Source: Palleronia pelagia
GTDB taxonomy: Bacteria > Pseudomonadota > Alphaproteobacteria > Rhodobacterales > Rhodobacteraceae
NCBI RefSeq assembly: GCF_900110115.1
Contig: NZ_FOCM01000001.1
Span: forward strand, 806,001 to 870,000
Length of the DNA stretch: 64,000 nt
Direction: 5' to 3'
The number at the start of each line of letters is the position of its first letter. The first letter of the stretch is position 1. This document shows, piece after piece, positions 1 through 64,000 of the stretch. Both the position numbers and the translations under genes were made by a program. Under the pieces are notes generated by a model that was given only the letters and a program-made list of their open reading frames with translations, ran no database searches and was not told the origin of the DNA.

Positions 1-218
1 AAAGCGGCGATCTGCCAGCGCGTGCCGCGCCGGTCGGTGCGGGCAAACAGCACCGGGCCGAACCCGATCGAGAACACGTCCGCCTTGATGCCCGACCAAC
101 GCCCCACGATGTAGTGGCCGTATTCGTGGATCGCCACGATGACGCTCAGCGCCACGACGAAGGCCGCGACCGTGTAGAGGGCGGAGCCGAAGCTCGGGAT
201 CAGGCCGATCTGGTCCAT
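1..218 (-). CDS. rseP: RseP-type site-2 protease, N-terminal part (runs off window)
   Basis: Only the first 72 codons are present; the gene continues past base 1. The protein begins MDQIGLIPSF, enters a hydrophobic segment and carries HEYGH at about residues 32-36, the zinc-binding active-site motif of M50 intramembrane metalloproteases. A GxxADVFSIGFGP stretch follows, as in RseP. In this family the enzyme cleaves anti-sigma factors or remnant signal peptides within the inner membrane. It is last in the minus-strand run uppS-cdsA-dxr-rseP, the usual bacterial order. The ATG at 218 is chosen because the motif lies at the expected distance from it and a GGAAGG-type ribosome site sits upstream. 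Confidence 0.9.
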   Translation of the reverse strand, partial: MDQIGLIPSFGSALYTVAAFVVALSVIVAIHEYGHYIVGRWSGIKADVFSIGFGPVLFARTDRRGTRWQIAA

Positions 219-252
219 CAATTTTCCTTCCTGGTGGTGCGAGCGGGCCCTT

Positions 253-1419
253 TCAGAGGCCCGCAATCACCCTGTCTGCCGTGGCGCGCGCCCGCGCGTC
301 GGCGTCGAGAACCATATCAAGGCTCGGAACGGCGATTCCAAGGCCACTTGACGACATGGTGTCGAGCGTTGCCTCGACGACCTCGGCCATCTGCGGAAAA
401 CTGACGCGCCCCTCGAGAAACCCGTCGAGCGCCCGTTCCTTGGCGGCGTTGAACACCGCTCCCGACAGCCCGCCTGCCGCCATCACCTCGCGCGCAAGGC
501 GCAGGGCCGGGTACTTGACCTCGTCCGGTGCGCGGAAGGTGAACTGCCCCAGCGCCGCGAAATCCAGCCGCTCCACCGGCAGGTCATGGCGGTCAGGATG
601 GTTCAGCGCGAAGCCGATGGCGTGGCGCATGTCGGGCGGGCCGATATGCGCCATGAGCGCGCCGTCGCGGAACCCCACCATTGCATGGATCATGGATTCG
701 GGATGGACCAGCGCCTCGATCCGCTCGGGCGGAATGCCGAAATATTCATGGGTTTCAATGAGCTCGAGCGCCTTGTTGAACAGTGACGCGCTGTCGATGG
801 TGATGCGTTGCCCCATGTCCCAGTTCGGGTGGCTGGCCGCCTGCGCGGGCGTGGCGCGCGCCATCTCGTCCACCGTCCAGTCGCGAAAGGCGCCGCCGGA
901 GGCGGTGATGATGATCCGTTCGATCGCCGCGACATCCTCGCCGATCAGGGCCTGGAAGACCGCCGAATGTTCGCTGTCGACGGGCAGCACGGTTGCGCCG
1001 TGGCGCCGGGCGGTCTCCATCAGCAGCGGACCGGCGCAGACCAGCGACTCCTTGTTGGCCAGCGCCAGGGTCGTGCCCTGCTCCAGCGCGCGCAGTCCCG
1101 GGGGCAGGCCCGCGGCGCCGACGATGGCCGACATGATCCAGTCCGCCGGGCGCGCCGCGGCTTCGGTGATGGCCTGCGCCCCGGCCGCCACCTCGATGCC
1201 CGAGCCGTCAAGCGCGGCGCGCAGATCGTCCAGGCAGTCCTCGTGGGCGGTCACGGCCAGCTCGGCGCGGTGGCGGCGCGCCAGTTCGGCCAAACGAGCC
1301 ACGTTGCGCCCGCCCGTAAGCGCCACCACCTGGAACTCGTCCGGCCGCCGACCGATCAGGTCCAGCGTATTGCCCCCGATGGACCCGGTGGCGCCCAGTA
1401 CCGTGATCCGGCGCATCAC
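253..1419 (-). CDS. dxr: 1-deoxy-D-xylulose 5-phosphate reductoisomerase
   Basis: Second enzyme of the MEP isoprenoid pathway; makes 2-C-methyl-D-erythritol 4-phosphate from DXP with NADPH in the cytoplasm. The 388-aa protein has the NADPH-binding GATGSIGGNTLDL at residues 9-21, ANKESL at 121-126, the metal-binding DSEHSA at 148-153 (Asp148, Glu150) and HPESMIHAMV from about 238. Length is normal for the family. The start codon overlaps the end of cdsA by 4 bp, and rseP follows 35 bp downstream, so uppS, cdsA, dxr and rseP are probably one transcript. Two methionines in a row make the exact start ambiguous by one codon. Confidence 0.97.
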   Translation of the reverse strand: MMRRITVLGATGSIGGNTLDLIGRRPDEFQVVALTGGRNVARLAELARRHRAELAVTAHEDCLDDLRAALDGSGIEVAAGAQAITEAAARPADWIMSAIVGAAGLPPGLRALEQGTTLALANKESLVCAGPLLMETARRHGATVLPVDSEHSAVFQALIGEDVAAIERIIITASGGAFRDWTVDEMARATPAQAASHPNWDMGQRITIDSASLFNKALELIETHEYFGIPPERIEALVHPESMIHAMVGFRDGALMAHIGPPDMRHAIGFALNHPDRHDLPVERLDFAALGQFTFRAPDEVKYPALRLAREVMAAGGLSGAVFNAAKERALDGFLEGRVSFPQMAEVVEATLDTMSSSGLGIAVPSLDMVLDADARARATADRVIAGL

Positions 1420-2210
1420 TGTGCGGCGGTCAGGCCGGGCGGAAAGTCGATCAGCCGCGCGCTCATCAGCATCAGGACCGATGCGCCCAGCATCCCGTCG
1501 AAGCGATCAAAGAGACCGCCGTGCCCCGGCAACAGGGACGAGCTGTCCTTGACCCCTGCCCGCCGCTTGACCGCGGACTCGGCGATGTCGCCGATCTGCG
1601 ACGCCATCGACAGCGCCACCGCCACACCCAGCAGCTGAGCGTTGGCGCCGGTATAGAGCACGAAGAACAGCGCCACGATCGCCGCGCCGATCCAGCCCGC
1701 GATGGTCCCCGACCATGTCTTCTTGGGGCTGACGCGCGGCCACATCTTCGGGCCGCCGATGAAGCGTCCGGCGAAATAGCCCATCACGTCGGTGGCGATG
1801 ACCACCAGCGCGAGCCACATCATCCACACGGCGCCGTAATTCTCGCGCAGGGAATACATGCCGAAGCCCGCCAGCAGGATCGCGAGCGTGAAGATCGAAT
1901 ACGTCGCGCGCCGCTGGCCCAACTGCCCCACGCCCACGAAGATCGGGGCCAGCACCAGCGGCAGCGCATATCCCGCCGGAAGAAGATCGGCGATCGTCAG
2001 GGCCAGGCCAGCCGCGCAGGCCAGCACGACCGCCGGCGCCTCGGGGTCAAGCATGCGCACCAGTTCCCACACCATCACACCGCTGATCAGGACCGTGAGC
2101 GCCAGGAAGGGCAGCCCGCCCAGCCAGACGCAGATCAGGCCCACCACGGCGATCAGGGCGCCCACGCCGAAACGCGGCCCCAGGTCCGACCAGCGCCCGG
2201 CGTCGCTCAT
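1416..2210 (-). CDS. cdsA: Phosphatidate cytidylyltransferase (CDP-diglyceride synthase)
   Basis: Integral membrane enzyme that converts phosphatidic acid and CTP to CDP-diacylglycerol, the precursor of phosphatidylglycerol, phosphatidylethanolamine and cardiolipin. The 264-aa protein is a series of hydrophobic helices. The C-terminal part carries the CDS signature: SAVKRR, then KDSSSLLPGHGG and DRFDG, including the conserved Asp residues that bind metal and CTP. It overlaps uppS upstream (ATGA at 2207-2210) and dxr downstream by 4 bp, so translation is probably coupled. Confidence 0.96.
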   Translation of the reverse strand: MSDAGRWSDLGPRFGVGALIAVVGLICVWLGGLPFLALTVLISGVMVWELVRMLDPEAPAVVLACAAGLALTIADLLPAGYALPLVLAPIFVGVGQLGQRRATYSIFTLAILLAGFGMYSLRENYGAVWMMWLALVVIATDVMGYFAGRFIGGPKMWPRVSPKKTWSGTIAGWIGAAIVALFFVLYTGANAQLLGVAVALSMASQIGDIAESAVKRRAGVKDSSSLLPGHGGLFDRFDGMLGASVLMLMSARLIDFPPGLTAAQ

Positions 2211-2941
2211 GCAGTCACGGCGCCGAAACGGCGGTCACGGGCGCCGAAACCGCCCAGGACGCGTGCGAATTCGGCCTTCGTGAAATCGGGCCACAGGGTG
2301 TCGATGAACTCGTACTCGGCATAGGCCGACTGCCACAGAAGGAAGTTCGAGATCCGGGCCTCGCCGCTGGTGCGGATCACCAGGTCCGGGTCCGGCAGGA
2401 AATGGGTGTCGAGAAACCGCGCGAGCGTGGTCTCGTCCACGTCCGCCGGGCTGAGCCGTCCGGCCGCGACCTCGGCGGCCAGGCGCTTCGTCGCGCGGCC
2501 CAGTTCGTCGCGACCACCGTAGTTCAGCGCGATCGTGAGATGCACCCGGTCGTTGCGCGAGGTCAGCAGCTCCAGCTCGTCCATCAACCGCACGAGCTTG
2601 TCGTCCAGACGCACCCGGTCGCCGATGAACCGCACCCGAACGCCCTCGGCCAGCAGGTCGCGTGCCTCGCGCTGGATATAGCGGCGGAAGAGCTTCATCA
2701 GACCTGCGACCTCGGACTGGGTGCGTTTCCAGTTCTCGGTCGAGAAGGCGAAGATCGTCAGGTATTTCACGCCATGATCGGGGCAGGCCCGGACGATTTC
2801 CTTGACCCGGCGCGCGCCCATGTGGTGGCCAAACAGCCGCGGCCGCCCGCGCGAGGTGGCCCAGCGGCCATTGCCGTCCATGATGCAAGCCACGTGTCGC
2901 GGGCCGGTGCCCGGGGTGACCTTCTGCTCGTCCGTGGCCAT
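2207..2941 (-). CDS. uppS: Undecaprenyl diphosphate synthase
   Basis: Cis-prenyltransferase that builds the C55 undecaprenyl diphosphate carrier for peptidoglycan and other envelope glycans. The 244-aa protein has IMDGNGRWA at residues 20-28 with the catalytic Asp22, a FSTENW-type stretch, and RTSGEARISNFLLWQ followed by YAEYEF near the C-terminus, which bind the isopentenyl diphosphate phosphates. Length is typical. It is the first gene of the overlapping uppS-cdsA-dxr-rseP group and lies 30 bp downstream of frr. Confidence 0.97.
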   Translation of the reverse strand: MATDEQKVTPGTGPRHVACIMDGNGRWATSRGRPRLFGHHMGARRVKEIVRACPDHGVKYLTIFAFSTENWKRTQSEVAGLMKLFRRYIQREARDLLAEGVRVRFIGDRVRLDDKLVRLMDELELLTSRNDRVHLTIALNYGGRDELGRATKRLAAEVAAGRLSPADVDETTLARFLDTHFLPDPDLVIRTSGEARISNFLLWQSAYAEYEFIDTLWPDFTKAEFARVLGGFGARDRRFGAVTA

Positions 2942-2971
2942 TTCAGGCTCTCCTTCACCTCAAGGCAGGCA

Positions 2972-3535
2972 TCACACCTGCATGATCTCGGCCTGCTTGG
3001 ATTCCAACGCCTCGTCCACTTTCTTGATGTAGGTGTTGGTCATTTCCTGCACCTCGGCTTCCCAGAACTTCTGGTCGTCCTCGGACAGGTTGTCGGACTT
3101 GGCCTTCTTGATCTGGTCCATGCCGTCGCGGCGCACGTTGCGGATGGCGACGCGGGCATTCTCGGCGTATTGACCGGCCACCTTCGACAAATCGCGGCGG
3201 CGTTCCTCGTTCAGCTCGGGGATCGGCAGCATGATGATCGTGCCGTTCAGCTGCGGGTTGATGCCCAGCCCGCTTTCGCGGATCGCCTTCTCGACCTTGC
3301 CCACCAGGCTCTTGTCCCAGACGTTGATGGTGACCATCCGCGGCTCGGGCACGTTCACGGTGCCGACCTGGTTGATCGGCGTGGCCTGGCCGTAGGCCTC
3401 GACCATCACCGGCTCAAGCATCGAGGCCGACGCCCGCCCGGTCCGGAGCGAGCCGAACTCGCTGCGCAGGTTGGCCATGGCGCCGTCCATCCGCCGTTGC
3501 AGATCGTCGGTATCCAGCATGAAGTCGTCGGACAT
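2972..3535 (-). CDS. frr: Ribosome recycling factor
   Basis: Splits post-termination ribosomes together with EF-G. The 187-aa length matches the family (about 185). Recognisable features are [22 protein letters not shown] near residues 15-36 (domain I helix), the [14 protein letters not shown] hinge region, [10 protein letters not shown], and the C-terminal [18 protein letters not shown] helix. It sits between pyrH (95 bp upstream) and uppS, the conserved pyrH-frr-uppS order of most bacteria. Confidence 0.98.
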
Positions 3536-3630
3536 GGGCAGTCGAATTCCGTCTGTTACTCGGTCACATTCAGGCGGTCTCTAGCGCAAACCGTGCGGAA
3601 TCGCCACAGCCGAGTTCACGCCCCGCGCGG

Positions 3631-4359
3631 TCAGCCACGCACAATCGTGTAGGTGCCTTCCCCGGCCAGTATGCCCTTGAAGCCGCCGGGTTCGTCCAGC
3701 GAGAAGACGACGATGGGCAGATCGTTGTCGCGCGCCAGCGCGATGGCCGAGGCGTCCATCACGCCAAGGTGCTTCTGCAGCACCTCGTCGTAGGTGATCT
3801 TCTCGTAGCGCTTGGCGTCGTCGTGCTTGGTCGGGTCCTTGTCGTAGACGCCGTCCACCTTGGTGCCCTTGAAGATCGCCTGGCAGTCCATCTCGGACGC
3901 GCGCAGCGTGGCGGCGGTGTCGGTGGTGAAGTACGGGTTACCGGTGCCGGCCGCGAAGATGCAGACCCGCTTCTTCTCCAGGTGGCGCACCGCGCGGCGG
4001 CGGATATAGGGCTCGGCCACCTCGTTCATGGTGATGGCCGAGATCACGCGGGTGTGGATGCCGAGCTCTTCCAGCGCCGACTGCATGGCCAGCGCGTTCA
4101 TCACCGTGGCGAGCATGCCCATGTAATCGGCCGTGGTCCGCTCCATCCCCTGCGCCGAGCCTTGCAAGCCCCGGAAGATGTTGCCGCCGCCGATGACCAT
4201 GCAGATCTCGACCCCCAGGTCGTAGACCGACTGCACCTCGCGGGCGATGCGCTGCACGGTGGGCGGATGCAGGCCGTAGCCCTGGTCGCCCATCAATGCC
4301 TCGCCCGAGATTTTCAGAAGAACCCGGTCGAATGTGCGTTTCGACAATGTCTCGGACAT
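3631..4359 (-). CDS. pyrH: UMP kinase
   Basis: Hexameric amino-acid-kinase-fold enzyme that phosphorylates UMP to UDP. The 242-aa protein has [11 protein letters not shown] near residues 14-24, GGGNIFRG, a [12 protein letters not shown] stretch and the C-terminal [14 protein letters not shown] motif of UMP kinases. The open frame extends much further upstream, to 6069, but that part is antisense to miaA and the AraC gene. The ATG at 4359 ([10 protein letters not shown]) gives the family length. It is divergent from miaA, with 78 bp between the two start codons. Confidence 0.97.
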
Positions 4360-4437
4360 GCGGCCCCCCGGGCTTTTGCGTTGCGGCGCAAACTGTCGCA
4401 AAAGGGCCGCGGTGACAACGGGGCGCGGACGCGAAAA

Positions 4438-5325
4438 ATGCAGATCGACAGGCTGGTGGGCGAAGCGGGCCGGGACGCGCCGGTGCTGATCGCGGGTCCC
4501 ACGGCCAGCGGGAAGTCGGCGCTCGCGCTCGCCATCGCCGAGGCGACCGGCGGCACGGTGGTCAATGCCGATGCGCTCCAGGTCTATGGCCGCTGGCGTA
4601 TCCTCACCGCCCGACCCGACGCGGCCGAAACCGCCCGCGTGCCCCACGCGCTTTACGGTCACGTCGCGGCGGACCAGGACTACTCGGTTGGCCACTGGCT
4701 GCGCGAGGTCGCGGCGCTGATCGACACCGGTATCCGGCCCATCGTGACCGGTGGCACCGGGCTCTATTTCACCGCGCTGACCGAGGGGCTGGCCGACATC
4801 CCCGCCACGCCGCCCGGGATTCGGGCGCGGGCCGACGCGATCCTGGCCGAGGACGGCTTGCCCGCGCTGCTGGACGCGCTGGATCCCACGACCAGGGCAC
4901 GCATCGACACCCGCAACCCCGCCCGCGTGCAGCGCGCCTGGGAGGTGCTCGAGACAACCGGCCGGGGCCTTGCCGCCTGGCAGGACGCCACGCCCGCCCC
5001 CCTGCTGCCGCTGGACCGTTGCGTGGCCTTCCGCGTGGACGCCCCTCCCGCCGTGTTGACCCCCCGGATCGAGCAGCGGTTCGACGCGATGCTGAAGGCA
5101 GGCGCGCTGGACGAGATGCGCGCCAATCTGCCCGATTTCGATCCGGCGCGGCCCGCCGACCGGGCCATCGGCGCGCCCGAGCTGGCCGCCCACCTGCGCG
5201 ACGGGATCCCGCTGGAGCAGGCCCGCGACGCGGCGGTGATCGCCACGCGCCAATACGCCAAGCGCCAAAGGACATGGTTCGCCAAGCGGATGCGCGGCTG
5301 GCGCGGCGTGCCATTGTCGACGTGA
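4438..5325 (+). CDS. miaA: tRNA dimethylallyltransferase
   Basis: Adds a dimethylallyl group to A37 of tRNAs that read UNN codons. The 295-aa protein starts [11 protein letters not shown] and has the P-loop [11 protein letters not shown] near residues 20-30, [17 protein letters not shown] (substrate Asp/Gln site), GGTGLYF, and a C-terminal [11 protein letters not shown] stretch that contacts tRNA. The frame is open further upstream to 3769, but that region is antisense to pyrH. The ATG at 4438 fits family length and keeps the P-loop near the N-terminus. It is read away from pyrH. Confidence 0.95.
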
Positions 5326-5412
5326 TCGAAACGGCGCGCGGTTTTTCTTTGACCGCGGGCCGGGCTGGGTTACCGTCTCGCCATCCGCTGCCAACCCGGA
5401 GACATCGCCGCC

Positions 5413-6216
5413 ATGCTGGAAACTGGGATCGCCACACCCGGCTATCGCATCACGCCCCTGCAACAGATCGCCAAGGGCGGGCGCTGGCGGACCGAGGCCA
5501 TGCGCAGCTATGCCCAGCCGGTGCTGTACTGGTTCACCCGCGGACAGGGCCGGATCACGATCCAGGGGGCGACCCACGGCTATGGCCCGCACAACGCCGT
5601 CCTTCTGCCGCCCGGCACGATGCACGGCTTCGACACGCTGGGACAGGTGGCCGGCAGCGCCATTTTCCTGCGGCCCGACCCCTCGCTCGACGTGCCCGAG
5701 ACCGCGATCCACTTGCGCCTGCGGGACGCGACGCTCCAGGCCGAGCTGAACCTTCAGGTCGACAATATCCAACGCGAGCTCGATCGCGGGGCGCAGGCGT
5801 CCGACCGTGCGCTGCTGCACCACGCGGGCCTGATGCTTCTGTGGCTCGAGCGGCAGGCCGGCCCGGACTGGCAGGAGGGCGCCGAGCCCGGCGGCAGCGC
5901 CGGCCGCCTGGCCGCGGCTTTCACCGCCCTGCTCGAACGCGACTTCCGCCGGGGCCGCACCGTGGCGGACTATGCCGCGCAGCTGGGCATCACGCCCACC
6001 CATCTGAGCCGCGCCTGCAAGGCGGCGTCGGGACGCCCGGCCTCGGCCCTTCTTCAGGACCGGCTGCATTACGAAGCGCGGCGTCTGCTGCGGGAAACGT
6101 CGCTGCCGGTGAAGGACGTGGCACAGGCCCTGGGCTTCCGCTCGGCCGCCTATTTCACCCGCGCCTTCCAGCAGCGCACGGGCCAGACGCCAAGCGCCTT
6201 CCGCCGCGGCGGGTAG
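5413..6216 (+). CDS. AraC family transcriptional regulator
   Basis: The 267-aa protein has an N-terminal cupin-like sensor region (about residues 20-120, with [19 protein letters not shown] resembling an arabinose-binding fold). Its C-terminal AraC/XylS DNA-binding domain spans about residues 165-265. The double helix-turn-helix is recognisable from [20 protein letters not shown] and from [30 protein letters not shown], the classic second-helix signature. The ligand is unknown. The next gene, a solute-binding protein, follows 115 bp downstream on the same strand and is a plausible target. Confidence 0.9.
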
Positions 6217-6331
6217 CCGGCCGCGCCGCCCCGGGGTGGTCCCGGCACCGGCCCGTCGTCGCGTTGCGTGCGGAACCTGATCGGTCCGGCGGCGTCATTC
6301 TGTGAAGCCCGCGCAGGAAAGGAACGGCACG

Positions 6332-7996
6332 ATGAACAAGAACCGGCCCCGCCGCCTGCATCCCTTCGCCCGCACGCTTGCGGCCGAGCATCGGCACGGC
6401 CTGCTCGGCCGGCGCGAATTCCTGTCGCGCGCCACCGCGCTGGGTCTGTCGGCCCCTGCCGCGCTGGGCCTGATCGGGGCGCCCGGCCCTGCCCGGGCCG
6501 CCGGTCATGTCCGGCAAGGCGGCACGCTGCGCATCCAGCAGGAAGTGCGGCCGCTGAAGGACACCCGCACCTACGACTGGTCGCCCATCGCCAACCTGAC
6601 CCGGGGGACCCTGGAATACCTGATCGAATACAACAATGACGGCAGCTTTCGCGGCATACTGCTGTCGGGATGGGAGGTCTCGGACGACGCCACCCGCATC
6701 GTTCTGAACCTGCGGCCCGGCATCATGTGGTCGAACGGCGACCCTTTCACAGCCGCCGACGTGGTCCGCAATATCGAGCGCTGGTGCGACCGCTCGGTCA
6801 CCGGCAACTCCATGGCCGGGCGCATGGCCACTCTGATCGACGAAGGGACGGGCAAGCTCATCGACGGCGCGGCCGAGGTCACCGATGATCTGACCGTCAC
6901 CCTGAGCCTGCGGCGTCCCGACATCACCCTGATTCCGGGCATGGCGGATTACCCCGCCGCCATCGTCCACGAAAGCTATGACCCCGAGGAGACGCAGACC
7001 GCCATCGGCACCGGTCCATTCCGAATCGCCGAGCATTTTCCGGGTGAACGCGCCGTGCTGGAACGCGACACCTCGCGGCCCTGGTGGGGCACCGAGATCT
7101 ACGGCGGCCCGTTCCTCGACCGGATCGAGTTCATCGATTACGGCACCGATCCGCTGAACTGGCTGCGCGCCTTCGAGGCGGGCGAGATCGACATGAACTA
7201 CGAATCGGTCGGCGAATTCATCGGCATCATGGACGATATCGGCCTGCGGAAATCCGAGATCCTGACCGCCGCCACCATCGTCATCCGTCCCAACCAGCTG
7301 GCCGAGGTCGACGGCCGCCGCCCCTATGCCGACCGCACCGTGCGCCGGGCGCTGCAGCTGGCCGTCGACAACGATGTCATCCTCGAACTTGGCTACGGCG
7401 GGCGCGGCGCGGTGGCCGAGAACCACCACGTGGCCCCGGTGCACCCCGAATACGCCGAGTTACCCCGGCTGGGTCCCGACCCCGCCCGCGCGCGCGAGAT
7501 GATGGCCGAGGCCGGGCTGGCCGAGTTCGAGCACGAGCTGGTGTCGATCGACGACGACTGGCGCCGCACCACCACCGACGCGGTTGCGGCACAGTTGCGC
7601 GATGCGGGTATCCCGGTGAAACGCACGGTGCTGCCCGCCGCCAGCTACCTGCCTAAATGGGACCAGTGGGCGTTTTCCTCGACCAACTGGAACCACCGTC
7701 CGCTGGGAGTGCAGGTCTTGGCGCTGGCCTATCGCTCGGGCGAGCCGTGGAACGAGACCGGCTTCTCGAACGCCGCGTTCGACGAGACGCTGAACGACGC
7801 GCTGGGCATCGGCGACGCCGACCAGCGCCGCGCCAGCATGCGCACGCTACAGGGCATCCTCCAGGAAGAGGGCGTGATCATCCAGCCCTACTGGCGGTCG
7901 CTCTTCCGTCACCACGTCGAGGGCGTGGTCGGCGCCGACATGCACGTGGCTTTCGAGATCCATCCCTACAAGCTGGCCTTCACCGACGACGCCTGA
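6332..7996 (+). CDS. ABC transporter solute-binding protein, family 5, Tat-exported
   Basis: The 554-aa protein resembles periplasmic peptide/nickel/opine-binding proteins (SBP_bac_5). A twin-arginine signal is visible at the N-terminus (GRREFLSRATALG, then a hydrophobic stretch ending in ARAAG). The mature protein begins with GGTLRIQQEV, a typical lobe I start, and has the LRPGIMWSNGDPFTAADVV motif of the family. The ATG at 6332 is preferred over the upstream in-frame start because AGGAAAGGAA lies just before it. No permease or ATPase genes are adjacent, so it is an orphan whose transport partner must lie elsewhere. The substrate cannot be told from sequence. Confidence 0.85.
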   Translation: MNKNRPRRLHPFARTLAAEHRHGLLGRREFLSRATALGLSAPAALGLIGAPGPARAAGHVRQGGTLRIQQEVRPLKDTRTYDWSPIANLTRGTLEYLIEYNNDGSFRGILLSGWEVSDDATRIVLNLRPGIMWSNGDPFTAADVVRNIERWCDRSVTGNSMAGRMATLIDEGTGKLIDGAAEVTDDLTVTLSLRRPDITLIPGMADYPAAIVHESYDPEETQTAIGTGPFRIAEHFPGERAVLERDTSRPWWGTEIYGGPFLDRIEFIDYGTDPLNWLRAFEAGEIDMNYESVGEFIGIMDDIGLRKSEILTAATIVIRPNQLAEVDGRRPYADRTVRRALQLAVDNDVILELGYGGRGAVAENHHVAPVHPEYAELPRLGPDPARAREMMAEAGLAEFEHELVSIDDDWRRTTTDAVAAQLRDAGIPVKRTVLPAASYLPKWDQWAFSSTNWNHRPLGVQVLALAYRSGEPWNETGFSNAAFDETLNDALGIGDADQRRASMRTLQGILQEEGVIIQPYWRSLFRHHVEGVVGADMHVAFEIHPYKLAFTDDA

Positions 7997-8056
7997 TCGC
8001 GGAACAGACCGTCGCCTGCGCCGTTGGACCGTCATCTCCGGCGAAAGGACGCGGCA

Positions 8057-8896
8057 ATGGCGCAGAACGATCTCGACTGGTCCATCCCCATCATGCGCGC
8101 AGGCTATTCCGGCCGCGCCCTTGTCTATCTCGTGGTCGCGGGCTTCTCGCTCTGGGCCGTCAGTCGCGGGGGGCAGGCCGAAGGCACGATGACCGCGCTG
8201 CAATCACTGGAACGGACGGCCTACGGCACACTGATCCTGCTGGCCATCTTCGTGGGCATGCTGTCCTACGCGGTCTGGCGCCTGATCGACGCGGCCTGGG
8301 ATCTCGAGGATTACGGCAGCGACGGCAAGGGGCTGATCGCCCGGATCGGCATGGTCGTCACCGGCCTTATCCACCTTGGCATCGGCATCGGCGCACTGCT
8401 CCTGGTCTTCACCGCCTCGGGCGACGGCGGCGGCTCGACCATCGCGAAAGCGGCGAACACCGTGATGGGCTGGCCCGGCGGGCGCCTGCTGGTGGGCGCG
8501 GCGGGCGTCGTGACCGTGGGTGCGGGCCTCTATTACCTGAAAAAGGCCTGGAACCGCGAATACCGCACGCACCTGATCGGCAATCCCGTGACGCGCAACT
8601 TCGATCCGGCCCTGCGTGGCGGCGTCGCTTCGCAAGGGTTCGTGGTGACGGTGATCGGCGGCTTCCTGGTCTACGCCGCCATGACGGCCTCGGGCAGCGA
8701 GGCCGGCGGGCTCGGCAAGACATTCGACTGGCTGAGCGGACAGCCCTACGGGCGCGTGCTGGTGGGGCTGCTCTGCGTCGGGCTGCTGGGCTTCGCGCTG
8801 TTCTGTGCCGTGAACGCGGCGTATCGGATTGTGCCGAAAGCCAGCCATGGCAGCCTCGACACGCTGAAGGCCAAGTTCAAGCAGAAGGCGGCCTAG
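8057..8896 (+). CDS. DUF1206 membrane protein
   Basis: The 279-aa protein consists of three similar membrane modules, each with two hydrophobic helices (about residues 10-90, 95-185 and 195-275). Each module has a GRxLVxLxxxG-like start, seen as [26 protein letters not shown] and [13 protein letters not shown]. This repeated pattern is that of DUF1206, whose biochemical role is unknown. The start at 8057 follows GAAAGGA. The stop overlaps the stop of the convergent lytic transglycosylase by 4 bp. Confidence 0.85.
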
Positions 8897-9504
8897 TCGC
8901 CCAAGATGATCTTCACGTAGTTCATCGTCTCGCGGTAGGGCGGCACGCCGCCGTGCTTCTGCACCGCGCCCGGCCCCGCGTTGTAGGCGGCGAGCGCCAG
9001 CCGCCACGATTTGAACGTGTCGTATTGCTGACGCAGGTAGCGCGCGCCGCCGTCGAGATTCTGACGTGGCCGGCGCGGATCGACCTTCAATCGTGCCGCG
9101 GTGCCCGGCATCAGTTGCGCCAATCCAATCGCGCCCTTGTGCGATACCGCGTTGGGGTTCCAGCCGGATTCCTGCTGGACCAGCCGCAGGAACAGGTCCT
9201 CGGGGATGCCGTGCTTGCGCGCGCTGGCACGCGCCACGGGCAGATATTCGCCGCGATACTTGCCGGTAAAGCGCTGTATCGGCGTGTCGCCGGCGCGGGT
9301 CACGGGTTTGGCCACCTGCGGGCGGAGCTTGTCCGACCCGCGATACTGGCTCGAGGCCCGGCCATCCAGAACATCCAGCTTGTCGAGAAACAAAGCCCGC
9401 CCGGTTTTGGACGACATGCTCAGCGCGTCCGCGGACGCGGCGGTGGTCATCGCGGCGGAAAGCAGCCCCGCCAGCCAGATTGCGCGTCGCATCGCGCCCC
9501 TCAT
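8893..9504 (-). CDS. Lytic transglycosylase, SLT family
   Basis: Predicted periplasmic muramidase-like enzyme that cleaves peptidoglycan glycan strands to anhydro-muropeptides. The 203-aa protein has a signal peptide (about residues 1-25, ending in ASA). Its SLT domain starts near residue 85: the catalytic Glu is in [12 protein letters not shown], followed by [14 protein letters not shown] and [25 protein letters not shown]. These are all diagnostic of family 1 lytic transglycosylases. It is a single gene with no lipobox visible. The start could also be the Met five codons in. Confidence 0.93.
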
Positions 9505-9650
9505 CCCTGTCCCTGTTGCCGCCGACTATAACCCGAAGTGCCGATTCGGGAAGTCCCGGGCCATGCGCGGGTTGCTGGCGGGCGGCATTGGCGGATATAG
9601 CGGAGCGCAACGCCGACACATCACACGCAAGACAAAAGGGAGGCACCCCA

Positions 9651-10169
9651 ATGGCGGGTTCCGTGAACAAGGTCATCCTGATCGGCAATCTGGGCCGCGA
9701 CCCCGAGGTCAGGACGTTCAGCAATGGCGGCAAGGTCTGCAACCTGCGCATCGCCACGTCCGAGAACTGGAAGGACCGCAACACCGGCGAACGGCGCGAA
9801 CGGACCGAGTGGCATTCCGTCGCCATCTTCTCAGAGCCCCTGGCCCGCGTGGCCGAGCAGTACCTGAAGAAGGGCTCGAAGGTGTATATCGAGGGCCAGC
9901 TGGAAACCCGCAAATGGCAGGACCAGTCGGGCCAGGACCGCTATTCCACCGAGGTCGTGCTGCGCCCCTACAAGTCCGAACTGACCATGCTCGACGGCCG
10001 TGACGGCGGCGGCGGTGGTGGCGGCAACTACGGCGGTGGCGGCGGCGGATACTCCGACGACCGCGACGACGGCTACGGCGGCGGGTCGGGCGGCGGCGGC
10101 CGCGGCGGTTCGGGTGGCGGCTATGGCGGCCCGCCTGCCAGCGACATGGACGACGAAATCCCGTTCTGA
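9651..10169 (+). CDS. ssb: Single-stranded DNA-binding protein
   Basis: The 172-aa protein has the OB fold at residues 1-110 (begins [21 protein letters not shown]). A glycine-rich, low-complexity linker covers about residues 118-160, followed by the acidic C-terminal tip MDDEIPF that recruits replication and repair partners. The start at 9651 is preceded by AAAAGGGAGG at ideal spacing; the longer open frame upstream lacks such a site and would disrupt the SSB N-terminus. Both neighbours are unrelated, so it is probably monocistronic. Confidence 0.98.
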
Positions 10170-10248
10170 TCGCCATTGCGCAGGATCCGGGTCGCCCCGC
10201 GCGGCCCGGTGACCGATCCATGGGCCAGGCTTCTCGAAAGGCTTGGCC

Positions 10249-10845
10249 ATGGTGCAGACCGCATTCGCCCTGATCCTCTTCCTCGCGCCCCTGGCCTACA
10301 GCCCGGGGCCCGGGAACCTGTTCTTCGCCGCCAACGGCGCGCGATTCGGCCTTCGGGCCACGCTCCCCGCCAACGCGGGCTATCACCTCGCCACCTGGAT
10401 CGTGACGGCGGCCATCGGGATGGGATTCCTCGCCGCCATGGCGCGGCACCCGGAGATATTCGCCGCACTGAAAACCGCCGGGGCGGCCTACGTGCTGTGG
10501 CTGGCCTGCCGGCTGGCCCGCGCGGGGCGCCACGAGGGCGACCGAGCCGCGCGCCCGGCGGGGTTCGTGGATGGCGCGGTGCTGCTGCTTCTGAACCCCA
10601 AGGCCTATGTCATCATCGCGCTGATGTTCACCCAGTTCCTCGGGACCGACGCGACAGGAACCCTGGCCCCGGTCCTGCTGATCGCCACGGTCTTCACCCT
10701 CAACAACCTGCTGGCCTTCCTGGCGTGGACATGGGCCGGCGACGCGCTGGCCGCCCGCTTTGCCGATGCGCGTGACGCCGCGCGGCTGAACACCGGCTTC
10801 GCGGTGCTGCTCGCCGGCGTGGCGCTGTGGATGCTGCTGGCCTAG
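10249..10845 (+). CDS. LysE/RhtB family amino-acid exporter
   Basis: The 198-aa membrane protein of about six hydrophobic segments has the family motif SPGPGNLFFAANGARFG at about residues 17-33 and a LLLLNPKAYVIIALMF segment in the middle, typical of LysE/RhtB translocators. These proteins export amino acids or derivatives; the substrate cannot be predicted here. The ATG at 10249 is preferred over a TTG two codons earlier. The stop overlaps the stop of convergent aroB by 4 bp. Confidence 0.88.
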   Translation: MVQTAFALILFLAPLAYSPGPGNLFFAANGARFGLRATLPANAGYHLATWIVTAAIGMGFLAAMARHPEIFAALKTAGAAYVLWLACRLARAGRHEGDRAARPAGFVDGAVLLLLNPKAYVIIALMFTQFLGTDATGTLAPVLLIATVFTLNNLLAFLAWTWAGDALAARFADARDAARLNTGFAVLLAGVALWMLLA

Positions 10846-11954
10846 GCCGCGCGGGCCGCGTCGAGCGTGGCCAGAACGGCCTCGGCCGGAACGTCGGCGG
10901 TGACGAAGGCCTGGCCGATCCCGCGTGCGAGGATGAACCGCGGGACGCCGTCCACCACCTTCTTGTCCTGGCCCATCAGGTCCAGCAACGCCTGCGACGG
11001 CGGCAGCGCGCCCGGGATGTCGTCCAGCGACCGCTTCATGCCCATGGCCTCGAGATGCGCGCGCACGCGGCTGGGTTCTTCCTGGCTGCACAGCCCCAGC
11101 CGCGCGGACAGGTCGAACGCCAGCGCGCAGCCGATGGCCACGCCCTCGCCATGCAGAAGCCGGTCGGAATAGCCCGTCGCCGCCTCGAGCGCGTGGCAGA
11201 AGGTGTGGCCCAGGTTCAGAAGCGCGCGGTCGCCCTGCTCGGTCTCGTCGCGCATGACGATATCGGCTTTCATCTGGACGGACCGCTGCACGGCCTGCGC
11301 CCGCAGCGCGCCGTCACCGGCGGCCAGCGCGGGGCCGTTCGCTTCGAGCCACTGGAAGAACTCCGCGTCGCCCAGCAGGCCGTATTTCGCGACCTCACCG
11401 TAACCGGCCCGGAAATCGCGCGGTGTAAGCGTTTCCAGCACATCCGTATCGGCCAGCACAAGGCTCGGCTGGTGAAACGCGCCCACCAGGTTCTTGCCGG
11501 CGGGCGAGTTGATGCCGGTCTTGCCGCCGACCGAGCTATCGACCTGCGCCAGCAGCGACGTGGGCACCTGAACGAAGCGCACGCCGCGCCGAAGGATCGC
11601 GGCGGCGAAGCCCACCAGGTCACCGATGACGCCCCCGCCAAGCGCGATGACCACGTCCCGCCGCTCGACCTTCTGCGCCAGCAGCCATTCCACGACCTCC
11701 TGCAGGCGGGCCCAGCTTTTCGTGGACTCTCCCGGCGGCAGCGTCAGAGCCTCGGAGGCGATGCCCGCGTTCATCAGCGCGGCTTGCAGCGGCGCGAGGT
11801 GATGCGCCGCGACCGTCTCGTCGGTGACGACCACCACGCGCGGGCGGCTGAGCAGCGGCGCGACCAGCGCACCCGCCTGCCCGATCAGTCCCGGACCGAT
11901 CCGCACGTCGTAGGACCGCGCGCCAAGGTCCATATGGACGACGCCGCCGCTCAC
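10842..11954 (-). CDS. aroB: 3-dehydroquinate synthase
   Basis: Second step of the shikimate pathway; an NAD- and zinc-dependent cytoplasmic enzyme. The 370-aa protein has the NAD-binding GGGVIGDLVGFAAAILRRG, PTSLLAQVDSSVGGKTGIN, and zinc-ligand stretches LNLGHTFCHALEA and LLHGEGVAIG. Length is normal. The start overlaps the aroK stop by 4 bp (ATGA), the standard aroKB arrangement. Confidence 0.97.
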   Translation of the reverse strand: MSGGVVHMDLGARSYDVRIGPGLIGQAGALVAPLLSRPRVVVVTDETVAAHHLAPLQAALMNAGIASEALTLPPGESTKSWARLQEVVEWLLAQKVERRDVVIALGGGVIGDLVGFAAAILRRGVRFVQVPTSLLAQVDSSVGGKTGINSPAGKNLVGAFHQPSLVLADTDVLETLTPRDFRAGYGEVAKYGLLGDAEFFQWLEANGPALAAGDGALRAQAVQRSVQMKADIVMRDETEQGDRALLNLGHTFCHALEAATGYSDRLLHGEGVAIGCALAFDLSARLGLCSQEEPSRVRAHLEAMGMKRSLDDIPGALPPSQALLDLMGQDKKVVDGVPRFILARGIGQAFVTADVPAEAVLATLDAARAA

Positions 11955-12505
11955 AGCTCGACCTCCGCGCCCAGCACCCCGCCATGCACCGACAGTGCCG
12001 CGATGACCTTCTGTGCCATCTGCTCGATGCTCAGCCGCCCGTCGGCATCGACGATGACGCCGGCTTGGGAATAGGCCGGCTCGCGCTTGGCACAGAGCTC
12101 GCTCAGCGTGGCCTTCGGGTCGGGCGTGCGCAGCAAGGGGCGGGTGTCCTTATGGCGCACGCGGGACCAAAGGAGTTCAAGATCGGCGCGCAGCCACACG
12201 GCGATGCCGCGCGCGGCGATCATCTGGCGATTGCGATCGGCCAGGAAGGCCCCGCCGCCCGTGGACAGGACCGATGGCGTTCCGTCCAGCAGGCGCGACA
12301 GGACCTGGCTTTCCTTCTCGCGGAAATAGGGCTCGCCGTAGCGTTCGAATATCTCGGGAATGGAGAGGTTCGCCGCCCGGACGATCTCGGCGTCCGAATC
12401 GACAAAAGGAGCATCCAGAAGGCGGGACATGGCCGTGCCGACGGCGGTTTTTCCCGCGCCCATCATGCCCACGAGCGCGACGGTTTTCTGCAAGGTGCGG
12501 CTCAA
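11951..12505 (-). CDS. aroK: Shikimate kinase
   Basis: Phosphorylates shikimate at the 3-hydroxyl. The 184-aa protein has the Walker A GMMGAGKTAVG at residues 13-23, DSDAEIVRAA for shikimate binding, STGGGAFLADRNR, and RHKDTRPLLR in the lid region. It is upstream of and overlaps aroB; the two are probably co-transcribed from the space shared with the divergent small gene at 12640. Confidence 0.96.
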   Translation of the reverse strand: MSRTLQKTVALVGMMGAGKTAVGTAMSRLLDAPFVDSDAEIVRAANLSIPEIFERYGEPYFREKESQVLSRLLDGTPSVLSTGGGAFLADRNRQMIAARGIAVWLRADLELLWSRVRHKDTRPLLRTPDPKATLSELCAKREPAYSQAGVIVDADGRLSIEQMAQKVIAALSVHGGVLGAEVEL

Positions 12506-12639
12506 ACGGCGTTCCCCCGCTCATATTGTTGCAATCCGGCCTTGAATGGCGTGAAACTGCCGAAAAGACCAGTTATAAAAGCGGCAATCGGCGCCCAGAA
12601 CGCCGCGGGCCGGGGCAGGATCAGCAAGGGGCACAGCTT

Positions 12640-12774
12640 TTGTTCAGACTTTTCAAGGCACTGATTTTCCTTCTGATCCTCGGCTTCATCGGGCTTGTGG
12701 GTTACGCCTATCTGGGCGACATGTCGCCCGATCAGTCGCAACAATCGGTCCCCGTCACACTGGATGGTCAATAG
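12640..12774 (+). CDS. Small single-span membrane protein, 44 aa
   Basis: A TTG-initiated frame preceded by AAGGGG at good spacing encodes MFRLFKALIFLLILGFIGLV followed by a short polar tail ending in LDGQ. There is one clear hydrophobic segment (about residues 6-26). Its stop (12772-12774) lies inside the first codons of the next gene, whose ATG is at 12764, which suggests translational coupling. A small membrane ORF in this place is plausible but not proven; the TTG start lowers certainty. Confidence 0.55.
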   Translation: MFRLFKALIFLLILGFIGLVGYAYLGDMSPDQSQQSVPVTLDGQ

Positions 12775-14272
12775 CCGCGTTCTTCTCATGGCCTGCGCCC
12801 TGCCCATGGCCGCCACGGCCCAGGACCGGGCGCCCCTGTCGGCCATCGGGTGGCTGTCGGATTCCGTGGCCCTGCCCGCCGCGCTGCCGCGCCCCGTGGC
12901 CCCCGACGCGGCCGAGCCGCCCGTGGCCTCGAACGCGCTGCCCGGCCGGGTGACGGTCCGCCCGCTGGATGGCCCCGACGCGCCGCCAGCGGCCCTTGGC
13001 CTGTTCTCGCCCGCCTCGCGTGGCCTTCCGTCCGAGCTTTGGGCACCGGGAGCGGATCCGGAACTCGGCGCCATACGTCCTGCCACTCTCGCATCCAGCC
13101 AGCGGCTGCTGCATGATCTTCTGGCCGCCGATCCAGGGCGCAGCGGTGCCGACGACGCGGACGAGGCGCTGTTTCTCGAACGGGTCGATGCGCTGATGGG
13201 GTTGGGGCAGCTCGACACCGCGCGATCCATGCTCGATCTCGCAGGGCGCGACCGGCCGCGGTCGTTCCGGCGCTGGTTCGACATCGCGCTGCTGACTGGG
13301 CAGGAGAACGCGGGCTGTTCGGCCATGCGGCGGCTGCCGCAGATCACGCCCACCTACCCCGCGCGCATCTTCTGCCTGGCGCGCGGCGGCGATTGGCGCG
13401 CGGCGGAACTGACGCTCGAGACGGCGCGCAGCCTCGATGTCATCACCGCCGCCGAGGCCGAGCGGCTGCGCCTGTTCCTGGATGAACTGGCCGATCCGCT
13501 GATGCTGCCACCGCCGGTGTCGCCCACACCGCTGGATTTCGCGATCCTGGCCGCGGTGGGCGAGCCACTGCGCACCCCCGCGCTGCCGCTGGCCTTCGCG
13601 CACGCCGACCTGCGGCCGATCACCGGCTGGAAGCTGCGGCTCGACGCCGCCGAACGGCTGGCCCGGCGCGGCGCCATCACGGCCGACCGGCTGTGGCAAA
13701 TCTATCACGAGCGGTCGCCGGCCGCCTCGGGAGCGCTGTGGGACCGGGTGGAATTGGCACAAGAGCTGGACGCAGCCGTTGAGGCTGCGGATCCCGCCCG
13801 TGTCAGCGCACTGTTACCGCAGGTCTGGGACGCGATGCAGGCGGCGGGCCTGCCCCATGCGCTCGCGATGCGCTATGCCGATGACCTGGGCCGCCTGCCG
13901 CTGACGGGACCGGCCCGCGACATTGCCGCACAGCTGTCCGCCCTGACCGGCGCGCCCGCGACCACGCCGCTGTTGCCGTTCGTTGCCGCGTTGGTCGGGG
14001 GCGGCGATGCCCCCCTCCCGGCCCAATCCCCGCTGGAAGCCGCCATCGCCGACGGCCTGCAGGTCACGCCACCGCCCGCCCGGGCGTCGCGCGCGATTGC
14101 CGAGGGGCGCCGGGCCTCCGCCGCCATCGACGCCGCCGCGCTGCTGGATGACGGGGCCGAGGGCAACCTGGACGCCATCCGCCAGGGGCTGGCCACCCTC
14201 GTGGCAGCAGGCTTCCACGACACGGCCCGCCGCGCGGCCATAGAACTTGCCATACTGGGACCCGATGCATGA
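12764..14272 (+). CDS. Secreted or periplasmic protein of unknown function, 502 aa
   Basis: I do not recognise the family. The product starts MVNSRVLLMACALPMAATAQD, which reads as a signal peptide cleaved after ATA or AQ. The rest is Ala/Leu-rich and mainly helical, with repeated helix pairs (for example LFLERVDALMGLGQLDTARSM) that resemble an alpha-solenoid such as TPR; this is an impression, not a domain hit. The gene is sandwiched between the small membrane ORF (overlap 11 bp) and xerD (overlap 4 bp), so all three are likely translated from one mRNA. Confidence 0.75.
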   Translation: MVNSRVLLMACALPMAATAQDRAPLSAIGWLSDSVALPAALPRPVAPDAAEPPVASNALPGRVTVRPLDGPDAPPAALGLFSPASRGLPSELWAPGADPELGAIRPATLASSQRLLHDLLAADPGRSGADDADEALFLERVDALMGLGQLDTARSMLDLAGRDRPRSFRRWFDIALLTGQENAGCSAMRRLPQITPTYPARIFCLARGGDWRAAELTLETARSLDVITAAEAERLRLFLDELADPLMLPPPVSPTPLDFAILAAVGEPLRTPALPLAFAHADLRPITGWKLRLDAAERLARRGAITADRLWQIYHERSPAASGALWDRVELAQELDAAVEAADPARVSALLPQVWDAMQAAGLPHALAMRYADDLGRLPLTGPARDIAAQLSALTGAPATTPLLPFVAALVGGGDAPLPAQSPLEAAIADGLQVTPPPARASRAIAEGRRASAAIDAAALLDDGAEGNLDAIRQGLATLVAAGFHDTARRAAIELAILGPDA

Positions 14273-15195
14273 GTGACGCCGGCGACATCGCCACCTTTCT
14301 CGACGCGCAGGCCGCCGAGCTGGACGCGGCCACAAACACGCAGCTGGCCTATGCGCGCGACCTGCAGCACTTCGCCGACTGGCTGGACGACACGCGGCTG
14401 ACCCAGGCGCAGCGCGGCCAGATCGAGGATTACCTGGTGCATTGCGACGCCCAGGGCCTGTCGGTGGCCACGCGCGCGCGGCGGCTGTCGGCGATCAAGC
14501 AGTTCTTCCGCTTCGCCGTCGAGGAAGGCTGGCGCGACGATCACCCCGCGATCCAGATCAAGGGACCGGGACGCGCGCGCCGCCTGCCGAAGACGCTGGA
14601 GGTCGACGAGGTCGAGCGCCTGCTGGATGCCGCGCGCCAGACTGGCCGCTCCACCGCCGACCGGCTGCGCAACACCTGCCTGACCGAACTGCTCTACGCC
14701 ACGGGGATGCGCGTATCCGAGCTTGTCGGCCTGCCGGTCAGCGCCGCGCGGGGCGATCCGCGCATGTTGCTGATCCGGGGCAAGGGCGGGCGCGAACGGA
14801 TGGTGCCGCTGTCGGAACCGGCGCGCGCCGCGCTGTCGGCGTGGCTGTCGGTGCGCGATACCGCCGATGCCGACGCGGTCACCAAGGGCGTCAAGGCCTC
14901 GATCTTCCTGTTCCCGTCGCGAGGCAAATCGGGCCACCTGACGCGGCACCGGTTCTATGTCCTGATCAAGGAACTGGCGGTCACGGCCGGGGTCGATCCG
15001 GCCAAGGTGACGCCGCACACCCTGCGCCACGCCTTCGCCACGCATCTTCTGGCGGGCGGCGCCGACCTGATGGCGATCCAGACGTTGCTGGGCCACGCCG
15101 ACGTGGCCACGACCGAGATCTACACCCACATTCTCGACGCCCGGTTGCAGGAATTGGTGCTGGATCATCACCCGCTTGCGGCGCCCAAGGGTTGA
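14269..15195 (+). CDS. xerD: Tyrosine recombinase XerD-like
   Basis: Chromosome-dimer-resolving tyrosine recombinase of 308 aa. The N-terminal core-binding domain covers residues 1-100. Catalytic residues are visible: Arg in ATGMRVSEL, Lys in GKGGRERMVPL, His and Arg in HTLRHAFATHLL, and His plus Tyr in LLGHADVATTEIYTHI. Length and motif spacing match XerD rather than phage integrases. The start overlaps the preceding gene by 4 bp. Confidence 0.93.
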   Translation: MSDAGDIATFLDAQAAELDAATNTQLAYARDLQHFADWLDDTRLTQAQRGQIEDYLVHCDAQGLSVATRARRLSAIKQFFRFAVEEGWRDDHPAIQIKGPGRARRLPKTLEVDEVERLLDAARQTGRSTADRLRNTCLTELLYATGMRVSELVGLPVSAARGDPRMLLIRGKGGRERMVPLSEPARAALSAWLSVRDTADADAVTKGVKASIFLFPSRGKSGHLTRHRFYVLIKELAVTAGVDPAKVTPHTLRHAFATHLLAGGADLMAIQTLLGHADVATTEIYTHILDARLQELVLDHHPLAAPKG

Positions 15196-15267
15196 AGCGG
15201 GCGCATCCCCGCCCCATAACCTGAATTCACGCCCCTGACATTGGCCCATCGGTAAAGACCCCGCCCC

Positions 15268-16560
15268 ATGTATGACGCCGCTTTCTGGATCACCTCGCTG
15301 TCGATCCTTGGCCTGCTGGTCTGCTCGGGCTTCTTCTCCGGCTCGGAAACCGCGCTCACGGCCGCCTCGCGCGGCAAGCTGCGGTCCCAGGCCGACCGGG
15401 GCAGCAAGGGCGCGCAACGCGCGCTCGAGATCACCGAGGACAACGAGCGGCTGATCGGCTCGGTCCTTCTGGGCAACAACCTGGTCAACATCCTCGCCAC
15501 GTCGCTGGCCACCGCGCTCTTCACGCGGCTGTTCGGCGACAGCGGTGTGGCGCTGGCGACGCTCATCATGACGCTGCTGGTGCTGATTTTCGCCGAGGTG
15601 CTGCCCAAGACCTACGCCATCACCAACGCCGAATCCGCCGCCGCGACCGTCTCGGCGCCGATCAAGATCGTGGTCAAGCTGTTCGCGCCGGTGGTCGGCG
15701 CGGTGCGCATGCTGGTGCGCGGGATCCTGCGGCTGTTCGGCGTGCAGACCGACCCCGACAGCCACATCCTCGCCATCCGCGAAGAGATCGAGGGCGCCCT
15801 GAACCTGGGCCACTCCGAGGGCGCGGTGGAAAAGGAAGAACGCGACCGCATCCTGGGCGCGCTGGACCTGAGCGAGCGGACGGTCGAGGAAATCATGCTC
15901 CACCGCTCGAAGATCGAGATGGTGGATGCCGACCGCCCGGCCTCCGAGATCCTGCAGCAATGTCTCGACAGCCCCCACACCCGCCTGCCGATCTACCGCG
16001 ACAAGCACGAGAACATCCTGGGCGTCGTCCATGCCAAGGACCTGCTGCGCGCGCTTTACGCCCGCCGAATCGCGGCCAACGGCGCCGACAATGCCTTCGA
16101 CGGGTTCGAGATCACCGAGGTCGCGATGGAGGCGTATTTCACGCCCGAGACCACCACGCTCGAAGACCAGATGCGCCAGTTCCTCCACCTGCACACCCAC
16201 TTCGCGTTGGTGGTGGACGAGTACGGCACCTTGCAGGGCCTCGTGACGCTCGAGGATATCCTTGAAGAGATCGTGGGCGAGATCACGGACGAGTTCGACC
16301 TCGAAGAAGACCAGCCGCTGAAGCGCACCGAGGACGGCGATTACATCATCGACGGCGGCATGACGATCCGCGACCTCAACCGCGCCGCCGACTGGTCGCT
16401 GCCCGACGAAGAGGCCAACACCATCGCCGGCCTCGTCATCCACGAGGCGCAGACGATCCCGACGCAAGGCCAGGTGTTCAGCTTCCACGATTTCCGCTTC
16501 GAGGTGATCGAGCGGCAGGACAACCGCATCACCAAGCTGAAGATCCGGCCGCTGACGTGA
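15268..16560 (+). CDS. CNNM/CBS-domain membrane protein, HlyC/CorC family
   Basis: The 430-aa protein has an N-terminal CNNM (DUF21) membrane domain (residues 1-190, including LLVCSGFFSGSETALTAASR). A CBS pair (about 210-335, with THFALVVDEYGTLQGLVTLEDILEEIVGEI) and a C-terminal CorC_HlyC domain (about 345-430, with INDL-like GGMTIRDLNR and TIAGLVI) follow. These families are linked to magnesium or sodium-coupled ion efflux. The stop codon overlaps the start of the next gene by 4 bp. Confidence 0.93.
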   Translation: MYDAAFWITSLSILGLLVCSGFFSGSETALTAASRGKLRSQADRGSKGAQRALEITEDNERLIGSVLLGNNLVNILATSLATALFTRLFGDSGVALATLIMTLLVLIFAEVLPKTYAITNAESAAATVSAPIKIVVKLFAPVVGAVRMLVRGILRLFGVQTDPDSHILAIREEIEGALNLGHSEGAVEKEERDRILGALDLSERTVEEIMLHRSKIEMVDADRPASEILQQCLDSPHTRLPIYRDKHENILGVVHAKDLLRALYARRIAANGADNAFDGFEITEVAMEAYFTPETTTLEDQMRQFLHLHTHFALVVDEYGTLQGLVTLEDILEEIVGEITDEFDLEEDQPLKRTEDGDYIIDGGMTIRDLNRAADWSLPDEEANTIAGLVIHEAQTIPTQGQVFSFHDFRFEVIERQDNRITKLKIRPLT

Positions 16561-17318
16561 GCCATTACGCCTATCTCGACGCACCCGGTCCCATCGCCTT
16601 CGCCCATCGCGGCGCCGCCGAACGCCACGCCGAGAACAGCTTCGAGGCGGTCGAGCGCGCCGTCGGCATGGGCTTCACCCACGTGGAAACGGACATCCAG
16701 GCCACGTCCGACGGCGTGCCGGTGCTGTTCCACGACGACACCACCGACCGCCTGCTGGGCCGCAAGGGCCGCATCGCGGACCTGGACTGGCACACGCTGT
16801 CGGGGCTGGAGCTTGCGGGCGGCGGCCGTGTCGCCCGGCTGGACGAGGTCTTTCGCGCCTTCCCCCGGCTGCGGCTGAACCTCGACGCCAAGACCGACGA
16901 TGCCGTGCGCCCCATGGGCGACGCCATCGCCGCGGCGCGGGCGCAGGACCGCGTCTGCGCGGCGTCGTTCGTGCAGGCCCGCACCGACGCGCTGCGCCTG
17001 CGCTTCGGCCCCGGGCTCTGCTGGTCGCCGGCCATGGGCGGGGTCGCCAAGGCGTGGTTCGCCGCGCGCCTGCGCCTGCCCGGGCGGTTCGCGCCGGCGC
17101 TGCAGGTGCCCACCCACTGGAACGGGATCGCCGTGGTCACGCCCCGGCTGATCCAGGCGGCCCACCGGCGCGGCAGCCAGGTGCATGTCTGGACCATCGA
17201 CGCGCCCGACCAGATGCACGCCCTGTTCGACATGGGCGTGGACGGCGTGATGACCGATCAGCCCAAGGTGCTGCGCGACGTGATGACCGAGCGCGGCGCC
17301 TGGGGTCAGAGCGCGTAG
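16557..17318 (+). CDS. Glycerophosphodiester phosphodiesterase
   Basis: Hydrolyses glycerophosphodiesters to glycerol 3-phosphate plus an alcohol. The 253-aa TIM-barrel protein shows the GDPD active site: AHRGAAERHAENS (His17, Arg18, Glu26, Asn27), ETDIQATSDGVPVLFHDD with metal-binding Glu/Asp and catalytic His, and the C-terminal VWTIDAPDQMHALFDMGVDGVMTD. There is no signal peptide, so it is probably cytoplasmic. It overlaps the upstream CorC-like gene by 4 bp and the convergent carboxypeptidase by 13 bp. Confidence 0.93.
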   Translation: MSHYAYLDAPGPIAFAHRGAAERHAENSFEAVERAVGMGFTHVETDIQATSDGVPVLFHDDTTDRLLGRKGRIADLDWHTLSGLELAGGGRVARLDEVFRAFPRLRLNLDAKTDDAVRPMGDAIAAARAQDRVCAASFVQARTDALRLRFGPGLCWSPAMGGVAKAWFAARLRLPGRFAPALQVPTHWNGIAVVTPRLIQAAHRRGSQVHVWTIDAPDQMHALFDMGVDGVMTDQPKVLRDVMTERGAWGQSA

Positions 17319-18775
17319 AGCGCCCCGAACTTCGTTTCCAGGTAGTCCAGCAGCGGCGCCTCGCTTGGCGCGGTGCCGCAGGCGCGGGTGATCAGCTCGC
17401 GCGGCGCGTAAAGCCCGCCGTGCCGCTGGACGTTCTCGCGCAGCCAGGTTGTCGCGGGCGCCGTGTCGCCTTGCGCCAGGTGATCGTCCAGGTCCGGCAC
17501 CGCCGCCCGCATGGCAGCGTTCAGGCATCCCGCGTAGACATTGCCCAGCGTGTAGGTGGCGAAGTAGCCGAACAGCCCCACCGACCAGTGTACGTCCTGC
17601 AGGAACCCGTTGGACGGCCGGTCGATCGGGTAGCCGAAATCGGCCGCGAACCGGTCGTTCCACGCGCCTTCCAGGTCGCCCACCGCCAGGTCGCCGGCGA
17701 TCAGCGCACGCTCCAGGTCGAAGCGCAACAGGACGTGCAGATTATACTGCACCTCGTCCGCCTCGGTTCGGATGAAGCCTCGATGCAGCCGGTTCACCGC
17801 GCCGTAGAAGGCATCGGCGTCGAGGCCCGGATCCCCGAAAACCTCGGCCATGCGACCGTGCAGCCAACCGGTGAAGGGCCGCGACCGGCCCAGCTGGTTC
17901 TCGTAGATCCGGCTCTGGCTTTCGTGCACGCCCATGGACACGCCCCCGCCCAGCGGGGTCATCAGGTAGGCGCGGTCGATATTCTGCTCGTAGGTGGCGT
18001 GGCCGACCTCGTGGATGGTGGAATACAGGCAGTTGAACGGATCGGTCTCGACCGTGCGGGTGGTGATCCGCACGTCGTCACCCGAGCCCGAGCTGAACGG
18101 ATGCACCGCGCGGTCGATGCGCCCGCGGGTGAAGTCGTAACCGAACGCCCCGGCCAGCTCGCGCGACAGGTGGAACTGCGCCTCGGGGTCGAAACGGCCC
18201 GTCAGCGCCGCGGGCTGCACGTCGCTGTCCATCGCGGCGTCGCGCAAGGCGACAAGCCGGGGGCGCAGCGCGTCGAACATGGCCGACAGGGTGGCCGCAG
18301 TGGCCCCCGGCTCGTAATCGTCCAGCAGCGCGTCGTAGGGGTCGCCCCCCTCGGCCAGGGCCTGCGCCTCGTCCCGTTTCAGGGCCACGACCCGGTCGAG
18401 GATGGGCAGGAACGGCTTGGGGTCGTCCGCCGCGCGCGCCTCGGCCCAGACGCCCTGCGCCGTGCTGGTCACGCGCGCGATTTCCGAGGCGAGCTTGCCC
18501 GGAACCTTGCGCGCCTTGTCGAAGCCGCGCCGGATCTCGCGCAGCTGCGCCGCCTGCACGTCGTCCGCGGGCTCGGCCGCCGCCAGCCAGTCGCCCACGC
18601 GGGGATCGGTCCGGCGGTCGTGCAGCATCGCCGACAACACGCCCATCTCCTCGGCCCGCTGCTCGGCCGCGCCGCGCGGCATCACCGTCTCCTGGTCCCA
18701 GCCCAGGCGGCCCGTCACCTCGGCCAGCGCGTGGGTGTCGCGCTGGAACGCCATCAGCTCGTCATAGGCGCTCAT
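17306..18775 (-). CDS. Carboxypeptidase, M32 family
   Basis: Metal-dependent carboxypeptidase (Taq type) of 489 aa. The zinc motif is HEVGH within YSTIHEVGHATYEQ, with the downstream metal Glu in MGVHESQSR. LGWDQETVMP near the N-terminus and FGYFATYTLGN near the C-terminus are typical of M32. The ATG at 18775 (MSAYDELMAFQ) is chosen over a longer frame because it overlaps the ctaA stop in ATGA fashion and matches family length. Confidence 0.94.
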   Translation of the reverse strand: MSAYDELMAFQRDTHALAEVTGRLGWDQETVMPRGAAEQRAEEMGVLSAMLHDRRTDPRVGDWLAAAEPADDVQAAQLREIRRGFDKARKVPGKLASEIARVTSTAQGVWAEARAADDPKPFLPILDRVVALKRDEAQALAEGGDPYDALLDDYEPGATAATLSAMFDALRPRLVALRDAAMDSDVQPAALTGRFDPEAQFHLSRELAGAFGYDFTRGRIDRAVHPFSSGSGDDVRITTRTVETDPFNCLYSTIHEVGHATYEQNIDRAYLMTPLGGGVSMGVHESQSRIYENQLGRSRPFTGWLHGRMAEVFGDPGLDADAFYGAVNRLHRGFIRTEADEVQYNLHVLLRFDLERALIAGDLAVGDLEGAWNDRFAADFGYPIDRPSNGFLQDVHWSVGLFGYFATYTLGNVYAGCLNAAMRAAVPDLDDHLAQGDTAPATTWLRENVQRHGGLYAPRELITRACGTAPSEAPLLDYLETKFGALYAL

Positions 18776-19920
18776 GCGGTGGCGCCCCGCACGGACTGGG
18801 CGCGCGGATAGGCCGTCTGGTGGCGGGCGCGCAGGACCAGAACCCAAAGGACCACGGCACCGAACTGGTGCAGGATCGCCAGGTGCCAGGGCGCGGCATG
18901 CACGACCGTCACGATGCCCAAAAGCATCTGCACGAACATCATCCCCAGCATCGCGCCGAAGGCCCCCCGCGTGGCGGTGAACGGCGACCGGCGGGCGCGC
19001 AGGAACACGAAGATGCCGAAGGCCAGCAGGACATAGCCGCTCATCCGGTGCATGAACTGCACCAGACCGTCATTCTCGAAGAAGTTGCGCCAGACCGGCT
19101 GGATGTCGAACGGATAGGGCGGGAAGAAGCCGCCCGCCATCAACGGCCAGTCGGTATAGCCCCGGCCCGCGTCGATCCCCGCGACCAGCGCGCCCAGTAT
19201 GATCTGCAGGAAGGTCAGCCCGACCAGCCAGCCACCGAGCCGCATCAGCCCCGCCTCGCGCGACCGGCGCGCCTGCATCAGCTGCGCGTCGGGCCGGCCG
19301 AGGCTGAAAGTCCACCACGCGATGAGGCCGAGGATCACGAAGGCCAGGCCCAGATGCGTCGCCAGCCGGTAGGACGCGACATCCAGCGCGGCCCCGGTCA
19401 GGCCGGAACTTACCATCCACCAGCCGATGGCGCCCTGCAGCCCGCCAAGCGCCCCTATGCCGATCAGCCGCCCGGTCCAGCCCGGCGGGATGTTGCGGGT
19501 GACGAGAAAGCCCACGAAGCCCAGGGCCCAGACCAGCCCGATCAGGCGGCCCAGCTGCCGGTGGCCCCATTCCCACCAATAGATGAACTGGAACTCCTCA
19601 AGGGTCATGCCCTTGTTCTGCAACTGGTATTCGGGGATGGCGCGGTACTTGTCGAACTCTGCCTGCCACGCGGCCTCATTCATCGGCGGGATCGCCCCGG
19701 TCACGGGCGCCCACTCGGTGATCGACAATCCGCTGTCGGTCAGGCGGGTAAGGCCGCCCACGGCGATCATCACCACTACCAGTGCGAAAAGGATCATCAG
19801 CCAGATCCGCACCGCGCGGCGCGCGCCGCGGGGCCGTGCATCGATCATGCCACCCCTGGGCGCTTCGGCCGGCTTCCCGCCGCTATCGACCTCTTCGAAA
19901 ATGGACCGCTTGGTGGCCAT
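18772..19920 (-). CDS. ctaA: Heme A synthase (COX15/CtaA type)
   Basis: Oxidises heme O to heme A for cytochrome aa3 oxidase; an inner-membrane enzyme with eight hydrophobic helices. The 382-aa protein has GGLTRLTDSGLSITEWAP in the first periplasmic segment, YWWEWGHRQLGRLIG, TDWPLMAGGFFPP and FMHRMSGYVLL, including the conserved His residues that bind heme. The ATG at 19920 (MATKRSIFEEVD) is selected because upstream codons in this frame are antisense to the next gene. It overlaps the M32 peptidase gene. Confidence 0.95.
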   Translation of the reverse strand: MATKRSIFEEVDSGGKPAEAPRGGMIDARPRGARRAVRIWLMILFALVVVMIAVGGLTRLTDSGLSITEWAPVTGAIPPMNEAAWQAEFDKYRAIPEYQLQNKGMTLEEFQFIYWWEWGHRQLGRLIGLVWALGFVGFLVTRNIPPGWTGRLIGIGALGGLQGAIGWWMVSSGLTGAALDVASYRLATHLGLAFVILGLIAWWTFSLGRPDAQLMQARRSREAGLMRLGGWLVGLTFLQIILGALVAGIDAGRGYTDWPLMAGGFFPPYPFDIQPVWRNFFENDGLVQFMHRMSGYVLLAFGIFVFLRARRSPFTATRGAFGAMLGMMFVQMLLGIVTVVHAAPWHLAILHQFGAVVLWVLVLRARHQTAYPRAQSVRGATA

Positions 19921-19976
19921 GTATCCCCCGTCTTTCGCTCGCGCAGACCCTATGCCCGCCGCCCCTGCCCCGCAAG

Positions 19977-20723
19977 TCAGCCACCCTGGGACCGGCCCCG
20001 CACCAATTGCCGCAGCGCGCCATGCAGAAGCTGCACATCGGCCTTCTGCAGCGGCATCCGGCTCCACAGGTTGCGCAGGCTCCGACGCATGTGCGGCGCC
20101 TTCTCGGGCGGGAAGAAGAAGCCCGCGTCGTCCAGTCGGTCGTTCAGATGCTCGGCCCACCGCTCGACCTCGAGCGCGGTGGCGGGCGGCTCGGCGGCGC
20201 GCTCGGCCGCGGGCGGCGGCAGATCGGCCTGCCGGCGCCACTCGTAGGCCACCAGCAGCACGCATTGCGCCAGGTTCAGCGACGCGAAGGCCGGGTTCAC
20301 CGGCACCGTGACGATGGCGTTGGCCTGTGCCACGTCGTCATTTTCCAGCCCCGCACGCTCGGGTCCGAAGATGAAGCCGATGCGCTCGCCCGCCGCCATG
20401 CGCGCCCGTGCCTCGGCCACGGCCTCTTCCGGCGTGAAGACGGGCTTGGTCAGCTCGCGGCTGCGGGCGGTCGTGGCGAAGGTGAAGCTGCAATCCTCGG
20501 CCGCCTCGGGCAGCGTCGGCGCGACCTTCGCCCCTTCGAGCACGGCCACGGCGCCCGAGGCCAACGCCTCGGCCCTGGGGTTGGGCCAGCCGTCGCGCGG
20601 CGCGACAAGCCGCATGTCGGTGAACCCGAAATTCAGCATCGCGCGTGCGGCGGCGCCGATATTCTCGCCCATCTGCGGGCGGACGAGGATCATGGCGGGC
20701 GGGGTGTCGGCGGGCTGTTCCAT
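19977..20723 (-). CDS. TrmJ-like SpoU-family RNA methyltransferase
   Basis: Predicted S-adenosylmethionine-dependent 2'-O-ribose methyltransferase; the family includes TrmJ, which modifies position 32 of tRNAs. The 248-aa protein has the SPOUT motifs: VRPQMGENIGAAARAMLNFG at the N-terminus, GFIFGPERAGLENDDV (motif 2) and VPVNPAFASLNLAQCVLLVAYE (motif 3, knot). The ATG at 20723 is preferred; a TTG 12 codons upstream also keeps the frame open. It is divergent from the thiE-like gene. Confidence 0.88.
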   Translation of the reverse strand: MEQPADTPPAMILVRPQMGENIGAAARAMLNFGFTDMRLVAPRDGWPNPRAEALASGAVAVLEGAKVAPTLPEAAEDCSFTFATTARSRELTKPVFTPEEAVAEARARMAAGERIGFIFGPERAGLENDDVAQANAIVTVPVNPAFASLNLAQCVLLVAYEWRRQADLPPPAAERAAEPPATALEVERWAEHLNDRLDDAGFFFPPEKAPHMRRSLRNLWSRMPLQKADVQLLHGALRQLVRGRSQGG

Positions 20724-20822
20724 GGCGGTGCTGATAGGGTCCCGGGCGGTGACGGGCAAGCGTGGTCAATCCGGTCCGGCCACGCTAGAAGGCCGTCTGA
20801 ACCGCCCCAAGGAGACCGCGCG

Positions 20823-21437
20823 ATGAGCGACGACGCCCCGCAGCTTTACCTGATTTCGCCGCCGCAGATCACGCCCGAGACGTTCCCCGAGGACCTCGCC
20901 CGCCTGCTCGACGCCGCGCCGGTGGCCTGCTTGCGGCTGGACCTGACGTCGCGCGATGCCGACACGCTGCTGCGCGCCTGCGACGCCGCCCGCGCGGTGA
21001 CGGAGCCGCGCGACGTGGCGCTGGTCCTGCGTGACGCGACCGAGATCGCGCAGCGCGCCGGCGTCGACGGCGTGCACCTGTCGGGCGGTGCGCGTCACGT
21101 TCGGGCCGCGCGCAAGACGCTGGGCGCGGACGCCATAGTCGGCGCCTTCTGCGGCGCCTCGCGCCATGACGGGATGAACGCGGGCGAATCGGGCGCCGAT
21201 TACGTCAGTTTCGGCCCGGTGGGCGGCGCGGCACCGGCCGAGGGCACGCTGGCCGACGACGAGCTGTTCGCCTGGTGGTCCGAGATGATCGAGCTGCCCG
21301 TCGTGGCCGAGGGCGGGTTGTCCGAGGATCGTATCGCGGCGCTGAGCCCGGTGAGCGATTTCATCGCGCTCGGCGAAGAAGTCTGGTCGGCCGACGATCC
21401 CGCCGCCCGGCTCGCCCAGCTTCACGCCCTATTCTGA
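20823..21437 (+). CDS. Thiamine phosphate synthase/TenI-like protein
   Basis: The 204-aa TIM-barrel protein resembles ThiE/TenI: LYLISPP at the N-terminus, DGVHLSGG, IVGAFCGASRHDGMNAGESGADYVSFGPV and VVAEGGLSEDRI. Canonical ThiE has HxGQ.D (here HLSGG) and more conserved pyrophosphate ligands, so true thiamine phosphate synthase activity is uncertain; a thiamine-monophosphate synthase-like family protein is the safest name. The 3' end overlaps convergent olsA by 9 bp. Confidence 0.75.
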   Translation: MSDDAPQLYLISPPQITPETFPEDLARLLDAAPVACLRLDLTSRDADTLLRACDAARAVTEPRDVALVLRDATEIAQRAGVDGVHLSGGARHVRAARKTLGADAIVGAFCGASRHDGMNAGESGADYVSFGPVGGAAPAEGTLADDELFAWWSEMIELPVVAEGGLSEDRIAALSPVSDFIALGEEVWSADDPAARLAQLHALF

Positions 21438-22247
21438 GGGACGGTCCCCGCGCACCGCGACCTCGGCCGCACTGGCCAGCGCCTTGCGGTCGGGAAAACC
21501 CGCGACGCTCAGCGGGGCGTGGAATTCGACCCGCACCGCGCCGCGATGGCGGGCCGACAGCACCCGCAGCAGGTGCGGCCCGAACTCCATGTCGCCCCAC
21601 CATCCGTAGAACTCGGGCGGCTGGCCCTCTGGCGCGGTATAGCGGACGCTGACGGGCTGAATCGCCATCCGTGCCTTCATGTCATCTGTGAAGAACGCGG
21701 CGAAAAGCGTTGTCTTGAATGGTAAAACCATGCGCCCGTCGGTCGAGGTGCCTTCGGGGAAGAACAGCAACCTGTGTCCGTCGCGCAGACGGCCCACGAA
21801 GGTATCGCGCTGCGCCGCCGCCTCGCGCCGGTCGCGCCGGATGAACACCGTGCCCGTGGCCCGCGCCAGCCAGCCAATGCCGGGCCAGTCGGCCACCTCG
21901 GCTTTCGACACGAAGTAGAGCGGCCCGGCGGCGTTCAGCACGAAGATGTCCAGCCAGGACGCGTGGTTTGCCACAAGCGCGCCGGGGTGATCCATCATCC
22001 GGCCCTCGGACCGCCAGTCCAGCCCGCAAAGCCACACCGCCCCCCGGCACACCCCTTGCGTGATCCTCGGTGATACCGGCCGCGATGGGCCGGCCAGCGG
22101 ACGCTCCACCAGCCGCACCGTCAACAGCAGGAGGAGGCCGCCGAACACCAGCAGCGCCAGCGGCAGGATGCGCGCCGCGATGCGCAGCCGGTCGCCCCAG
22201 GTGAAGGGCGGATGGTCGGGGTAAGGGGCATCGTCCCAGCCGCTCAC
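21429..22247 (-). CDS. olsA: 1-acyl-sn-glycerol-3-phosphate/lyso-ornithine lipid acyltransferase
   Basis: The PlsC-type O-acyltransferase of 272 aa has one or two N-terminal hydrophobic segments, the HX4D catalytic motif in NHASWLDIF, and the acyl-acceptor motif FFPEGTSTDG. It follows the olsB gene with a GTGA overlap (GTG start at 22247), and this pairing is what supports assignment to ornithine-lipid synthesis. OlsA adds the second acyl chain to lyso-ornithine lipid made by OlsB and may also acylate lysophosphatidate. Confidence 0.87.
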   Translation of the reverse strand: MSGWDDAPYPDHPPFTWGDRLRIAARILPLALLVFGGLLLLLTVRLVERPLAGPSRPVSPRITQGVCRGAVWLCGLDWRSEGRMMDHPGALVANHASWLDIFVLNAAGPLYFVSKAEVADWPGIGWLARATGTVFIRRDRREAAAQRDTFVGRLRDGHRLLFFPEGTSTDGRMVLPFKTTLFAAFFTDDMKARMAIQPVSVRYTAPEGQPPEFYGWWGDMEFGPHLLRVLSARHRGAVRVEFHAPLSVAGFPDRKALASAAEVAVRGDRPSE

Positions 22248-23020
22248 GGGCGCGCGCCGGTGTAGCGCGCGGCCTGCGCGGCGTTCATCCGCTCGGTGTC
22301 GATGACCAGGCACACATCCGTCGTGTTGAAGTCACGATCGACGAACGCGCCCTGCCCGACGAAGCCGCCCAGCCGCAGGTAGGCCTTGATAAGCGGCGGC
22401 ACCGCGCGCATGGCGGCCGCGCGATCGACCTGGGCCTCGGGCACGCGATCCATGGCCACCGCGCCGGGCGGGCGGGCCGTTACGCGCAGCTCGGGCGGGG
22501 CCAGGTGACGGTGGTGCAGGATCGACAGCGGCGCGGCCAGCGCGTCCGGGTCCGTGCCGTGGAAGCTGGCCACGCCGAACAGGATGTCGATCTCGTGCTG
22601 TCGGACGTAATCGGCCAGCCCGGTCCAGAGCTGGAACATCGCCATCCCCCCCCGGTAATCGCGATGGATGCAGGAACGGCCGAGCTCCATCAGCCGGCGC
22701 CCCGATTCCAGCAGCGGCGACAAGTCGTATTCGTCGGCGCTGTAGAACCCGCCCGCCGCGCGCGCCGCCTCGCAGCGCAAGACGCGGTAGACGCCCACCA
22801 CGTCGTCGTCGCCGGGGCGATTGCGGTCGCGCAGGATCAGGTGATCGAAATAGGGGTCGAACCGGTCGGCCTCGCGCCGGGCGACGTGATCGACCAGCGG
22901 GCCATCGCCGCCCAACTCCTCGACGAACACGGCATAGCGCAGCCGCTGGGCCTTCGCGAGATCATCCGGGCCGCTGGCCAGGGACAGCTCAAAGAGGGGC
23001 TCGGGCATCATCTGCGCCAT
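22244..23020 (-). CDS. olsB: L-ornithine N-alpha-acyltransferase
   Basis: The 258-aa GNAT-fold enzyme transfers a 3-hydroxyacyl chain from ACP to ornithine, forming lyso-ornithine lipid. Recognisable are LRYAVFVEELGG, DRFDPYFDHLILRD, ELGRSCIHRDYRGG and FGVASFHGTDP, all characteristic of OlsB. The partner olsA follows directly. Several Met codons lie at the N-terminus (residues 1, 4 and 5), so the exact start is uncertain. Confidence 0.92.
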   Translation of the reverse strand: MAQMMPEPLFELSLASGPDDLAKAQRLRYAVFVEELGGDGPLVDHVARREADRFDPYFDHLILRDRNRPGDDDVVGVYRVLRCEAARAAGGFYSADEYDLSPLLESGRRLMELGRSCIHRDYRGGMAMFQLWTGLADYVRQHEIDILFGVASFHGTDPDALAAPLSILHHRHLAPPELRVTARPPGAVAMDRVPEAQVDRAAAMRAVPPLIKAYLRLGGFVGQGAFVDRDFNTTDVCLVIDTERMNAAQAARYTGARP

Positions 23021-23164
23021 GTTCGTGGTCGGGGCGCCACGGGTCTAGGCGGACCCCTCGCGCTTGGCAAGGCGAGCCCGCGCGGCCGCGCGGGTTTACA
23101 CGGCGGATAGCTTGTGTTGACACTTCGTTAATCTCCCCGTGCGCTAATGGCGTGGCGCTCCGCG

Positions 23165-23347
23165 CTACTCGTCGAAAACGGGGATCAGGTCGATGCGCTT
23201 GCCGTCGACCACCACTTTCCCCTCGTGCTGGAACATGACCGTGACGATCCCGCCGATATTCGATTGGACCTGCCCCAAGCCCCAGTCGGGCTGCGTGGGG
23301 TGGCGGACGAGCATCCCGGGCTCGAGCAGGGCATTCATTCCGGACAC
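23165..23347 (-). CDS. DUF3553 small protein, 60 aa
   Basis: A short basic/acidic beta-type protein with GMLVRHPTQPDWGLGQVQSNIGG and VTVMFQHEGKVVVDG. This is the DUF3553 pattern also found at the C-terminus of some UvrD-like helicases, so a DNA- or protein-docking role is possible but unproven. The start is either GTG at 23347, close behind GGAAGG, or the ATG three codons on. It is divergent from chpT, with 36 bp between them. Confidence 0.8.
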   Translation of the reverse strand: MSGMNALLEPGMLVRHPTQPDWGLGQVQSNIGGIVTVMFQHEGKVVVDGKRIDLIPVFDE

Positions 23348-23383
23348 GCGTCACCTTCCTTCCGTCGTTCGCGCGGGGCGTCC

Positions 23384-23980
23384 ATGACCATGAACACCTC
23401 CAAGCTCAGCGCCCTCCTGGGGTCGCGCATCTGCCACGACCTGATCTCGCCGCTGGGCGCCATCGGCAATGGTGTCGAGTTGTTGCAGATGTCGGGCGCC
23501 GCCGACAGCGCCGAATTGTCGCTGATCAGCGAAAGCGTCGAGAACGCGAATGGCCGCATCCGCCTGTTCCGCGTGGCCTTCGGCGCCGGCAATCCCGATC
23601 AGCGGATCAGCGCGGGCGAGATCGCGTCGATCCTGCGGCCCATGGGGCAGGCCCGTCAGCTGACCATCGGCTGGGACCCGATCACCGACATGGCGCGCGA
23701 CGATGCCCGGCTGATCTTCCTGCTGCTTCTCTGCCTGGAAACCGCGCTGCCCTATGGCGGCGATGTCCAGATCGAACCCTCGGGCGCCCGCATCGTGCTG
23801 CGCGCCAGGGCCGAGCGGATGCGCCACGATCCCGCGCTCTGGCTCCAGCTTCACACCGACGGGGCCGAGGTCCCGCAAGCGTCCGAGATCCAGTTCCCCC
23901 TGGCGCGGCTTGCCGCCGCCGAAACCGGGCGCAGTATCGACACCGTGGTCGAGGAGGGGCGAATCGACATCGCGGTGTGA
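23384..23980 (+). CDS. chpT: ChpT-like histidine phosphotransferase
   Basis: The 198-aa protein begins with ICHDLISPLGAIGNGVELL, a DHp-like helix whose His (residue 15) is the phosphate-accepting residue. The second half resembles a degenerate ATPase-like domain without clear ATP-binding boxes. This is the ChpT architecture, which relays phosphate from CckA to CtrA and CpdR in alphaproteobacteria. In Rhodobacteraceae the relay controls motility, competence and gene-transfer-agent expression. Only the N-terminal motif and length support this directly. Confidence 0.85.
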   Translation: MTMNTSKLSALLGSRICHDLISPLGAIGNGVELLQMSGAADSAELSLISESVENANGRIRLFRVAFGAGNPDQRISAGEIASILRPMGQARQLTIGWDPITDMARDDARLIFLLLLCLETALPYGGDVQIEPSGARIVLRARAERMRHDPALWLQLHTDGAEVPQASEIQFPLARLAAAETGRSIDTVVEEGRIDIAV

Positions 23981-24232
23981 GCCGCCCAGTCGCGGCGGCG
24001 CTGCCTTGCCACGATGCCGAACCCGCATGGCTGCGCGGGTCCAACTACGCCGCGGCGCCACCCTGCGGCAGGTTTCGAAGCCTCACGGCAGGCCCCGATC
24101 ATGGGGGGTCAGACGGCGGAGACGGCTCCAAAACGGAAAAATTCGCCTCCGACCGACAAAGCGAACCACCTTGGATTCGTGAAACGCGATCGGAACGGCA
24201 CCTGAAAACGCCGCCCCGATCTGCCAAAGGCC

Positions 24233-25498
24233 TCAGCCGCGCGTGTTGCCGGTGCCGCGCACCTTGTACTTGAAGCTGGTCAGTTGCTCGGCGCCCACCG
24301 GACCGCGGGCGTGCAGCCGCCCGGTGGCGATCCCGATCTCGGCGCCCATCCCGAACTCGCCCCCGTCGGCGAACTGGGTCGAGGCGTTGTGCATGACGAT
24401 GGCACTGTCGACCTCGTTCAGAAACCGCGCGGCCGTCTCCGCATCGTCGGTGATGATGCAATCCGTGTGGTCCGAGCCGTAGCGCGAGATATGGGCCATG
24501 GCGCCGTCGATATCGTCGACCACGCGGGCGCCGATGATCTTGTCCAGGAATTCGCGCCCCCAGTCATCCTCGCCCGCCGCGACCACGCCGTCGATGGCGG
24601 CCACGTCGGCGTCACCGCGCACCTCGACACCGGCATCCAGCAGCGCGCGGACCACGCCCTGCCCCACGGTCTTCAGCACGTCACGGTGGATCAGCAGGCA
24701 TTCCGCCGCGCCGCAGATGCCGGTGCGCCGGGTCTTGGCATTCAGCACGACCTTCAGCGCGGCCTCGGGGTCTGCATCCTTGTCGATGTAGATGTGCACG
24801 ATGCCTTCGAGATGGGCGAAGACCGGCACGCGGGCCTCGCGCTGGACAAGGCCCACAAGGCCCTTGCCGCCACGGGGCACGATCACGTCGATATAGTCGG
24901 TCATGGCCAGCATCTCGCTGACAGCGGCGCGATCGCGGGTGGGGACCAGCTGAACGGCGTCCTCGGGCAGGCCCGCGTCGGCCAGGCCCTGCACGAGGCA
25001 GGCATGGATCGCGCGCGAGGAATGCAGCGACTCGGATCCGCCACGCAAGATCACCGCATTGCCGGATTTCAGGCACAGCGCGCCGGCATCCGCCGTCACG
25101 TTGGGGCGCGATTCGTAGATCACGCCGATGACGCCGATGGGCGTGCGCACCCGCTCGATGGCAAGGCCCGAGGGCATGTCCCAGCTGTCCAGCGTCGCGC
25201 CCACTGGGTCCTCCTGCGCCGCGATGGCGCGCAGGCTTCCCGCGATCGCCTTGACGCGGTCGCCGTCCAGCATAAGCCGGTCCAGCATTGCGGGGCTCAG
25301 GCCCTTCTCGCGGCCGAACTCCATGTCCTGGGCGTTGGCGGCCACGATCTCTGCCTCGGCCGCTTCCAGCCGGTCGGCCGCGGCGTTCAGCGCGCGGGTC
25401 TTGGCCTCGGCGGGCGCGATGGCCAGTTGCTTGGCCGCCGCGCGAGCGCGCGATCCCATGTCGGCCATCAGGGCCGCGATATCGTCGGTATCTTTCAT
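24233..25498 (-). CDS. proA: Glutamate-5-semialdehyde dehydrogenase (gamma-glutamyl phosphate reductase)
   Basis: Second enzyme of proline synthesis, NADPH-dependent. The 421-aa aldehyde-dehydrogenase-fold protein carries [41 protein letters not shown] and [13 protein letters not shown] with the catalytic Cys. Length is standard. It lies 13 bp downstream of proB, so proB-proA and obgE are probably co-transcribed. Confidence 0.97.
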
Positions 25499-25511
25499 CT
25501 TTCGTCCTCCT

Positions 25512-26630
25512 TCAGACGACCATGTCGTCGCGGTGGATAAGCGCCGCGCGGCCGGGATAGCCCAGCAGGTCGGCGATCTTCTCGGACCGGGCGCCCGCGA
25601 TCGTGCGCGCCTCGTCCGCGTTGTAACGTGTCAGGCCATAGCCCAGGTGGGCGCCCTTGCTGTCGACGATGGTGACGCTGTCGCCGCGCTCGAACGTGCC
25701 GGTGACGCGGATAACCCCCGCCGGCAGCAGCGAGTTGCCGGATCTTAGCGCCTTGACCGCGCCGTCGTCGATGGTGATCTCGCCCACCGACTTCATGGCC
25801 GAGATCCAGGCCTTGTAAGCCGCCTGCGGCGTGGTTTTCGAGCGGAACCAGGTGCAACGACCGCCATCGGCCAGCTTGCGCAACGCGTGCGACTGGTCGC
25901 CTTGCGCGATGGCCATGGCGCAGCCCGCGCCCATGGCCGTGCGCGCGGCGATCAGCTTGGTGCGCATCCCGCCCTTCGACAGGTGCGACGCGGCCTCGCC
26001 CGCCATGGCGGCGATCTCGGGGGTGATTTCCTCGACCAGCGGCAGGTGCTCGGCGTTCGGGTCCTTCTGTGGGTTGGCCGTGTAAAGCCCGTCCACGTCC
26101 GACAGCAGCACCAGCTGGTCGGCGCCCACGGTCACGGCGATCTGCGCGGCCAGGCGGTCGTTGTCGCCGAAGCGGATCCCGTCGGTGGCGATGGTGTCAT
26201 TCTCGTTGACGATGGGCATGACGCCCATCTTCAGAAGCGTGCCCATGGTCGCCTGCGCGTTGAGGTAACGGCGGCGGTTCGCGGTGTCCTCCAGCGTCAG
26301 CAGCACCTGCGCGGTGGTCACGCCGTGGGGCGACAACGCCTCTTGGTAGGCGCGGGCCAGCCGGATTTGTCCCACGGCCGCGGCCGCCTGCGCTTGCTCC
26401 AGCGGCAAGGGCCCGTTGCCAAGCCCCAGCACGCCGCGCCCCAGCGCGACCGAGCCGGACGAGACCAGCAGCACCTCGGTGCCGTTGGCCTTCAGTTCGG
26501 CCACGTCCTCGGCCAGGCCCAGAAGCCACGGAAGCCGCAGCGTTCCATCCCCGCGATCGACCAGCAGGGCCGAGCCGATCTTGATCACCAGTCGCTCTGC
26601 GTCCCGGAGTGAGGGGGTTAGGGTTGCCAT
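25512..26630 (-). CDS. proB: Glutamate 5-kinase
   Basis: First enzyme of proline synthesis. The 372-aa protein has an amino-acid-kinase domain (residues 1-260, with [23 protein letters not shown] and [26 protein letters not shown]) and a C-terminal PUA domain (about 280-370). The ATG at 26630 matches the family N-terminus; the longer open frame upstream is antisense-like shadow inside obgE. It overlaps the obgE stop by 13 bp. Confidence 0.97.
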
Positions 26631-27655
26631 GTGTCGTCCTTGTCGTTTGCGTCGGACCGGCGCAGCTTGTCGTCCGAAATCTCGGCGCGCACGGCGCGCA
26701 ACACCTCGGTCAGACCTTCGCCGGAGACGCCCGACATAAGCCAAAGCGGACCGTCCGCAACCGCTTCGAGAGATTTCTTCGCGGCAGCACGCTCTTCGTC
26801 GTCCAGCGCGTCGATCTTGTTCAGCGCGGTGATACGCGGTTTCTCGGCCAGGACGCCGCCATAGGCCTCGAGCTCGTCGATGATCGTGCGGTAATCCGCG
26901 GCCGGATCCTCGGCGGTGGCGTCGACCAGGTGCAAAAGGACCGAGCAGCGCTCGACATGGCCCAGGAAGCGGTCGCCGATGCCCCGCCCCTCGTGCGCGC
27001 CGGCGATCAGGCCGGGGATGTCGGCCATCACGAACTCGGCCCCGTCCACGCCCACGACGCCCAGGTTGGGGTGCAGCGTGGTGAAGGGGTAATCGGCGAT
27101 CTTCGGCCGGGCGTTGCTGGTCGCGGCGAGGAAAGTCGACTTGCCCGCGTTGGGCAGCCCGAGAAGGCCTGCATCGGCGATCAGCTTCAGCCGCAGCCAC
27201 ACCGTGCGCTCGACCCCCGGCTGGCCGGGATTGGCGCGGCGCGGCGCCTGGTTGGTGGAGGACTTGAAATGCAGGTTGCCCCAGCCGCCATTACCGCCGC
27301 GCGCCAGCACGAGCCGCTGGCCCACCTCGGTCAGGTCGGCGATGACGGTCTCCTCGTCCTCGTCCAGGATCTCGGTGCCCACGGGCACGCGCAGCACGAT
27401 GTCGTCGCCATCGGCGCCGGTGCGCTGCTTGCCCATGCCCTGCTGGCCGTTCTTGGCGAAGAAATGCTGCTGGTAGCGGAAGTCGATCAGGGTGTTCAGC
27501 CCGTCGACCACCTCGACCACCACGTCACCGCCCCGGCCGCCATCGCCGCCGTCGGGGCCGCCGAACTCGATATACTTCTCGCGCCGGAACGAGATCGCAC
27601 CGCCCCCGCCGCTGCCCGAGCGGATATGCACCTTGGCCAGATCGAGAAATTTCAT
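26618..27655 (-). CDS. obgE: GTPase ObgE (CgtA)
   Basis: The ribosome-associated GTPase of 345 aa has an N-terminal glycine-rich Obg fold (residues 1-158, with [16 protein letters not shown] and [11 protein letters not shown]). The G domain includes [15 protein letters not shown] (G1, near 167), TLHPNLGVV (G2), [14 protein letters not shown] (G3) and NKIDALDD (G4). No long C-terminal OCT domain is present, as in many alphaproteobacteria. The start overlaps the upstream GNAT gene stop by 4 bp. Confidence 0.97.
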
Positions 27656-28698
27656 GGGGAGACCTTCAGGGTTGCTCGCTCGAGGCGATAGAGGATGACG
27701 GGCGCAGGCTCAAGCCGCGCGGAGGAGCGGCCCAGGCCCTGCCCTGTTTGCTGGAACCCCAGCTTGCGCATCACCGCGCCCGAGGCCGGGTTGTCGGCGA
27801 AGTGGTCCGCCACCACGGTTTGCAGCTCGAAGCGGTCCATGACGTCGGGCAGGAACGCGCCCGCCGCCTCGGTGCACAGCCCCCGCCCCCAGTAGTCGGG
27901 GTCGATGAACCACGCTGTCGTGCCCTCGCCCGCGGTGTCGTTGGGCGCGACCATGATCGTGCCGATCAGCCGCCCCAGCCGCGTGCAGATGGCCGCGCGA
28001 AAGCCCGGCCGCCCGCGATATTTCCACGCCTGCACCCAGCGATGCGCCGCGTCCTCGGGCCAGGGCGACGTGGCGCCCCAGATCATCGGCGCAACGCGCG
28101 CGTCGCCGCCGATCCGGGCCAGCGCGGGCACGTCACCGTCCCGCAGCTCGCGCAGGCGCAGGCGCGGGGTCCGCAGGCGATACCGGCGCGACGCCGCCCA
28201 GTCAGTCCGCGACATCACCAGATCGCGGGCCGGCATCATCTGCGACAGCGGCGTCGACCAGATCTCGCGCGGGCCATCGTCGCGGAATCCCATGCGCAGC
28301 AGCGCCGCGCGGGACCGGTCGTTGCCCTGCATGTGGCTCGCGCGCAGCGCCTGCGCGCCGCTGCCCGCGAACCAGGCGTCGATCACCGCGTCCCCCGCCT
28401 CGGTCGCGTATCCCCGTCCCCAGGCCCGGCGGTCCAGCCAATAGCCCAGGTCCGGGTCCACCCCGATCAGGCCGCACAGCCCGTCGGAATCGTCGATGGC
28501 CCAGACCGGCGCGCTGCCCGCGCGCGTTTCGGCGATGAACCGCTCGGCATCCGCGCGGTCGTAAGGATAGGGTGGCGCGGCCAGCCAGCGCACCACGTCG
28601 TAATTGCCCATCGAGGCGGCGATGGCGGGCGCGTCTTCCGGCGTGGGCGGGCGCAAGGTCAGCCGCGCGGTGCGAAGGCTGCGCGCGACGCCCGCCAC
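27652..28698 (-). CDS. Tandem-domain GNAT acetyltransferase
   Basis: The 348-aa protein contains two RimJ-like GNAT domains in a row. Domain 1 (about residues 5-170) starts [17 protein letters not shown] and has [17 protein letters not shown]. Domain 2 (about 180-345) starts [17 protein letters not shown] and has [16 protein letters not shown]. Both acetyl-CoA sites look intact. The GTG at 28698 is inferred because it follows the stop of the upstream GNAT gene by 4 bp and places the first domain at the N-terminus. Targets are unknown. Confidence 0.85.
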
Positions 28699-28702
28699 CG
28701 CG

Positions 28703-29311
28703 TCAGACCATCCGGCGGGAATAGGTCCAGGTCGGAACCGTCGCGCCCCGCGCGACCGAGTAGGTCTCGGCGTCGCCCAGCCACTCGAACCCGGCATTGG
28801 TCAGCACCCGCGCCGAGGCCGGGTTGTCCTGGAACACCTCGGCGAACAGGGCCGTGGCCTGGTGCGGGTTGCCCTCGAGGATCGCGGCGATGGCCTCGGA
28901 CGCGATATGGGCGCCCCAGGCCGGCGGGGCGACCCAGTAGAACAGGTTCGACTGCGCCCGGTCCAACCGCTTCAGCCGCACGACGCCCGAGACGTGGGAC
29001 TGGCCCATGGGGCTCGCGTCGATGATCCAGACATCCTCGGTCCGGTCCGGGTGCTGCGCCTGGCGCACCAGCGCCTCGGTCGCGCCCGGGGGCAGCGGGT
29101 GCGGGATGGTCTGGGTGGCCCGCGCGACACGCAGATCGGCGCGGTGCAGTTCCAGCAGGCCGGTATCGCCGATCTCGACCGGGCGCAGGATCAGCCGCTC
29201 GGTGCGGTAGGTGGGCTGGTCGATCATCGCGTCGCGCGCCCTGCATTGCGGGGCGGACAGGCCGCCCGGATCCGGCACGGCCCGGGTGATGACGTTGGCT
29301 TTGCGGTCCAT
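28703..29311 (-). CDS. GNAT family acetyltransferase
   Basis: The 202-aa protein contains one RimJ/RimL-type GNAT domain. RTERLILRPVEIGDTGLLELH marks the N-terminal strand-helix, and FYWVAPPAWGAHIASEAIAA replaces the usual RGxGxG/A acetyl-CoA loop with a variant. The C-terminus has DNPASARVLTNAGFEWLG. The upstream Met at 29311 is favoured by GGAGG about 10 bases before it, although the domain itself begins about 28 residues in. Substrate unknown; it is followed immediately by a related tandem GNAT gene. Confidence 0.82.
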   Translation of the reverse strand: MDRKANVITRAVPDPGGLSAPQCRARDAMIDQPTYRTERLILRPVEIGDTGLLELHRADLRVARATQTIPHPLPPGATEALVRQAQHPDRTEDVWIIDASPMGQSHVSGVVRLKRLDRAQSNLFYWVAPPAWGAHIASEAIAAILEGNPHQATALFAEVFQDNPASARVLTNAGFEWLGDAETYSVARGATVPTWTYSRRMV

Positions 29312-29340
29312 GGCATCGGGCTCCTCCCAAAGCGCCGCCC

Positions 29341-29376
29341 GGAAAAACGAAAAGGACCGGCCGAACCGGCCGGTCC
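29341..29376 (-). terminator. Rho-independent terminator after rpmA
   Basis: A perfect 10-bp GC stem (29354-29363 with 29367-29376, loop of 3 nt) is followed on the minus strand by TTTTCGTTTTT. It lies 27 bp beyond the rpmA stop and should end the rplU-rpmA transcript. Confidence 0.85.
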
Positions 29377-29402
29377 CTTGTTCGATCGGGCGCGGTGCCG
29401 GT

Positions 29403-29672
29403 TTACTCGGCCGCTTCGGCCTCGGGCAGGACCGAAATGAAGGTGCGACCCTTCAGGCCCTTGTGGAAGGTCACGCGGCCATCGACGGTCGCGAAGATCG
29501 TGTGATCGCGCCCCAGGCCCACGCCTTCGCCCGGCCACCACTTGGTGCCGCGCTGACGCACGATGATGTTGCCGGCGACGGCTTCCTGGCCGCCGAACAG
29601 CTTCACGCCAAGGCGGCGTCCGGCAGAGTCGCGACCGTTACGGCTGGAACCGCCTGCTTTCTTGTGTGCCAT
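29403..29672 (-). CDS. rpmA: 50S ribosomal protein L27
   Basis: The 89-aa protein begins [20 protein letters not shown], the invariant L27 N-terminus that reaches the peptidyl-transferase centre, and continues [21 protein letters not shown]. No cleavable N-terminal extension is present, unlike Firmicutes L27. It lies 13 bp downstream of rplU. Confidence 0.98.
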
Positions 29673-29685
29673 CTGTCGTTACTCC

Positions 29686-30402
29686 TTACTGGTTCTTCGC
29701 TTCGGCGACCCAATCGGCCAGCTTGGCGCCGGCACCGATCTGGTCGGCCACGTAGCCGATTTCGGCCTCGGACCACGCGGTCATCTGGTCGAAGTGATAG
29801 ACGCCGGCGGCGTTCATCTTCTTCTCCATGGCCGGGCCCACGCCGTTCAGCGTCTTCAGGTCATCCGCCTTGCCGTCCCGCGGTTCGGTCAGCAGGTTGC
29901 CCGGCTTCGCGGTGGCGTCGGTGTCACCCGCGTCGGTCTTGGCGGCAACCTTCTCGGCCGCCTGGCCGGTGGCCGCGCGCTTCTTCATCTCGGACTGGCC
30001 GGTGCGGTTCTGGACGTAGTCGCCCTTGTCCGCCGCGACGCCGGTGAAGCCCGCGATGCCCGCGCCGATGGCTTCCTTCACGCCGGTCTTGTCGGCGCCC
30101 GATTCAAGGATGTCGCCGATGCGCAGCAGGGTCAGCTGCTGGCGGTGGCCCTTCGTGCGCTTGCTGCCGTGCTTACGGCGGCGCTTGACGAAGTGGATGA
30201 CCTTGTCGCCCTTGATCTGTTCGATGACCTCGGCCTGGACGCCCGCACCTTCCACCAGGGGGGTGCCGACCGTGCCGCCGACCATCAGGATGTCGTTGAA
30301 CTGGACTTTTTCGCCAGCATTCGCCGCAAGCTTTTCCACGCGCAGGACGTCGCCCGACTGGACCTTGTATTGCTTGCCGCCGGTTTTCAGAACCGCGAAC
30401 AT
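29686..30402 (-). CDS. rplU: 50S ribosomal protein L21 with long C-terminal extension
   Basis: The first about 103 residues are a standard L21 (MFAVLKTGGKQYKVQSGD to KRRRKHGSKRTKGHRQQLTLLRI). The protein then continues to 238 aa. The extra part has an Ala/Lys/Asp linker and a final domain, LKTLNGVGPAMEKKMNAAGVYHFDQMTAW, that looks like a helix-hairpin-helix or H3TH module. Such tails are seen in Rhodobacteraceae L21 proteins; their role is not known to me. The ATG at 30402 gives the conserved N-terminus. Confidence 0.95.
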   Translation of the reverse strand: MFAVLKTGGKQYKVQSGDVLRVEKLAANAGEKVQFNDILMVGGTVGTPLVEGAGVQAEVIEQIKGDKVIHFVKRRRKHGSKRTKGHRQQLTLLRIGDILESGADKTGVKEAIGAGIAGFTGVAADKGDYVQNRTGQSEMKKRAATGQAAEKVAAKTDAGDTDATAKPGNLLTEPRDGKADDLKTLNGVGPAMEKKMNAAGVYHFDQMTAWSEAEIGYVADQIGAGAKLADWVAEAKNQ

Positions 30403-30589
30403 GTCGTCTTCCTTTGTCTTCCGCGTCCTGTGGCCCCGCGCCTGCGGTGTTTTCGGGGACGGCCCCGCCTCGGACAGCGCGCCCCGCGATCGGAGCGTCA
30501 TAAATATGTAAAGCCCGACACCGACTCGCGCCGGGATCAGGTCGGCGGTGTATCCAAGGGATCGGCCCGTGTGTCAAGCGCCGCGGCGC

Positions 30590-31417
30590 TCAAATATCCT
30601 GCGCCTGCATGAATTGCGCGGCCGCGCGGCCCAGGTCGGTCGAGATGTCGACGAAGACCCGGTCGAACGCCCCGAACAGTGCCGAATTCAGCGCCTGGCC
30701 GGTGTCGGTTTCCGAAAGCGAGATGTAGGCGTCGAGATCCGCGTCGCTCAGCGGCTCGTAGGCCAGCGTGAGAAAGCCATAGAGCCACTGCTCGGTATCG
30801 CCGCGGATCTCGGGCTCCTGCGCCCAGACATCCGCGATCATCTGCGACTCGCCCATGGCCTCGGGGAAGGCATCGCCGTCATCCAGCCCGCGGTAGAAGG
30901 CGAAGTTCGAATTCAGCGCCCCCGCCACGTTCATCTCCAGCAGATCGTTCGCCTCGATCAGCGTCTCGATCATGGCGATGCGCGGTGCCTCTTCGGCACG
31001 CATCCGCGCTGCGCGTTCCTCGGCCGCATCCTCGACCGTTTCGTCACGCAGCGCCTGGCGCGCCGCGACTTCCAGGTCGGTGATCGTGCGCCCCAGGTCC
31101 GAGGTGAAGAACGTGACCAGCCGCGCGGTATCGGCGTCCGACAGGCCCCGCTCCAGCCCCGAGACCAGCTGGCTCTCCATCCGCTCGGTGTCATAGATCC
31201 CTTCGACCACGCGGCGCCACGCGGCACCGCCCTGGCCGGGAAACATCTCGTCTTCCAGGTCGGCGCCGTATTCCACGCCCTCGTCCTGCATCACCGCGAT
31301 GATGTCGCCCAGGCGCATGGCGTCGAACAGGATCTGCGCCCCCTCCTCGTCCTGCGCGAGCGCCGGGATCGGGGCGGCACAAAGTGTCATCAGCGGCAGC
31401 GCGAGGCGGAGAGTCAT
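30590..31417 (-). CDS. DUF2059-type exported protein
   Basis: The 275-aa protein has a signal peptide (about residues 1-21, ending ALA). The mature part is helical and acidic, with two copies of a pattern that resembles DUF2059: LSDADTARLVTFFTSDLGRTITDLE and LSDADLDAYISLSETDTGQALN. The function of DUF2059 is unknown. The gene stands alone on the minus strand, about 150 bp from the tRNA gene, and is the last chromosomal gene before the island. Confidence 0.78.
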   Translation of the reverse strand: MTLRLALPLMTLCAAPIPALAQDEEGAQILFDAMRLGDIIAVMQDEGVEYGADLEDEMFPGQGGAAWRRVVEGIYDTERMESQLVSGLERGLSDADTARLVTFFTSDLGRTITDLEVAARQALRDETVEDAAEERAARMRAEEAPRIAMIETLIEANDLLEMNVAGALNSNFAFYRGLDDGDAFPEAMGESQMIADVWAQEPEIRGDTEQWLYGFLTLAYEPLSDADLDAYISLSETDTGQALNSALFGAFDRVFVDISTDLGRAAAQFMQAQDI

Positions 31418-31545
31418 GGCAAGGTCCAGTCGAGGAAGAGGAACGGCGGGGCTCTCAAGAAGATATGCGCCCCGCCCCGCCCCGCAAGGTCAAACCGATT
31501 TCACAGCGCCCCGCGAAAACCGCTTGCACCCCGTGCGCTGCCGTC

Positions 31546-33201
31546 CTAAATGCCGCGCAGACCCCCGCGGAGAGGTGCCGGAGTGGTCGAACGGGGCGGT
31601 CTCGAAAACCGTTGACCCTTCACGGGGTCCCAGGGTTCGAATCCCTGTCTCTCCGCCATACTACAATCACCCCCGATTTTACCCCCTAACGCTTTGAACG
31701 GTAATGATAATTCCGGGGTTCGAAACCCCTGATTCCGCGAGTACGCCAACCTGTCCGAAAACGTCAGTCTGAGGGCGAGTCGCTGTAACTCAAACCGCCC
31801 GCTTTCCCATACTTTACAGGGGCTTAAGAGAAACGCGCTGGCGAGTTCGAACATTTGTCCGAAGGGGCGTGCAGGACGGCCTGACAAGTCCGCTTTTTCC
31901 GCCAGAACAAGCTTTTCCTGCTCCAGAGAACCGATCTTCTTCTCATAAGCCTGAATGACGGTCTTTGTCTCGGCGTCAATCAGACGTGTGAGCAGCGCTT
32001 CCACCTGCTTGTCGAGGTCCTGGATTTTGGCAGCGTAGAGCGCCGCATGTTCCTTGGCGCGGACGAGACGTGCGTCCCAGATGTCGGCAAACATTGCCCT
32101 GGCTGCGGAGACCTTCGCGGCTGAGGGGAGGACATCACTGAGGAGGTCTGTAAACTCGCCCTCAATCTCATCGCGGCGGATCGACTTGCGGTAGGAGCAG
32201 CAGCCCTTGTGGAAACACATATAATATGGATGCTTCTTGCCTGTCTTGCTCTTTGACCAGCAGGAGGTCAGCGGACGCTCGCAGTCCCCGCACAACACAA
32301 AGCCGCGCAGCGGGAAGTCTTCGTTGATGTCAGCGCGAGCGGCAATGCGCGCGCCTTCTTTGATACGCTCCTGAATGCGGGTGTAGGTCTCGAAGGTGAT
32401 CAGCTCTTCGTGCTTCGCCTTCATCATGCGGATGCCCCAGGCAGGCACTTCTATATACCCAGCGTAGTGCGGACGGGTAAGCAGACGGATGACCTCTTCA
32501 TAGCGGACGAAGCCATTTGGAAAGCGGCTGGCAAAGGCAGGCTCCGATTCGAGATAGGTTTTTACCTCAGACTGCGAGGCAAAGCGCCCGTGTGCAAAAC
32601 CGTCCAGCGCTTCGGCAATGATCGTGGCAAGAGGCTCGTCGCGGACCAGCAACTTGCCGTGTCCGGCCACACGCTCATAACGAAAGCCCGGAGGCGCAGG
32701 AAAACACCAGTACCCGTTCATGGTGCGGGCGCGCATGCGGTTGGTCGTCTGCTCACGGTTTTTCTGGCGCTGATGCTGCGAGACGGAGGCGAGCAGGTTT
32801 TCGATCAGGACGGAGTCGGAATCTTCGCCGAAGGTGATCGATGGGCTTTCGAGCTTGCCGCCGATATCTTTTAGGGTGCGGCGCAACGTCCAGTGACTTT
32901 CAATATCACGGGCAAAGCGGCTGATGTCATCGATAATCACGACAATGCCTTCGGATCGCTGCGCTTTGATAAAGGCAATCAGCTCATTGAAGGATGGACG
33001 GTCCATGAGACCGCCGGAAACGCCTTTTTCATGAAAGGTGCGAATGACGGAATAGCCTTTGCGCTCCGCATATTCACGGCAACGCGTGGCCTGCGAGTCG
33101 AGGCCGTGCCCTTCTTCTACCTGTCTGGCAGAAGATACACGGCAGTAAATAACGGCCTGCTTGGTATCGGAATCGAGTAGTGAAGATAATTCTGCGCTCA
33201 T
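31546..33201 (-). CDS. Large serine recombinase (integrase of the island)
   Basis: The 551-aa site-specific recombinase has an N-terminal resolvase domain (IYCRVSSARQ with nucleophile Ser23, SQATRCREYAERKGY, IIDDISRFARD). A recombinase domain follows (about residues 165-280), then a zinc ribbon (LCGDCERPLTSC to MCFHKGCC), a coiled coil (LYAAKIQDLDKQVEALLTRL) and the C-terminal stretch RNQGFRTPELSLPF. The last about 35 codons (from MAERQGFEPW) are antisense translation of the tRNA-Ser gene, and the stop lies 23 bp beyond the tRNA 5' end. The native C-terminus in an excised element would therefore differ. It overlaps the next upstream gene by 4 bp. Confidence 0.93.
   Translation of the reverse strand: MSAELSSLLDSDTKQAVIYCRVSSARQVEEGHGLDSQATRCREYAERKGYSVIRTFHEKGVSGGLMDRPSFNELIAFIKAQRSEGIVVIIDDISRFARDIESHWTLRRTLKDIGGKLESPSITFGEDSDSVLIENLLASVSQHQRQKNREQTTNRMRARTMNGYWCFPAPPGFRYERVAGHGKLLVRDEPLATIIAEALDGFAHGRFASQSEVKTYLESEPAFASRFPNGFVRYEEVIRLLTRPHYAGYIEVPAWGIRMMKAKHEELITFETYTRIQERIKEGARIAARADINEDFPLRGFVLCGDCERPLTSCWSKSKTGKKHPYYMCFHKGCCSYRKSIRRDEIEGEFTDLLSDVLPSAAKVSAARAMFADIWDARLVRAKEHAALYAAKIQDLDKQVEALLTRLIDAETKTVIQAYEKKIGSLEQEKLVLAEKADLSGRPARPFGQMFELASAFLLSPCKVWESGRFELQRLALRLTFSDRLAYSRNQGFRTPELSLPFKALGGKIGGDCSMAERQGFEPWDPVKGQRFSRPPRSTTPAPLRGGLRGI
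31569..31658 (+). tRNA. tRNA-Ser (CGA anticodon)
   Basis: A 90-nt class II tRNA. The acceptor strand GGAGAG pairs with CTCTCC, discriminator G and encoded CCA end at 31658. The D-arm region contains GCCGGAGTGGTCGAA, the anticodon loop is CTCGAAA (anticodon CGA), a long variable arm follows, and the T arm holds GGTTCGAATCC. The 3' end is the boundary of the accessory island, whose serine recombinase gene reads antisense into it. Confidence 0.96.
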
Positions 33202-33506
33202 CGTGGCTCCTTCTTGTTCTGGTTTTTGGAGGATGCCACTGTTTCAGGCGCTGTATCTTCAAGGCAGATGTAGTTTAGCACATCGTCCATACCGATGTCG
33301 CTGCCCGCATGGAACTTATCCCCATCTCGGACGCTGAAGCCCAGATCAGCGAAGGCAACCATGATCTGCCACAGCGCGCCAAGGAACTGCTTCGCCTGTT
33401 CGTCGCTCATCTCCTCATTCTCAAGATACTCGCCGTAGCGTTCCAAGAGCGTATCGCCGTCCACTGTGCTTGTGTTCAGGCCATTTGATTTTCCTCTATC
33501 TTCCAT
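33198..33506 (-). CDS. Small acidic protein coupled to the recombinase, 102 aa
   Basis: Unrecognised family. The protein is acidic in the first half (LLERYGEYLENEEMSDEQAKQFLGALWQIMVAF) with a likely helical pair, and ends in a short Lys/Arg/Asn tail. The stop overlaps the recombinase start (ATGA), and a GAAAGGAG site precedes the ATG. The coupling suggests an accessory role for the recombinase, for example directionality control or regulation; this is inference from position only. Confidence 0.7.
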   Translation of the reverse strand: MEDRGKSNGLNTSTVDGDTLLERYGEYLENEEMSDEQAKQFLGALWQIMVAFADLGFSVRDGDKFHAGSDIGMDDVLNYICLEDTAPETVASSKNQNKKEPR

Positions 33507-33567
33507 ATTGCGCTCCTTTCTTTTTGTGCTGCTTTGTTATATATTCAAATAACTCCTAGGTAGAAAT

Positions 33568-33611
33568 GTGCGGGCGCTGGCTTTCCCGAATAAATGCAAC
33601 AGTGCCCGCAC
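33568..33611. repeat. Hairpin element 1 (12/12 arms)
   Basis: Arms GTGCGGGCGCTG (33568-33579) and CAGTGCCCGCAC (33600-33611) pair except for one G.T wobble; the loop is about 20 nt. The plus-strand tail is TTTCTAATTT. It is related in sequence and shape to element 2, 155 bp downstream. Confidence 0.75.
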
Positions 33612-33722
33612 TTTCTAATTTCTGTCTTTAATTGTGCCTCTGTTCATTTAATGAATCCTCTTTTGGTGTTTCCGTGCTATATTGTCTCTTAGTAGTCATA
33701 TCAGACTCGGTTTTTATCGACT

Positions 33723-33764
33723 TGCGCGGGCGCTGACTTCCTTAACAAAAAAAGCGTTCGCGCA
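33723..33764. repeat. Hairpin element 2 (12/12 arms)
   Basis: Arms TGCGCGGGCGCT (33723-33734) and AGCGTTCGCGCA (33753-33764) pair throughout if two G.T wobbles are allowed; the plus-strand tail is TTTTATTTT. Its base changes relative to element 1 mostly keep the stem paired. Confidence 0.75.
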
Positions 33765-33864
33765 TTTTATTTTCCCTTGATGACACTTCCATTTTTTTCG
33801 CATTCCTTTCTTGCATCAGCACGGGGGCGGCTCCACAAAAGCCAGGCACCCGTGCCTTTCTGAA

Positions 33865-34224
33865 TTACCTATCCGGTGAGGGACCTTCGCGTCCGGCAAA
33901 GCGGTCAGCCGACGCCTTTCTTGGGCGATGCGGACGTTCACTCCTCTCAGGCGTGTCGCGCTCGCTATTGCGCTCAAGTGCGTGTTCACGGCGCAGATCA
34001 CGGATCAGGCCGTGAGACTCACGGGCAAGTTCAGCCACGCGCAGAAGTTCTGAGGCCGAGAATGAACTCGTTTCCTGAAGGTGCCCATCCTTGTCTTCAT
34101 AAACCTTGGCGAGCGTGACCGTGTGATAGGGGCCGTTATCGCTTTGGTTCTCCCAGAGGGTCGCTTTGAGGCGACCGTCGCGCAGGGTCTCCAGTGGTTG
34201 ATTAGGCGTGTTTGATCGTTCCAT
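33865..34224 (-). CDS. Mobile-element protein of unknown function, 119 aa
   Basis: I recognise the pattern as one common in integrative elements but with no assigned function. It has an N-terminal beta-rich region (RLKATLWENQSDNGPYHTVTLAKVYEDKDG), then SFSASELLRVAELARESHGLI, then a charged, Arg/Pro-rich disordered tail. The W-x-N, T-x-x-x-x-Y and SF-x-x-x-x-LL-x-x-A-x-L signature is typical. It is on the same strand as the recombinase module, separated by the hairpin-bearing gap. Confidence 0.75.
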   Translation of the reverse strand: MERSNTPNQPLETLRDGRLKATLWENQSDNGPYHTVTLAKVYEDKDGHLQETSSFSASELLRVAELARESHGLIRDLRREHALERNSERDTPERSERPHRPRKASADRFAGREGPSPDR

Positions 34225-34334
34225 GAAGTTGCTCCTTTCTCATGGTTGGGGGTTCAGTTTTCTGGGATGTCGTTTGCTCTGTTGCGTCTCTGGGCAACGC
34301 GCGTGCCATCGCAAGAGAACAAAGAGTGAACATA

Positions 34335-34700
34335 TCATATTGACGACCTCCGTTTCAACGTAAAAATGTTGCAGAACAGCATATTAGCGCCGCCTGATAT
34401 GCGCTCTGGCAGGGTGTGATTGCTTTCGCTCAACTTTTCGCCGCACGAACCAGTCCTCTTCGAACAGCTTGCGATTAGGTGCGGCGAAATCCGGCCTCGG
34501 ATCAGGCAGGACATGAGCCAGCACTTTCGGCTTTCGCCCTGTTTCGCCGCTCTGCCTGTCCTGAAACCGCTCCGGTAGGACCGCAGAGCTTTGCGGCTGC
34601 GCACACGGCGACGATCAGCCCCGAGATGCAGGCGACAGGTGCAGCGCCCGCGCTTGTCCGGCAGGCACAGCGGACACAGGATGCGACGGTAGGCCGACAT
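34335..34700 (-). CDS. Possible cysteine-rich small protein, 121 aa
   Basis: The frame starts at an ATG whose A is the last base of the upstream stop (TGATG). It encodes MSAYRRILCPLCLPDKRGRC, then TC, which has two CxxC-like pairs that could bind zinc. The rest is basic and low in recognisable structure, and the end (NIFTLKRRSSI) looks noncoding-like. A competing plus-strand frame (34479-34727) looks weaker. The overlap with the 45-aa gene supports real translation of at least the N-terminal part. Confidence 0.35.
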   Translation of the reverse strand: MSAYRRILCPLCLPDKRGRCTCRLHLGADRRRVRSRKALRSYRSGFRTGRAAKQGESRKCWLMSCLIRGRISPHLIASCSKRTGSCGEKLSESNHTLPERISGGANMLFCNIFTLKRRSSI

Positions 34701-34837
34701 CACTTGCCGCACGCGCCGAACTTGTAGCCGCTCGTGAAGTCCTGGCGGCTCTGGTAGCTCAGGCCGCTGGTGCCGGGCATCGGCTTGCCGCTCTGCGCCA
34801 TCTTCATTCCGGCATTGAAGGTCGAGGTCTTGGACAT
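34700..34837 (-). CDS. Small protein, 45 aa
   Basis: Starts MSKTSTFNAGMKMAQSGKPM and ends YKFGACGK. It is preceded by GAGGAG at 6-7 bp from the ATG. No membrane segment is visible; the composition is Gly/Ser/Lys-rich. Codon use looks coding throughout. The stop overlaps the start of the next minus-strand frame. It is divergent from the 348-aa gene, with 47 bp between starts, so the two promoters must overlap. Function unknown. Confidence 0.55.
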   Translation of the reverse strand: MSKTSTFNAGMKMAQSGKPMPGTSGLSYQSRQDFTSGYKFGACGK

Positions 34838-34884
34838 GGTGTTCTCCTCTTGGTTGCTCCGCCCCGCGAGGTTAGAAACGAGGC

Positions 34885-35931
34885 ATGTCTGAGAAAAACA
34901 CGCTCGATTTCGGGAAGCATGTCAGGACTTCTAACTTGTCGCGCGGACGCATGATGCCTAAAGCGCCGAGGCTTGAATTTCCTAGAACCTTTTCCCCCGA
35001 ATGGAAAAGTGTCTGCCTTGAGATTCTGGAAGACTACAGGGCGTCGAAAGCGACATCACTCGGCAAGAGTGTCTATGGCTGGCAGGCGGTGCGGGACGAC
35101 ATTATGCGCGCTTATGATGATCACGGCGCGCGTACCAAGTCCATCGGCAGGCGTGATGATCTCTTGAGTGTCGGCGACATGAACTCCTATGCAAGGTCAG
35201 GCAGTCTGGGGCCGGAAAAGTTTGGCTACGTTGAAAGCTTTATCAAGGAGATGGCACCAAGCCGCGATTTGTCGGCATCAATCATCAAGATAAAGCAGCG
35301 TGCTGATGCACAAAAACTGGCATCGTTTCAGGACATATATCAACGCCAGCATATTGACCCTCAATTCGTTAACGGATTTGCAGGCCTCTTGGGTCAATAT
35401 ATTTACAGTGAGCCCTTGCCGCACCCCTTTGCTTATCGGCAAATCTTTGCCCGGATAGACTTCATTTATCTGAACTGTCTGAAGCTCACATGGGCTTATT
35501 CAAAGAAGCTGTGCGATGAAGGAGATTTCCGCTCTACTGATCTGGTATTTCTAGACGGCTTCCTGATACCTCTGCCTGATCCGAAGGGACGCTATAATAG
35601 CGGGGTTCCGGGAATAAACGTTGACGGGTTTGATTGCCTGCTGAAGCTCTTCCGACCGCAATTAGGAGACGCACGAGAAGAGGGACACATTGATGCGAAG
35701 CTACGCTGCTTTATCTCAAGGCCAAACAAAAATAGCAATACCAGACTTGATATTCATGTCGCAGCGTCTCATCAGCCAATGACGCCCTCTGGAGTAAATC
35801 TCGGTTTGCCTCATCGGATGATACATATCACTAACAGCAACACAGGAACTTTTGAACTGAACTGCGATCAAAATCGTAATGATAAAATTGCGAATATTTT
35901 TGATAATTGGTATAAGGGATATGTATTTTAA
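34885..35931 (+). CDS. Hypothetical island protein, 348 aa
   Basis: I do not recognise a family. The N-terminal part (about residues 25-120) looks like a separate helical module: FSPEWKSVCLEILEDYRASKATSLGKSVYGW to DLLSVGDMNSYARSGSLG, perhaps a DNA-binding-like fold. The C-terminal part has mixed strands and ends with a short aromatic tail, WYKGYVF. No signal peptide or membrane segment is visible. A GAAACGAGG site precedes the ATG. The gene is AT-richer than the flanking chromosome. The ankyrin gene follows 18 bp later and is probably co-transcribed. Confidence 0.75.
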   Translation: MSEKNTLDFGKHVRTSNLSRGRMMPKAPRLEFPRTFSPEWKSVCLEILEDYRASKATSLGKSVYGWQAVRDDIMRAYDDHGARTKSIGRRDDLLSVGDMNSYARSGSLGPEKFGYVESFIKEMAPSRDLSASIIKIKQRADAQKLASFQDIYQRQHIDPQFVNGFAGLLGQYIYSEPLPHPFAYRQIFARIDFIYLNCLKLTWAYSKKLCDEGDFRSTDLVFLDGFLIPLPDPKGRYNSGVPGINVDGFDCLLKLFRPQLGDAREEGHIDAKLRCFISRPNKNSNTRLDIHVAASHQPMTPSGVNLGLPHRMIHITNSNTGTFELNCDQNRNDKIANIFDNWYKGYVF

Positions 35932-35949
35932 TAAGTAATGGATTAAGCA

Positions 35950-36312
35950 ATGAGCACAGAAGACGCGAAGCCCGATATTTTCTCAGCCGCGCATAATAAC
36001 GATGTCGAGCATTTGCGCCGCGCCCTTGCGGATGGACAGTTGCTTTCGGAGCAAAGGGTAAATATGGATTTGTCAACGCCTGTGCATATTGCAGCAGCGA
36101 GACATAGTAACGATTTCCTGCGCGAAGCCTCGCAACATGAAAGCTTTGATCCTTTAATTCGCAACGCCAGTGGTCATGCTCCAATAGATCATGCAGTGGC
36201 CAGCGGCAATACTGAGGGGCAAGAGCTTTTAGAAGGATATGATAAAGAATTGCCCGCAGGTTGTGAGCGTTCCGGCAGCCCCATCCTTCCGCTACAAGAA
36301 TTCGATATCTAA
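35950..36312 (+). CDS. Ankyrin-repeat protein, 120 aa
   Basis: Three ankyrin-like units are visible: PDIFSAAHNNDVEHLRRALADG, then STPVHIAAARHSNDFLREA, then SFDPLIRNASGHAPIDHAVASGNTEG. There is no signal peptide, so a cytoplasmic protein-binding role is likely. It follows the 348-aa gene closely on the same strand and may bind that product; this is inference. The C-terminus is a short acidic tail. Confidence 0.78.
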   Translation: MSTEDAKPDIFSAAHNNDVEHLRRALADGQLLSEQRVNMDLSTPVHIAAARHSNDFLREASQHESFDPLIRNASGHAPIDHAVASGNTEGQELLEGYDKELPAGCERSGSPILPLQEFDI

Positions 36313-36391
36313 GGCGATTTAAAGGTCAATCTGTACGAGGCACTGAAAGTACGTGCACTCCATCCCAACAAAACAATAGAAAGACAATCGC

Positions 36392-36778
36392 TTGGAAATC
36401 AACAAACGCATTTTACTAATTGAAGACGACAACAACGAAGCCACGTTGCTGACCTCTTATATTATGAACAGGCAGCAGAAGATCGATGTCAAACGGGTCA
36501 GCGATCTTGCGGGTGCCCACGAAGCCTCCAAACGCACAAGCTTTGATCTTGTTCTGCTTGATCTTAATCTTCCCGACGGCTTTGGCCCTAACTCGATTGA
36601 TGAACTGAAAAGGCTCGGCGTGAAGTCTCCGGTGATTGTGATAACGAGCATGCTGGCACAACTCACAGCACAGGTCAGTCTTGATAAGGGAGCGATTTCC
36701 GCCTTTTCCAAACGCCAGCTTTATGACGGCGCTGCCGATCACATTATCTTTGACGACTTTGCCGTGGATATTTCTTAA
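36392..36778 (+). CDS. Stand-alone response-regulator receiver domain, 128 aa
   Basis: A receiver domain without an output domain. Acidic pocket Glu11-Asp12-Asp13 (LLIEDDNNE), phospho-acceptor Asp57 in DLVLLDLNLPDG, Thr85 in VIVITSM and Lys107 in AFSKRQL are all present. Translation appears to start at TTG (36392). No histidine kinase is nearby, so it may be driven by a chromosomal kinase. The end overlaps the convergent tyrosine recombinase stop by 4 bp. Confidence 0.85.
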   Translation: MEINKRILLIEDDNNEATLLTSYIMNRQQKIDVKRVSDLAGAHEASKRTSFDLVLLDLNLPDGFGPNSIDELKRLGVKSPVIVITSMLAQLTAQVSLDKGAISAFSKRQLYDGAADHIIFDDFAVDIS

Positions 36779-37401
36779 AGCTCCACCTGCATGAACAGAC
36801 TGGCGACCTCATCGGACTGGATGCAAAGATATTCCAGCGTCTGCTGCTGCCGCGCATGTCCGTAGGCTTCCATGAGCAGCGGCAGAACGAGATGCGGCGG
36901 CGTCTTCGTGTTCCCGCGTAGCTGATGATAGCCCCATGTCTTGCGCAATGTGTGGGAGCCGTAGTTGCCTTTCAGACCCGCTTCGGCACACCAGCCTTTG
37001 ACCATGTTGATGAAGGGTGAGACGCTGAGGCTCTTGCGGGTTCGCTGCGACCAGAAGAGGGGTGCGCCTTCTTCCGTCTTCGGATGATGTCCCAGCCAGG
37101 TCTGGATGGCTTGGACAGCAACGCCGTTCAGCGTAATCGTGCGGTAGCGCCCGTTCTTGCTCTGCTTGAGAGACAGCACGTCTCCGGCGCGCAGATGGGC
37201 GACCTGACCGACGCGGATCGAAAGCAGTTCATTGGCGCGGTAGGCCGTGTTGATGCCAAGCGTGAACAGGCACAGGTCACGCGGACGGCATGATAATTTT
37301 TTCTTGATCTCCGCAATCGCCGCGAGGTCGCGGATCGGCTCCACCTTCGTGGTCGAGCCTGATTTCGGGTGGTTGGAATTGCGGAGTCTTTCCAGTGACA
37401 T
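36775..37401 (-). CDS. Small tyrosine recombinase, catalytic domain only
   Basis: The 208-aa protein has all tyrosine-recombinase residues: Arg55 (NTAYRANEL), Lys82 (KQSKNGRYR), His150-x-x-Arg153 (SHTLRKTWGY), His182 (YGHARQQQ) and nucleophile Tyr191 (LEYL). No N-terminal core-binding domain is present. That size and make-up match FimB/FimE-type DNA invertases better than phage integrases, but a truncated integrase is also possible. The Met at 37401 is chosen; the frame stays open to 37458. A palindromic site lies 30 bp upstream. Confidence 0.85.
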   Translation of the reverse strand: MSLERLRNSNHPKSGSTTKVEPIRDLAAIAEIKKKLSCRPRDLCLFTLGINTAYRANELLSIRVGQVAHLRAGDVLSLKQSKNGRYRTITLNGVAVQAIQTWLGHHPKTEEGAPLFWSQRTRKSLSVSPFINMVKGWCAEAGLKGNYGSHTLRKTWGYHQLRGNTKTPPHLVLPLLMEAYGHARQQQTLEYLCIQSDEVASLFMQVEL

Positions 37402-37430
37402 AGACCAGCACAAACACCCCCGTGCCCGAC

Positions 37431-37458
37431 ATGTCAACTTATATCCAGAAGTTGACAT
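37431..37458. repeat. Palindromic site IR1 (10-bp arms, 8-bp spacer)
   Basis: Arms ATGTCAACTT and AAGTTGACAT are perfectly inverted around spacer ATATCCAG. It lies upstream of the tyrosine recombinase start. Its inner 22 bp recur in inverted orientation in IR2 with a single mismatch. It could be a recombinase crossover site or an operator. Confidence 0.85.
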
Positions 37459-37552
37459 ACGGGAGTATTCAATGCCGCGTCAACCTCTTAGAGGTATTGG
37501 CGAGCTACAAAACTAGGCAACAAGTCGCTGTGGCTCGGGCCTTCAGCGATCA

Positions 37553-37578
37553 CCTCAACTTCTGGATAAAAGTTGAGG
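37553..37578. repeat. Palindromic site IR2 (9-bp arms, 8-bp spacer)
   Basis: Arms CCTCAACTT and AAGTTGAGG flank CTGGATAA, which is the reverse complement of the IR1 spacer with one change. The right arm merges with the GAGGAG ribosome-binding site of the 42-aa gene, so the element could also act at RNA level. Confidence 0.85.
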
Positions 37579-37587
37579 AGTGGTGCC

Positions 37588-37716
37588 GTGGCCCGCACGT
37601 CCCTGATCATCGGTATCACCGTCGCGCTCCTGTACATGGGGGCGTACTTCGCCCTGTACCAAGGGTATTGGACGCTCTTGGTACAGGCTAAGTGCCCGCG
37701 CCATGGACGAGGATGA
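37588..37716 (+). CDS. Small membrane protein, 42 aa, GTG start
   Basis: The frame starts with GTG 7 bp after GAGGAG and encodes one hydrophobic segment (SLIIGITVALLYMGAYFALY, about residues 5-24) followed by a short basic tail (CPRHGRG). It overlaps the next gene by 14 bp in another frame, which suggests coupling. Two strong inverted repeats lie within it. Size and membrane span recall small toxins or accessory peptides, but no family is recognised. Confidence 0.55.
   Translation: MARTSLIIGITVALLYMGAYFALYQGYWTLLVQAKCPRHGRG
37653..37687. repeat. 11-bp inverted repeat inside the small gene
   Basis: CCTGTACCAAG (37653-37663) and CTTGGTACAGG (37677-37687) are perfect complements with a 13-nt loop; the RNA hairpin would lie just upstream of the next start codon at 37703 and may modulate its translation. 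Confidence 0.8.
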
Positions 37717-37993
37717 AGCCACTGAGATCAGGCAAGGCTTCCTGAACCTGCGCAATGACTGGCTGCGCCGCCGCATCTTTAGTGCGGCCTCCACCTATCT
37801 CGTTCTCGAAGCCATCCAACAGCGTGGTGAATACAGGGATACCGCACTCGCTGCGCATGAACAGCGTATGGCGGAGTATGATGACGCAACCTCGCACGCA
37901 GAACGCATTAAACAATTCGTATCGACCTCAAAATTGCTGGAGACAGCGGTGTTCAGAAACGGAATCCAAAAATCTCTTTTAAGATATAAATAG
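37703..37993 (+). CDS. Hypothetical helical protein, 96 aa
   Basis: Unrecognised. An acidic start (MDEDEATEIRQGF) is followed by amphipathic helices (LRNDWLRRRIFSAASTYLVLEAIQQRGEYRDTAL). It overlaps the 42-aa membrane gene and probably shares its mRNA. The region downstream (37994-38182) is AT-rich and shows no gene. Confidence 0.6.
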   Translation: MDEDEATEIRQGFLNLRNDWLRRRIFSAASTYLVLEAIQQRGEYRDTALAAHEQRMAEYDDATSHAERIKQFVSTSKLLETAVFRNGIQKSLLRYK

Positions 37994-38182
37994 ATATAGC
38001 TTGAAAAACGGGGAGGAGAAATTCCTTTACAGATTAGAATAAAATGAGCAAGATGCAATTATTAGTTAAAAATTTTTATTGAGCATTTCATGCCGTGATA
38101 CGCGGTCACCTATCAAGTGCTTGCGACAATGTCGTGATGGAAGAGTTTTTAGACAATATCGCACGTGAAAGGATCCAATTAA

Positions 38183-39229
38183 TTGGCCCGACTTTTAAAT
38201 ATATGTTTGATTTCGTTAGCCTTAACGATGGCGAGCTTGGTCGACGGTCATGCTCAAACCGCAAGTGATAATGAAATTGAAGAGTTCGCAATCTCAAACG
38301 AACGAGAATTTTTATCGAACTTTATTGCGGCTGCAGTGTCGAACCAGTCAAACCAATACAGAATCCCCCCATTCAACCAAAGAACAGAAGAATTTGAGGG
38401 AATATTTAATATAACTCTATTGCGCTCATTCTATCCTTGGCTAACTAAACATTTGCATGAGGTAGATGGCAGACCAAAGCTTCAAGCCATAAACAAATGG
38501 AGTAAGCCAATAAGGATATCCTTTGCGCCCCCAGCGGACGAGAATCTATGTTCAGAAGTAAATCAAAATCGGACAACAGATTGTATTCTTTGGCCCGTTA
38601 CGAGTCAAAAAGACCACGAAGACATAAAGGCCGAAGTCAGCGAACTAATTGGCAGCCTAGCCAGTCTTACTGGTTTAGATATTTCATTGGCATCGAATGT
38701 ATCTGATCCAGCCAATTTGCACATACTTAGAATTCCTTCGGAGGGTCAGGTATTTAAAAAAAATAAGAGTATAATAACAACAATATCAAGTAGCACATTT
38801 CCAAAACCAATTCTTTTCGCTGGCTATCTGGATCGTTTTCTTCCAAACGCTGTATGGTTTACTGCGGGTGCGAAACGTCACGTCGAGGGCTTCTACCTAC
38901 CTGATTCCCGGAATAGAATTGACCGCGCCTTTTGCTATATTCGCGGACATCATAGCGTCGAAATCATACGCGCAATGACGCGCGAGTGCTTATTAAGATC
39001 GTTGGGCCTTCCTGGAGCTCTCAGCAATTCTCCACCTATGGGCCAAATTCTGAGCCTTTGGAATGAGAATGCCGACATTACTGACGTTGATTTGCCTGTC
39101 GAGCTAGGAGTTCTTGATCGTGAAATTATCAAGCATTTGTATAGTGAAAAAATTTATGCGGGAATGACCCCATGGGAATTACAAGTGCGTATACGAAAAA
39201 TTAAACTAGATATATTGGAGAATGAATGA
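38183..39229 (+). CDS. DUF2927-like exported protein
   Basis: The 348-aa protein has a signal peptide (about residues 1-24, ending DGHA). The second half matches my memory of DUF2927, a family common in Rhodobacteraceae: FCYIRGHHSVEIIRAMTREC, LLRSLGLPGALSNSPPMGQILSLWNENADIT and LDREIIKHLYSEKIYAGMTP. Members resemble metalloproteases with altered active sites; here the expected HExxH is replaced by TRECL, so catalysis is doubtful. Start is TTG after AAAGGA. Its stop overlaps the RTX gene start by 4 bp, so the two are co-translated. Confidence 0.7.
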   Translation: MARLLNICLISLALTMASLVDGHAQTASDNEIEEFAISNEREFLSNFIAAAVSNQSNQYRIPPFNQRTEEFEGIFNITLLRSFYPWLTKHLHEVDGRPKLQAINKWSKPIRISFAPPADENLCSEVNQNRTTDCILWPVTSQKDHEDIKAEVSELIGSLASLTGLDISLASNVSDPANLHILRIPSEGQVFKKNKSIITTISSSTFPKPILFAGYLDRFLPNAVWFTAGAKRHVEGFYLPDSRNRIDRAFCYIRGHHSVEIIRAMTRECLLRSLGLPGALSNSPPMGQILSLWNENADITDVDLPVELGVLDREIIKHLYSEKIYAGMTPWELQVRIRKIKLDILENE

Positions 39230-42200
39230 CACAGGAAGTAACGATCGGTGAAATTACCTATCGCATTGATCAGACGGTCGGGTCTCAATCCGAAAGAGAT
39301 TCAATGTTTCAAGAACTGCAAAATCTATCCCAGTTAAGCGAGATGGAGAAATCTCATACTGGATTGGATGGAAATCGAAATGGCCTTTCTACGGTCACAG
39401 TGTCAGTAAGCTCTGATAGCAGCGAACTGGAAATGCATTCTTCTGACGGAACATCTCAGGGCCCGATGACATCTCCTGGAAATATATTGACCGAAATAGA
39501 TAGCTCTACTGGAGAAATGCAACATGCCCATATTTATATTGACTTAGATAGAATAGGTAAAACTGAGTATCAGCCAGCTGATGGGAGTCTCTCGCCTGTA
39601 GATATGACGGCTGGTGCGATCTTTGTAAACGAGGCGGGGTCAATTATTGGATATCTTAACGAGAACTATATCCCACCTGGAATGAAATCAAACCCCGTTT
39701 TCGATCAAGGTCTAGTCGGGGGCGCAGAAGATATTTACTCTGGACACTTTGAAGACATATATCACTTAGCTATGGGCGAGCCGGTTCGCGGCGCCGAGAC
39801 ACCTGGACAACTGCTGTTGAATTTAATGGAGCATGACCCATTTGCGACAGTCCAAGAGTGGATAGAGGCAATTCTAAATGATGAACAGCACGAATATATT
39901 GGATTACCAGTAAACGTAAATACTTCTGAGAGAGGTATTGACATCACTGACAGTTCTGGTGGAGCGGATACACTCAAAATAATACAAGCCATGGATGATG
40001 GTAACGGAACCGTAAACCTTTATGAAAGTAGTGAAGCGTCCGAACTCGTGAATGCTGTAGATGCTTCCGCTGATCAATCCAGCCCTCTCGTGCTGGACAT
40101 TGATATGGATGGTATTATTGAGCTATCCGCCTTTTCCGATACAAACACGACATTCTTTGATCTAGACGAAGATGGTTTCGCGGAGCGGACGGGGTGGGTA
40201 TCCGCAGACGATGGCCTTCTGGCATTGGATATAAATAATAACGGGCGAATAGATGATAACGCTGAATTGTTCGGCAGCGCTGACGAAAGCGGCTTCTATC
40301 AACTTTCTGCTTTAGACAGCAACTCCGACGGCGTTATAAATGCAAGTGATGATGATTTTGGCAAGCTTCTTATCTGGAGAGATATCAATCAGAATGGTGG
40401 AAGTGAGTTCGAAGAACTTGACTCTCTGAATGCCTATAATATCACGGAGATTTCCCTTTCATCGACAAGGATTGCCGGAACAAACCAAGGCCACTTTGTT
40501 TCAGACGAAGCCACGTTTACTGTCGATAACGGCATCACGATATCAACGCATATTGTGCAGGATATTTGGTTCGAGCATGACAACTTAGTCACGAAATATA
40601 TTCGAGACTACACTTTTGACATTAGCTCAGCTGATTTGGTTACTGTGCGAGGTTATGGTGAGATTGCGGATCTCCACATCGCGATGAGCCTGGACAACGG
40701 TGTTGGTGGGCTCATGGAGATGAATCAGACTCTAGTCGATACCTCTTTTGATGACCTTATTTCGGGAGTTACATTGCAATCAGATATTCGAGATATCATG
40801 CATCGCTGGGCTGGCGTAGATGGAGTTTCTTCGACCAGCAGAGGCAACTATGTCGATGCAAAAGACTTAGAATATTTGGAGAAATTTACAGGGCAGCCGT
40901 TCCTCCAGCACGGTTATGAGCCAAATCCTATGGTTCAGGCCGGCGCAATGCTTACAGAGACGTTTCTGGAGGCCCAAATGGCCGTCGGCGCACGACTTCT
41001 ATTGCAATCAAATGGTGCAGAACTTTTCTCCAACAGTGTTGAGTATACTCTTGCCACCGACACCTTCACAGACCCGGGAGCTTTGGATTCCGCGGCTCTC
41101 TCAGATATCGAAACTCTAGCAAGCGCCCCGGGAGCGGATGCGATGGCAATCTGGGAAAACGTTGTCTTTCTCGTTGTAGGCGCACGCGGCGGCGTGAACA
41201 ATGTTACCGGAGCTGATATCACGGCTTTGGACACAGCAATCAGCAACACCATCTCCGGTACATACTACTCCGATGTTCTGAATAGCCTTTATGGCATTGA
41301 TGACAACGGTCTGGATATTACCGGAACAAGCAGCGCAGATACAATTGATGGCGCGGGCTTTGAAGACCTCCTACAGGGTCAGGACGGCGATGATACTATA
41401 AACGGATATAACGGCAATGACTACATAGCGACAGGTGGCGGAAACGATACGGCCTATGGCGGCAACGGTCATGATGAGATTTATAACTATAGCGGCAATG
41501 ACACATTCTATGGGGGCTCAGGTGCTGACCTGATCACAAGCGGCACAGGCAGCGACACCTATGTCTTCAACGTAGGTGACGGGGATGATACGATTGTCGA
41601 GAGTTATTCCACATCAGCAACTGACCGCATACAGTTTGGCAGCGGTATTACGCTCTCCGATCTGACCTTCACACGGGTTAGTAACGAAGACCTTCTGATC
41701 ACTATCGATCCGTCCGCAGGCGGGGGCTCGATCCTTGTAGATGGTCACTTCAAAAGCTATGCCGAGAACATCAACGAGATTGTCTTTAGCGACACTTCGA
41801 CCTTTGATCCGGAAAGTATCAACTACACGCTCCATGCGACTGACAATGCCGAGACGCAGCTTAACGGCGTTCACACAGGCTCGGACGATGATACGATCTA
41901 TGGTCATGGCGGTAATGATCGTATCTTTGGCTACCAAGGCGCTGATAACCTCTATGGCGGAGACGGTGATGATACGATCTATGCTTATAATACAAGCGGT
42001 GAGTATGCCGACACGCACGCCCATATTCTGGACGGCGGTGCAGGAAATGACCTGATCCGCGCAGCAGACGGTGCTGATGATATTACAGGCGGGACAGGCA
42101 ACGACAGCCTGTTCGGCTATAGCGGTAATGATACCTACACCTTCAATTACGGCGATGGCAATGACACGCTAGAGGATGATGCAGGCACAGCCGATGTCAT

Positions 42201-43461
42201 AGAGCTGGGTGCTGGCATTACGCAAGCGGACTTGAGCTACGATCTGTCCGAACAGTATGATCTGAAGATCATTATCGACGGCGGGGCTGGGGGCAGCATT
42301 TTTATCAACCGTATGTATTACAGCGCGACCTATCAGGTTGAGAGCCTTGTCCTGGCAGATAGTACTGTCATTGATCTGATCTATCAGGATTATGAATGGT
42401 CCGGCTCTAACGGCAATGATTATCTCTATGGCCGTGACTTTAATGATAGCGTTGATACGATCCATGGCCTGGACGGCGATGATTATATTATCGGTGAGAG
42501 AGGGGATGACGTTCTCTACGGTGATGCCGGAGACGATGAGATTTACGGTGATTACGGAGACGACATAATTTATGGGGGGACAGGTGCCGATACCCTGCGT
42601 GGTAGCTACGGCGCAGATGAGCTTTATGGTGGTGATGGCAATGACGATATCCGCAGCGGCGCAGATGATGATATCCTGAGTGGCGGTCTGGGGGATGACT
42701 ATCTCAACGGCGAAGGCGGCTATGGTGATATCGTAGATTACGGAACAGCCTCTAACGGAGTGGTGGTCAATTTTCAGACGGGCACAGCTACAGGCGAAGG
42801 CACGGATACGCTTTCAAGTATCGAGTATGCTCATGGTTCCTCTTATAATGATACATTCTCTCCAAGCTATTATACGAAAGGCTTTGATGGAAAAGGCGGT
42901 GTAGATACCCTTGATCTGGCAGCCGGGTACGGTGCGTCCTACTACGCTAACGTCAACTTGGCTTCGGGTACAATGAGCGGCTATTACATCAACCTGACAC
43001 TTGCCAATATCGAGAATGTCATTGGGCGCAGCGGCAATGACACCCTGACAGGTGATGCGCAAGCCAATCAGCTTGAAGGCCGGAATGGTAACGATACGAT
43101 CAGCGGTGCAGACGGTGATGACCTTCTTTACGGCGGTAGTGGTAATGACACGGTCACAGGCGGCAATGGCGCAGATACATACTTCTTCTTAGACGGCGAG
43201 ACAGGATCAGACACGATCACAGATTTTAGCATAGCAGACGGGGACGCACTCAATCTCGCTGATATGCTGAGCTTGTTTGATCCTTTGACAGACATACTCA
43301 CAGATTTTGTAGAGATCACCGATAGCGGCTCGAACTCTATCGTGAAGATCGACCAGGACGGTGGTGCAGACAGCTTCGTGCAGATCGCCACACTAACAGG
43401 TGTGACAGGTCTGACAGACGAAGACGCTCTCGAAGCATCAGGCAACCTGATCGCGGCCTGA
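39226..43461 (+). CDS. Large RTX (hemolysin-type calcium-binding) protein, 1411 aa
   Basis: The N-terminal about 280 residues show no known fold. Residues about 284-385 carry EF-hand/dockerin-like Asp-rich loops (LDIDMDGIIELSAF, LDLDEDG-like FDLDEDGFAERTGW, LDINNNGRIDDNAELFG). From about residue 705 to 1325 there are many RTX nonapeptide repeats (GxGxDx type, such as GNDTAYGGNGHDEIY and GDDVLYGDAGDDEIY) in at least four blocks separated by beta-rich spacers. The C-terminus has the acidic, hydrophobic end expected of a type I secretion substrate. No T1SS transporter is in the island, so export would need a chromosomal one. It overlaps the DUF2927 gene; activity (toxin, adhesin or enzyme) cannot be told. 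Confidence 0.9.
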   Translation: MTQEVTIGEITYRIDQTVGSQSERDSMFQELQNLSQLSEMEKSHTGLDGNRNGLSTVTVSVSSDSSELEMHSSDGTSQGPMTSPGNILTEIDSSTGEMQHAHIYIDLDRIGKTEYQPADGSLSPVDMTAGAIFVNEAGSIIGYLNENYIPPGMKSNPVFDQGLVGGAEDIYSGHFEDIYHLAMGEPVRGAETPGQLLLNLMEHDPFATVQEWIEAILNDEQHEYIGLPVNVNTSERGIDITDSSGGADTLKIIQAMDDGNGTVNLYESSEASELVNAVDASADQSSPLVLDIDMDGIIELSAFSDTNTTFFDLDEDGFAERTGWVSADDGLLALDINNNGRIDDNAELFGSADESGFYQLSALDSNSDGVINASDDDFGKLLIWRDINQNGGSEFEELDSLNAYNITEISLSSTRIAGTNQGHFVSDEATFTVDNGITISTHIVQDIWFEHDNLVTKYIRDYTFDISSADLVTVRGYGEIADLHIAMSLDNGVGGLMEMNQTLVDTSFDDLISGVTLQSDIRDIMHRWAGVDGVSSTSRGNYVDAKDLEYLEKFTGQPFLQHGYEPNPMVQAGAMLTETFLEAQMAVGARLLLQSNGAELFSNSVEYTLATDTFTDPGALDSAALSDIETLASAPGADAMAIWENVVFLVVGARGGVNNVTGADITALDTAISNTISGTYYSDVLNSLYGIDDNGLDITGTSSADTIDGAGFEDLLQGQDGDDTINGYNGNDYIATGGGNDTAYGGNGHDEIYNYSGNDTFYGGSGADLITSGTGSDTYVFNVGDGDDTIVESYSTSATDRIQFGSGITLSDLTFTRVSNEDLLITIDPSAGGGSILVDGHFKSYAENINEIVFSDTSTFDPESINYTLHATDNAETQLNGVHTGSDDDTIYGHGGNDRIFGYQGADNLYGGDGDDTIYAYNTSGEYADTHAHILDGGAGNDLIRAADGADDITGGTGNDSLFGYSGNDTYTFNYGDGNDTLEDDAGTADVIELGAGITQADLSYDLSEQYDLKIIIDGGAGGSIFINRMYYSATYQVESLVLADSTVIDLIYQDYEWSGSNGNDYLYGRDFNDSVDTIHGLDGDDYIIGERGDDVLYGDAGDDEIYGDYGDDIIYGGTGADTLRGSYGADELYGGDGNDDIRSGADDDILSGGLGDDYLNGEGGYGDIVDYGTASNGVVVNFQTGTATGEGTDTLSSIEYAHGSSYNDTFSPSYYTKGFDGKGGVDTLDLAAGYGASYYANVNLASGTMSGYYINLTLANIENVIGRSGNDTLTGDAQANQLEGRNGNDTISGADGDDLLYGGSGNDTVTGGNGADTYFFLDGETGSDTITDFSIADGDALNLADMLSLFDPLTDILTDFVEITDSGSNSIVKIDQDGGADSFVQIATLTGVTGLTDEDALEASGNLIAA

Positions 43462-43466
43462 CACCA

Positions 43467-43796
43467 CTATTTGGAAATCAGGTAGTCATCCAGCGACTTG
43501 CCGCTTTCCAGACCTTCCTTGATCCAGGCTGGCTGACGACCGCGCCCGCTCCATGTGAGAGATGGGTTTTCAGGATGCGCATACTTCGGCGGCAAAGGCT
43601 GCTTACCTTTCTTCGCCGCAGCGCCGCCCGTCAATTCAGCAACAGAAAATCCGTGCTCTTTGGCCGTGGCTTCGATTGCGGCGAGGGCTTCATTCCTGCG
43701 CTTGGCCTCATACTGGTCGATGGCCTTGGCAACGTCTTTTTGAAGCTGCTTGAGCTCATCCAGATCGAGCTTGTCGAGATTGATCTTGGCGGGCAT
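43467..43796 (-). CDS. H-NS/HvrA-family nucleoid protein
   Basis: The 109-aa protein has an N-terminal coiled-coil oligomerisation helix (LDELKQLQKDVAKAIDQYEAK). The C-terminal H-NS DNA-binding motif is YAHPENPSLTWSGRGRQPAWI, with the core GRGRQP that enters the AT-rich minor groove. Island-borne H-NS copies often silence AT-rich transferred DNA, which fits this location. It is convergent with the RTX gene, 5 bp apart. Confidence 0.93.
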   Translation of the reverse strand: MPAKINLDKLDLDELKQLQKDVAKAIDQYEAKRRNEALAAIEATAKEHGFSVAELTGGAAAKKGKQPLPPKYAHPENPSLTWSGRGRQPAWIKEGLESGKSLDDYLISK

Positions 43797-43896
43797 GGGT
43801 CCGTCCTCGTTTTGTCGTCAGGTTTTCCCTACGCCTTTAGTAAGAAGATATTCAAGCCCCAAACTCATGAGCGCCGTGTCAGAGAGCGTTGTGGAG

Positions 43897-44682
43897 CTAA
43901 TCTGTAAGTCCAGCACTATAAAGCCACTCATCAAAGATTTCAGGCGTAAGTGTATACCCTCGAACCATGATGTCCTCAGGTTGCAGAAACGAATCGCCCG
44001 ACGACGCTATAGGCCTTCCGCTTGGCGCGCCTTCAAATGTAATACCAATAGGCATTAGTCGATCATTCTCAACACAGAATATAGGACCGCCGCTTATCCC
44101 ACTAAAGCCATACCGTGATGGCTGTGGTAGTTTCGATTGTAGTGCAAACATTGGATTCTTTGGATTGATCGGCGAAACTAACTCGGCAGTGACTTCGATC
44201 ATGCTTGACGCAACATTCGTCTCAATCTCAGACTTCTCTTTGTCTGGGAACCCAACCGCACAGCATAGGTTAATGTCTTTCCAGTTGGGTTCTAGGTACT
44301 TATCTAGATTGATCGGCTTTTTCGGCTTTGATCCAGAAACAAGTTCAAGATGGTACTCTGAGAAGTAAGAGATGCATATGTCTGTCCCGCCAAGATCATC
44401 AATGTCCTGCAATGTGCTTACCGCTCCTGCTTCAGACCATGTGTTGAGAGGAATCAACACTCTATTTCCATGAATATTTGCAGACCAGCTTTCGTTTTTT
44501 GCCATGTGCTCTTTAACATGCCGACACGTAACGATATATAGATGACCTTTTCTTCGGACAAAGGTTGCTGTTGCATTGACCGATTCCGCATTGTGTCCTT
44601 CTGCCAAAAAGGCATTCTGTAAAAATAGCGGAGCGCAGTACATATTCATCATTTTACTAATAGATTTTTCGCTCATTTTCAT
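43897..44682 (-). CDS. Trypsin-like serine peptidase, 261 aa
   Basis: A chymotrypsin-fold catalytic triad can be read: His55 in YIVTCRHV, Asp101 in GGTDICISYF and Ser197 in YGFSGISGGPIF (GxSGGP). There is no signal peptide, so it is probably cytoplasmic, unlike housekeeping HtrA proteases, and no PDZ domain is present. The N-terminus could start at the third codon, which has a better-placed AAGGA. Cytoplasmic trypsin-like peptidases of this kind often accompany multi-domain immunity proteins; the neighbouring 1358-aa gene is on the same strand. Role inferred. Confidence 0.8.
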   Translation of the reverse strand: MKMSEKSISKMMNMYCAPLFLQNAFLAEGHNAESVNATATFVRRKGHLYIVTCRHVKEHMAKNESWSANIHGNRVLIPLNTWSEAGAVSTLQDIDDLGGTDICISYFSEYHLELVSGSKPKKPINLDKYLEPNWKDINLCCAVGFPDKEKSEIETNVASSMIEVTAELVSPINPKNPMFALQSKLPQPSRYGFSGISGGPIFCVENDRLMPIGITFEGAPSGRPIASSGDSFLQPEDIMVRGYTLTPEIFDEWLYSAGLTD

Positions 44683-44744
44683 CCTTATAATTTTAGTTTA
44701 TTATATGTATTTAGGAGAACGAAAATCTGCCATGTAAGATTGAT

Positions 44745-44775
44745 ATTTTTTAGGTTTTAGGTTTTAGGTTTTTGT
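44745..44775. repeat. TTTTAGG short tandem repeat
   Basis: About three copies of a 7-bp TTTTAGG unit in the AT-rich gap upstream of the peptidase gene; the gap holds no other feature I can support. Confidence 0.7.
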
Positions 44776-44805
44776 TTTTTGCCCACGCTCTTGTCATTCC
44801 TGTCG

Positions 44806-44952
44806 CTACCGACCTAGTTGCCTCTCAAGGAATTCTTGGTTGAACGGATCAAGTAAGGGCTGTTCTCCTTCCAGCATACAAAGCACCCGGTAGCAGTTTG
44901 CTGCTTCCCGCGCCATCATCTCAAGCTGGCAGACCGTCTTCCCAATACTCAT
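44806..44952 (-). CDS. Small protein, 48 aa
   Basis: Begins MSIGKTVCQLEMMAREAANC and ends LERQLGR, with a GAAGGGGAG site upstream. It looks like two helices with two Cys residues. It follows the 73-aa gene by 23 bp on the same strand and precedes the peptidase gene. Function unknown. Confidence 0.5.
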   Translation of the reverse strand: MSIGKTVCQLEMMAREAANCYRVLCMLEGEQPLLDPFNQEFLERQLGR

Positions 44953-44975
44953 CGCTTCGTACTCCCCTTCGTGAA

Positions 44976-45197
44976 TCAGGACGTAACACGCCTCCAGAAT
45001 GCCTCCACATCACGGTCGATCTCTTCAGCTTCTTCGAGAGACGGCAGTTCTCGCTGCAAGACCTTGCGTACGGCAGGAGACTGAAGATGCCCGATCTCTT
45101 GGAAGCGCTTCACGGTTTCAGCCAACGGCTGTGGAAGACGATCCCGCCACCAGGCAGGAGAATACTTTTCGGGCTTGTGCTTCGGGGAAAGTGGCAT
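44976..45197 (-). CDS. Small protein, 73 aa
   Basis: The sequence runs from [20 protein letters not shown] to [16 protein letters not shown]. It is helical and charged with aromatic anchors (PAWWRD, AFWRRV). No domain is recognised. It sits between the structured noncoding region and the 48-aa gene, all on the minus strand, and may belong to the same locus as the peptidase and the large HTH protein. Confidence 0.55.
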
Positions 45198-45645
45198 GTC
45201 TCAGCTTAGATCAGTGAACCAGTCTGCACCAAGCCCACAGCGATCACTTATTGCGGAGTCAGAGCTAGGTTTCCGACTTAGCGACGAACGCAAGATGTGT
45301 GTTGTAGTACAACGCCAACTTGGCAAGGGGACCCGCTGCGCGCCCCCGTTGCATCCCCCCGGCTTGTGGCGGGTCTCAGGGTATTGAACCCGTCATCCAG
45401 CCATCAGAGCGTTTCGCCGCTTGGGCCACGAGCAAGGAGACTTCGCTCTCCCTGCACCCATCGATCAAGGGGCTATCGCGCCCCCTTGAAACCCGCTCGC
45501 AGGACTTGGAGACGTCCCTCTCCACCTGCACCGAACCACGGACAACCTGCCGTCAGGTTGATCAACGATCAGGGAGCGTTCCTGCTGCCCCCGATACCCC
45601 CCTTAACAATTCATAGAGACCAGCCCTTAGGCGGCTTGGATGTCG
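45198..45645. ncRNA. Structured noncoding region, possible ncRNA or tRNA-like remnants
   Basis: This 448-bp gap has no credible ORF but is GC-rich and full of stems. Perfect hairpins are: GGAGA/TCTCC at 45436-45451 (6-nt loop), TCAAGGGG/CCCCTTGA at 45465-45489, GGAGA/TCTCC at 45508-45523 (6-nt loop) and CAACCTG/CAGGTTG at 45543-45560. The two GGAGA hairpins lie 72 bp apart and both are followed by CTGCACC. Three plus-strand stretches contain TGAACC, TGAAACC or CGAACC, which on the minus strand read like T-loops; one (45367-45393) is preceded by TGG as an antisense CCA end. No complete cloverleaf can be drawn, so strand and identity are open. Confidence 0.4.
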
Positions 45646-48600
45646 TCAATATCTCATGCGCTTGCGAATTGCTGCTTCATTGTCCTCGTACTCAGCCTCA
45701 CTAGTATAGCTTTCTGCAATGGTGCGAAGCGTTGTTGCTGTGTTAGGAAACTCATATTCCATCGAGGAAGCCCAGCCTGCATATTTATTTGCCAGCTCTC
45801 TCTCTTGAGCGCCTCCTTCGCCACGAAAATGAACACCACGGGCATTTTTCGTACCGATGTAGAATCCTCTTGAAACACTGTCGGTCATCAAGCGATCCAT
45901 AACTGACCGGACACCCTCACAAGGCCAAACACCATCTGCACCAAGTTTTGCGTTGCTAAGAAGCTCACCAATTCTGTAGTCTGCTATATCACGTCGCCCC
46001 TTGTTTTCGCATAGCCGACGAGCCTCGGTTATCCATTCCTCAAGATGGTGAGCATCAACAGTTCCATCATCTTTGGTGCCTGGAATCCTATTGAGTGCAT
46101 CAAGCAAGCGATAAGCATTCGTTGCAACTGCATCCAAATCCTCTATATCTTCCTTATCGGAGGTACCGTCGTCACGTTTGAATGCCATCTCGACAGCGTC
46201 ACAAAAAATGCTAGGGTTCTGTGACACCTCTTTTTCGAGATTTAAGGCTTCTTCTTTCTCGTCACGATAGATCGCCAGATATCGAAACTCCAGCAAAGCA
46301 AGTTCACTTTGGGTGTGAGCCCCTCGCTCTGTAAGAATCTTAATTGCTTCTTTAATTGAATACGCTTCCATTGTTTGGATGGCGCCGCGATCTTCGCTAG
46401 TGGTCGTCATGTCCATAAGAACTTGATAGAGCTGAGGTGAGGAAACAGATTTTAAATCCAAATGTATGAAGTTGAACGCAGCCGTCGGGCGCCCCTGCTC
46501 AAGAAGCTTGCTAGTTGCAAATTGTAGATCTTGTTCGGAGTGATGCATCCAATTTGGGAGAACCATTTTCCAATACATATTCTGGAACTCAACATCAAAA
46601 CGTGCAACATCTGCCCAAGTCTCAGTCACAAATGGTGCCAAACAGTACAACTCAAGCAAAACTTCGTTGTCCACGCCGACTCGTAGGGCATGCAAAACGC
46701 CGCACGTTTCACTAGGACCGATTTCTGCGAACATGCCACCTATTAACTGTCGCATCGCAAAATTATTGGCTAGTGGGCGATGCGAAATTGCAAAATCAAC
46801 AAAATCTCGCCGGTCATTGCTATCGATCAGCACACGACCAGCACATCTGCCTACGACCCAAGCGGCTTCTCCCAAAAAGGCAAGGTCAATAAACCCCTGA
46901 AAACCCCTTTCTTGGTATACCTGTTGAGCTGCGTCATCTCTTAGTGATTGGATGCGTTCGTCCCTTTTCCTGTAGTCTATATCATCTTCAATTTCGTCCC
47001 AAGCTTCCGGCACCCAGTGTTTCTTGAACAGCCAAGAAAACTTCTGGATCAAATCACGTGGTTCGAGCGTATCATAAGTATCTTTTGCCAACTTGCTCCT
47101 GCGAGCGTCGCTGTCAGCATCTCTTCCTTCGCGTTTCTTACGACGCATAGTTCTACGTATCGTTGTTCGGATTTTTTCTCGTAAAATCGCGCGATCTTCG
47201 TCGCTAGCAGTCACGGCCCACGCGTTTACGACACCCCACATTTGTTCATTGTGCTCGTCGGTCACAAAATCTTCCAGACCAATCAGATCACACATTATGT
47301 CCACATCGTAGCTCGGCCATTTAAGCGCACTTTCGATGCAAAATATGACAAACTCATTCCGTTCTCTGCGTGTAGCGCCTTCACCATGGCCAAAGGCATC
47401 GTCTCGCCATCGAGGCTTGTGGTTGGGGCTAGCAAAACCTGGAGAGGGATCAAGCTCCGCTTTGCAAATTGTCCACGCGACATCTGGATTCTCTGCAATC
47501 ATCCTATTCATAAGGGCTATTCGCTGTTCTATGGAGGCAGCTGTCTGCGGTAACCAGCTTCTGAAAATCGAGCGAAGAGTTTCAACTGGCTTATTTACCC
47601 AGTTGTCGTCCAGTTTGATTTCGCTGAGGCGCACCAGAATATTGACTACACGTGGCAGATAGTTTGCAGACCATGCGAGATTTTCAAGCGCCCACAGTAA
47701 GCCGGTACGCGGATTACGCCCAAACATACCAGTACCTGCTGGGCGAATGAGGGAAAATACGACGGGCTCATCTGAATCGAGGTCGTCTTCCAGTATCTTG
47801 AGAAACGTATCGGGCGCAGCTTCAGCGTAGATGGGTAGATCGGAAGCTTGCGACTCAAGCAGGTCATCATTGAGTGGTACTAACAAATCCCTGACAAGAT
47901 TTGAGCAAAGATGCTCTGTGTTGACACCTGTACGCGAAAAGAACAACTCTTTGCCATGCATAGACATGAGCGCAAGACTGTCGGAGATGCCGTCTCTGAG
48001 CGAGCCACTTATCTCTCTTCTTTTATCGTATATATGCGCAGCCCACCGATCTTCCTCTGGAAGGTCGAGGGAAGGATCACGCTCGGACAACACTAAGTCA
48101 GCGACGGAAAAGAAACGTCGAAGTTCATCCTCATTTATCCAATTACAGATGGCATAGAGCGCATCAATCTTTGAAACTACACCTCTGAACGCTCCCACAG
48201 CCCAGACAGGAGGACTGTTCAAACTCAATAGCTTTGAAAAATGGTCTTCAAGATCGCGATAGTCGTCTATCCCAGCCAACTCACACAATACAATACAGTC
48301 CGTTTTATTACGAGAATTCCAAGCACCAGCAAGTAGGATAGGAAACAAGAACTTTGCTAAATCACTCTGGTTGCTCCATTCCGGTTTTCGTATAGCATCC
48401 GATGTTGAAAGCCGCCTCCTCAACACAGTGAGTGAACGGCCTGACTCATTACTTAGTTTTGAGATTGCATCACGACTCAGTTCCATTTTCTCAAGGCCGA
48501 CACGGAATGCCTCTCCGCTAAGAGGCTCAAGTACGACATCCTTTTCGACACCCTCTGTTGTGCGCGGAGTGATGACTATTCCACCAAGTTTCTGCCCTGT

Positions 48601-49722
48601 CTCGGATAGCTCCTTTTCAACTTCTCTGTTTGTTATGATTGGAATGAAGCGGCTGGTCTTTGCTGCAAGCCTACTGAGAGGTCCCGGCTTGGTGAACGCA
48701 ATAATGCGGTCTCGTTGCTGCGCTAACCCGCCTGCACTGTGATTGAAGAGTGCGTGTAAGAACGCAAGACCCTCCTCAACTGAATCCGCAGCAAGACGCA
48801 CCACTCGTCCATCATCGCCTCGAATACGTTCTGCGAGTTTTTTTCCAGTCGTAGAGATTGCTTCTTCAAACACTTCTTCAACAAAGGAGGGTTCACAATC
48901 AGCGTTCCACTTCACCCAACAACGGTCTAGCGAGAGCGTACCTTCATGTTCAACGCCAGTTTCGTTCGCGAACCATGTTTGCGCAGGTAACGATTGTTCA
49001 AGCCATTGTTCTAGATCGCTGGCATCATAAACACGGACATCTTTCCAATTGCCCTCTGCACGCTTTTCGGCTTCCCACTTTGACTTGCTTTTCCAACGAT
49101 GAGGTGTAACGAAGACAAAAACCATCCCTTTGCGTATCTCTGCATCAACGCCCTTCACGCTCTTCTTGTAATCCTTATTGGCCTTCGAATAATAGTCTGC
49201 GTTTGTTCCAAATTCCCAACCGGATTTTCCTGCTGGTACCCAAGGGTTACCGGTTTCACACTCGATCTCCCCATCCCATCCGGGACGTTCGCCGTCATCA
49301 TTGCCTGGAAAATCCACTAAAGATGTTGAGGAACAAGTGCTGTGAACCAGCATTCGGAGAAATATTGCAAAGCGGGTTCGCGAGGCGATACGCTGCGACC
49401 AATTCGATATGTCGTTTGCGGTGGCCTTTAGAAATGGCGGTATGTAGGGAAGGGATGCTGTAGCCAAAACGTCAGGGATATTTGACTTGGCCTCGAAGGC
49501 GTTTTGAAGCGCAAGCAGCTCTTGAGCATTGTGACCAAAAGCCTTCTCAATTTTTGCAGCCATCTCGGGAGATAGCGCTGACTTACCGTTTAAGAGGTTC
49601 GAAAGCGCAGGCCTGCCCACACCTAGTGCCCTGGCAGCGGCAGTGACGCTAACGCCTTTAGGAATAACTTCTTTCTTAATGAAGTGGCCGGGGTGAGTTA
49701 TATTCGTTGTAGAGTTCGACAT
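45646..49722 (-). CDS. Giant HTH + putative nuclease-like + helical-repeat protein, 1358 aa
   Basis: Residues 1-75 are a HigA/XRE-type helix-turn-helix (HPGHFIKKEVIPKGVSVTAA, then RALGVGRPALSNLLNGKSALS). Residues about 145-190 hold RPGWDGEIE, PWVPAGKSGWEFGTN and SKANKDYKKS, a D150/E170/K180 pattern reminiscent of PD-(D/E)XK-type nuclease regions in immunity proteins. A TPHRWKSKSKWEAEKRAEG segment follows. The remaining about 1000 residues are mostly helical, like a degenerate STAND/solenoid protein; I see no intact Walker A. The start at 49722 is chosen for the AGAGAGG site. A promoter with a dyad lies just upstream. HigA normally stands alone, so this fusion is unusual. Function is probably defence or addiction-like, by inference. 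Confidence 0.75.
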   Translation of the reverse strand: MSNSTTNITHPGHFIKKEVIPKGVSVTAAARALGVGRPALSNLLNGKSALSPEMAAKIEKAFGHNAQELLALQNAFEAKSNIPDVLATASLPYIPPFLKATANDISNWSQRIASRTRFAIFLRMLVHSTCSSTSLVDFPGNDDGERPGWDGEIECETGNPWVPAGKSGWEFGTNADYYSKANKDYKKSVKGVDAEIRKGMVFVFVTPHRWKSKSKWEAEKRAEGNWKDVRVYDASDLEQWLEQSLPAQTWFANETGVEHEGTLSLDRCWVKWNADCEPSFVEEVFEEAISTTGKKLAERIRGDDGRVVRLAADSVEEGLAFLHALFNHSAGGLAQQRDRIIAFTKPGPLSRLAAKTSRFIPIITNREVEKELSETGQKLGGIVITPRTTEGVEKDVVLEPLSGEAFRVGLEKMELSRDAISKLSNESGRSLTVLRRRLSTSDAIRKPEWSNQSDLAKFLFPILLAGAWNSRNKTDCIVLCELAGIDDYRDLEDHFSKLLSLNSPPVWAVGAFRGVVSKIDALYAICNWINEDELRRFFSVADLVLSERDPSLDLPEEDRWAAHIYDKRREISGSLRDGISDSLALMSMHGKELFFSRTGVNTEHLCSNLVRDLLVPLNDDLLESQASDLPIYAEAAPDTFLKILEDDLDSDEPVVFSLIRPAGTGMFGRNPRTGLLWALENLAWSANYLPRVVNILVRLSEIKLDDNWVNKPVETLRSIFRSWLPQTAASIEQRIALMNRMIAENPDVAWTICKAELDPSPGFASPNHKPRWRDDAFGHGEGATRRERNEFVIFCIESALKWPSYDVDIMCDLIGLEDFVTDEHNEQMWGVVNAWAVTASDEDRAILREKIRTTIRRTMRRKKREGRDADSDARRSKLAKDTYDTLEPRDLIQKFSWLFKKHWVPEAWDEIEDDIDYRKRDERIQSLRDDAAQQVYQERGFQGFIDLAFLGEAAWVVGRCAGRVLIDSNDRRDFVDFAISHRPLANNFAMRQLIGGMFAEIGPSETCGVLHALRVGVDNEVLLELYCLAPFVTETWADVARFDVEFQNMYWKMVLPNWMHHSEQDLQFATSKLLEQGRPTAAFNFIHLDLKSVSSPQLYQVLMDMTTTSEDRGAIQTMEAYSIKEAIKILTERGAHTQSELALLEFRYLAIYRDEKEEALNLEKEVSQNPSIFCDAVEMAFKRDDGTSDKEDIEDLDAVATNAYRLLDALNRIPGTKDDGTVDAHHLEEWITEARRLCENKGRRDIADYRIGELLSNAKLGADGVWPCEGVRSVMDRLMTDSVSRGFYIGTKNARGVHFRGEGGAQERELANKYAGWASSMEYEFPNTATTLRTIAESYTSEAEYEDNEAAIRKRMRY

Positions 49723-49748
49723 AATTGCCTCTCTATGTTGTTTTGTAC

Positions 49749-49778
49749 ACTGTATCGTTACACGATACACCCTGTCAA
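49749..49778 (-). promoter_or_regulatory. Promoter with operator dyad for the 1358-aa gene
   Basis: On the minus strand TTGACA (49773-49778) and TACAGT (49749-49754) are 18 bp apart. Between and partly over the -10 box lies a perfect dyad, TGTATCGT-3-ACGATACA (49751-49769). A repressor bound here would block polymerase; the HTH at the N-terminus of the encoded protein is the obvious candidate for autoregulation. Confidence 0.7.
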
Positions 49779-49970
49779 CTTCGTTAGTGTTTTTACTTAG
49801 AAACAGCGTTTAAACAATCGCTTAGGGCTTCGCCCTCGGCGCGCTTCAGGCAAAACAGATCGAACAGATTATGATCGTTGTCGGCTCCCCCTGAAGGTTG
49901 CCCCCAACAACGACAGAATCTTTCGCCGATTTTCCCTTCCGCTTGCACACCCACTGTTCGCCACGAGGCA

Positions 49971-49990
49971 GGGGTTGCAGGAGCAACCTC
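49971..49990 (+). promoter_or_regulatory. Hairpin in the ardA leader
   Basis: GGTTGC-AGGA-GCAACC, extended by a G.T and a G-C pair, ends 23 bp before the ardA start, upstream of its ribosome site. It may influence ardA translation; the rest of the gap 49779-50013 shows no gene. Confidence 0.5.
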
Positions 49991-50013
49991 ATACCTTACG
50001 GAAGGAGAAGAAA

Positions 50014-50532
50014 ATGGAAAAATTACAAGGAGATATCCAAATCTATGTTGCCTGTCTGGCAGCGTATAACAACGGCATTCTGCACGGGTGCTGGATCGAT
50101 GCCGAGCAAGACGCCTACCACATCTATGCAGACATCCGCGAGATGCTGGCATCCTCACCCGTCGAAGACGCCGAAGAGTGGGCAATCCATGACCATGAAG
50201 GCTTCGAGGGGGCGGACGTGTCCGAGTATATGGGTATCGAAGAGGTCGCAGAGTTGGCTGCCTTCATCGGAGAGTACGGCGAAATCGGCGGCAAGCTGGT
50301 CGGGCATTTCGGTGATCTGGGCGAGGCACGCAAGGCCATAGAGGACGCTTATGCGGGGGAGTACCGCTCTTTAGCCGACTTCGCCGAGGAACTGACCGAG
50401 GAAACAGGTCAAGTTCCTGAAAGCTTACGCTTCTATATCGACTATGAGCGCATGGCGCGGGACATGGAAATCTGTGACGTGTTCATCATCCAGACGGGCT
50501 TCGAACAAGTCCACGTATTCTGGAGTAACTAG
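50014..50532 (+). CDS. ardA: Antirestriction protein ArdA
   Basis: The 172-aa acidic DNA-mimic protein inhibits type I restriction enzymes during entry of mobile DNA. It starts MEKLQGDIQIYVACLAAYNN after GGAAGGAG. HGCWIDA, SSPVEDAEEWAIHDHEGFEG and DVFIIQTGFEQVHVFW are typical of ArdA, and the protein is rich in Asp and Glu as expected. The upstream in-frame ATG is less likely. The 97-aa gene follows 1 bp later. Confidence 0.93.
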   Translation: MEKLQGDIQIYVACLAAYNNGILHGCWIDAEQDAYHIYADIREMLASSPVEDAEEWAIHDHEGFEGADVSEYMGIEEVAELAAFIGEYGEIGGKLVGHFGDLGEARKAIEDAYAGEYRSLADFAEELTEETGQVPESLRFYIDYERMARDMEICDVFIIQTGFEQVHVFWSN

Positions 50533-50533
50533 C

Positions 50534-50827
50534 ATGAGCACCGAGACACACAGATTCACATGGGAAGGCATCGAGATCGAACTGACCTATATGCCAGAGG
50601 CTTATGGCGGCGCTATCGCCCATCTGGAGGTACGCAGTATCAACCCCGAGCGCGCACCGCTACCTATCACTGAAACAGGATACCGTTCCCACTATCACCC
50701 TGTGGGAACGGTCGAAGCTGGCGAAGGCACTGTGGTCGAGCAGGTCACGGCATGGCTGGACGAAGAAGGCAAATCAAAGGCGTGGAAGAAGTACGTCGAA
50801 GACAGCCGCCAGTATTCCTTGTTCTGA
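50534..50827 (+). CDS. Mobile-element protein linked to ardA, 97 aa
   Basis: Starts MSTETHRFTWEGIEIELTYM. It contains AHLEVRSINPERAPLPITET and HYHPVGTVEAGEGTVVEQVTAW, a pattern I associate with small conserved proteins of alphaproteobacterial integrative elements and plasmids; no function is known to me. It starts one base after the ardA stop and is surely co-transcribed with it. Confidence 0.75.
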   Translation: MSTETHRFTWEGIEIELTYMPEAYGGAIAHLEVRSINPERAPLPITETGYRSHYHPVGTVEAGEGTVVEQVTAWLDEEGKSKAWKKYVEDSRQYSLF

Positions 50828-50943
50828 ACAGTCGCCGCCGCCTACTTCATCGCAATTCAACAGCAATCTTAAACTTGACGTACAGGCATAATAATTGATA
50901 TCGAAGTACTTCAATAATTTGATTGTAAAGCACTCCAAATGTC

Positions 50944-51618
50944 ATGCAGAGAATTGATCTCAAGGATTTAATGATTGGTGATATTCTTATCCACCAACCA
51001 ACAAAACCGAAAATGCATCAGAAAAAGATATCTGAAGCTTCAAATAGTGCATATACACATGCCTCTGTATATCTTGGTGATGATATGGTCTTAGAGGCTA
51101 ATCCTCCCCAAGTGCGCACTAGAAATATCAAGGACACCTTGGGCTCAGAAGGCATTATTGGTGTCCTTCGTTCTCAAGCAGTTTTTACACCAGACCGTAA
51201 GAAAGCTCTCCAGGAGTTTGCTGGTGAATTGTTGGGCAATAACGCAAAATACGATATCTTGGGCGCGCTCAAATATACAAGGTTACGCTCTAGGCACATC
51301 AATAGTCTTTTAGATATCTTGTCAGAACGGGCCGATAGGGAGAATAATGATTTCAATTTTGATAAGCGGAAGTATTTTTGTTCGGCTTTAGTAGTTGCTT
51401 GTTACTGCGTGGTAGGCATCATAGATAAAACAGCGTACCCTCTTTACCCTCCAGAAATCCATGCCCCAGGTGACTTACTGCACGACCCAACTTTCGGCTG
51501 GGTGTTGGGATACATTGATGTTCATGGAATTGGTCTGAGCAAAGACGATCCGTTAAGGTATGGTACACTCTGGTCAGAACAAGACAGTAAATGGTGGGAT
51601 GCAACGGGCCATGTCTAG
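50944..51618 (+). CDS. Permuted papain-like (YiiX/NlpC-type) hydrolase, 224 aa
   Basis: Order of motifs is that of circularly permuted NlpC/P60 enzymes: GDILIHQPT, then His39 in YTHASVYLGDDMVLEANPP, then Cys146 in KRKYFCSALVVACYCVVG. No signal peptide is visible, so it may be cytoplasmic or an effector. Relatives (YiiX-like) act as amidases or acyltransferases. The upstream 116 bp is AT-rich and holds the palindrome GAAGTACTTC (50904-50913). It is a single gene of low GC. Confidence 0.75.
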   Translation: MQRIDLKDLMIGDILIHQPTKPKMHQKKISEASNSAYTHASVYLGDDMVLEANPPQVRTRNIKDTLGSEGIIGVLRSQAVFTPDRKKALQEFAGELLGNNAKYDILGALKYTRLRSRHINSLLDILSERADRENNDFNFDKRKYFCSALVVACYCVVGIIDKTAYPLYPPEIHAPGDLLHDPTFGWVLGYIDVHGIGLSKDDPLRYGTLWSEQDSKWWDATGHV

Positions 51619-51662
51619 AATAACTGTCACAGGCCAAATAAGTAGAGAAGGCTGTAGGTAAG

Positions 51663-52498
51663 TCATCGTTCTAAGGACGGGCCGTCGCGCGCCATGCCGG
51701 ACGGCCTGCCGCGCGCTTCCCTGAATCTCTCAAGGTCTTTGGCAAGGTCGTGTGCCTGATCCTTGATGGAGGACATTTCTCTGACTTGCTCACGCTTAAG
51801 GGATTTTCGCTCATCCATCTGACGAAAGATCATGTCGTCGGAGTGTTGCTGGTCGCGCAGATGGGCTTCCCAAGCGCTGGCTTCGTTCTCGCGTCTGATT
51901 TTGGAATGCTCTCCACGCATACGATCCCAAAGCCCCTGGAGCCCTGTGCGGAAGCGTGCTTGTCTTTGACGGGCTTCGCGAGTCTGTCGTTCTTCCAGCT
52001 TTTTCTTGAGGCGTTGCCGCTCCGCGCGCTGTTTCTCGATCAGCTTTTGCCGCTGCTGTTCCTGTGCCTCTCTTAGCTTTTGCTCTCTGGCTTTCAGTTC
52101 TTCCTGCCAGCGCGACACGGCAGGCTGCATGGTTGCGGAGATATGCCCCTTGGCTTCATCGACCGAGCGCAGGTCGTTTGGATCGCCGAGCTTCTCGCGC
52201 ACTTGGTTGGTCTTCAGGCCTGTCCATTTCGGGATGGCATAGACCTCACCGTCAACATCGAGCGCGACGAAGCCTCGCCGATCACCACGGGCAAGCACGT
52301 AACCTTTCTCTTCAAGGGCATGGGCAAGGGCTTCTTTGGTATCTGAGACTGACCAGGCCTCCTGGAAAGTGCGTTTGATTTCTCTCGCATCTTTCTTTGC
52401 CCGTTTGGCCTGTTGCCATTCTTCAAGCGTGAAGTTGCGTGGATCGCGGTTGTTCCTGTCCCTGTAGATTCAGTGAACTTTCGGGAGAGGTGGCTCAT
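51663..52498 (-). pseudogene. Relaxase gene remnant with internal deletion/frameshift
   Basis: From 52498 an ATG (MSHLSRKFTE) opens a frame that soon leaves the conserved one. From 52469 down to 51663 another frame encodes 268 residues that look like a MobA/VirD2-type relaxase C-terminal part: IYRDRNNRDPRNFTLEEWQ, FQEAWSVSDTKEALAHALEE, YVLARGDRRGFVALDVDGEV, then a long coiled coil. A TGA (52470-52472) precedes it in frame. The whole N-terminal relaxase domain, including its His-triad and Tyr, is missing. So the island was once mobilisable but this gene is broken. An ORF from 52298 may still yield the coiled-coil part. Confidence 0.7.
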
Positions 52499-52833
52499 GG
52501 TTCCATCTCCGGCAATATGGCTTTATGCGGCTTGAGCTGGGCTTCCCAATCCTCCAGGGTCTCGAAGAGAGTGTTCGAACTCTCTCCCGTCAGGCCCGCC
52601 ATCACCCGATCTTTCTGGGTTTTGTAAGGCCGCCATCGAAGGTCATTCTCGCCAATATCTAGCGCTTTGAGCGCCCCTCTTCTGGATGACCTTGTGGCTC
52701 TTTCGTGTCCGGCTGCTGCGCCTTCTGGAGAGGTCCGGCATGTGGTCTCGAGGCGGCGCAGCCAAGTGAGCTTTCGAAACGGCTCGTCGGGGGTCTCGGC
52801 GTCGGGCGGCATGGCGATGGCATCGGCCCCCAA
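52495..52833 (-). CDS. Hypothetical gene upstream of relaxase remnant, 112 aa or shorter
   Basis: The stop overlaps the relaxase start (ATGA), an arrangement expected of a mobilisation accessory gene. The C-terminal half (LRWRPYKTQKDRVMAGLTGE, then LFETLEDWEAQLKPHKAILP) looks like a genuine protein. The N-terminal half is Arg/Pro-rich, GC-rich and competes with other open frames, so the gene may be truncated or chimeric there. This is close to the right end of the island. Confidence 0.4.
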   Translation of the reverse strand: MGADAIAMPPDAETPDEPFRKLTWLRRLETTCRTSPEGAAAGHERATRSSRRGALKALDIGENDLRWRPYKTQKDRVMAGLTGESSNTLFETLEDWEAQLKPHKAILPEMEP

Positions 52834-53163
52834 TCTTCTCGTCGACCCGTCGGGAGCACGGCGCGGGATCCTCCGCGGCGTGGTTCAAGGCTGAAATGAC
52901 CTGACGGAGCCCCGTTGCGGACTGACTTCGGATTGGGCAGCGCCGATCTCTCGAAGCTCACTCAGGCGCGGGATCGGGCGCTTGAGATCCGACGTTAGGC
53001 CCGGCACTGAACCCTTGCCTCAGCGCAGGTCGGAAAGTTCCGGCGCTTGAGGGGGCAGCCGAGCGGGTTTGGGCTGTCCGACGCGAACGCCTCGCCTATC
53101 CGGTACGAGGCATTCAGTTTATTACTGGGAAGAACGCTCAAGGGCAGAAGGACTGTGACTGAC
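52834..53163. other. Noncoding junction between island and chromosome
   Basis: Base composition returns to GC-rich here. Short frames exist but none is convincing. I searched by eye for a copy of the tRNA-Ser 3' end and did not find one. Confidence 0.5.
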
Positions 53164-53853
53164 ATGGCGACCGCGTCTCGAACCGTCCACAGCACGGCAA
53201 TTGCTGCGCAGCTCGAAGAAGAGATCGTGACCGGACGTCTGAATGCCGGTTCCCGATTGGACGAAGCCTCCCTCACCAAGCGGTTCGGCGTGTCCCGCAC
53301 CCCGGTGAGAGAGGCGCTCCACACCCTGGTTTCGCGGTCGCTGGCGGAGCGTATCCCGTTTCGTGGGGTCATCGTCGTCGACACGACACCCGAAAGGGTC
53401 GAGCAGATGTTCGAGGCGATGGGAGAGATGGAGGCCCTCTGCGGTCGCCTGGCCAGCGAGAGGATGAAGATGCGCGAGCGCACGCAGCTGGAGGAATATG
53501 TCTCCCGGCTGGGAGCGATTTCCGCGCAAGGGGACGCGGAAGGATACGAGATCGCCAACGCGCAATTTCACGAGCTGATCTACGCGGGTGCCCACAACAA
53601 GGACCTGGAGGAGGTCAGCACGGCGCTGCGGTTGAAGCTTGCGCCTTTCCGAAAGTCCCAGCTTCGTTCGACCGAGCGGATGCATCGCTCGAACGAAGAG
53701 CACGCGGTGATCGTCGCCGCGATCCTGGATCGCGATCCCGAGGGGGCGGCGCGCGCGCTGCGGCGACACCTGGTCAGCGCAGCGCGCGAGGTGCTGCGCG
53801 GCCTGCGGGAAGGCACGGGCCAGACCGCCGAGAAGGGGCTAAAGGGCGACTAG
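53164..53853 (+). CDS. GntR-family regulator, FCD (FadR-like) subgroup
   Basis: The 229-aa regulator has an N-terminal winged HTH (residues about 15-80: AAQLEEEIVTGRLNAGSRLD, then LTKRFGVSRTPVREALHTL) and a C-terminal FCD ligand domain (about 90-215) with metal-binding pattern NAQFHELIYAGAHN, HRSNEEHAVIVAAI and RRHL. The ATG at 53164 is used; a GTG at 53155 is closer to GAAGGA and possible. It faces the TRAP operon tail to tail (72 bp apart) and is the likely regulator of that operon. Confidence 0.9.
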   Translation: MATASRTVHSTAIAAQLEEEIVTGRLNAGSRLDEASLTKRFGVSRTPVREALHTLVSRSLAERIPFRGVIVVDTTPERVEQMFEAMGEMEALCGRLASERMKMRERTQLEEYVSRLGAISAQGDAEGYEIANAQFHELIYAGAHNKDLEEVSTALRLKLAPFRKSQLRSTERMHRSNEEHAVIVAAILDRDPEGAARALRRHLVSAAREVLRGLREGTGQTAEKGLKGD

Positions 53854-53925
53854 ACCCAGCGGCAAGCGCGGACGGTTGGTAGCGCGCCTCGGCCGCCGCG
53901 CCGTCCCTTCAATGCCTTCGGTGAT

Positions 53926-55251
53926 CTACCACCCGATCGCCTCGGGCAGCCAAAGGGCCAGCCCGGGAAAGAAGAAGACGAGGAACAGGCCGAACAACTG
54001 TATCGCGATGAAGGGCAGGACCCCGCGATAGATCTGCGTCGTCTTTACCTCGGGCGGTGCGACGCCCTTCAGGAAAAACAGCGCCCATCCGAACGGCGGC
54101 GTGAGGAACGAGGTTTGCAGGTTCATCCCCACGAGGATCGCGATCCACGCCATGTCCGCCCCCGACGCGAGAAAAACCGGCAGGAACAGCGGAAGCGCGA
54201 TGTAGGAGATCTCGATCCATTCCAGGAAGAACCCGAGCACGAAGAGAAGGATCATCAGGAACAGCAATTGTCCGTTGAGCCCGCCCGGAAGGCTGTCGAA
54301 GGCATCCTGCACCAGCCGTTCGCCACCCAGCCCGCGGAAGGCAAGGCCGAAGGGCTGCGCGAAGATCAGGATGAGGAAGACCATGGCCGATGTCACGAAC
54401 GCCGATTGCACGGTTTCGCGCAGGATCGACCAGTTCAGCCGTCGCGCCAGTGCCGCGAGAAGAAGCGATCCGAAGGCGCCCATGGACGCGGCCTCGGTCG
54501 GCGCGGCGATGCCCCCGATGATCGAGCCGAGCACCAGCGCGATCAGCGCGATGGGCGGCAGCACGACCTTCACCAGCCGAAGCGCCAGGTCGCGCCCGGA
54601 CACCTGCGCGCGCTCCTCGGCCGGGATGGCCGGGACGCTTGCGGGCGATACGATGCCCAGGATCAGGATATAGGCGACGAACAGTCCGGCCAGCAGCAGG
54701 CTAGGAAACAGCGCGGCGGCGAACAGCGTGCCGACGCTTTCCCCCATGATGTCGGCCAGCAGGATCAGGACGAGGCTGGGCGGAATGATCTGACCCAGCG
54801 TGCCCGAGGCGCAGATGATACCCGTCGCAACCCCGGTATCGTAGCCCCGCCGCAGTAGCGGCGAAAGCGCGATCAGCCCTACGGTGACGACGGTCGCGCC
54901 TACCACGCCCGATGCCGCCCCCATGAGCACGCCGACGAGGATAATGGCCAGCGCCATGCCGCCGCGTAGCCCGCCCATGGCAAGGCCGATGACCTCCAGC
55001 AGGTCCCCGGCTATTCGACTTTTCTCCAGCATGATCCCCATGAAGATGAACAGGGGGAGCGCAAGCAGCGTGTAGTTTGTCACCACGCCGAAGATCCGCG
55101 ACGGCATGAGCGTGAAAAGCATCCCGCCGAAACCGGCATAGCCGAAGGCAAGCCCGGTCACGCCCAGGCAGATGGCGACCGGGACGCCCGCCAGCAGCAG
55201 CACGAAGAAGGCACCGATCATGCACAGTGCAAGGATTTCCGCGAAAGGCAT
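53926..55251 (-). CDS. dctM: TRAP transporter large permease (DctM)
   Basis: The 441-aa membrane protein has about 12 hydrophobic segments. Recognisable DctM stretches are VPVAICLGVTGLAFGYAG, ALPLFIFMGIMLEKSRIAGDLLEV, AASGVVGATVVTVGLIALSP and GIICASGTLGQIIPPSLVLILLADIMGES. It forms the sodium-driven translocation unit with DctQ. The start is 6 bp after the DctQ stop. The substrate-binding protein resembles the mannitol/chloroaromatic group, but the true substrate is unknown. Confidence 0.95.
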   Translation of the reverse strand: MPFAEILALCMIGAFFVLLLAGVPVAICLGVTGLAFGYAGFGGMLFTLMPSRIFGVVTNYTLLALPLFIFMGIMLEKSRIAGDLLEVIGLAMGGLRGGMALAIILVGVLMGAASGVVGATVVTVGLIALSPLLRRGYDTGVATGIICASGTLGQIIPPSLVLILLADIMGESVGTLFAAALFPSLLLAGLFVAYILILGIVSPASVPAIPAEERAQVSGRDLALRLVKVVLPPIALIALVLGSIIGGIAAPTEAASMGAFGSLLLAALARRLNWSILRETVQSAFVTSAMVFLILIFAQPFGLAFRGLGGERLVQDAFDSLPGGLNGQLLFLMILLFVLGFFLEWIEISYIALPLFLPVFLASGADMAWIAILVGMNLQTSFLTPPFGWALFFLKGVAPPEVKTTQIYRGVLPFIAIQLFGLFLVFFFPGLALWLPEAIGW

Positions 55252-55257
55252 GGGCGT

Positions 55258-55788
55258 CTACGACCTGTTTTCGGGGGACAGCAGCCGCGCGGCCGCTTCG
55301 CATGTCATGGCGAGCGCCTGGATAGCGAGCAGCGCGAAGGCCGCCGGGATGCAGGCCTTCAGAATGTATCGATGGGTCAGGCCGCCGGGATCGGCGGAGC
55401 CTTCACCGATCGAGTAGCTCTGTTCGACGAAACCGATCGAGAGCCACGCGATGATAAGCGACACGACGAGAAGCGCGATGCTGGAGAACAGGTCCACGGC
55501 GCCTTGGGCCCGCGCGCTCATGCGTCCGTAGTAGATGTCGACACGGACCTCGCCGCCCTGGTTGAGACAGTAGGACATGCCGAACAGGGCGGCGACGGCG
55601 AGGACGTGCCACTCCAGTTCCTGGAGGGCGACCGTCCCGAAGTTGAACAGGTATCGGCCCAGGACGTTGAACGCCACGAGCAGGACCAGGACCAGGCCGC
55701 TCCACGCGGTGATCTGGCCGATGATGCGGACGATGCCCGACGCGATATCCGCGACCGAGGCCAGACGGGCCGATACCTTGTCGCTCAT
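55258..55788 (-). CDS. dctQ: TRAP transporter small permease (DctQ)
   Basis: The 176-aa protein has four hydrophobic helices; RYLFNFGTVALQELEWHVLAVAALFGMSY with the conserved EW and later VRVDIYYGRMS are DctQ hallmarks. It overlaps dctP by 4 bp and precedes dctM by 6 bp, the usual P-Q-M order. Confidence 0.93.
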   Translation of the reverse strand: MSDKVSARLASVADIASGIVRIIGQITAWSGLVLVLLVAFNVLGRYLFNFGTVALQELEWHVLAVAALFGMSYCLNQGGEVRVDIYYGRMSARAQGAVDLFSSIALLVVSLIIAWLSIGFVEQSYSIGEGSADPGGLTHRYILKACIPAAFALLAIQALAMTCEAAARLLSPENRS

Positions 55789-56858
55789 AGTTCGAAGAGC
55801 ACCTTCTCCGACAGGGTGGCCCAGGTGCCGTGCTCGGCCATGAAGCCCATGTAGCTGTCATGGACGCGCTTCAGGTCCGCGTCCTGGGCGGCCGCGTCGG
55901 CAAGGACCGTCTCGGTGACCGACTTGAGCTCGCTGACGACCTCGGGCGGCAGCACGTTGGCGATCACCCCCTGGTTCTCCACCAGGTCGGTCATGGCCTC
56001 GCCGTTGACCGCCTCGCTCCAGGTGTGGCTTTCGAGGTTGCAGGCCATGGCGGCCGTCTGGACGATGGCTTGCAGATCCGCGGGCAGGCTGTCCCACGCC
56101 GCGCGGTTGATCAGCAGCTCGGTGGTGTTCGACGGCTCGGCCCAGCCGGTCGTGTAGTAATACGACGCGGCGTTCTGCAGGCCGAGGCGGCGGTCCTGGT
56201 AGGGTCCGACGAACTCGGCCGCGTCGATCACCCCGCGCTCCAGGGCGGGAAAGATCTCGCCGCCCGGCAGCAGGCGAACATCGACGCCAAGCTCGGCATA
56301 GACCTTTCCGGCAAGGCCCGGGATGCGCATCTTGAGATCCTGGAAATCCGCGGTGCTCTCGATGGGCTCGCGGAACCATCCGGTCATCTGCACCCCGGTA
56401 TTGCCCATGGGCAGCGCCTTGAGGCCAAGCGGCTGGTAAAGTTCATCCCACAGCTCCATCCCGCCCCCGTGGTAGAGCCAGGCGTTCATGCCCTGGAAGT
56501 TCATGCCGAACGGGACCGTGGTGAAATACTGCGCGGCGGGAATCCGGCCGGCCCAGAAATAGGCGTTGGCCGCGTTCATCTCGACCGCGCCACCGCGGAC
56601 GGCGTCGAACCCTTCAAGCGCCGGGATCAGCTCGCCGGCCGCGAAATGCTGGATCTGCAACCGGCCGCCGGACATGGCCGCGACCTTCTCGCAGAAATCC
56701 GTCGGGCTGCCCGGACCCTCGACGTAGAAGGGCGATCCCGGACCGTAGGCGTTCGTCATACGCCAGTTGAAACTGTCCTGGGCGCGCGCGATCGACGGCG
56801 CGGCAAGAGGCGCGGCGCCGACGGCCGTCGCTGTCGTGAGAAACTTTCTTCTATGCAT
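55785..56858 (-). CDS. dctP: TRAP transporter substrate-binding protein (DctP, FcbT-like)
   Basis: The 357-aa periplasmic protein starts MHRRKFLTTATAVGAAPLAA, a twin-arginine-like signal cut after ARA. The mature part has FAAGELIPALEGFDAVRGGAVEM, AYFWAGRIPAAQYFTTVPFGM, MRIPGLAGKVYAELGVD with the substrate-carboxylate Arg, and AAEFVGPYQDRRLGLQ. These resemble FcbT-type proteins (mannitol/chloroaromatic group). The start at 56858 follows GAGGG; the longer frame upstream includes the promoter. Confidence 0.93.
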   Translation of the reverse strand: MHRRKFLTTATAVGAAPLAAPSIARAQDSFNWRMTNAYGPGSPFYVEGPGSPTDFCEKVAAMSGGRLQIQHFAAGELIPALEGFDAVRGGAVEMNAANAYFWAGRIPAAQYFTTVPFGMNFQGMNAWLYHGGGMELWDELYQPLGLKALPMGNTGVQMTGWFREPIESTADFQDLKMRIPGLAGKVYAELGVDVRLLPGGEIFPALERGVIDAAEFVGPYQDRRLGLQNAASYYYTTGWAEPSNTTELLINRAAWDSLPADLQAIVQTAAMACNLESHTWSEAVNGEAMTDLVENQGVIANVLPPEVVSELKSVTETVLADAAAQDADLKRVHDSYMGFMAEHGTWATLSEKVLFEL

Positions 56859-56961
56859 AGCAAAACCCTCGCTGGAGATCGTTTCGATCAGTGCGAAGCT
56901 TTGTGCGGCATTGTTCGAAGGCCAGTTCGCCAGGCGCGGAGAAGTGACCGCTGGGCGAAGT

Positions 56962-56990
56962 TTGTATACAATTTGATCTAAAATTAGCAA
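56962..56990 (-). promoter_or_regulatory. Predicted promoter and GntR operator of the TRAP operon
   Basis: On the minus strand TTGCTA (56985-56990) and TATACA (56963-56968) are 16 bp apart. The perfect palindrome TTGTATACAA (56962-56971), of the kind bound by FCD-type GntR proteins, covers the -10 box. It lies about 105 bp upstream of dctP. Confidence 0.55.
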
Positions 56991-56996
56991 TATTGT

Positions 56997-57008
56997 CTAC
57001 GATCGTAG
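56997..57008. promoter_or_regulatory. Second palindrome upstream of TRAP operon
   Basis: CTACGATCGTAG is a perfect 12-bp palindrome, 25 bp from the first one, just upstream of the -35. It could be an additional operator. The rest of 57009-57383 shows no gene or other feature I can support. Confidence 0.4.
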
Positions 57009-57383
57009 CGGTTCCGGAAGCCGAATTGGGACGTCGGAGCCTTGACCAGGGGACCACATGTCTGCCTCACCGGCGCTTACGGCATGCATGGTCCGTCGCA
57101 ACGCAGCCGGTCCGGCCCAAGCGTGAGTGGTCCCCCTCGAGCAGGCTTCCGGGCCAGATGGCGGATGCGGGCCAGCCCACGAGGCTGCTTCGCGAGGCCG
57201 GCCGCAATCGACACGATCAAACCCGGCGCGTGATAGCCCGGGGCGTCCGGAGTGATCCCAGGCTGACCAAGCGTTGTGCAGACTGCTGTTAAAGCGGTCA
57301 AAATTCTCGCGCTTCCGGGCGTGCCGCTTCCCGCACCGGGTATCATCTGACGGTGATCAGGCTGTTCTATATCGAATTCCATC

Positions 57384-57968
57384 ATGCCCGAACTGCTTAC
57401 CATCGTCGTTGTCGAGCCCGATCCCGACCGCGCGCGCCTGATCGTCGAAGCGCTCGACGATAGCGGGGACTACCAGGTTCACGTCATCGCAGAACGGGCG
57501 GCGCTGGCGCGGCAGATTGCCAAGGTCAACCCGGATGTCGTGCTGATCGATCTGGCGGACCCGTCGCGTGATACGATCGAGGAACTGACCCTTGCGACCG
57601 GCCCGCTGGACCGGCCGGTCGCCCTCTTCGTCGACCGCAGTGCCGAGGGTCTTTCGACGGCAGCCATCGAGGCGGGGCTGTCCGCCTACGTGGTCGATGG
57701 CCTGACACCGACGCGGGTGAGGCCCGTTCTCGATGCGGCGATCGCGCGCTTCCGGATCATGGCGCGGATGCGCGCGGAACTGGCCGAGACCAAGCGCGCG
57801 CTGGAAGAACGCAAGGTCATCGACCGGGCCAAGGGGCTGCTCATGCGGGCCCGCGGCATCCCCGAGGACGAGGCCTACGCGCTGCTGCGGCGCACGGCGA
57901 TGGACCAGGGCCGTCGCGTCGCCGACGTGGCCGAGGCGCTGGTCACGGCGGCAGGGCTCCTGGGATGA
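57384..57968 (+). CDS. nasT: ANTAR-domain antiterminator NasT
   Basis: The 194-aa protein has a receiver-like domain (residues 1-120, with Asp56 in DVVLIDLAD) and a C-terminal ANTAR RNA-binding domain (about 136-190: ERKVIDRAKGLLMRARGIPE, then AYALLRRTAMDQGRRVADVA). ANTAR proteins bind paired hexaloop hairpins and stop transcription termination. Here the gene overlaps nasS by 4 bp, and a matching RNA leader lies before nrtA, so it is assigned as NasT. In the known system NasS holds NasT inactive until nitrate or nitrite binds. Confidence 0.92.
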   Translation: MPELLTIVVVEPDPDRARLIVEALDDSGDYQVHVIAERAALARQIAKVNPDVVLIDLADPSRDTIEELTLATGPLDRPVALFVDRSAEGLSTAAIEAGLSAYVVDGLTPTRVRPVLDAAIARFRIMARMRAELAETKRALEERKVIDRAKGLLMRARGIPEDEAYALLRRTAMDQGRRVADVAEALVTAAGLLG

Positions 57969-59137
57969 AGAAGACCCGTCTCGATGTCGGCTTCGTGCCG
58001 CTGCTCGACGCGGCCCCGCTCATCGTCGCGCAGGAAATGGGCTTCGCCGCCGAAGAGGGGCTGACGCTCGACTTCCACAGCGCGCCGTCGTGGTCCTCGG
58101 CGCGCGATGCGCTGTCCTTCGGGAAGGTCGCGGCGGCCCACATGCTGGCCCCGGTCCCGGTCGCGATGGCCCTGGGTCTGGGCAGCGGCCCCGCGCCGCT
58201 GGATGCCCTGTCGGTGCTGTCGGTGAACGGCACGGTGGTCGGGGTCAGCCGCGATCTTGCGCGGCGGATGCGCGACGCGGGGCACGCATTCGACTTCGTC
58301 GACGCGCGCGCCGCGGGACAGGCCCTGATCGCGGCGGCACCCGAGCCCCTGCGGATCGGCGTGCCCTTTCCCTTCTCCATGCACGCGGAACTGGTCTTCT
58401 ACTGGCTGTCCGCGCTGGGGCGGCCCAGCCCGCAAAGCCTGTCGATCCGCACGGTGCCGCCGCCCCTCATGGCCGACGCCATCCGCGAGGGCGAGATCGA
58501 CGCCTTCTGCGTGGGCGAGCCGTGGGGATCGAAAGCGGTGGAAAGCGGCATGGGCGAGCTGCTCTTGCCGGGCTGCGCGATCTGGGCCTTCGCGCCCGAG
58601 AAGGTGCTGGCCGTCCGCCGCGACTGGGCCGAGGCCCGGCCGGACCTTTCGGGCCGCCTGATCCGCGCGGTTTGGCGGGCGGGCCGCTGGCTTGACACCG
58701 CCGATGGCCGATCGCTCGCGGCCGAGCTGCTGTCGCGCCCGGCTTATCTGGGCCTCGCGCCCGACCTGGTCGAGCGGGGGCTTTCGGGACGCCTGACCAT
58801 CGCCGCGTCCGGTGAGACGCGCACCGCGTCCCGTTTCGTGAGATTCCACGAGGGGCTGGCAAATTTCCCATGGCGCAGCCAGGCGGCTTGGATCGGCAGC
58901 CAACTGGCCGCGCGCACCGGGCTGGACCGGTCGCAGGCCATGTCGGCCGCCGGCACCGTGTTTCGCAGCGACATCTACCGCGCGGCGCTCGAGACGACGA
59001 CGGCCGAGCTTCCGGCCGGCTCTTCCCGGGTCGAGGGTTCGCTGAGCTCCGATTCGCGTGGCGCCACCGCCCGGGGCGAGGCGATCTGGCTGCGCGACGA
59101 CTTCTTCGACGGGCGAACCTTCGAGCCGCCGTTCTAA
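57965..59137 (+). CDS. nasS: Nitrate/nitrite sensor NasS (NrtA-like)
   Basis: The 390-aa protein is homologous to the NrtA/CmpA binding proteins (LDVGFVPLLDAAPLIVAQEM, HMLAPVPVAMALGLG, AFCVGEPWGSKAV) but has no signal peptide, so it is cytoplasmic. That, and the ATGA overlap with nasT, identifies it as the sensor that sequesters NasT in absence of nitrate. The last part (SSRVEGSLSSDSRG to GRTFEPPF) is typical of NasS. Confidence 0.92.
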   Translation: MKKTRLDVGFVPLLDAAPLIVAQEMGFAAEEGLTLDFHSAPSWSSARDALSFGKVAAAHMLAPVPVAMALGLGSGPAPLDALSVLSVNGTVVGVSRDLARRMRDAGHAFDFVDARAAGQALIAAAPEPLRIGVPFPFSMHAELVFYWLSALGRPSPQSLSIRTVPPPLMADAIREGEIDAFCVGEPWGSKAVESGMGELLLPGCAIWAFAPEKVLAVRRDWAEARPDLSGRLIRAVWRAGRWLDTADGRSLAAELLSRPAYLGLAPDLVERGLSGRLTIAASGETRTASRFVRFHEGLANFPWRSQAAWIGSQLAARTGLDRSQAMSAAGTVFRSDIYRAALETTTAELPAGSSRVEGSLSSDSRGATARGEAIWLRDDFFDGRTFEPPF

Positions 59138-59250
59138 GACCGCCCGCTTTGCGGGCACTGCGCCGCGCGTTGCCGCAATGCAGCGCAGCGGGGCCCCCGC
59201 GAACCGGATTCTTCTTTCCCCACGGCAACCAATTGCCCTTTGATGGTGGT

Positions 59251-59357
59251 GCGACAGGCAACGGGGCCGGTCGCGACCGAATTTCCCGAATGACCGGGAT
59301 CTGAGCAAAGCCGCTCGACCCCTCGCCAGACCGGCGGGGTGTGTCAGCGGCTTTTTT
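59251..59357 (+). promoter_or_regulatory. ANTAR-controlled attenuator leader of nrtA
   Basis: P1 (59251-59274) pairs GCGAC-a-GGC with GCC-g-GTCGC around hexaloop AACGGG. P2 (59284-59299) pairs TCCCG with CGGGA around hexaloop AATGAC. Both loops have A at position 1 and G at position 4, the known ANTAR signature, and P1 and P2 are 9 nt apart. A terminator follows at once. NasT binding should prevent termination when nitrate is present. Confidence 0.88.
59307..59357 (+). terminator. Intrinsic terminator in the nrtA leader
   Basis: AAAGCCGCT (59307-59315) pairs with AGCGGCTTT (59346-59354), with an inner CCCC-t-CGCC/GGCGGGG stem, and ends in six T. It lies 44 bp upstream of the nrtA start and is the regulated stop of the ANTAR leader. 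Confidence 0.9.
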
Positions 59358-59401
59358 CGTGTTTGGCCGGCCCCGACGCCGGCGAGAAATGGGACTACGA
59401 C

Positions 59402-60769
59402 ATGAAACGTATTCTGATCGGCCTCGTCGCCACCACCTGCCTGACCAGCCCCGCCTTCGCGCAGATGCTGGAGCTCGAGAAGGACGAGCTGACGCTGGGC
59501 TTCATCAAGCTGACCGACATGGCGCCGCTCGCGGTGGCCTACGAGCAGGGCTATTTCCTCGACGAGGGCCTGTTCGTGACGCTCGAGGCGCAGGCGAACT
59601 GGAAGGTGCTGCTCGACGGCGTCATCGACGGCACGCTGGACGGCGCGCATATGCTGGCTGGCCAGCCCCTGGCCGCGACCATCGGCTACGGCACCGAGGC
59701 GCATATCATCACGCCCTTCTCGATGGACCTGAACGGCAACGGCATCACCGTGTCGAACGAGGTCTGGGAGATGATGAAGCCCAACATCCCCGAGAACGCC
59801 GACGGCCTGCCGCAGCACCCGATCAGTGCCGAGGCCCTGGTGCCGGTGGTCGAAGAGTTCAACGCCAATGGCGAAGCCTTCAAGATGGGCATGGTCTTCC
59901 CTGTCTCTACCCACAATTACGAGCTGCGCTACTGGCTGGCCGCGGGCGGGCTGAACCCCGGCTTCTACGGCGACGGCGATGCGACGGGCCAGATCGGCGC
60001 AGACGTGCTGCTGTCGGTCACGCCACCGCCGCAGATGCCCGCCACGCTCGAGGCCGGGACGATCCACGGCTACTGCGTGGGCGAGCCCTGGAACCAGCAG
60101 GCGGTGTTCAAGGGCATCGGTGTGCCGGTCATCACCGATTACGAGATCTGGAAGAACAACCCCGAGAAGGTCTTCGGCATCACCGCCGAATTCGCCGAGG
60201 AAAATCCGAACACCACGCTGGCGCTGACCAAGGCGCTGATCCGTGCCGCCATCTGGCTGGACGAGAACGACAACGCCAACCGCGAGGAAGCGGTCGAGAT
60301 CCTGGCCCGTCCCGAATACGTGGGCGCGGATGCCGAGGTGATCGCCAACTCGATGACCGGCACCTTCGAATACGAGAAGGGCGACGTGCGCGAGGTTCCC
60401 GACTTCAACGTCTTCTTCCGCTACAACGCGACCTATCCATACTACTCGGACGCGATCTGGTACCTCACCCAGATGCGCCGCTGGGGTCAGATCGCCGAGG
60501 CGAAAGACGACCAGTGGTATTTCGACACGGCCGAGCAGGTCTATCGCCCCGATATCTACCTGGAAGCCGCGCGGATGCTGGTGGACGAGGGGCTCGCCCC
60601 CGAGGACGGATTCCCGTGGGACACCGACGGCTACAAGGCGCCGACGCCGGCCGAGGATATCATCGACGGGCTGGCCTATGACGGGCGCAATCCGACCGGC
60701 TACCTCGAAAGCCTGGAAATCGGCCTGAAGGCCGGACAGACCGTCAGCGGCAGCGGCGTCGAGGGCTGA
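59402..60769 (+). CDS. nrtA: Nitrate ABC transporter substrate-binding protein
   Basis: The 455-aa periplasmic protein starts [20 protein letters not shown] (signal peptide). [82 protein letters not shown] and [17 protein letters not shown] are NrtA hallmarks. It binds nitrate (possibly nitrite) for NrtB-NrtCD. The preceding leader controls expression. Confidence 0.95.
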
Positions 60770-60845
60770 TCGCCTTCCAACGCGAACGGGCGCGCCACGC
60801 GGGCGCGCCCTCCCCTCCAAATCATTCGATCCCCGGGAGCCTTCC

Positions 60846-61928
60846 ATGACCGCCGTCGATCCCAACGCCATCGAAGCCCAAAACCGCGAGGCGCGCCGCG
60901 CCATCTGGTTCACCCGCATCAACAAGGCCGATGCCTGGTTCAACGTGCTGGGCCTGTCGTTCCTGACACCGCTTCTGCGCGCCATCGCGGGTGACAATCC
61001 CAAGGCGCAGGTGTCCGAGATCTGGCGGCTGCTCGGCGTGCCGCTGGTCGCCATCGCGGGCTTCCTCGCGCTGTGGGCCCTGCTGGCGCCGCAGGTGCAG
61101 ACGTCGCTGGGTGCGGTGCCCGGCCCCGCACAGGTCTGGCAGGAAGCGGTCGGCCTGCACGAAGACGCGGTCCGCACCGGCGAGCAGCGCGAGAAATTCG
61201 AAGCCATGGTCGAGCAGCGCAACCAGCGCCTGATCGACGCGGGCCGCGCCGACGAGGTGAAGACGGTCGCCTATACCGGCGCGCCGTCTTTCTACCAGCA
61301 GATCCGCACCTCGATCGGCACTGTCTTCTTCGGCTTCCTCATCGCGACGGCGGTGGCAGTGCCACTGGGCATCGCGGCGGGGCTCAGCCCCACGGCCAAC
61401 GCCGCGCTGAACCCGATCATCCAGATCTTCAAACCGGTGAGCCCGCTTGCCTGGCTGCCCATCGTCACGATGATCGTCTCGGCCGTCTACGTGACCAACG
61501 ACGGCCTTTTCGCCAAGTCCTTCCTGGTGTCGGCCATCACGGTCACGCTGTGTTCGCTCTGGCCCACGCTCATCAACACCGCGCTGGGCGTGGCGTCCAT
61601 CGACAAGGACCTGGTGAACGTCTCGAAGGTGCTGAAGATGGGCACCTGGACGAAGATCACCAAGCTGGTCCTGCCCTCGGCCCTGCCGCTGATCTTCACC
61701 GGGCTGCGGCTGTCGCTGGGCGTCGGCTGGATGGTCCTGATCGCCGCCGAGATGCTGGCGCAGAACCCGGGCCTCGGCAAGTTCGTCTGGGACGAGTTCC
61801 AGAACGGCAGTTCCTCGTCGCTCGCCCGGATCATGGTCGCGGTCTTCACCATCGGCATCATCGGCTTCCTGCTCGACCGGCTGATGTTCGCGATCCAGGC
61901 CGCCTTCACCTTCACCAACCAGCGGTAG
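60846..61928 (+). CDS. nrtB: Nitrate ABC transporter permease
   Basis: The 360-aa membrane protein is longer than a typical NrtB (about 275 aa) because of an N-terminal cytoplasmic part and an inserted segment (about residues 110-150). The core contains FFGFLIATAVAVPLGIAAGLS, PLAWLPIVTMI and the ABC-permease EAA-like loop, AALGVASIDKDLVNVSKVLK. It sits between nrtA and nrtCD. Confidence 0.94.
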   Translation: MTAVDPNAIEAQNREARRAIWFTRINKADAWFNVLGLSFLTPLLRAIAGDNPKAQVSEIWRLLGVPLVAIAGFLALWALLAPQVQTSLGAVPGPAQVWQEAVGLHEDAVRTGEQREKFEAMVEQRNQRLIDAGRADEVKTVAYTGAPSFYQQIRTSIGTVFFGFLIATAVAVPLGIAAGLSPTANAALNPIIQIFKPVSPLAWLPIVTMIVSAVYVTNDGLFAKSFLVSAITVTLCSLWPTLINTALGVASIDKDLVNVSKVLKMGTWTKITKLVLPSALPLIFTGLRLSLGVGWMVLIAAEMLAQNPGLGKFVWDEFQNGSSSSLARIMVAVFTIGIIGFLLDRLMFAIQAAFTFTNQR

Positions 61929-61939
61929 ACGGCGCGCGT

Positions 61940-61999
61940 GCAGCGAAGCGATAGCGCAATCAATACGGCGCTCACGCAGCGAAGCGATAGCGCAATCAA
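61940..61999 (+). repeat. 24-bp direct repeat, two copies, 36-bp period
   Basis: The 24-bp unit beginning GCAGCGAAGCGATAGCG occurs at 61940-61963 and 61976-61999 without mismatch. It fills the nrtB-nrtCD gap, and the second copy ends at AAGGAG, the ribosome site of nrtCD. Confidence 0.9.
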
Positions 62000-62008
62000 G
62001 GAGTTACC

Positions 62009-63679
62009 ATGGCCATCCTGACATTCGAGAACGTGTCGAAAAACTACGGCGACAGCGCGGTCCTGAAGGACATCGACCTGGACGTGGCGGAAGGCGAGTT
62101 CCTTGTCCTGCTGGGCTTCTCCGGCACCGGCAAGACGACCCTGATCAACCTTATGGCCGGGCTCGAGATGCCGACCGCCGGGCGGGTCACCTTCAAGGAT
62201 CAGCCGATCACCGGACCGGGCCCCGAGCGCGGCGTGATCTTCCAGAACTACTCGCTGATGCCGTGGCTCACGGTGACCGGAAATGTCCGCCTCGCCGTCG
62301 ACACCGTGTTCCCGGGCCTGCCCGCGAAGGAGAAGGACGAGAAGGTCGCGCTTTACGTGAAGATGGTGGGCCTCGGCCACGCCGCGACGCGCCGCCCCGC
62401 CGAGCTTTCGGGCGGCATGCGGCAGCGGGTCAACGTGGCGCGGGCATTGGCGATGAAGCCCGAGCTTCTGCTCCTGGACGAGCCGCTGTCGGCGCTGGAC
62501 GCGCTGACCCGCGCCAACCTGGCCGACGAGATCGAGGCGATCTGGCAGCAGGCACGCCAGACCTGCGTGCTGATCACCAACGACGTGGACGAGGCCATCG
62601 TGTTGGCCGACCGGATCATCGCGCTGAACCCCGACGGCACCTTGGGGCAGTCCTTCACGGTGGAGATCCCCCGCCCGCGCGAACGGGGCGCCATGAACCA
62701 CCACGACGGCTTCAAACGCCTGCGCGCGGATATCACCGGCTATCTCATGGATGCGGGCATCAAGACCGAGGCCGGCGGCAGGAAGACCCTGCCGAACGTG
62801 ACCCCCATCCACGGGATGCCCAAGGCGCAGAAGGACGCGCAGGACGGCCTGATCGAAGAGCGGTTCCTGGATTTCAGCCAGCTGCACAAGGTCTATCCCA
62901 CCCCCAAGGGACCGCTGACGGTGGTCGAGGATTTCGACCTCAAGATGAACCGGGGCGAATTCATCTCGCTCATCGGCCATTCGGGCTGCGGCAAGTCCAC
63001 GGTCCTGACCATGGCCGCCGGCCTGAACGAGATATCGAAGGGGGCGATCAAGCTCGACGGGCGCCACGTGATGGGCGCCGATCCCGAACGCGCGGTGGTG
63101 TTCCAGTCGCCGTCGCTGTTTCCGTGGCTGACGGCGAAGGAAAACGTCGCGGTGGGCGTGGACAAGGTCTATCCCAACGCCTCGCGCGCCGAGCGGCAGG
63201 AGGTGGTAGAATACTACCTCGAACGGGTGGGCCTTGGCGATGCCATGGACAAGCCCGCGGTGGACCTGTCGAACGGCATGAAGCAACGGGTCGGCATCGC
63301 CCGCGCCTTCGCCCTGTCGCCGAAGCTCCTGCTGCTGGACGAACCGTTCGGCATGCTCGACAGCCTGACCCGGTGGGAGCTGCAGGAAGTCCTGATGGAG
63401 GTCTGGGACCGTACCAAGGTGACCGCCATCTGCGTAACCCACGACGTGGACGAGGCGATCCTGCTGGCCGACCGCGTGGTGATGATGACCAACGGTCCGC
63501 AGGCGACCATCGGGCGCATCGTCGACGTGGACCTGCCGCGCCCGCGCACGCGCAAGGCGCTGCTGGAACACCCCGATTACTATCTCTACCGCGAACAGGT
63601 GCTGAACTTCCTCGAGGAATACGAGCACGGCGCGCGTCCCAAATCCAAACCGGCCGATCCGGCCATCGCGGCGGAGTGA
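62009..63679 (+). CDS. nrtCD: Nitrate ABC transporter tandem ATPase (NrtC-NrtD fusion)
   Basis: The 556-aa protein is two ABC ATPase domains in one chain. Domain 1 (about 1-260) has GFSGTGKTT, ELSGGMRQRVNVARAL and LLLLDEPLSALD. Domain 2 (about 290-545) has GHSGCGKST, DLSNGMKQRVGIARAF (signature Gly replaced by Asn) and LLLLDEPFGMLD. Unlike cyanobacterial NrtC, there is no binding-protein-like tail. It energises NrtAB. Confidence 0.95.
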   Translation: MAILTFENVSKNYGDSAVLKDIDLDVAEGEFLVLLGFSGTGKTTLINLMAGLEMPTAGRVTFKDQPITGPGPERGVIFQNYSLMPWLTVTGNVRLAVDTVFPGLPAKEKDEKVALYVKMVGLGHAATRRPAELSGGMRQRVNVARALAMKPELLLLDEPLSALDALTRANLADEIEAIWQQARQTCVLITNDVDEAIVLADRIIALNPDGTLGQSFTVEIPRPRERGAMNHHDGFKRLRADITGYLMDAGIKTEAGGRKTLPNVTPIHGMPKAQKDAQDGLIEERFLDFSQLHKVYPTPKGPLTVVEDFDLKMNRGEFISLIGHSGCGKSTVLTMAAGLNEISKGAIKLDGRHVMGADPERAVVFQSPSLFPWLTAKENVAVGVDKVYPNASRAERQEVVEYYLERVGLGDAMDKPAVDLSNGMKQRVGIARAFALSPKLLLLDEPFGMLDSLTRWELQEVLMEVWDRTKVTAICVTHDVDEAILLADRVVMMTNGPQATIGRIVDVDLPRPRTRKALLEHPDYYLYREQVLNFLEEYEHGARPKSKPADPAIAAE

Positions 63680-63684
63680 GGCCG

Positions 63685-64000
63685 ATGGATACTGTCCTGG
63701 AAACAACGAAGACCTTCGTGGAAGTCGCCGAGATCTGGGTGCCCGAGAATGACCGGCTGGTCCTGTCGGGCGGCGTCTACGGCCGCCACGACGCCTTCGC
63801 CGAAGCCTCACATTTCGAAAGCTTCACCAAGGGCGAGGGCCTGCCCGGCAAGGCCTGGGCCGAGGCCCGCCCGGTGGTGCTGAAGCAATTCGACGGCTCG
63901 TATTTCAAGCGCACCGAGGCCGCGAAGGCGGTGGGCCTGACCAGCGCCGTGGCGGTCCCGGTCTTCGCGGGCTCGACCCTGAAAGCGGTGCTTGTCGTCC
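63685..64000 (+). CDS. GAF-domain protein, N-terminal part (runs off window)
   Basis: The first 105 codons show MDTVLETTKTFVEVAEIWVP, then HFESFTKGEGLPGKAWAEARPVVL and TSAVAVPVFAGSTLKAVLVV, the core of a GAF sensor domain. Its start is 5 bp after the nrtCD stop, so it belongs to the nitrate operon. The ligand and any output domain lie beyond the window. Confidence 0.75.
   Translation, partial: MDTVLETTKTFVEVAEIWVPENDRLVLSGGVYGRHDAFAEASHFESFTKGEGLPGKAWAEARPVVLKQFDGSYFKRTEAAKAVGLTSAVAVPVFAGSTLKAVLVV

Follow-up and report, generated by a model that had tools for sequence, protein, structure and literature searches.

The minus strand of an island in Palleronia pelagia carries a gene for a protein in which a HigA-type helix-turn-helix (HTH) domain is joined to a nuclease-like region, followed on the same strand by open reading frames (ORFs) of 73, 48, and 261 residues, the last of which resembles trypsin. 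This raises the question of whether the four genes form one defence system, as a preliminary description of the DNA had proposed, or whether the large gene stands alone, and what a repressor of the toxin–antitoxin type does in such a protein. We studied the locus within the 64,000-nucleotide stretch of DNA that contains it (the window), whose relevant features are collected in Table 1. The analysis revealed that the large protein is the real find of the preliminary description, and that its accompanying genes are not.

The GC content of the window drops from about 0.69 to 0.42–0.54 between about 32 and 52 kb, and this drop and the recombinase gene on the left (Table 1) point to a mobile setting. 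A repeat of the tRNA region at the recombinase gene was sought on the right of the island as an att site, and none was found. The closest relative of the large protein is encoded in Ruegeria atlantica (81% amino acid identity). The DNA of the two loci matches from the stop codon of the large gene (45646) to 49966, 244 bp upstream of its ATG, with no match beyond these limits in the 24 kb compared. Because the similarity is confined to the gene and its promoter, these move as a unit. Relatives elsewhere occur on plasmids, on viral contigs, and on an element with transfer genes. By eye, an element of about 11 kb, flanked by the repeated end of a chromosomal gene (L043, about 2212–2327 and 13221–13320), seems to enclose the Ruegeria copy and also includes a family-B-like DNA polymerase gene.

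Table 1. Features of the locus and its surroundings, with positions counted along the window.
Feature	Position	Strand	Basis or remark
Serine recombinase gene	31546-33201		left side of island; overlaps tRNA-Ser gene
RTX-repeat protein, 1411 aa	39226-43461	+	same island
H-NS-like gene	43467-43796	-	same island
Trypsin-like peptidase ORF, 261 aa	43897-44682	-	His55, Asp101, Ser197 intact
48-aa ORF, taken as second small protein	44806-44952	-	
Gap between 73-aa ORF and large gene, 448 bp	45198-45645		
Large gene, 1358 aa, four predicted parts	45646-49722	-	ORF list, profile search, AlphaFold, Foldseek
Alpha-solenoid (HEAT-like) C-terminal region, residues ~520-1358; putative sensor	45649-48165	-	predicted model
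AAA+/STAND-like module (NBD, lid, winged helix), residues ~258-515, without P-loop	48178-48951	-	predicted model
PD-(D/E)XK-like nuclease domain, residues ~100-255	48958-49425	-	predicted model and conservation
HigA-type HTH, residues 7-78	49489-49704	-	TIGR02607 profile
Putative operator, 26-bp palindrome TGTATCGTGTAACGATACAGTGTACA, 21 bp 5' of ATG	49744-49769	-	PWM/pattern search
Sigma-70-like promoter: -35 TTGACA, 18-nt spacer, -10 TACAGT	49749-49778	-	promoter scan
ArdA antirestriction gene	49975-50532	+	divergent; about 250 bp from large-gene start codon
YaeF/YiiX-type permuted papain-like amidase gene	50944-51618	+	

A system of four parts (the peptidase, the two small proteins, and the large protein) is suggested by the closeness of the genes and their common strand, and AVAST, Hachiman, Lamassu, and DRT do pair nucleases with trypsin-like proteases (PMC12799240). 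The catalytic triad read from the peptidase by the preliminary description is there, as is a Trypsin_2 match below the cut-off (E 0.0068) and a weak local match to the LmuA profile of PADLOC (E 2.7e-6). Against this, tblastn with the peptidase and the 73-aa ORF as queries gave no match below E 2 in 121 other loci, 102 with the large-gene body and 19 with stand-alone HigA only. The peptidase had no match in 72,556 plasmid records, and none of 80 loci had an ORF with the pattern H...GxSG[GS]P, which does find the window's own peptidase; flanks reached at least 1.5 kb downstream in 66 and upstream in 60 of 76 loci. The 22-kb Ruegeria locus matches neither the peptidase nor ArdA, and in 14 further loci with the gap sequence, real relatives of the 73-aa and 48-aa ORFs are missing. 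We therefore rejected the four-gene system, to which we would give hardly any probability: no peptidase was found beside the 102 large-gene loci, and the Ruegeria similarity ends at the stop codon. Nor does the locus resemble the pairs in which an MBL nuclease gene accompanies a trypsin-like protease fused to a defence core: the peptidase here is encoded on its own, without recurring next to large-gene homologues, and the seven window ORFs scanned with Pfam include none named as MBL. The peptidase is an orphan with very few relatives: 288 other genomes yielded two distant, weak matches (L135 and L136), of which the former retains the H and GxSGGP signature in a 3.6-kb locus without a large gene and has three hypothetical proteins of Pseudomonas as plasmid-borne relatives.

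Conserved neighbours did not emerge at other loci. Clustering 846 neighbour ORFs from 76 loci gave no family present in more than four loci, and each Pfam or PADLOC family was matched by at most three of the 136 nearest ORFs. The Pfam families among the latter include integrases and transposases, and the PADLOC profiles include AbiLi, AriA, RmrA, type I specificity, type IIG, and OloA, these defence-type matches being counted without a control set. Hence, the large gene is a stand-alone gene. The gap behind it, described earlier as structured, exists and holds a mosaic non-coding repeat. Blocks of it, some in a different arrangement, are found again at 73–89% identity in six plasmid records and, within the class sample, in 13 of 288 other genomes. 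A structured RNA in this gap was considered and discarded: the fold is no more stable than those of shuffled sequences (z -0.91), and no Rfam family matches.

The minus-strand ORF of the large protein stands as first described, with an alternative upstream GTG start that would give 1374 residues. The AlphaFold (AF2) model, from whose alignments the near-copies L080 and L084 were excluded, orders its parts as HigA HTH, PD-(D/E)XK-like fold, AAA+/STAND-like module, and alpha-solenoid. The HTH fusion was confirmed by the TIGR02607 profile (59.1 bits, curated cut-off 47.7). A scan of genome contigs with one conserved motif turned up 549 stretches, and a relative is encoded in 542 of them. We kept the best 80 loci and, before counting conservation, dropped four incomplete ones (L099, L101, L103, L109), leaving 77 aligned rows with the window protein, some of them near-identical pairs. 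The residues D150, E170, and K180, in which the preliminary description had seen a nuclease-like pattern, are each invariant in all 77. The secondary structure of the model (DSSP) follows the alpha-beta-beta-beta-alpha-beta order of the PD-(D/E)XK core; the lysine sits on the next helix, and the usual E-x-K spacing after E170 is absent. The fold comparison barely covered residues 171–241. Two outcomes had been named in advance as speaking against the original proposal, homologues without linked peptidase or small genes and a region with no predicted nuclease fold: the former is what we found, whereas the nuclease topology is predicted.

The rest of the protein had been described as about 1000 helical residues. 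The C-terminal part agrees with this: residues 440–1358 were modelled as an alpha-solenoid behind a winged helix (pLDDT 88.9), with generic HEAT/importin-like matches only in the structure search. Yet this description under-read the portion ahead of it, which in the model looks like an AAA+/STAND-like module that has lost its P-loop. The top PDB matches by Foldseek were Avs3, Avs4, and AVAST5, with modest scores: TM-scores were low (0.09–0.28 for the Avs rows, 0.29–0.39 for those of CED-4), rmsd was large, and three rows only had E < 0.001. The RFC clamp loader ranked ahead of CED-4, and ClpC scored close to the NLRs in the VIA comparison. A BFVD search with the N-terminal model returned mostly HTH and clamp-loader-like proteins. 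Given the low TM-scores, the rank of RFC, and the score of ClpC, the module is more safely called "AAA+-like" than assigned to "STAND" within AAA+. The one-chain Avs layout of N-terminal effector, AAA+/STAND core, and C-terminal repeats is matched at the level of predicted models only (AF2, Foldseek, and VIA). A PADLOC scan with E up to 1 gave no Avs profile in the large protein; the sole match was a local one to PD-Lambda-4_A over 74 residues (670–743, E 4e-8).

The lack of a Walker A motif, already remarked upon in the window protein, extends to the family. The pattern occurs in none of the 77 rows, and in a larger set of 101 rows the strict form Gx4GK[ST] occurs twice and the relaxed form [AG]x4GK[ST] in 26, none of them at the position expected in the NBD. 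There, the window protein reads AADSVEEGLAF, and E317, standing where the P-loop is lost, is invariant in 77 of 77 rows.

Upstream of the large gene, the promoter scan found one promoter-like site (mean of shuffles 0.4), and the putative operator overlaps 15 of its 18 spacer bases and the entire -10 box. One palindrome type is seen 5' of HigA-fused genes. A pattern written after the palindromes had been viewed matched 51 of 72 regions versus 5 of 1,440 controls; we corrected for this with a position weight matrix trained on 36 upstream regions and tested on 36 held out, with some near-identical rows on both sides of the split. At the threshold of 8 bits, 34 of the 36 held-out regions were recovered, versus none of 720 in-gene windows and none of 720 shuffled regions. 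The matrix refined on all 72 HigA-fused homologues recognised an operator in 65 and none in the other seven; it was also present in four of five fused homologues from other searches, the exception being L003. Relatives with a match that does not include the HigA HTH were scanned at 24 loci, and none of these reached 14 bits. The 3.85-Mb genome has no second match with up to three mismatches to the pattern used, and the reversed control pattern matched 10 times in it.

The same operator type occurs in 10 of 19 stand-alone higA loci, every time upstream. At L011 and L012, 17 bp separate it from the higB-like gene that follows, which passes the Pfam HigB cut-off. No HigB gene fits in the 21 bp between operator and ATG of the large gene, and the HigB-like family is not among the families matched by at least two of the 136 nearest ORFs. 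Since the operator is conserved, specific, and also found before stand-alone higA, the HTH most likely acts as an autorepressor captured from higBA. The simplest account would be a single capture of a HigA antitoxin together with its operator, leaving the toxin behind, to serve as a built-in autorepressor.

The distribution of homologues bears on this history. Searching plasmids by tblastn with the large protein gave 86 records, 17 of them at coverage of at least 80%; many of the others match the HigA part alone. The aligned rows come from Pseudomonadota, Acidobacteriota, Planctomycetota, Bacillota, Chloroflexota, Nitrospirota, and others, including several metagenome bins. We made a quick tree of 101 homologues with the N-terminus excluded. 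The HigA label requires three changes on it, which fits one gain and two losses, and the XRE-type HTH and an alternative N-terminal domain require one change each. The HTH labels come from BLAST and alignment (of six XRE calls, only L039 was checked with Pfam), and three homologues at contig ends (L104, L108, L112) were excluded from the tally. By eye, an ImmA/IrrE-type gene (L102, region 7997–8881) lies upstream of a relative without fused HigA. At another HigA-less relative (L040, region 3914–5971), an ImmA/IrrE-type gene is annotated upstream, and a separate HTH gene and a PDDEXK gene adjoin the large gene.

The alternative N-terminus, about 280 residues long, is carried on the same winged helix and solenoid by homologues on four viral contigs and one Shewanella plasmid (L042, L125, L127, L129, L130). 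It replaces the nuclease and the NBD together (query 1 to ~445), so this is not a clean swap of the effector only. It matches no Pfam family at 0.01 and nothing clear among PDB sequences, and three of four give a weak match to DUF626_VIII of PADLOC. Its recurrent motifs are FEAxxQA, TDDLI, and Q[VI]KxSI. A D...Q-x-K arrangement noticed by eye suggests that the domain is possibly nuclease-like, of another nuclease type.

Of 5,426 E. coli genomes, 10 carry a HigA-fused form close to the Enterobacter one by megablast, which could miss more distant forms, and 7 carry the alternative N-terminus at 80% coverage. Strain HS is among the 10; its member (ECHS_RS13060, WP_000128902) adjoins genes for RepA, TraJ, TrbJ, and TrbL, and 14 bp lie between its operator and the start codon. 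In this strain (L138, 7122–8838) and in Lonsdalea (L059, 1709–3422), the HigA-fused gene is immediately preceded by a gene annotated as HigA family (185 aa) and a PIN_12 gene.

We share the earlier view that the large protein is defence-like in character, and favour, with a probability of about 0.58, its being a single-gene, autorepressed immune receptor of NLR/Avs-like build, presumably directed against phages. At rest, the HigA domain would occupy the operator over its own promoter, probably as a dimer, and keep a dangerous protein scarce. The C-terminal solenoid would sense a component of the invader, and the P-loop-less module would pass on the signal as a conformational or oligomeric switch, without canonical ATP binding by Walker A. 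The switched module could then activate the N-terminal nuclease-like domain, which would cut DNA, and the assembly of the activated protein may pull the HTH off the operator, so that expression rises in a feed-forward manner. More tentatively, and with odds clearly below even, the homologues would make up a widespread clade of NLR/Avs-like receptors that work free of nucleotide, with a conserved element, A-D-S-x-x-E-A-L-A-F with its invariant glutamate, in place of the P-loop, and with a built-in toxin–antitoxin repressor such that triggering opens their own promoter.

Three other readings were weighed against this one. The protein might be a toxin–antitoxin or addiction device in a single chain, in which HigA restrains the fused nuclease in cis and the whole stabilises a mobile element. 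The HTH and operator do resemble those of stand-alone higBA operons, and the gene is found on plasmids and islands. We nevertheless consider this unlikely: some relatives retain the nuclease and the body without HigA, others bear other HTH types, and a solenoid of about 840 residues is superfluous for addiction. We hold it equally improbable that the protein is a type IV-like restriction enzyme, whose solenoid or HTH reads incoming DNA for the nuclease to cut with no NLR-like signalling. Such an enzyme would explain a PD-(D/E)XK-like domain and a DNA-binding domain in one protein, and the loss of the P-loop fits a role other than a switch; but the site of the HTH is a promoter operator, unique in the genome, rather than what a general reader of DNA would bind, and the order of NBD, lid, and winged helix resembles that of NLR/Avs proteins. 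A role in the maintenance of mobile elements or in exclusion, instead of immunity to phages, has in its favour the tra/trb genes near the E. coli HS member and the partition genes near some plasmid-borne ones. The gene is, however, patchy in E. coli, it has no fixed partner, and its nuclease-like residues are invariant, which makes this reading the least probable of the three.

The switch of NLR-type receptors is commonly understood to depend on nucleotide binding. A large clade with the predicted fold and no P-loop is a natural test of how a receptor of this kind could fire free of nucleotide. The proposed autorepression also suggests a route by which a toxin–antitoxin repressor and its DNA site come to control a dangerous effector. 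Members of about 1,360 residues may be overlooked, since RefSeq names the HigA-fused form "HigA family addiction module antitoxin". Testing should be easy with the member of E. coli HS, which has the operator.

Among known systems, Avs proteins hold an effector, a STAND module, and C-terminal helical repeats in one chain. The large protein is like Avs3, Avs4, and Avs5 in being a single polypeptide with a predicted N-terminal effector, AAA+/STAND-shaped module, and long C-terminal helical repeat, and these gave the best PDB fold matches. It is unlike them in having no P-loop in any aligned row, an additional HigA domain, and no Avs match in PADLOC. CED-4/Apaf-1-type proteins and plant NLRs bind ATP/ADP, whereas the nucleotide site is gone from the large protein. 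Avs5 mutants in Walker A are reported to lose immunity (PMC12931631). HigBA systems share the HTH family and, in the stand-alone loci mentioned above, the operator type; they differ from the large gene, which has no HigB and whose HTH is fused to a body of 1,280 residues. PD-Lambda-4, reportedly a two-gene system (attributed to Vassallo, 2022), is like the large protein in its protein A, by the local profile match only. PD-lambda-4 differs in that a review table places it under P-loop NTPase (PMC10952713). We found no description of a HigA–STAND-like fusion in open-licence PubMed Central, which does not imply its absence from print, nor in passages of PMC9519451, PMC10952713, PMC12724215, PMC12799240, PMC13236601, and PMC12931631. 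PD-lambda-2, a phage-defence system in which a HigA-like HTH is fused to a peptidase (PMC9519451), resembles the large protein in joining such an HTH to another domain, and differs from it in comprising three genes, in having a HigB-like component, and in the fused domain being a peptidase.
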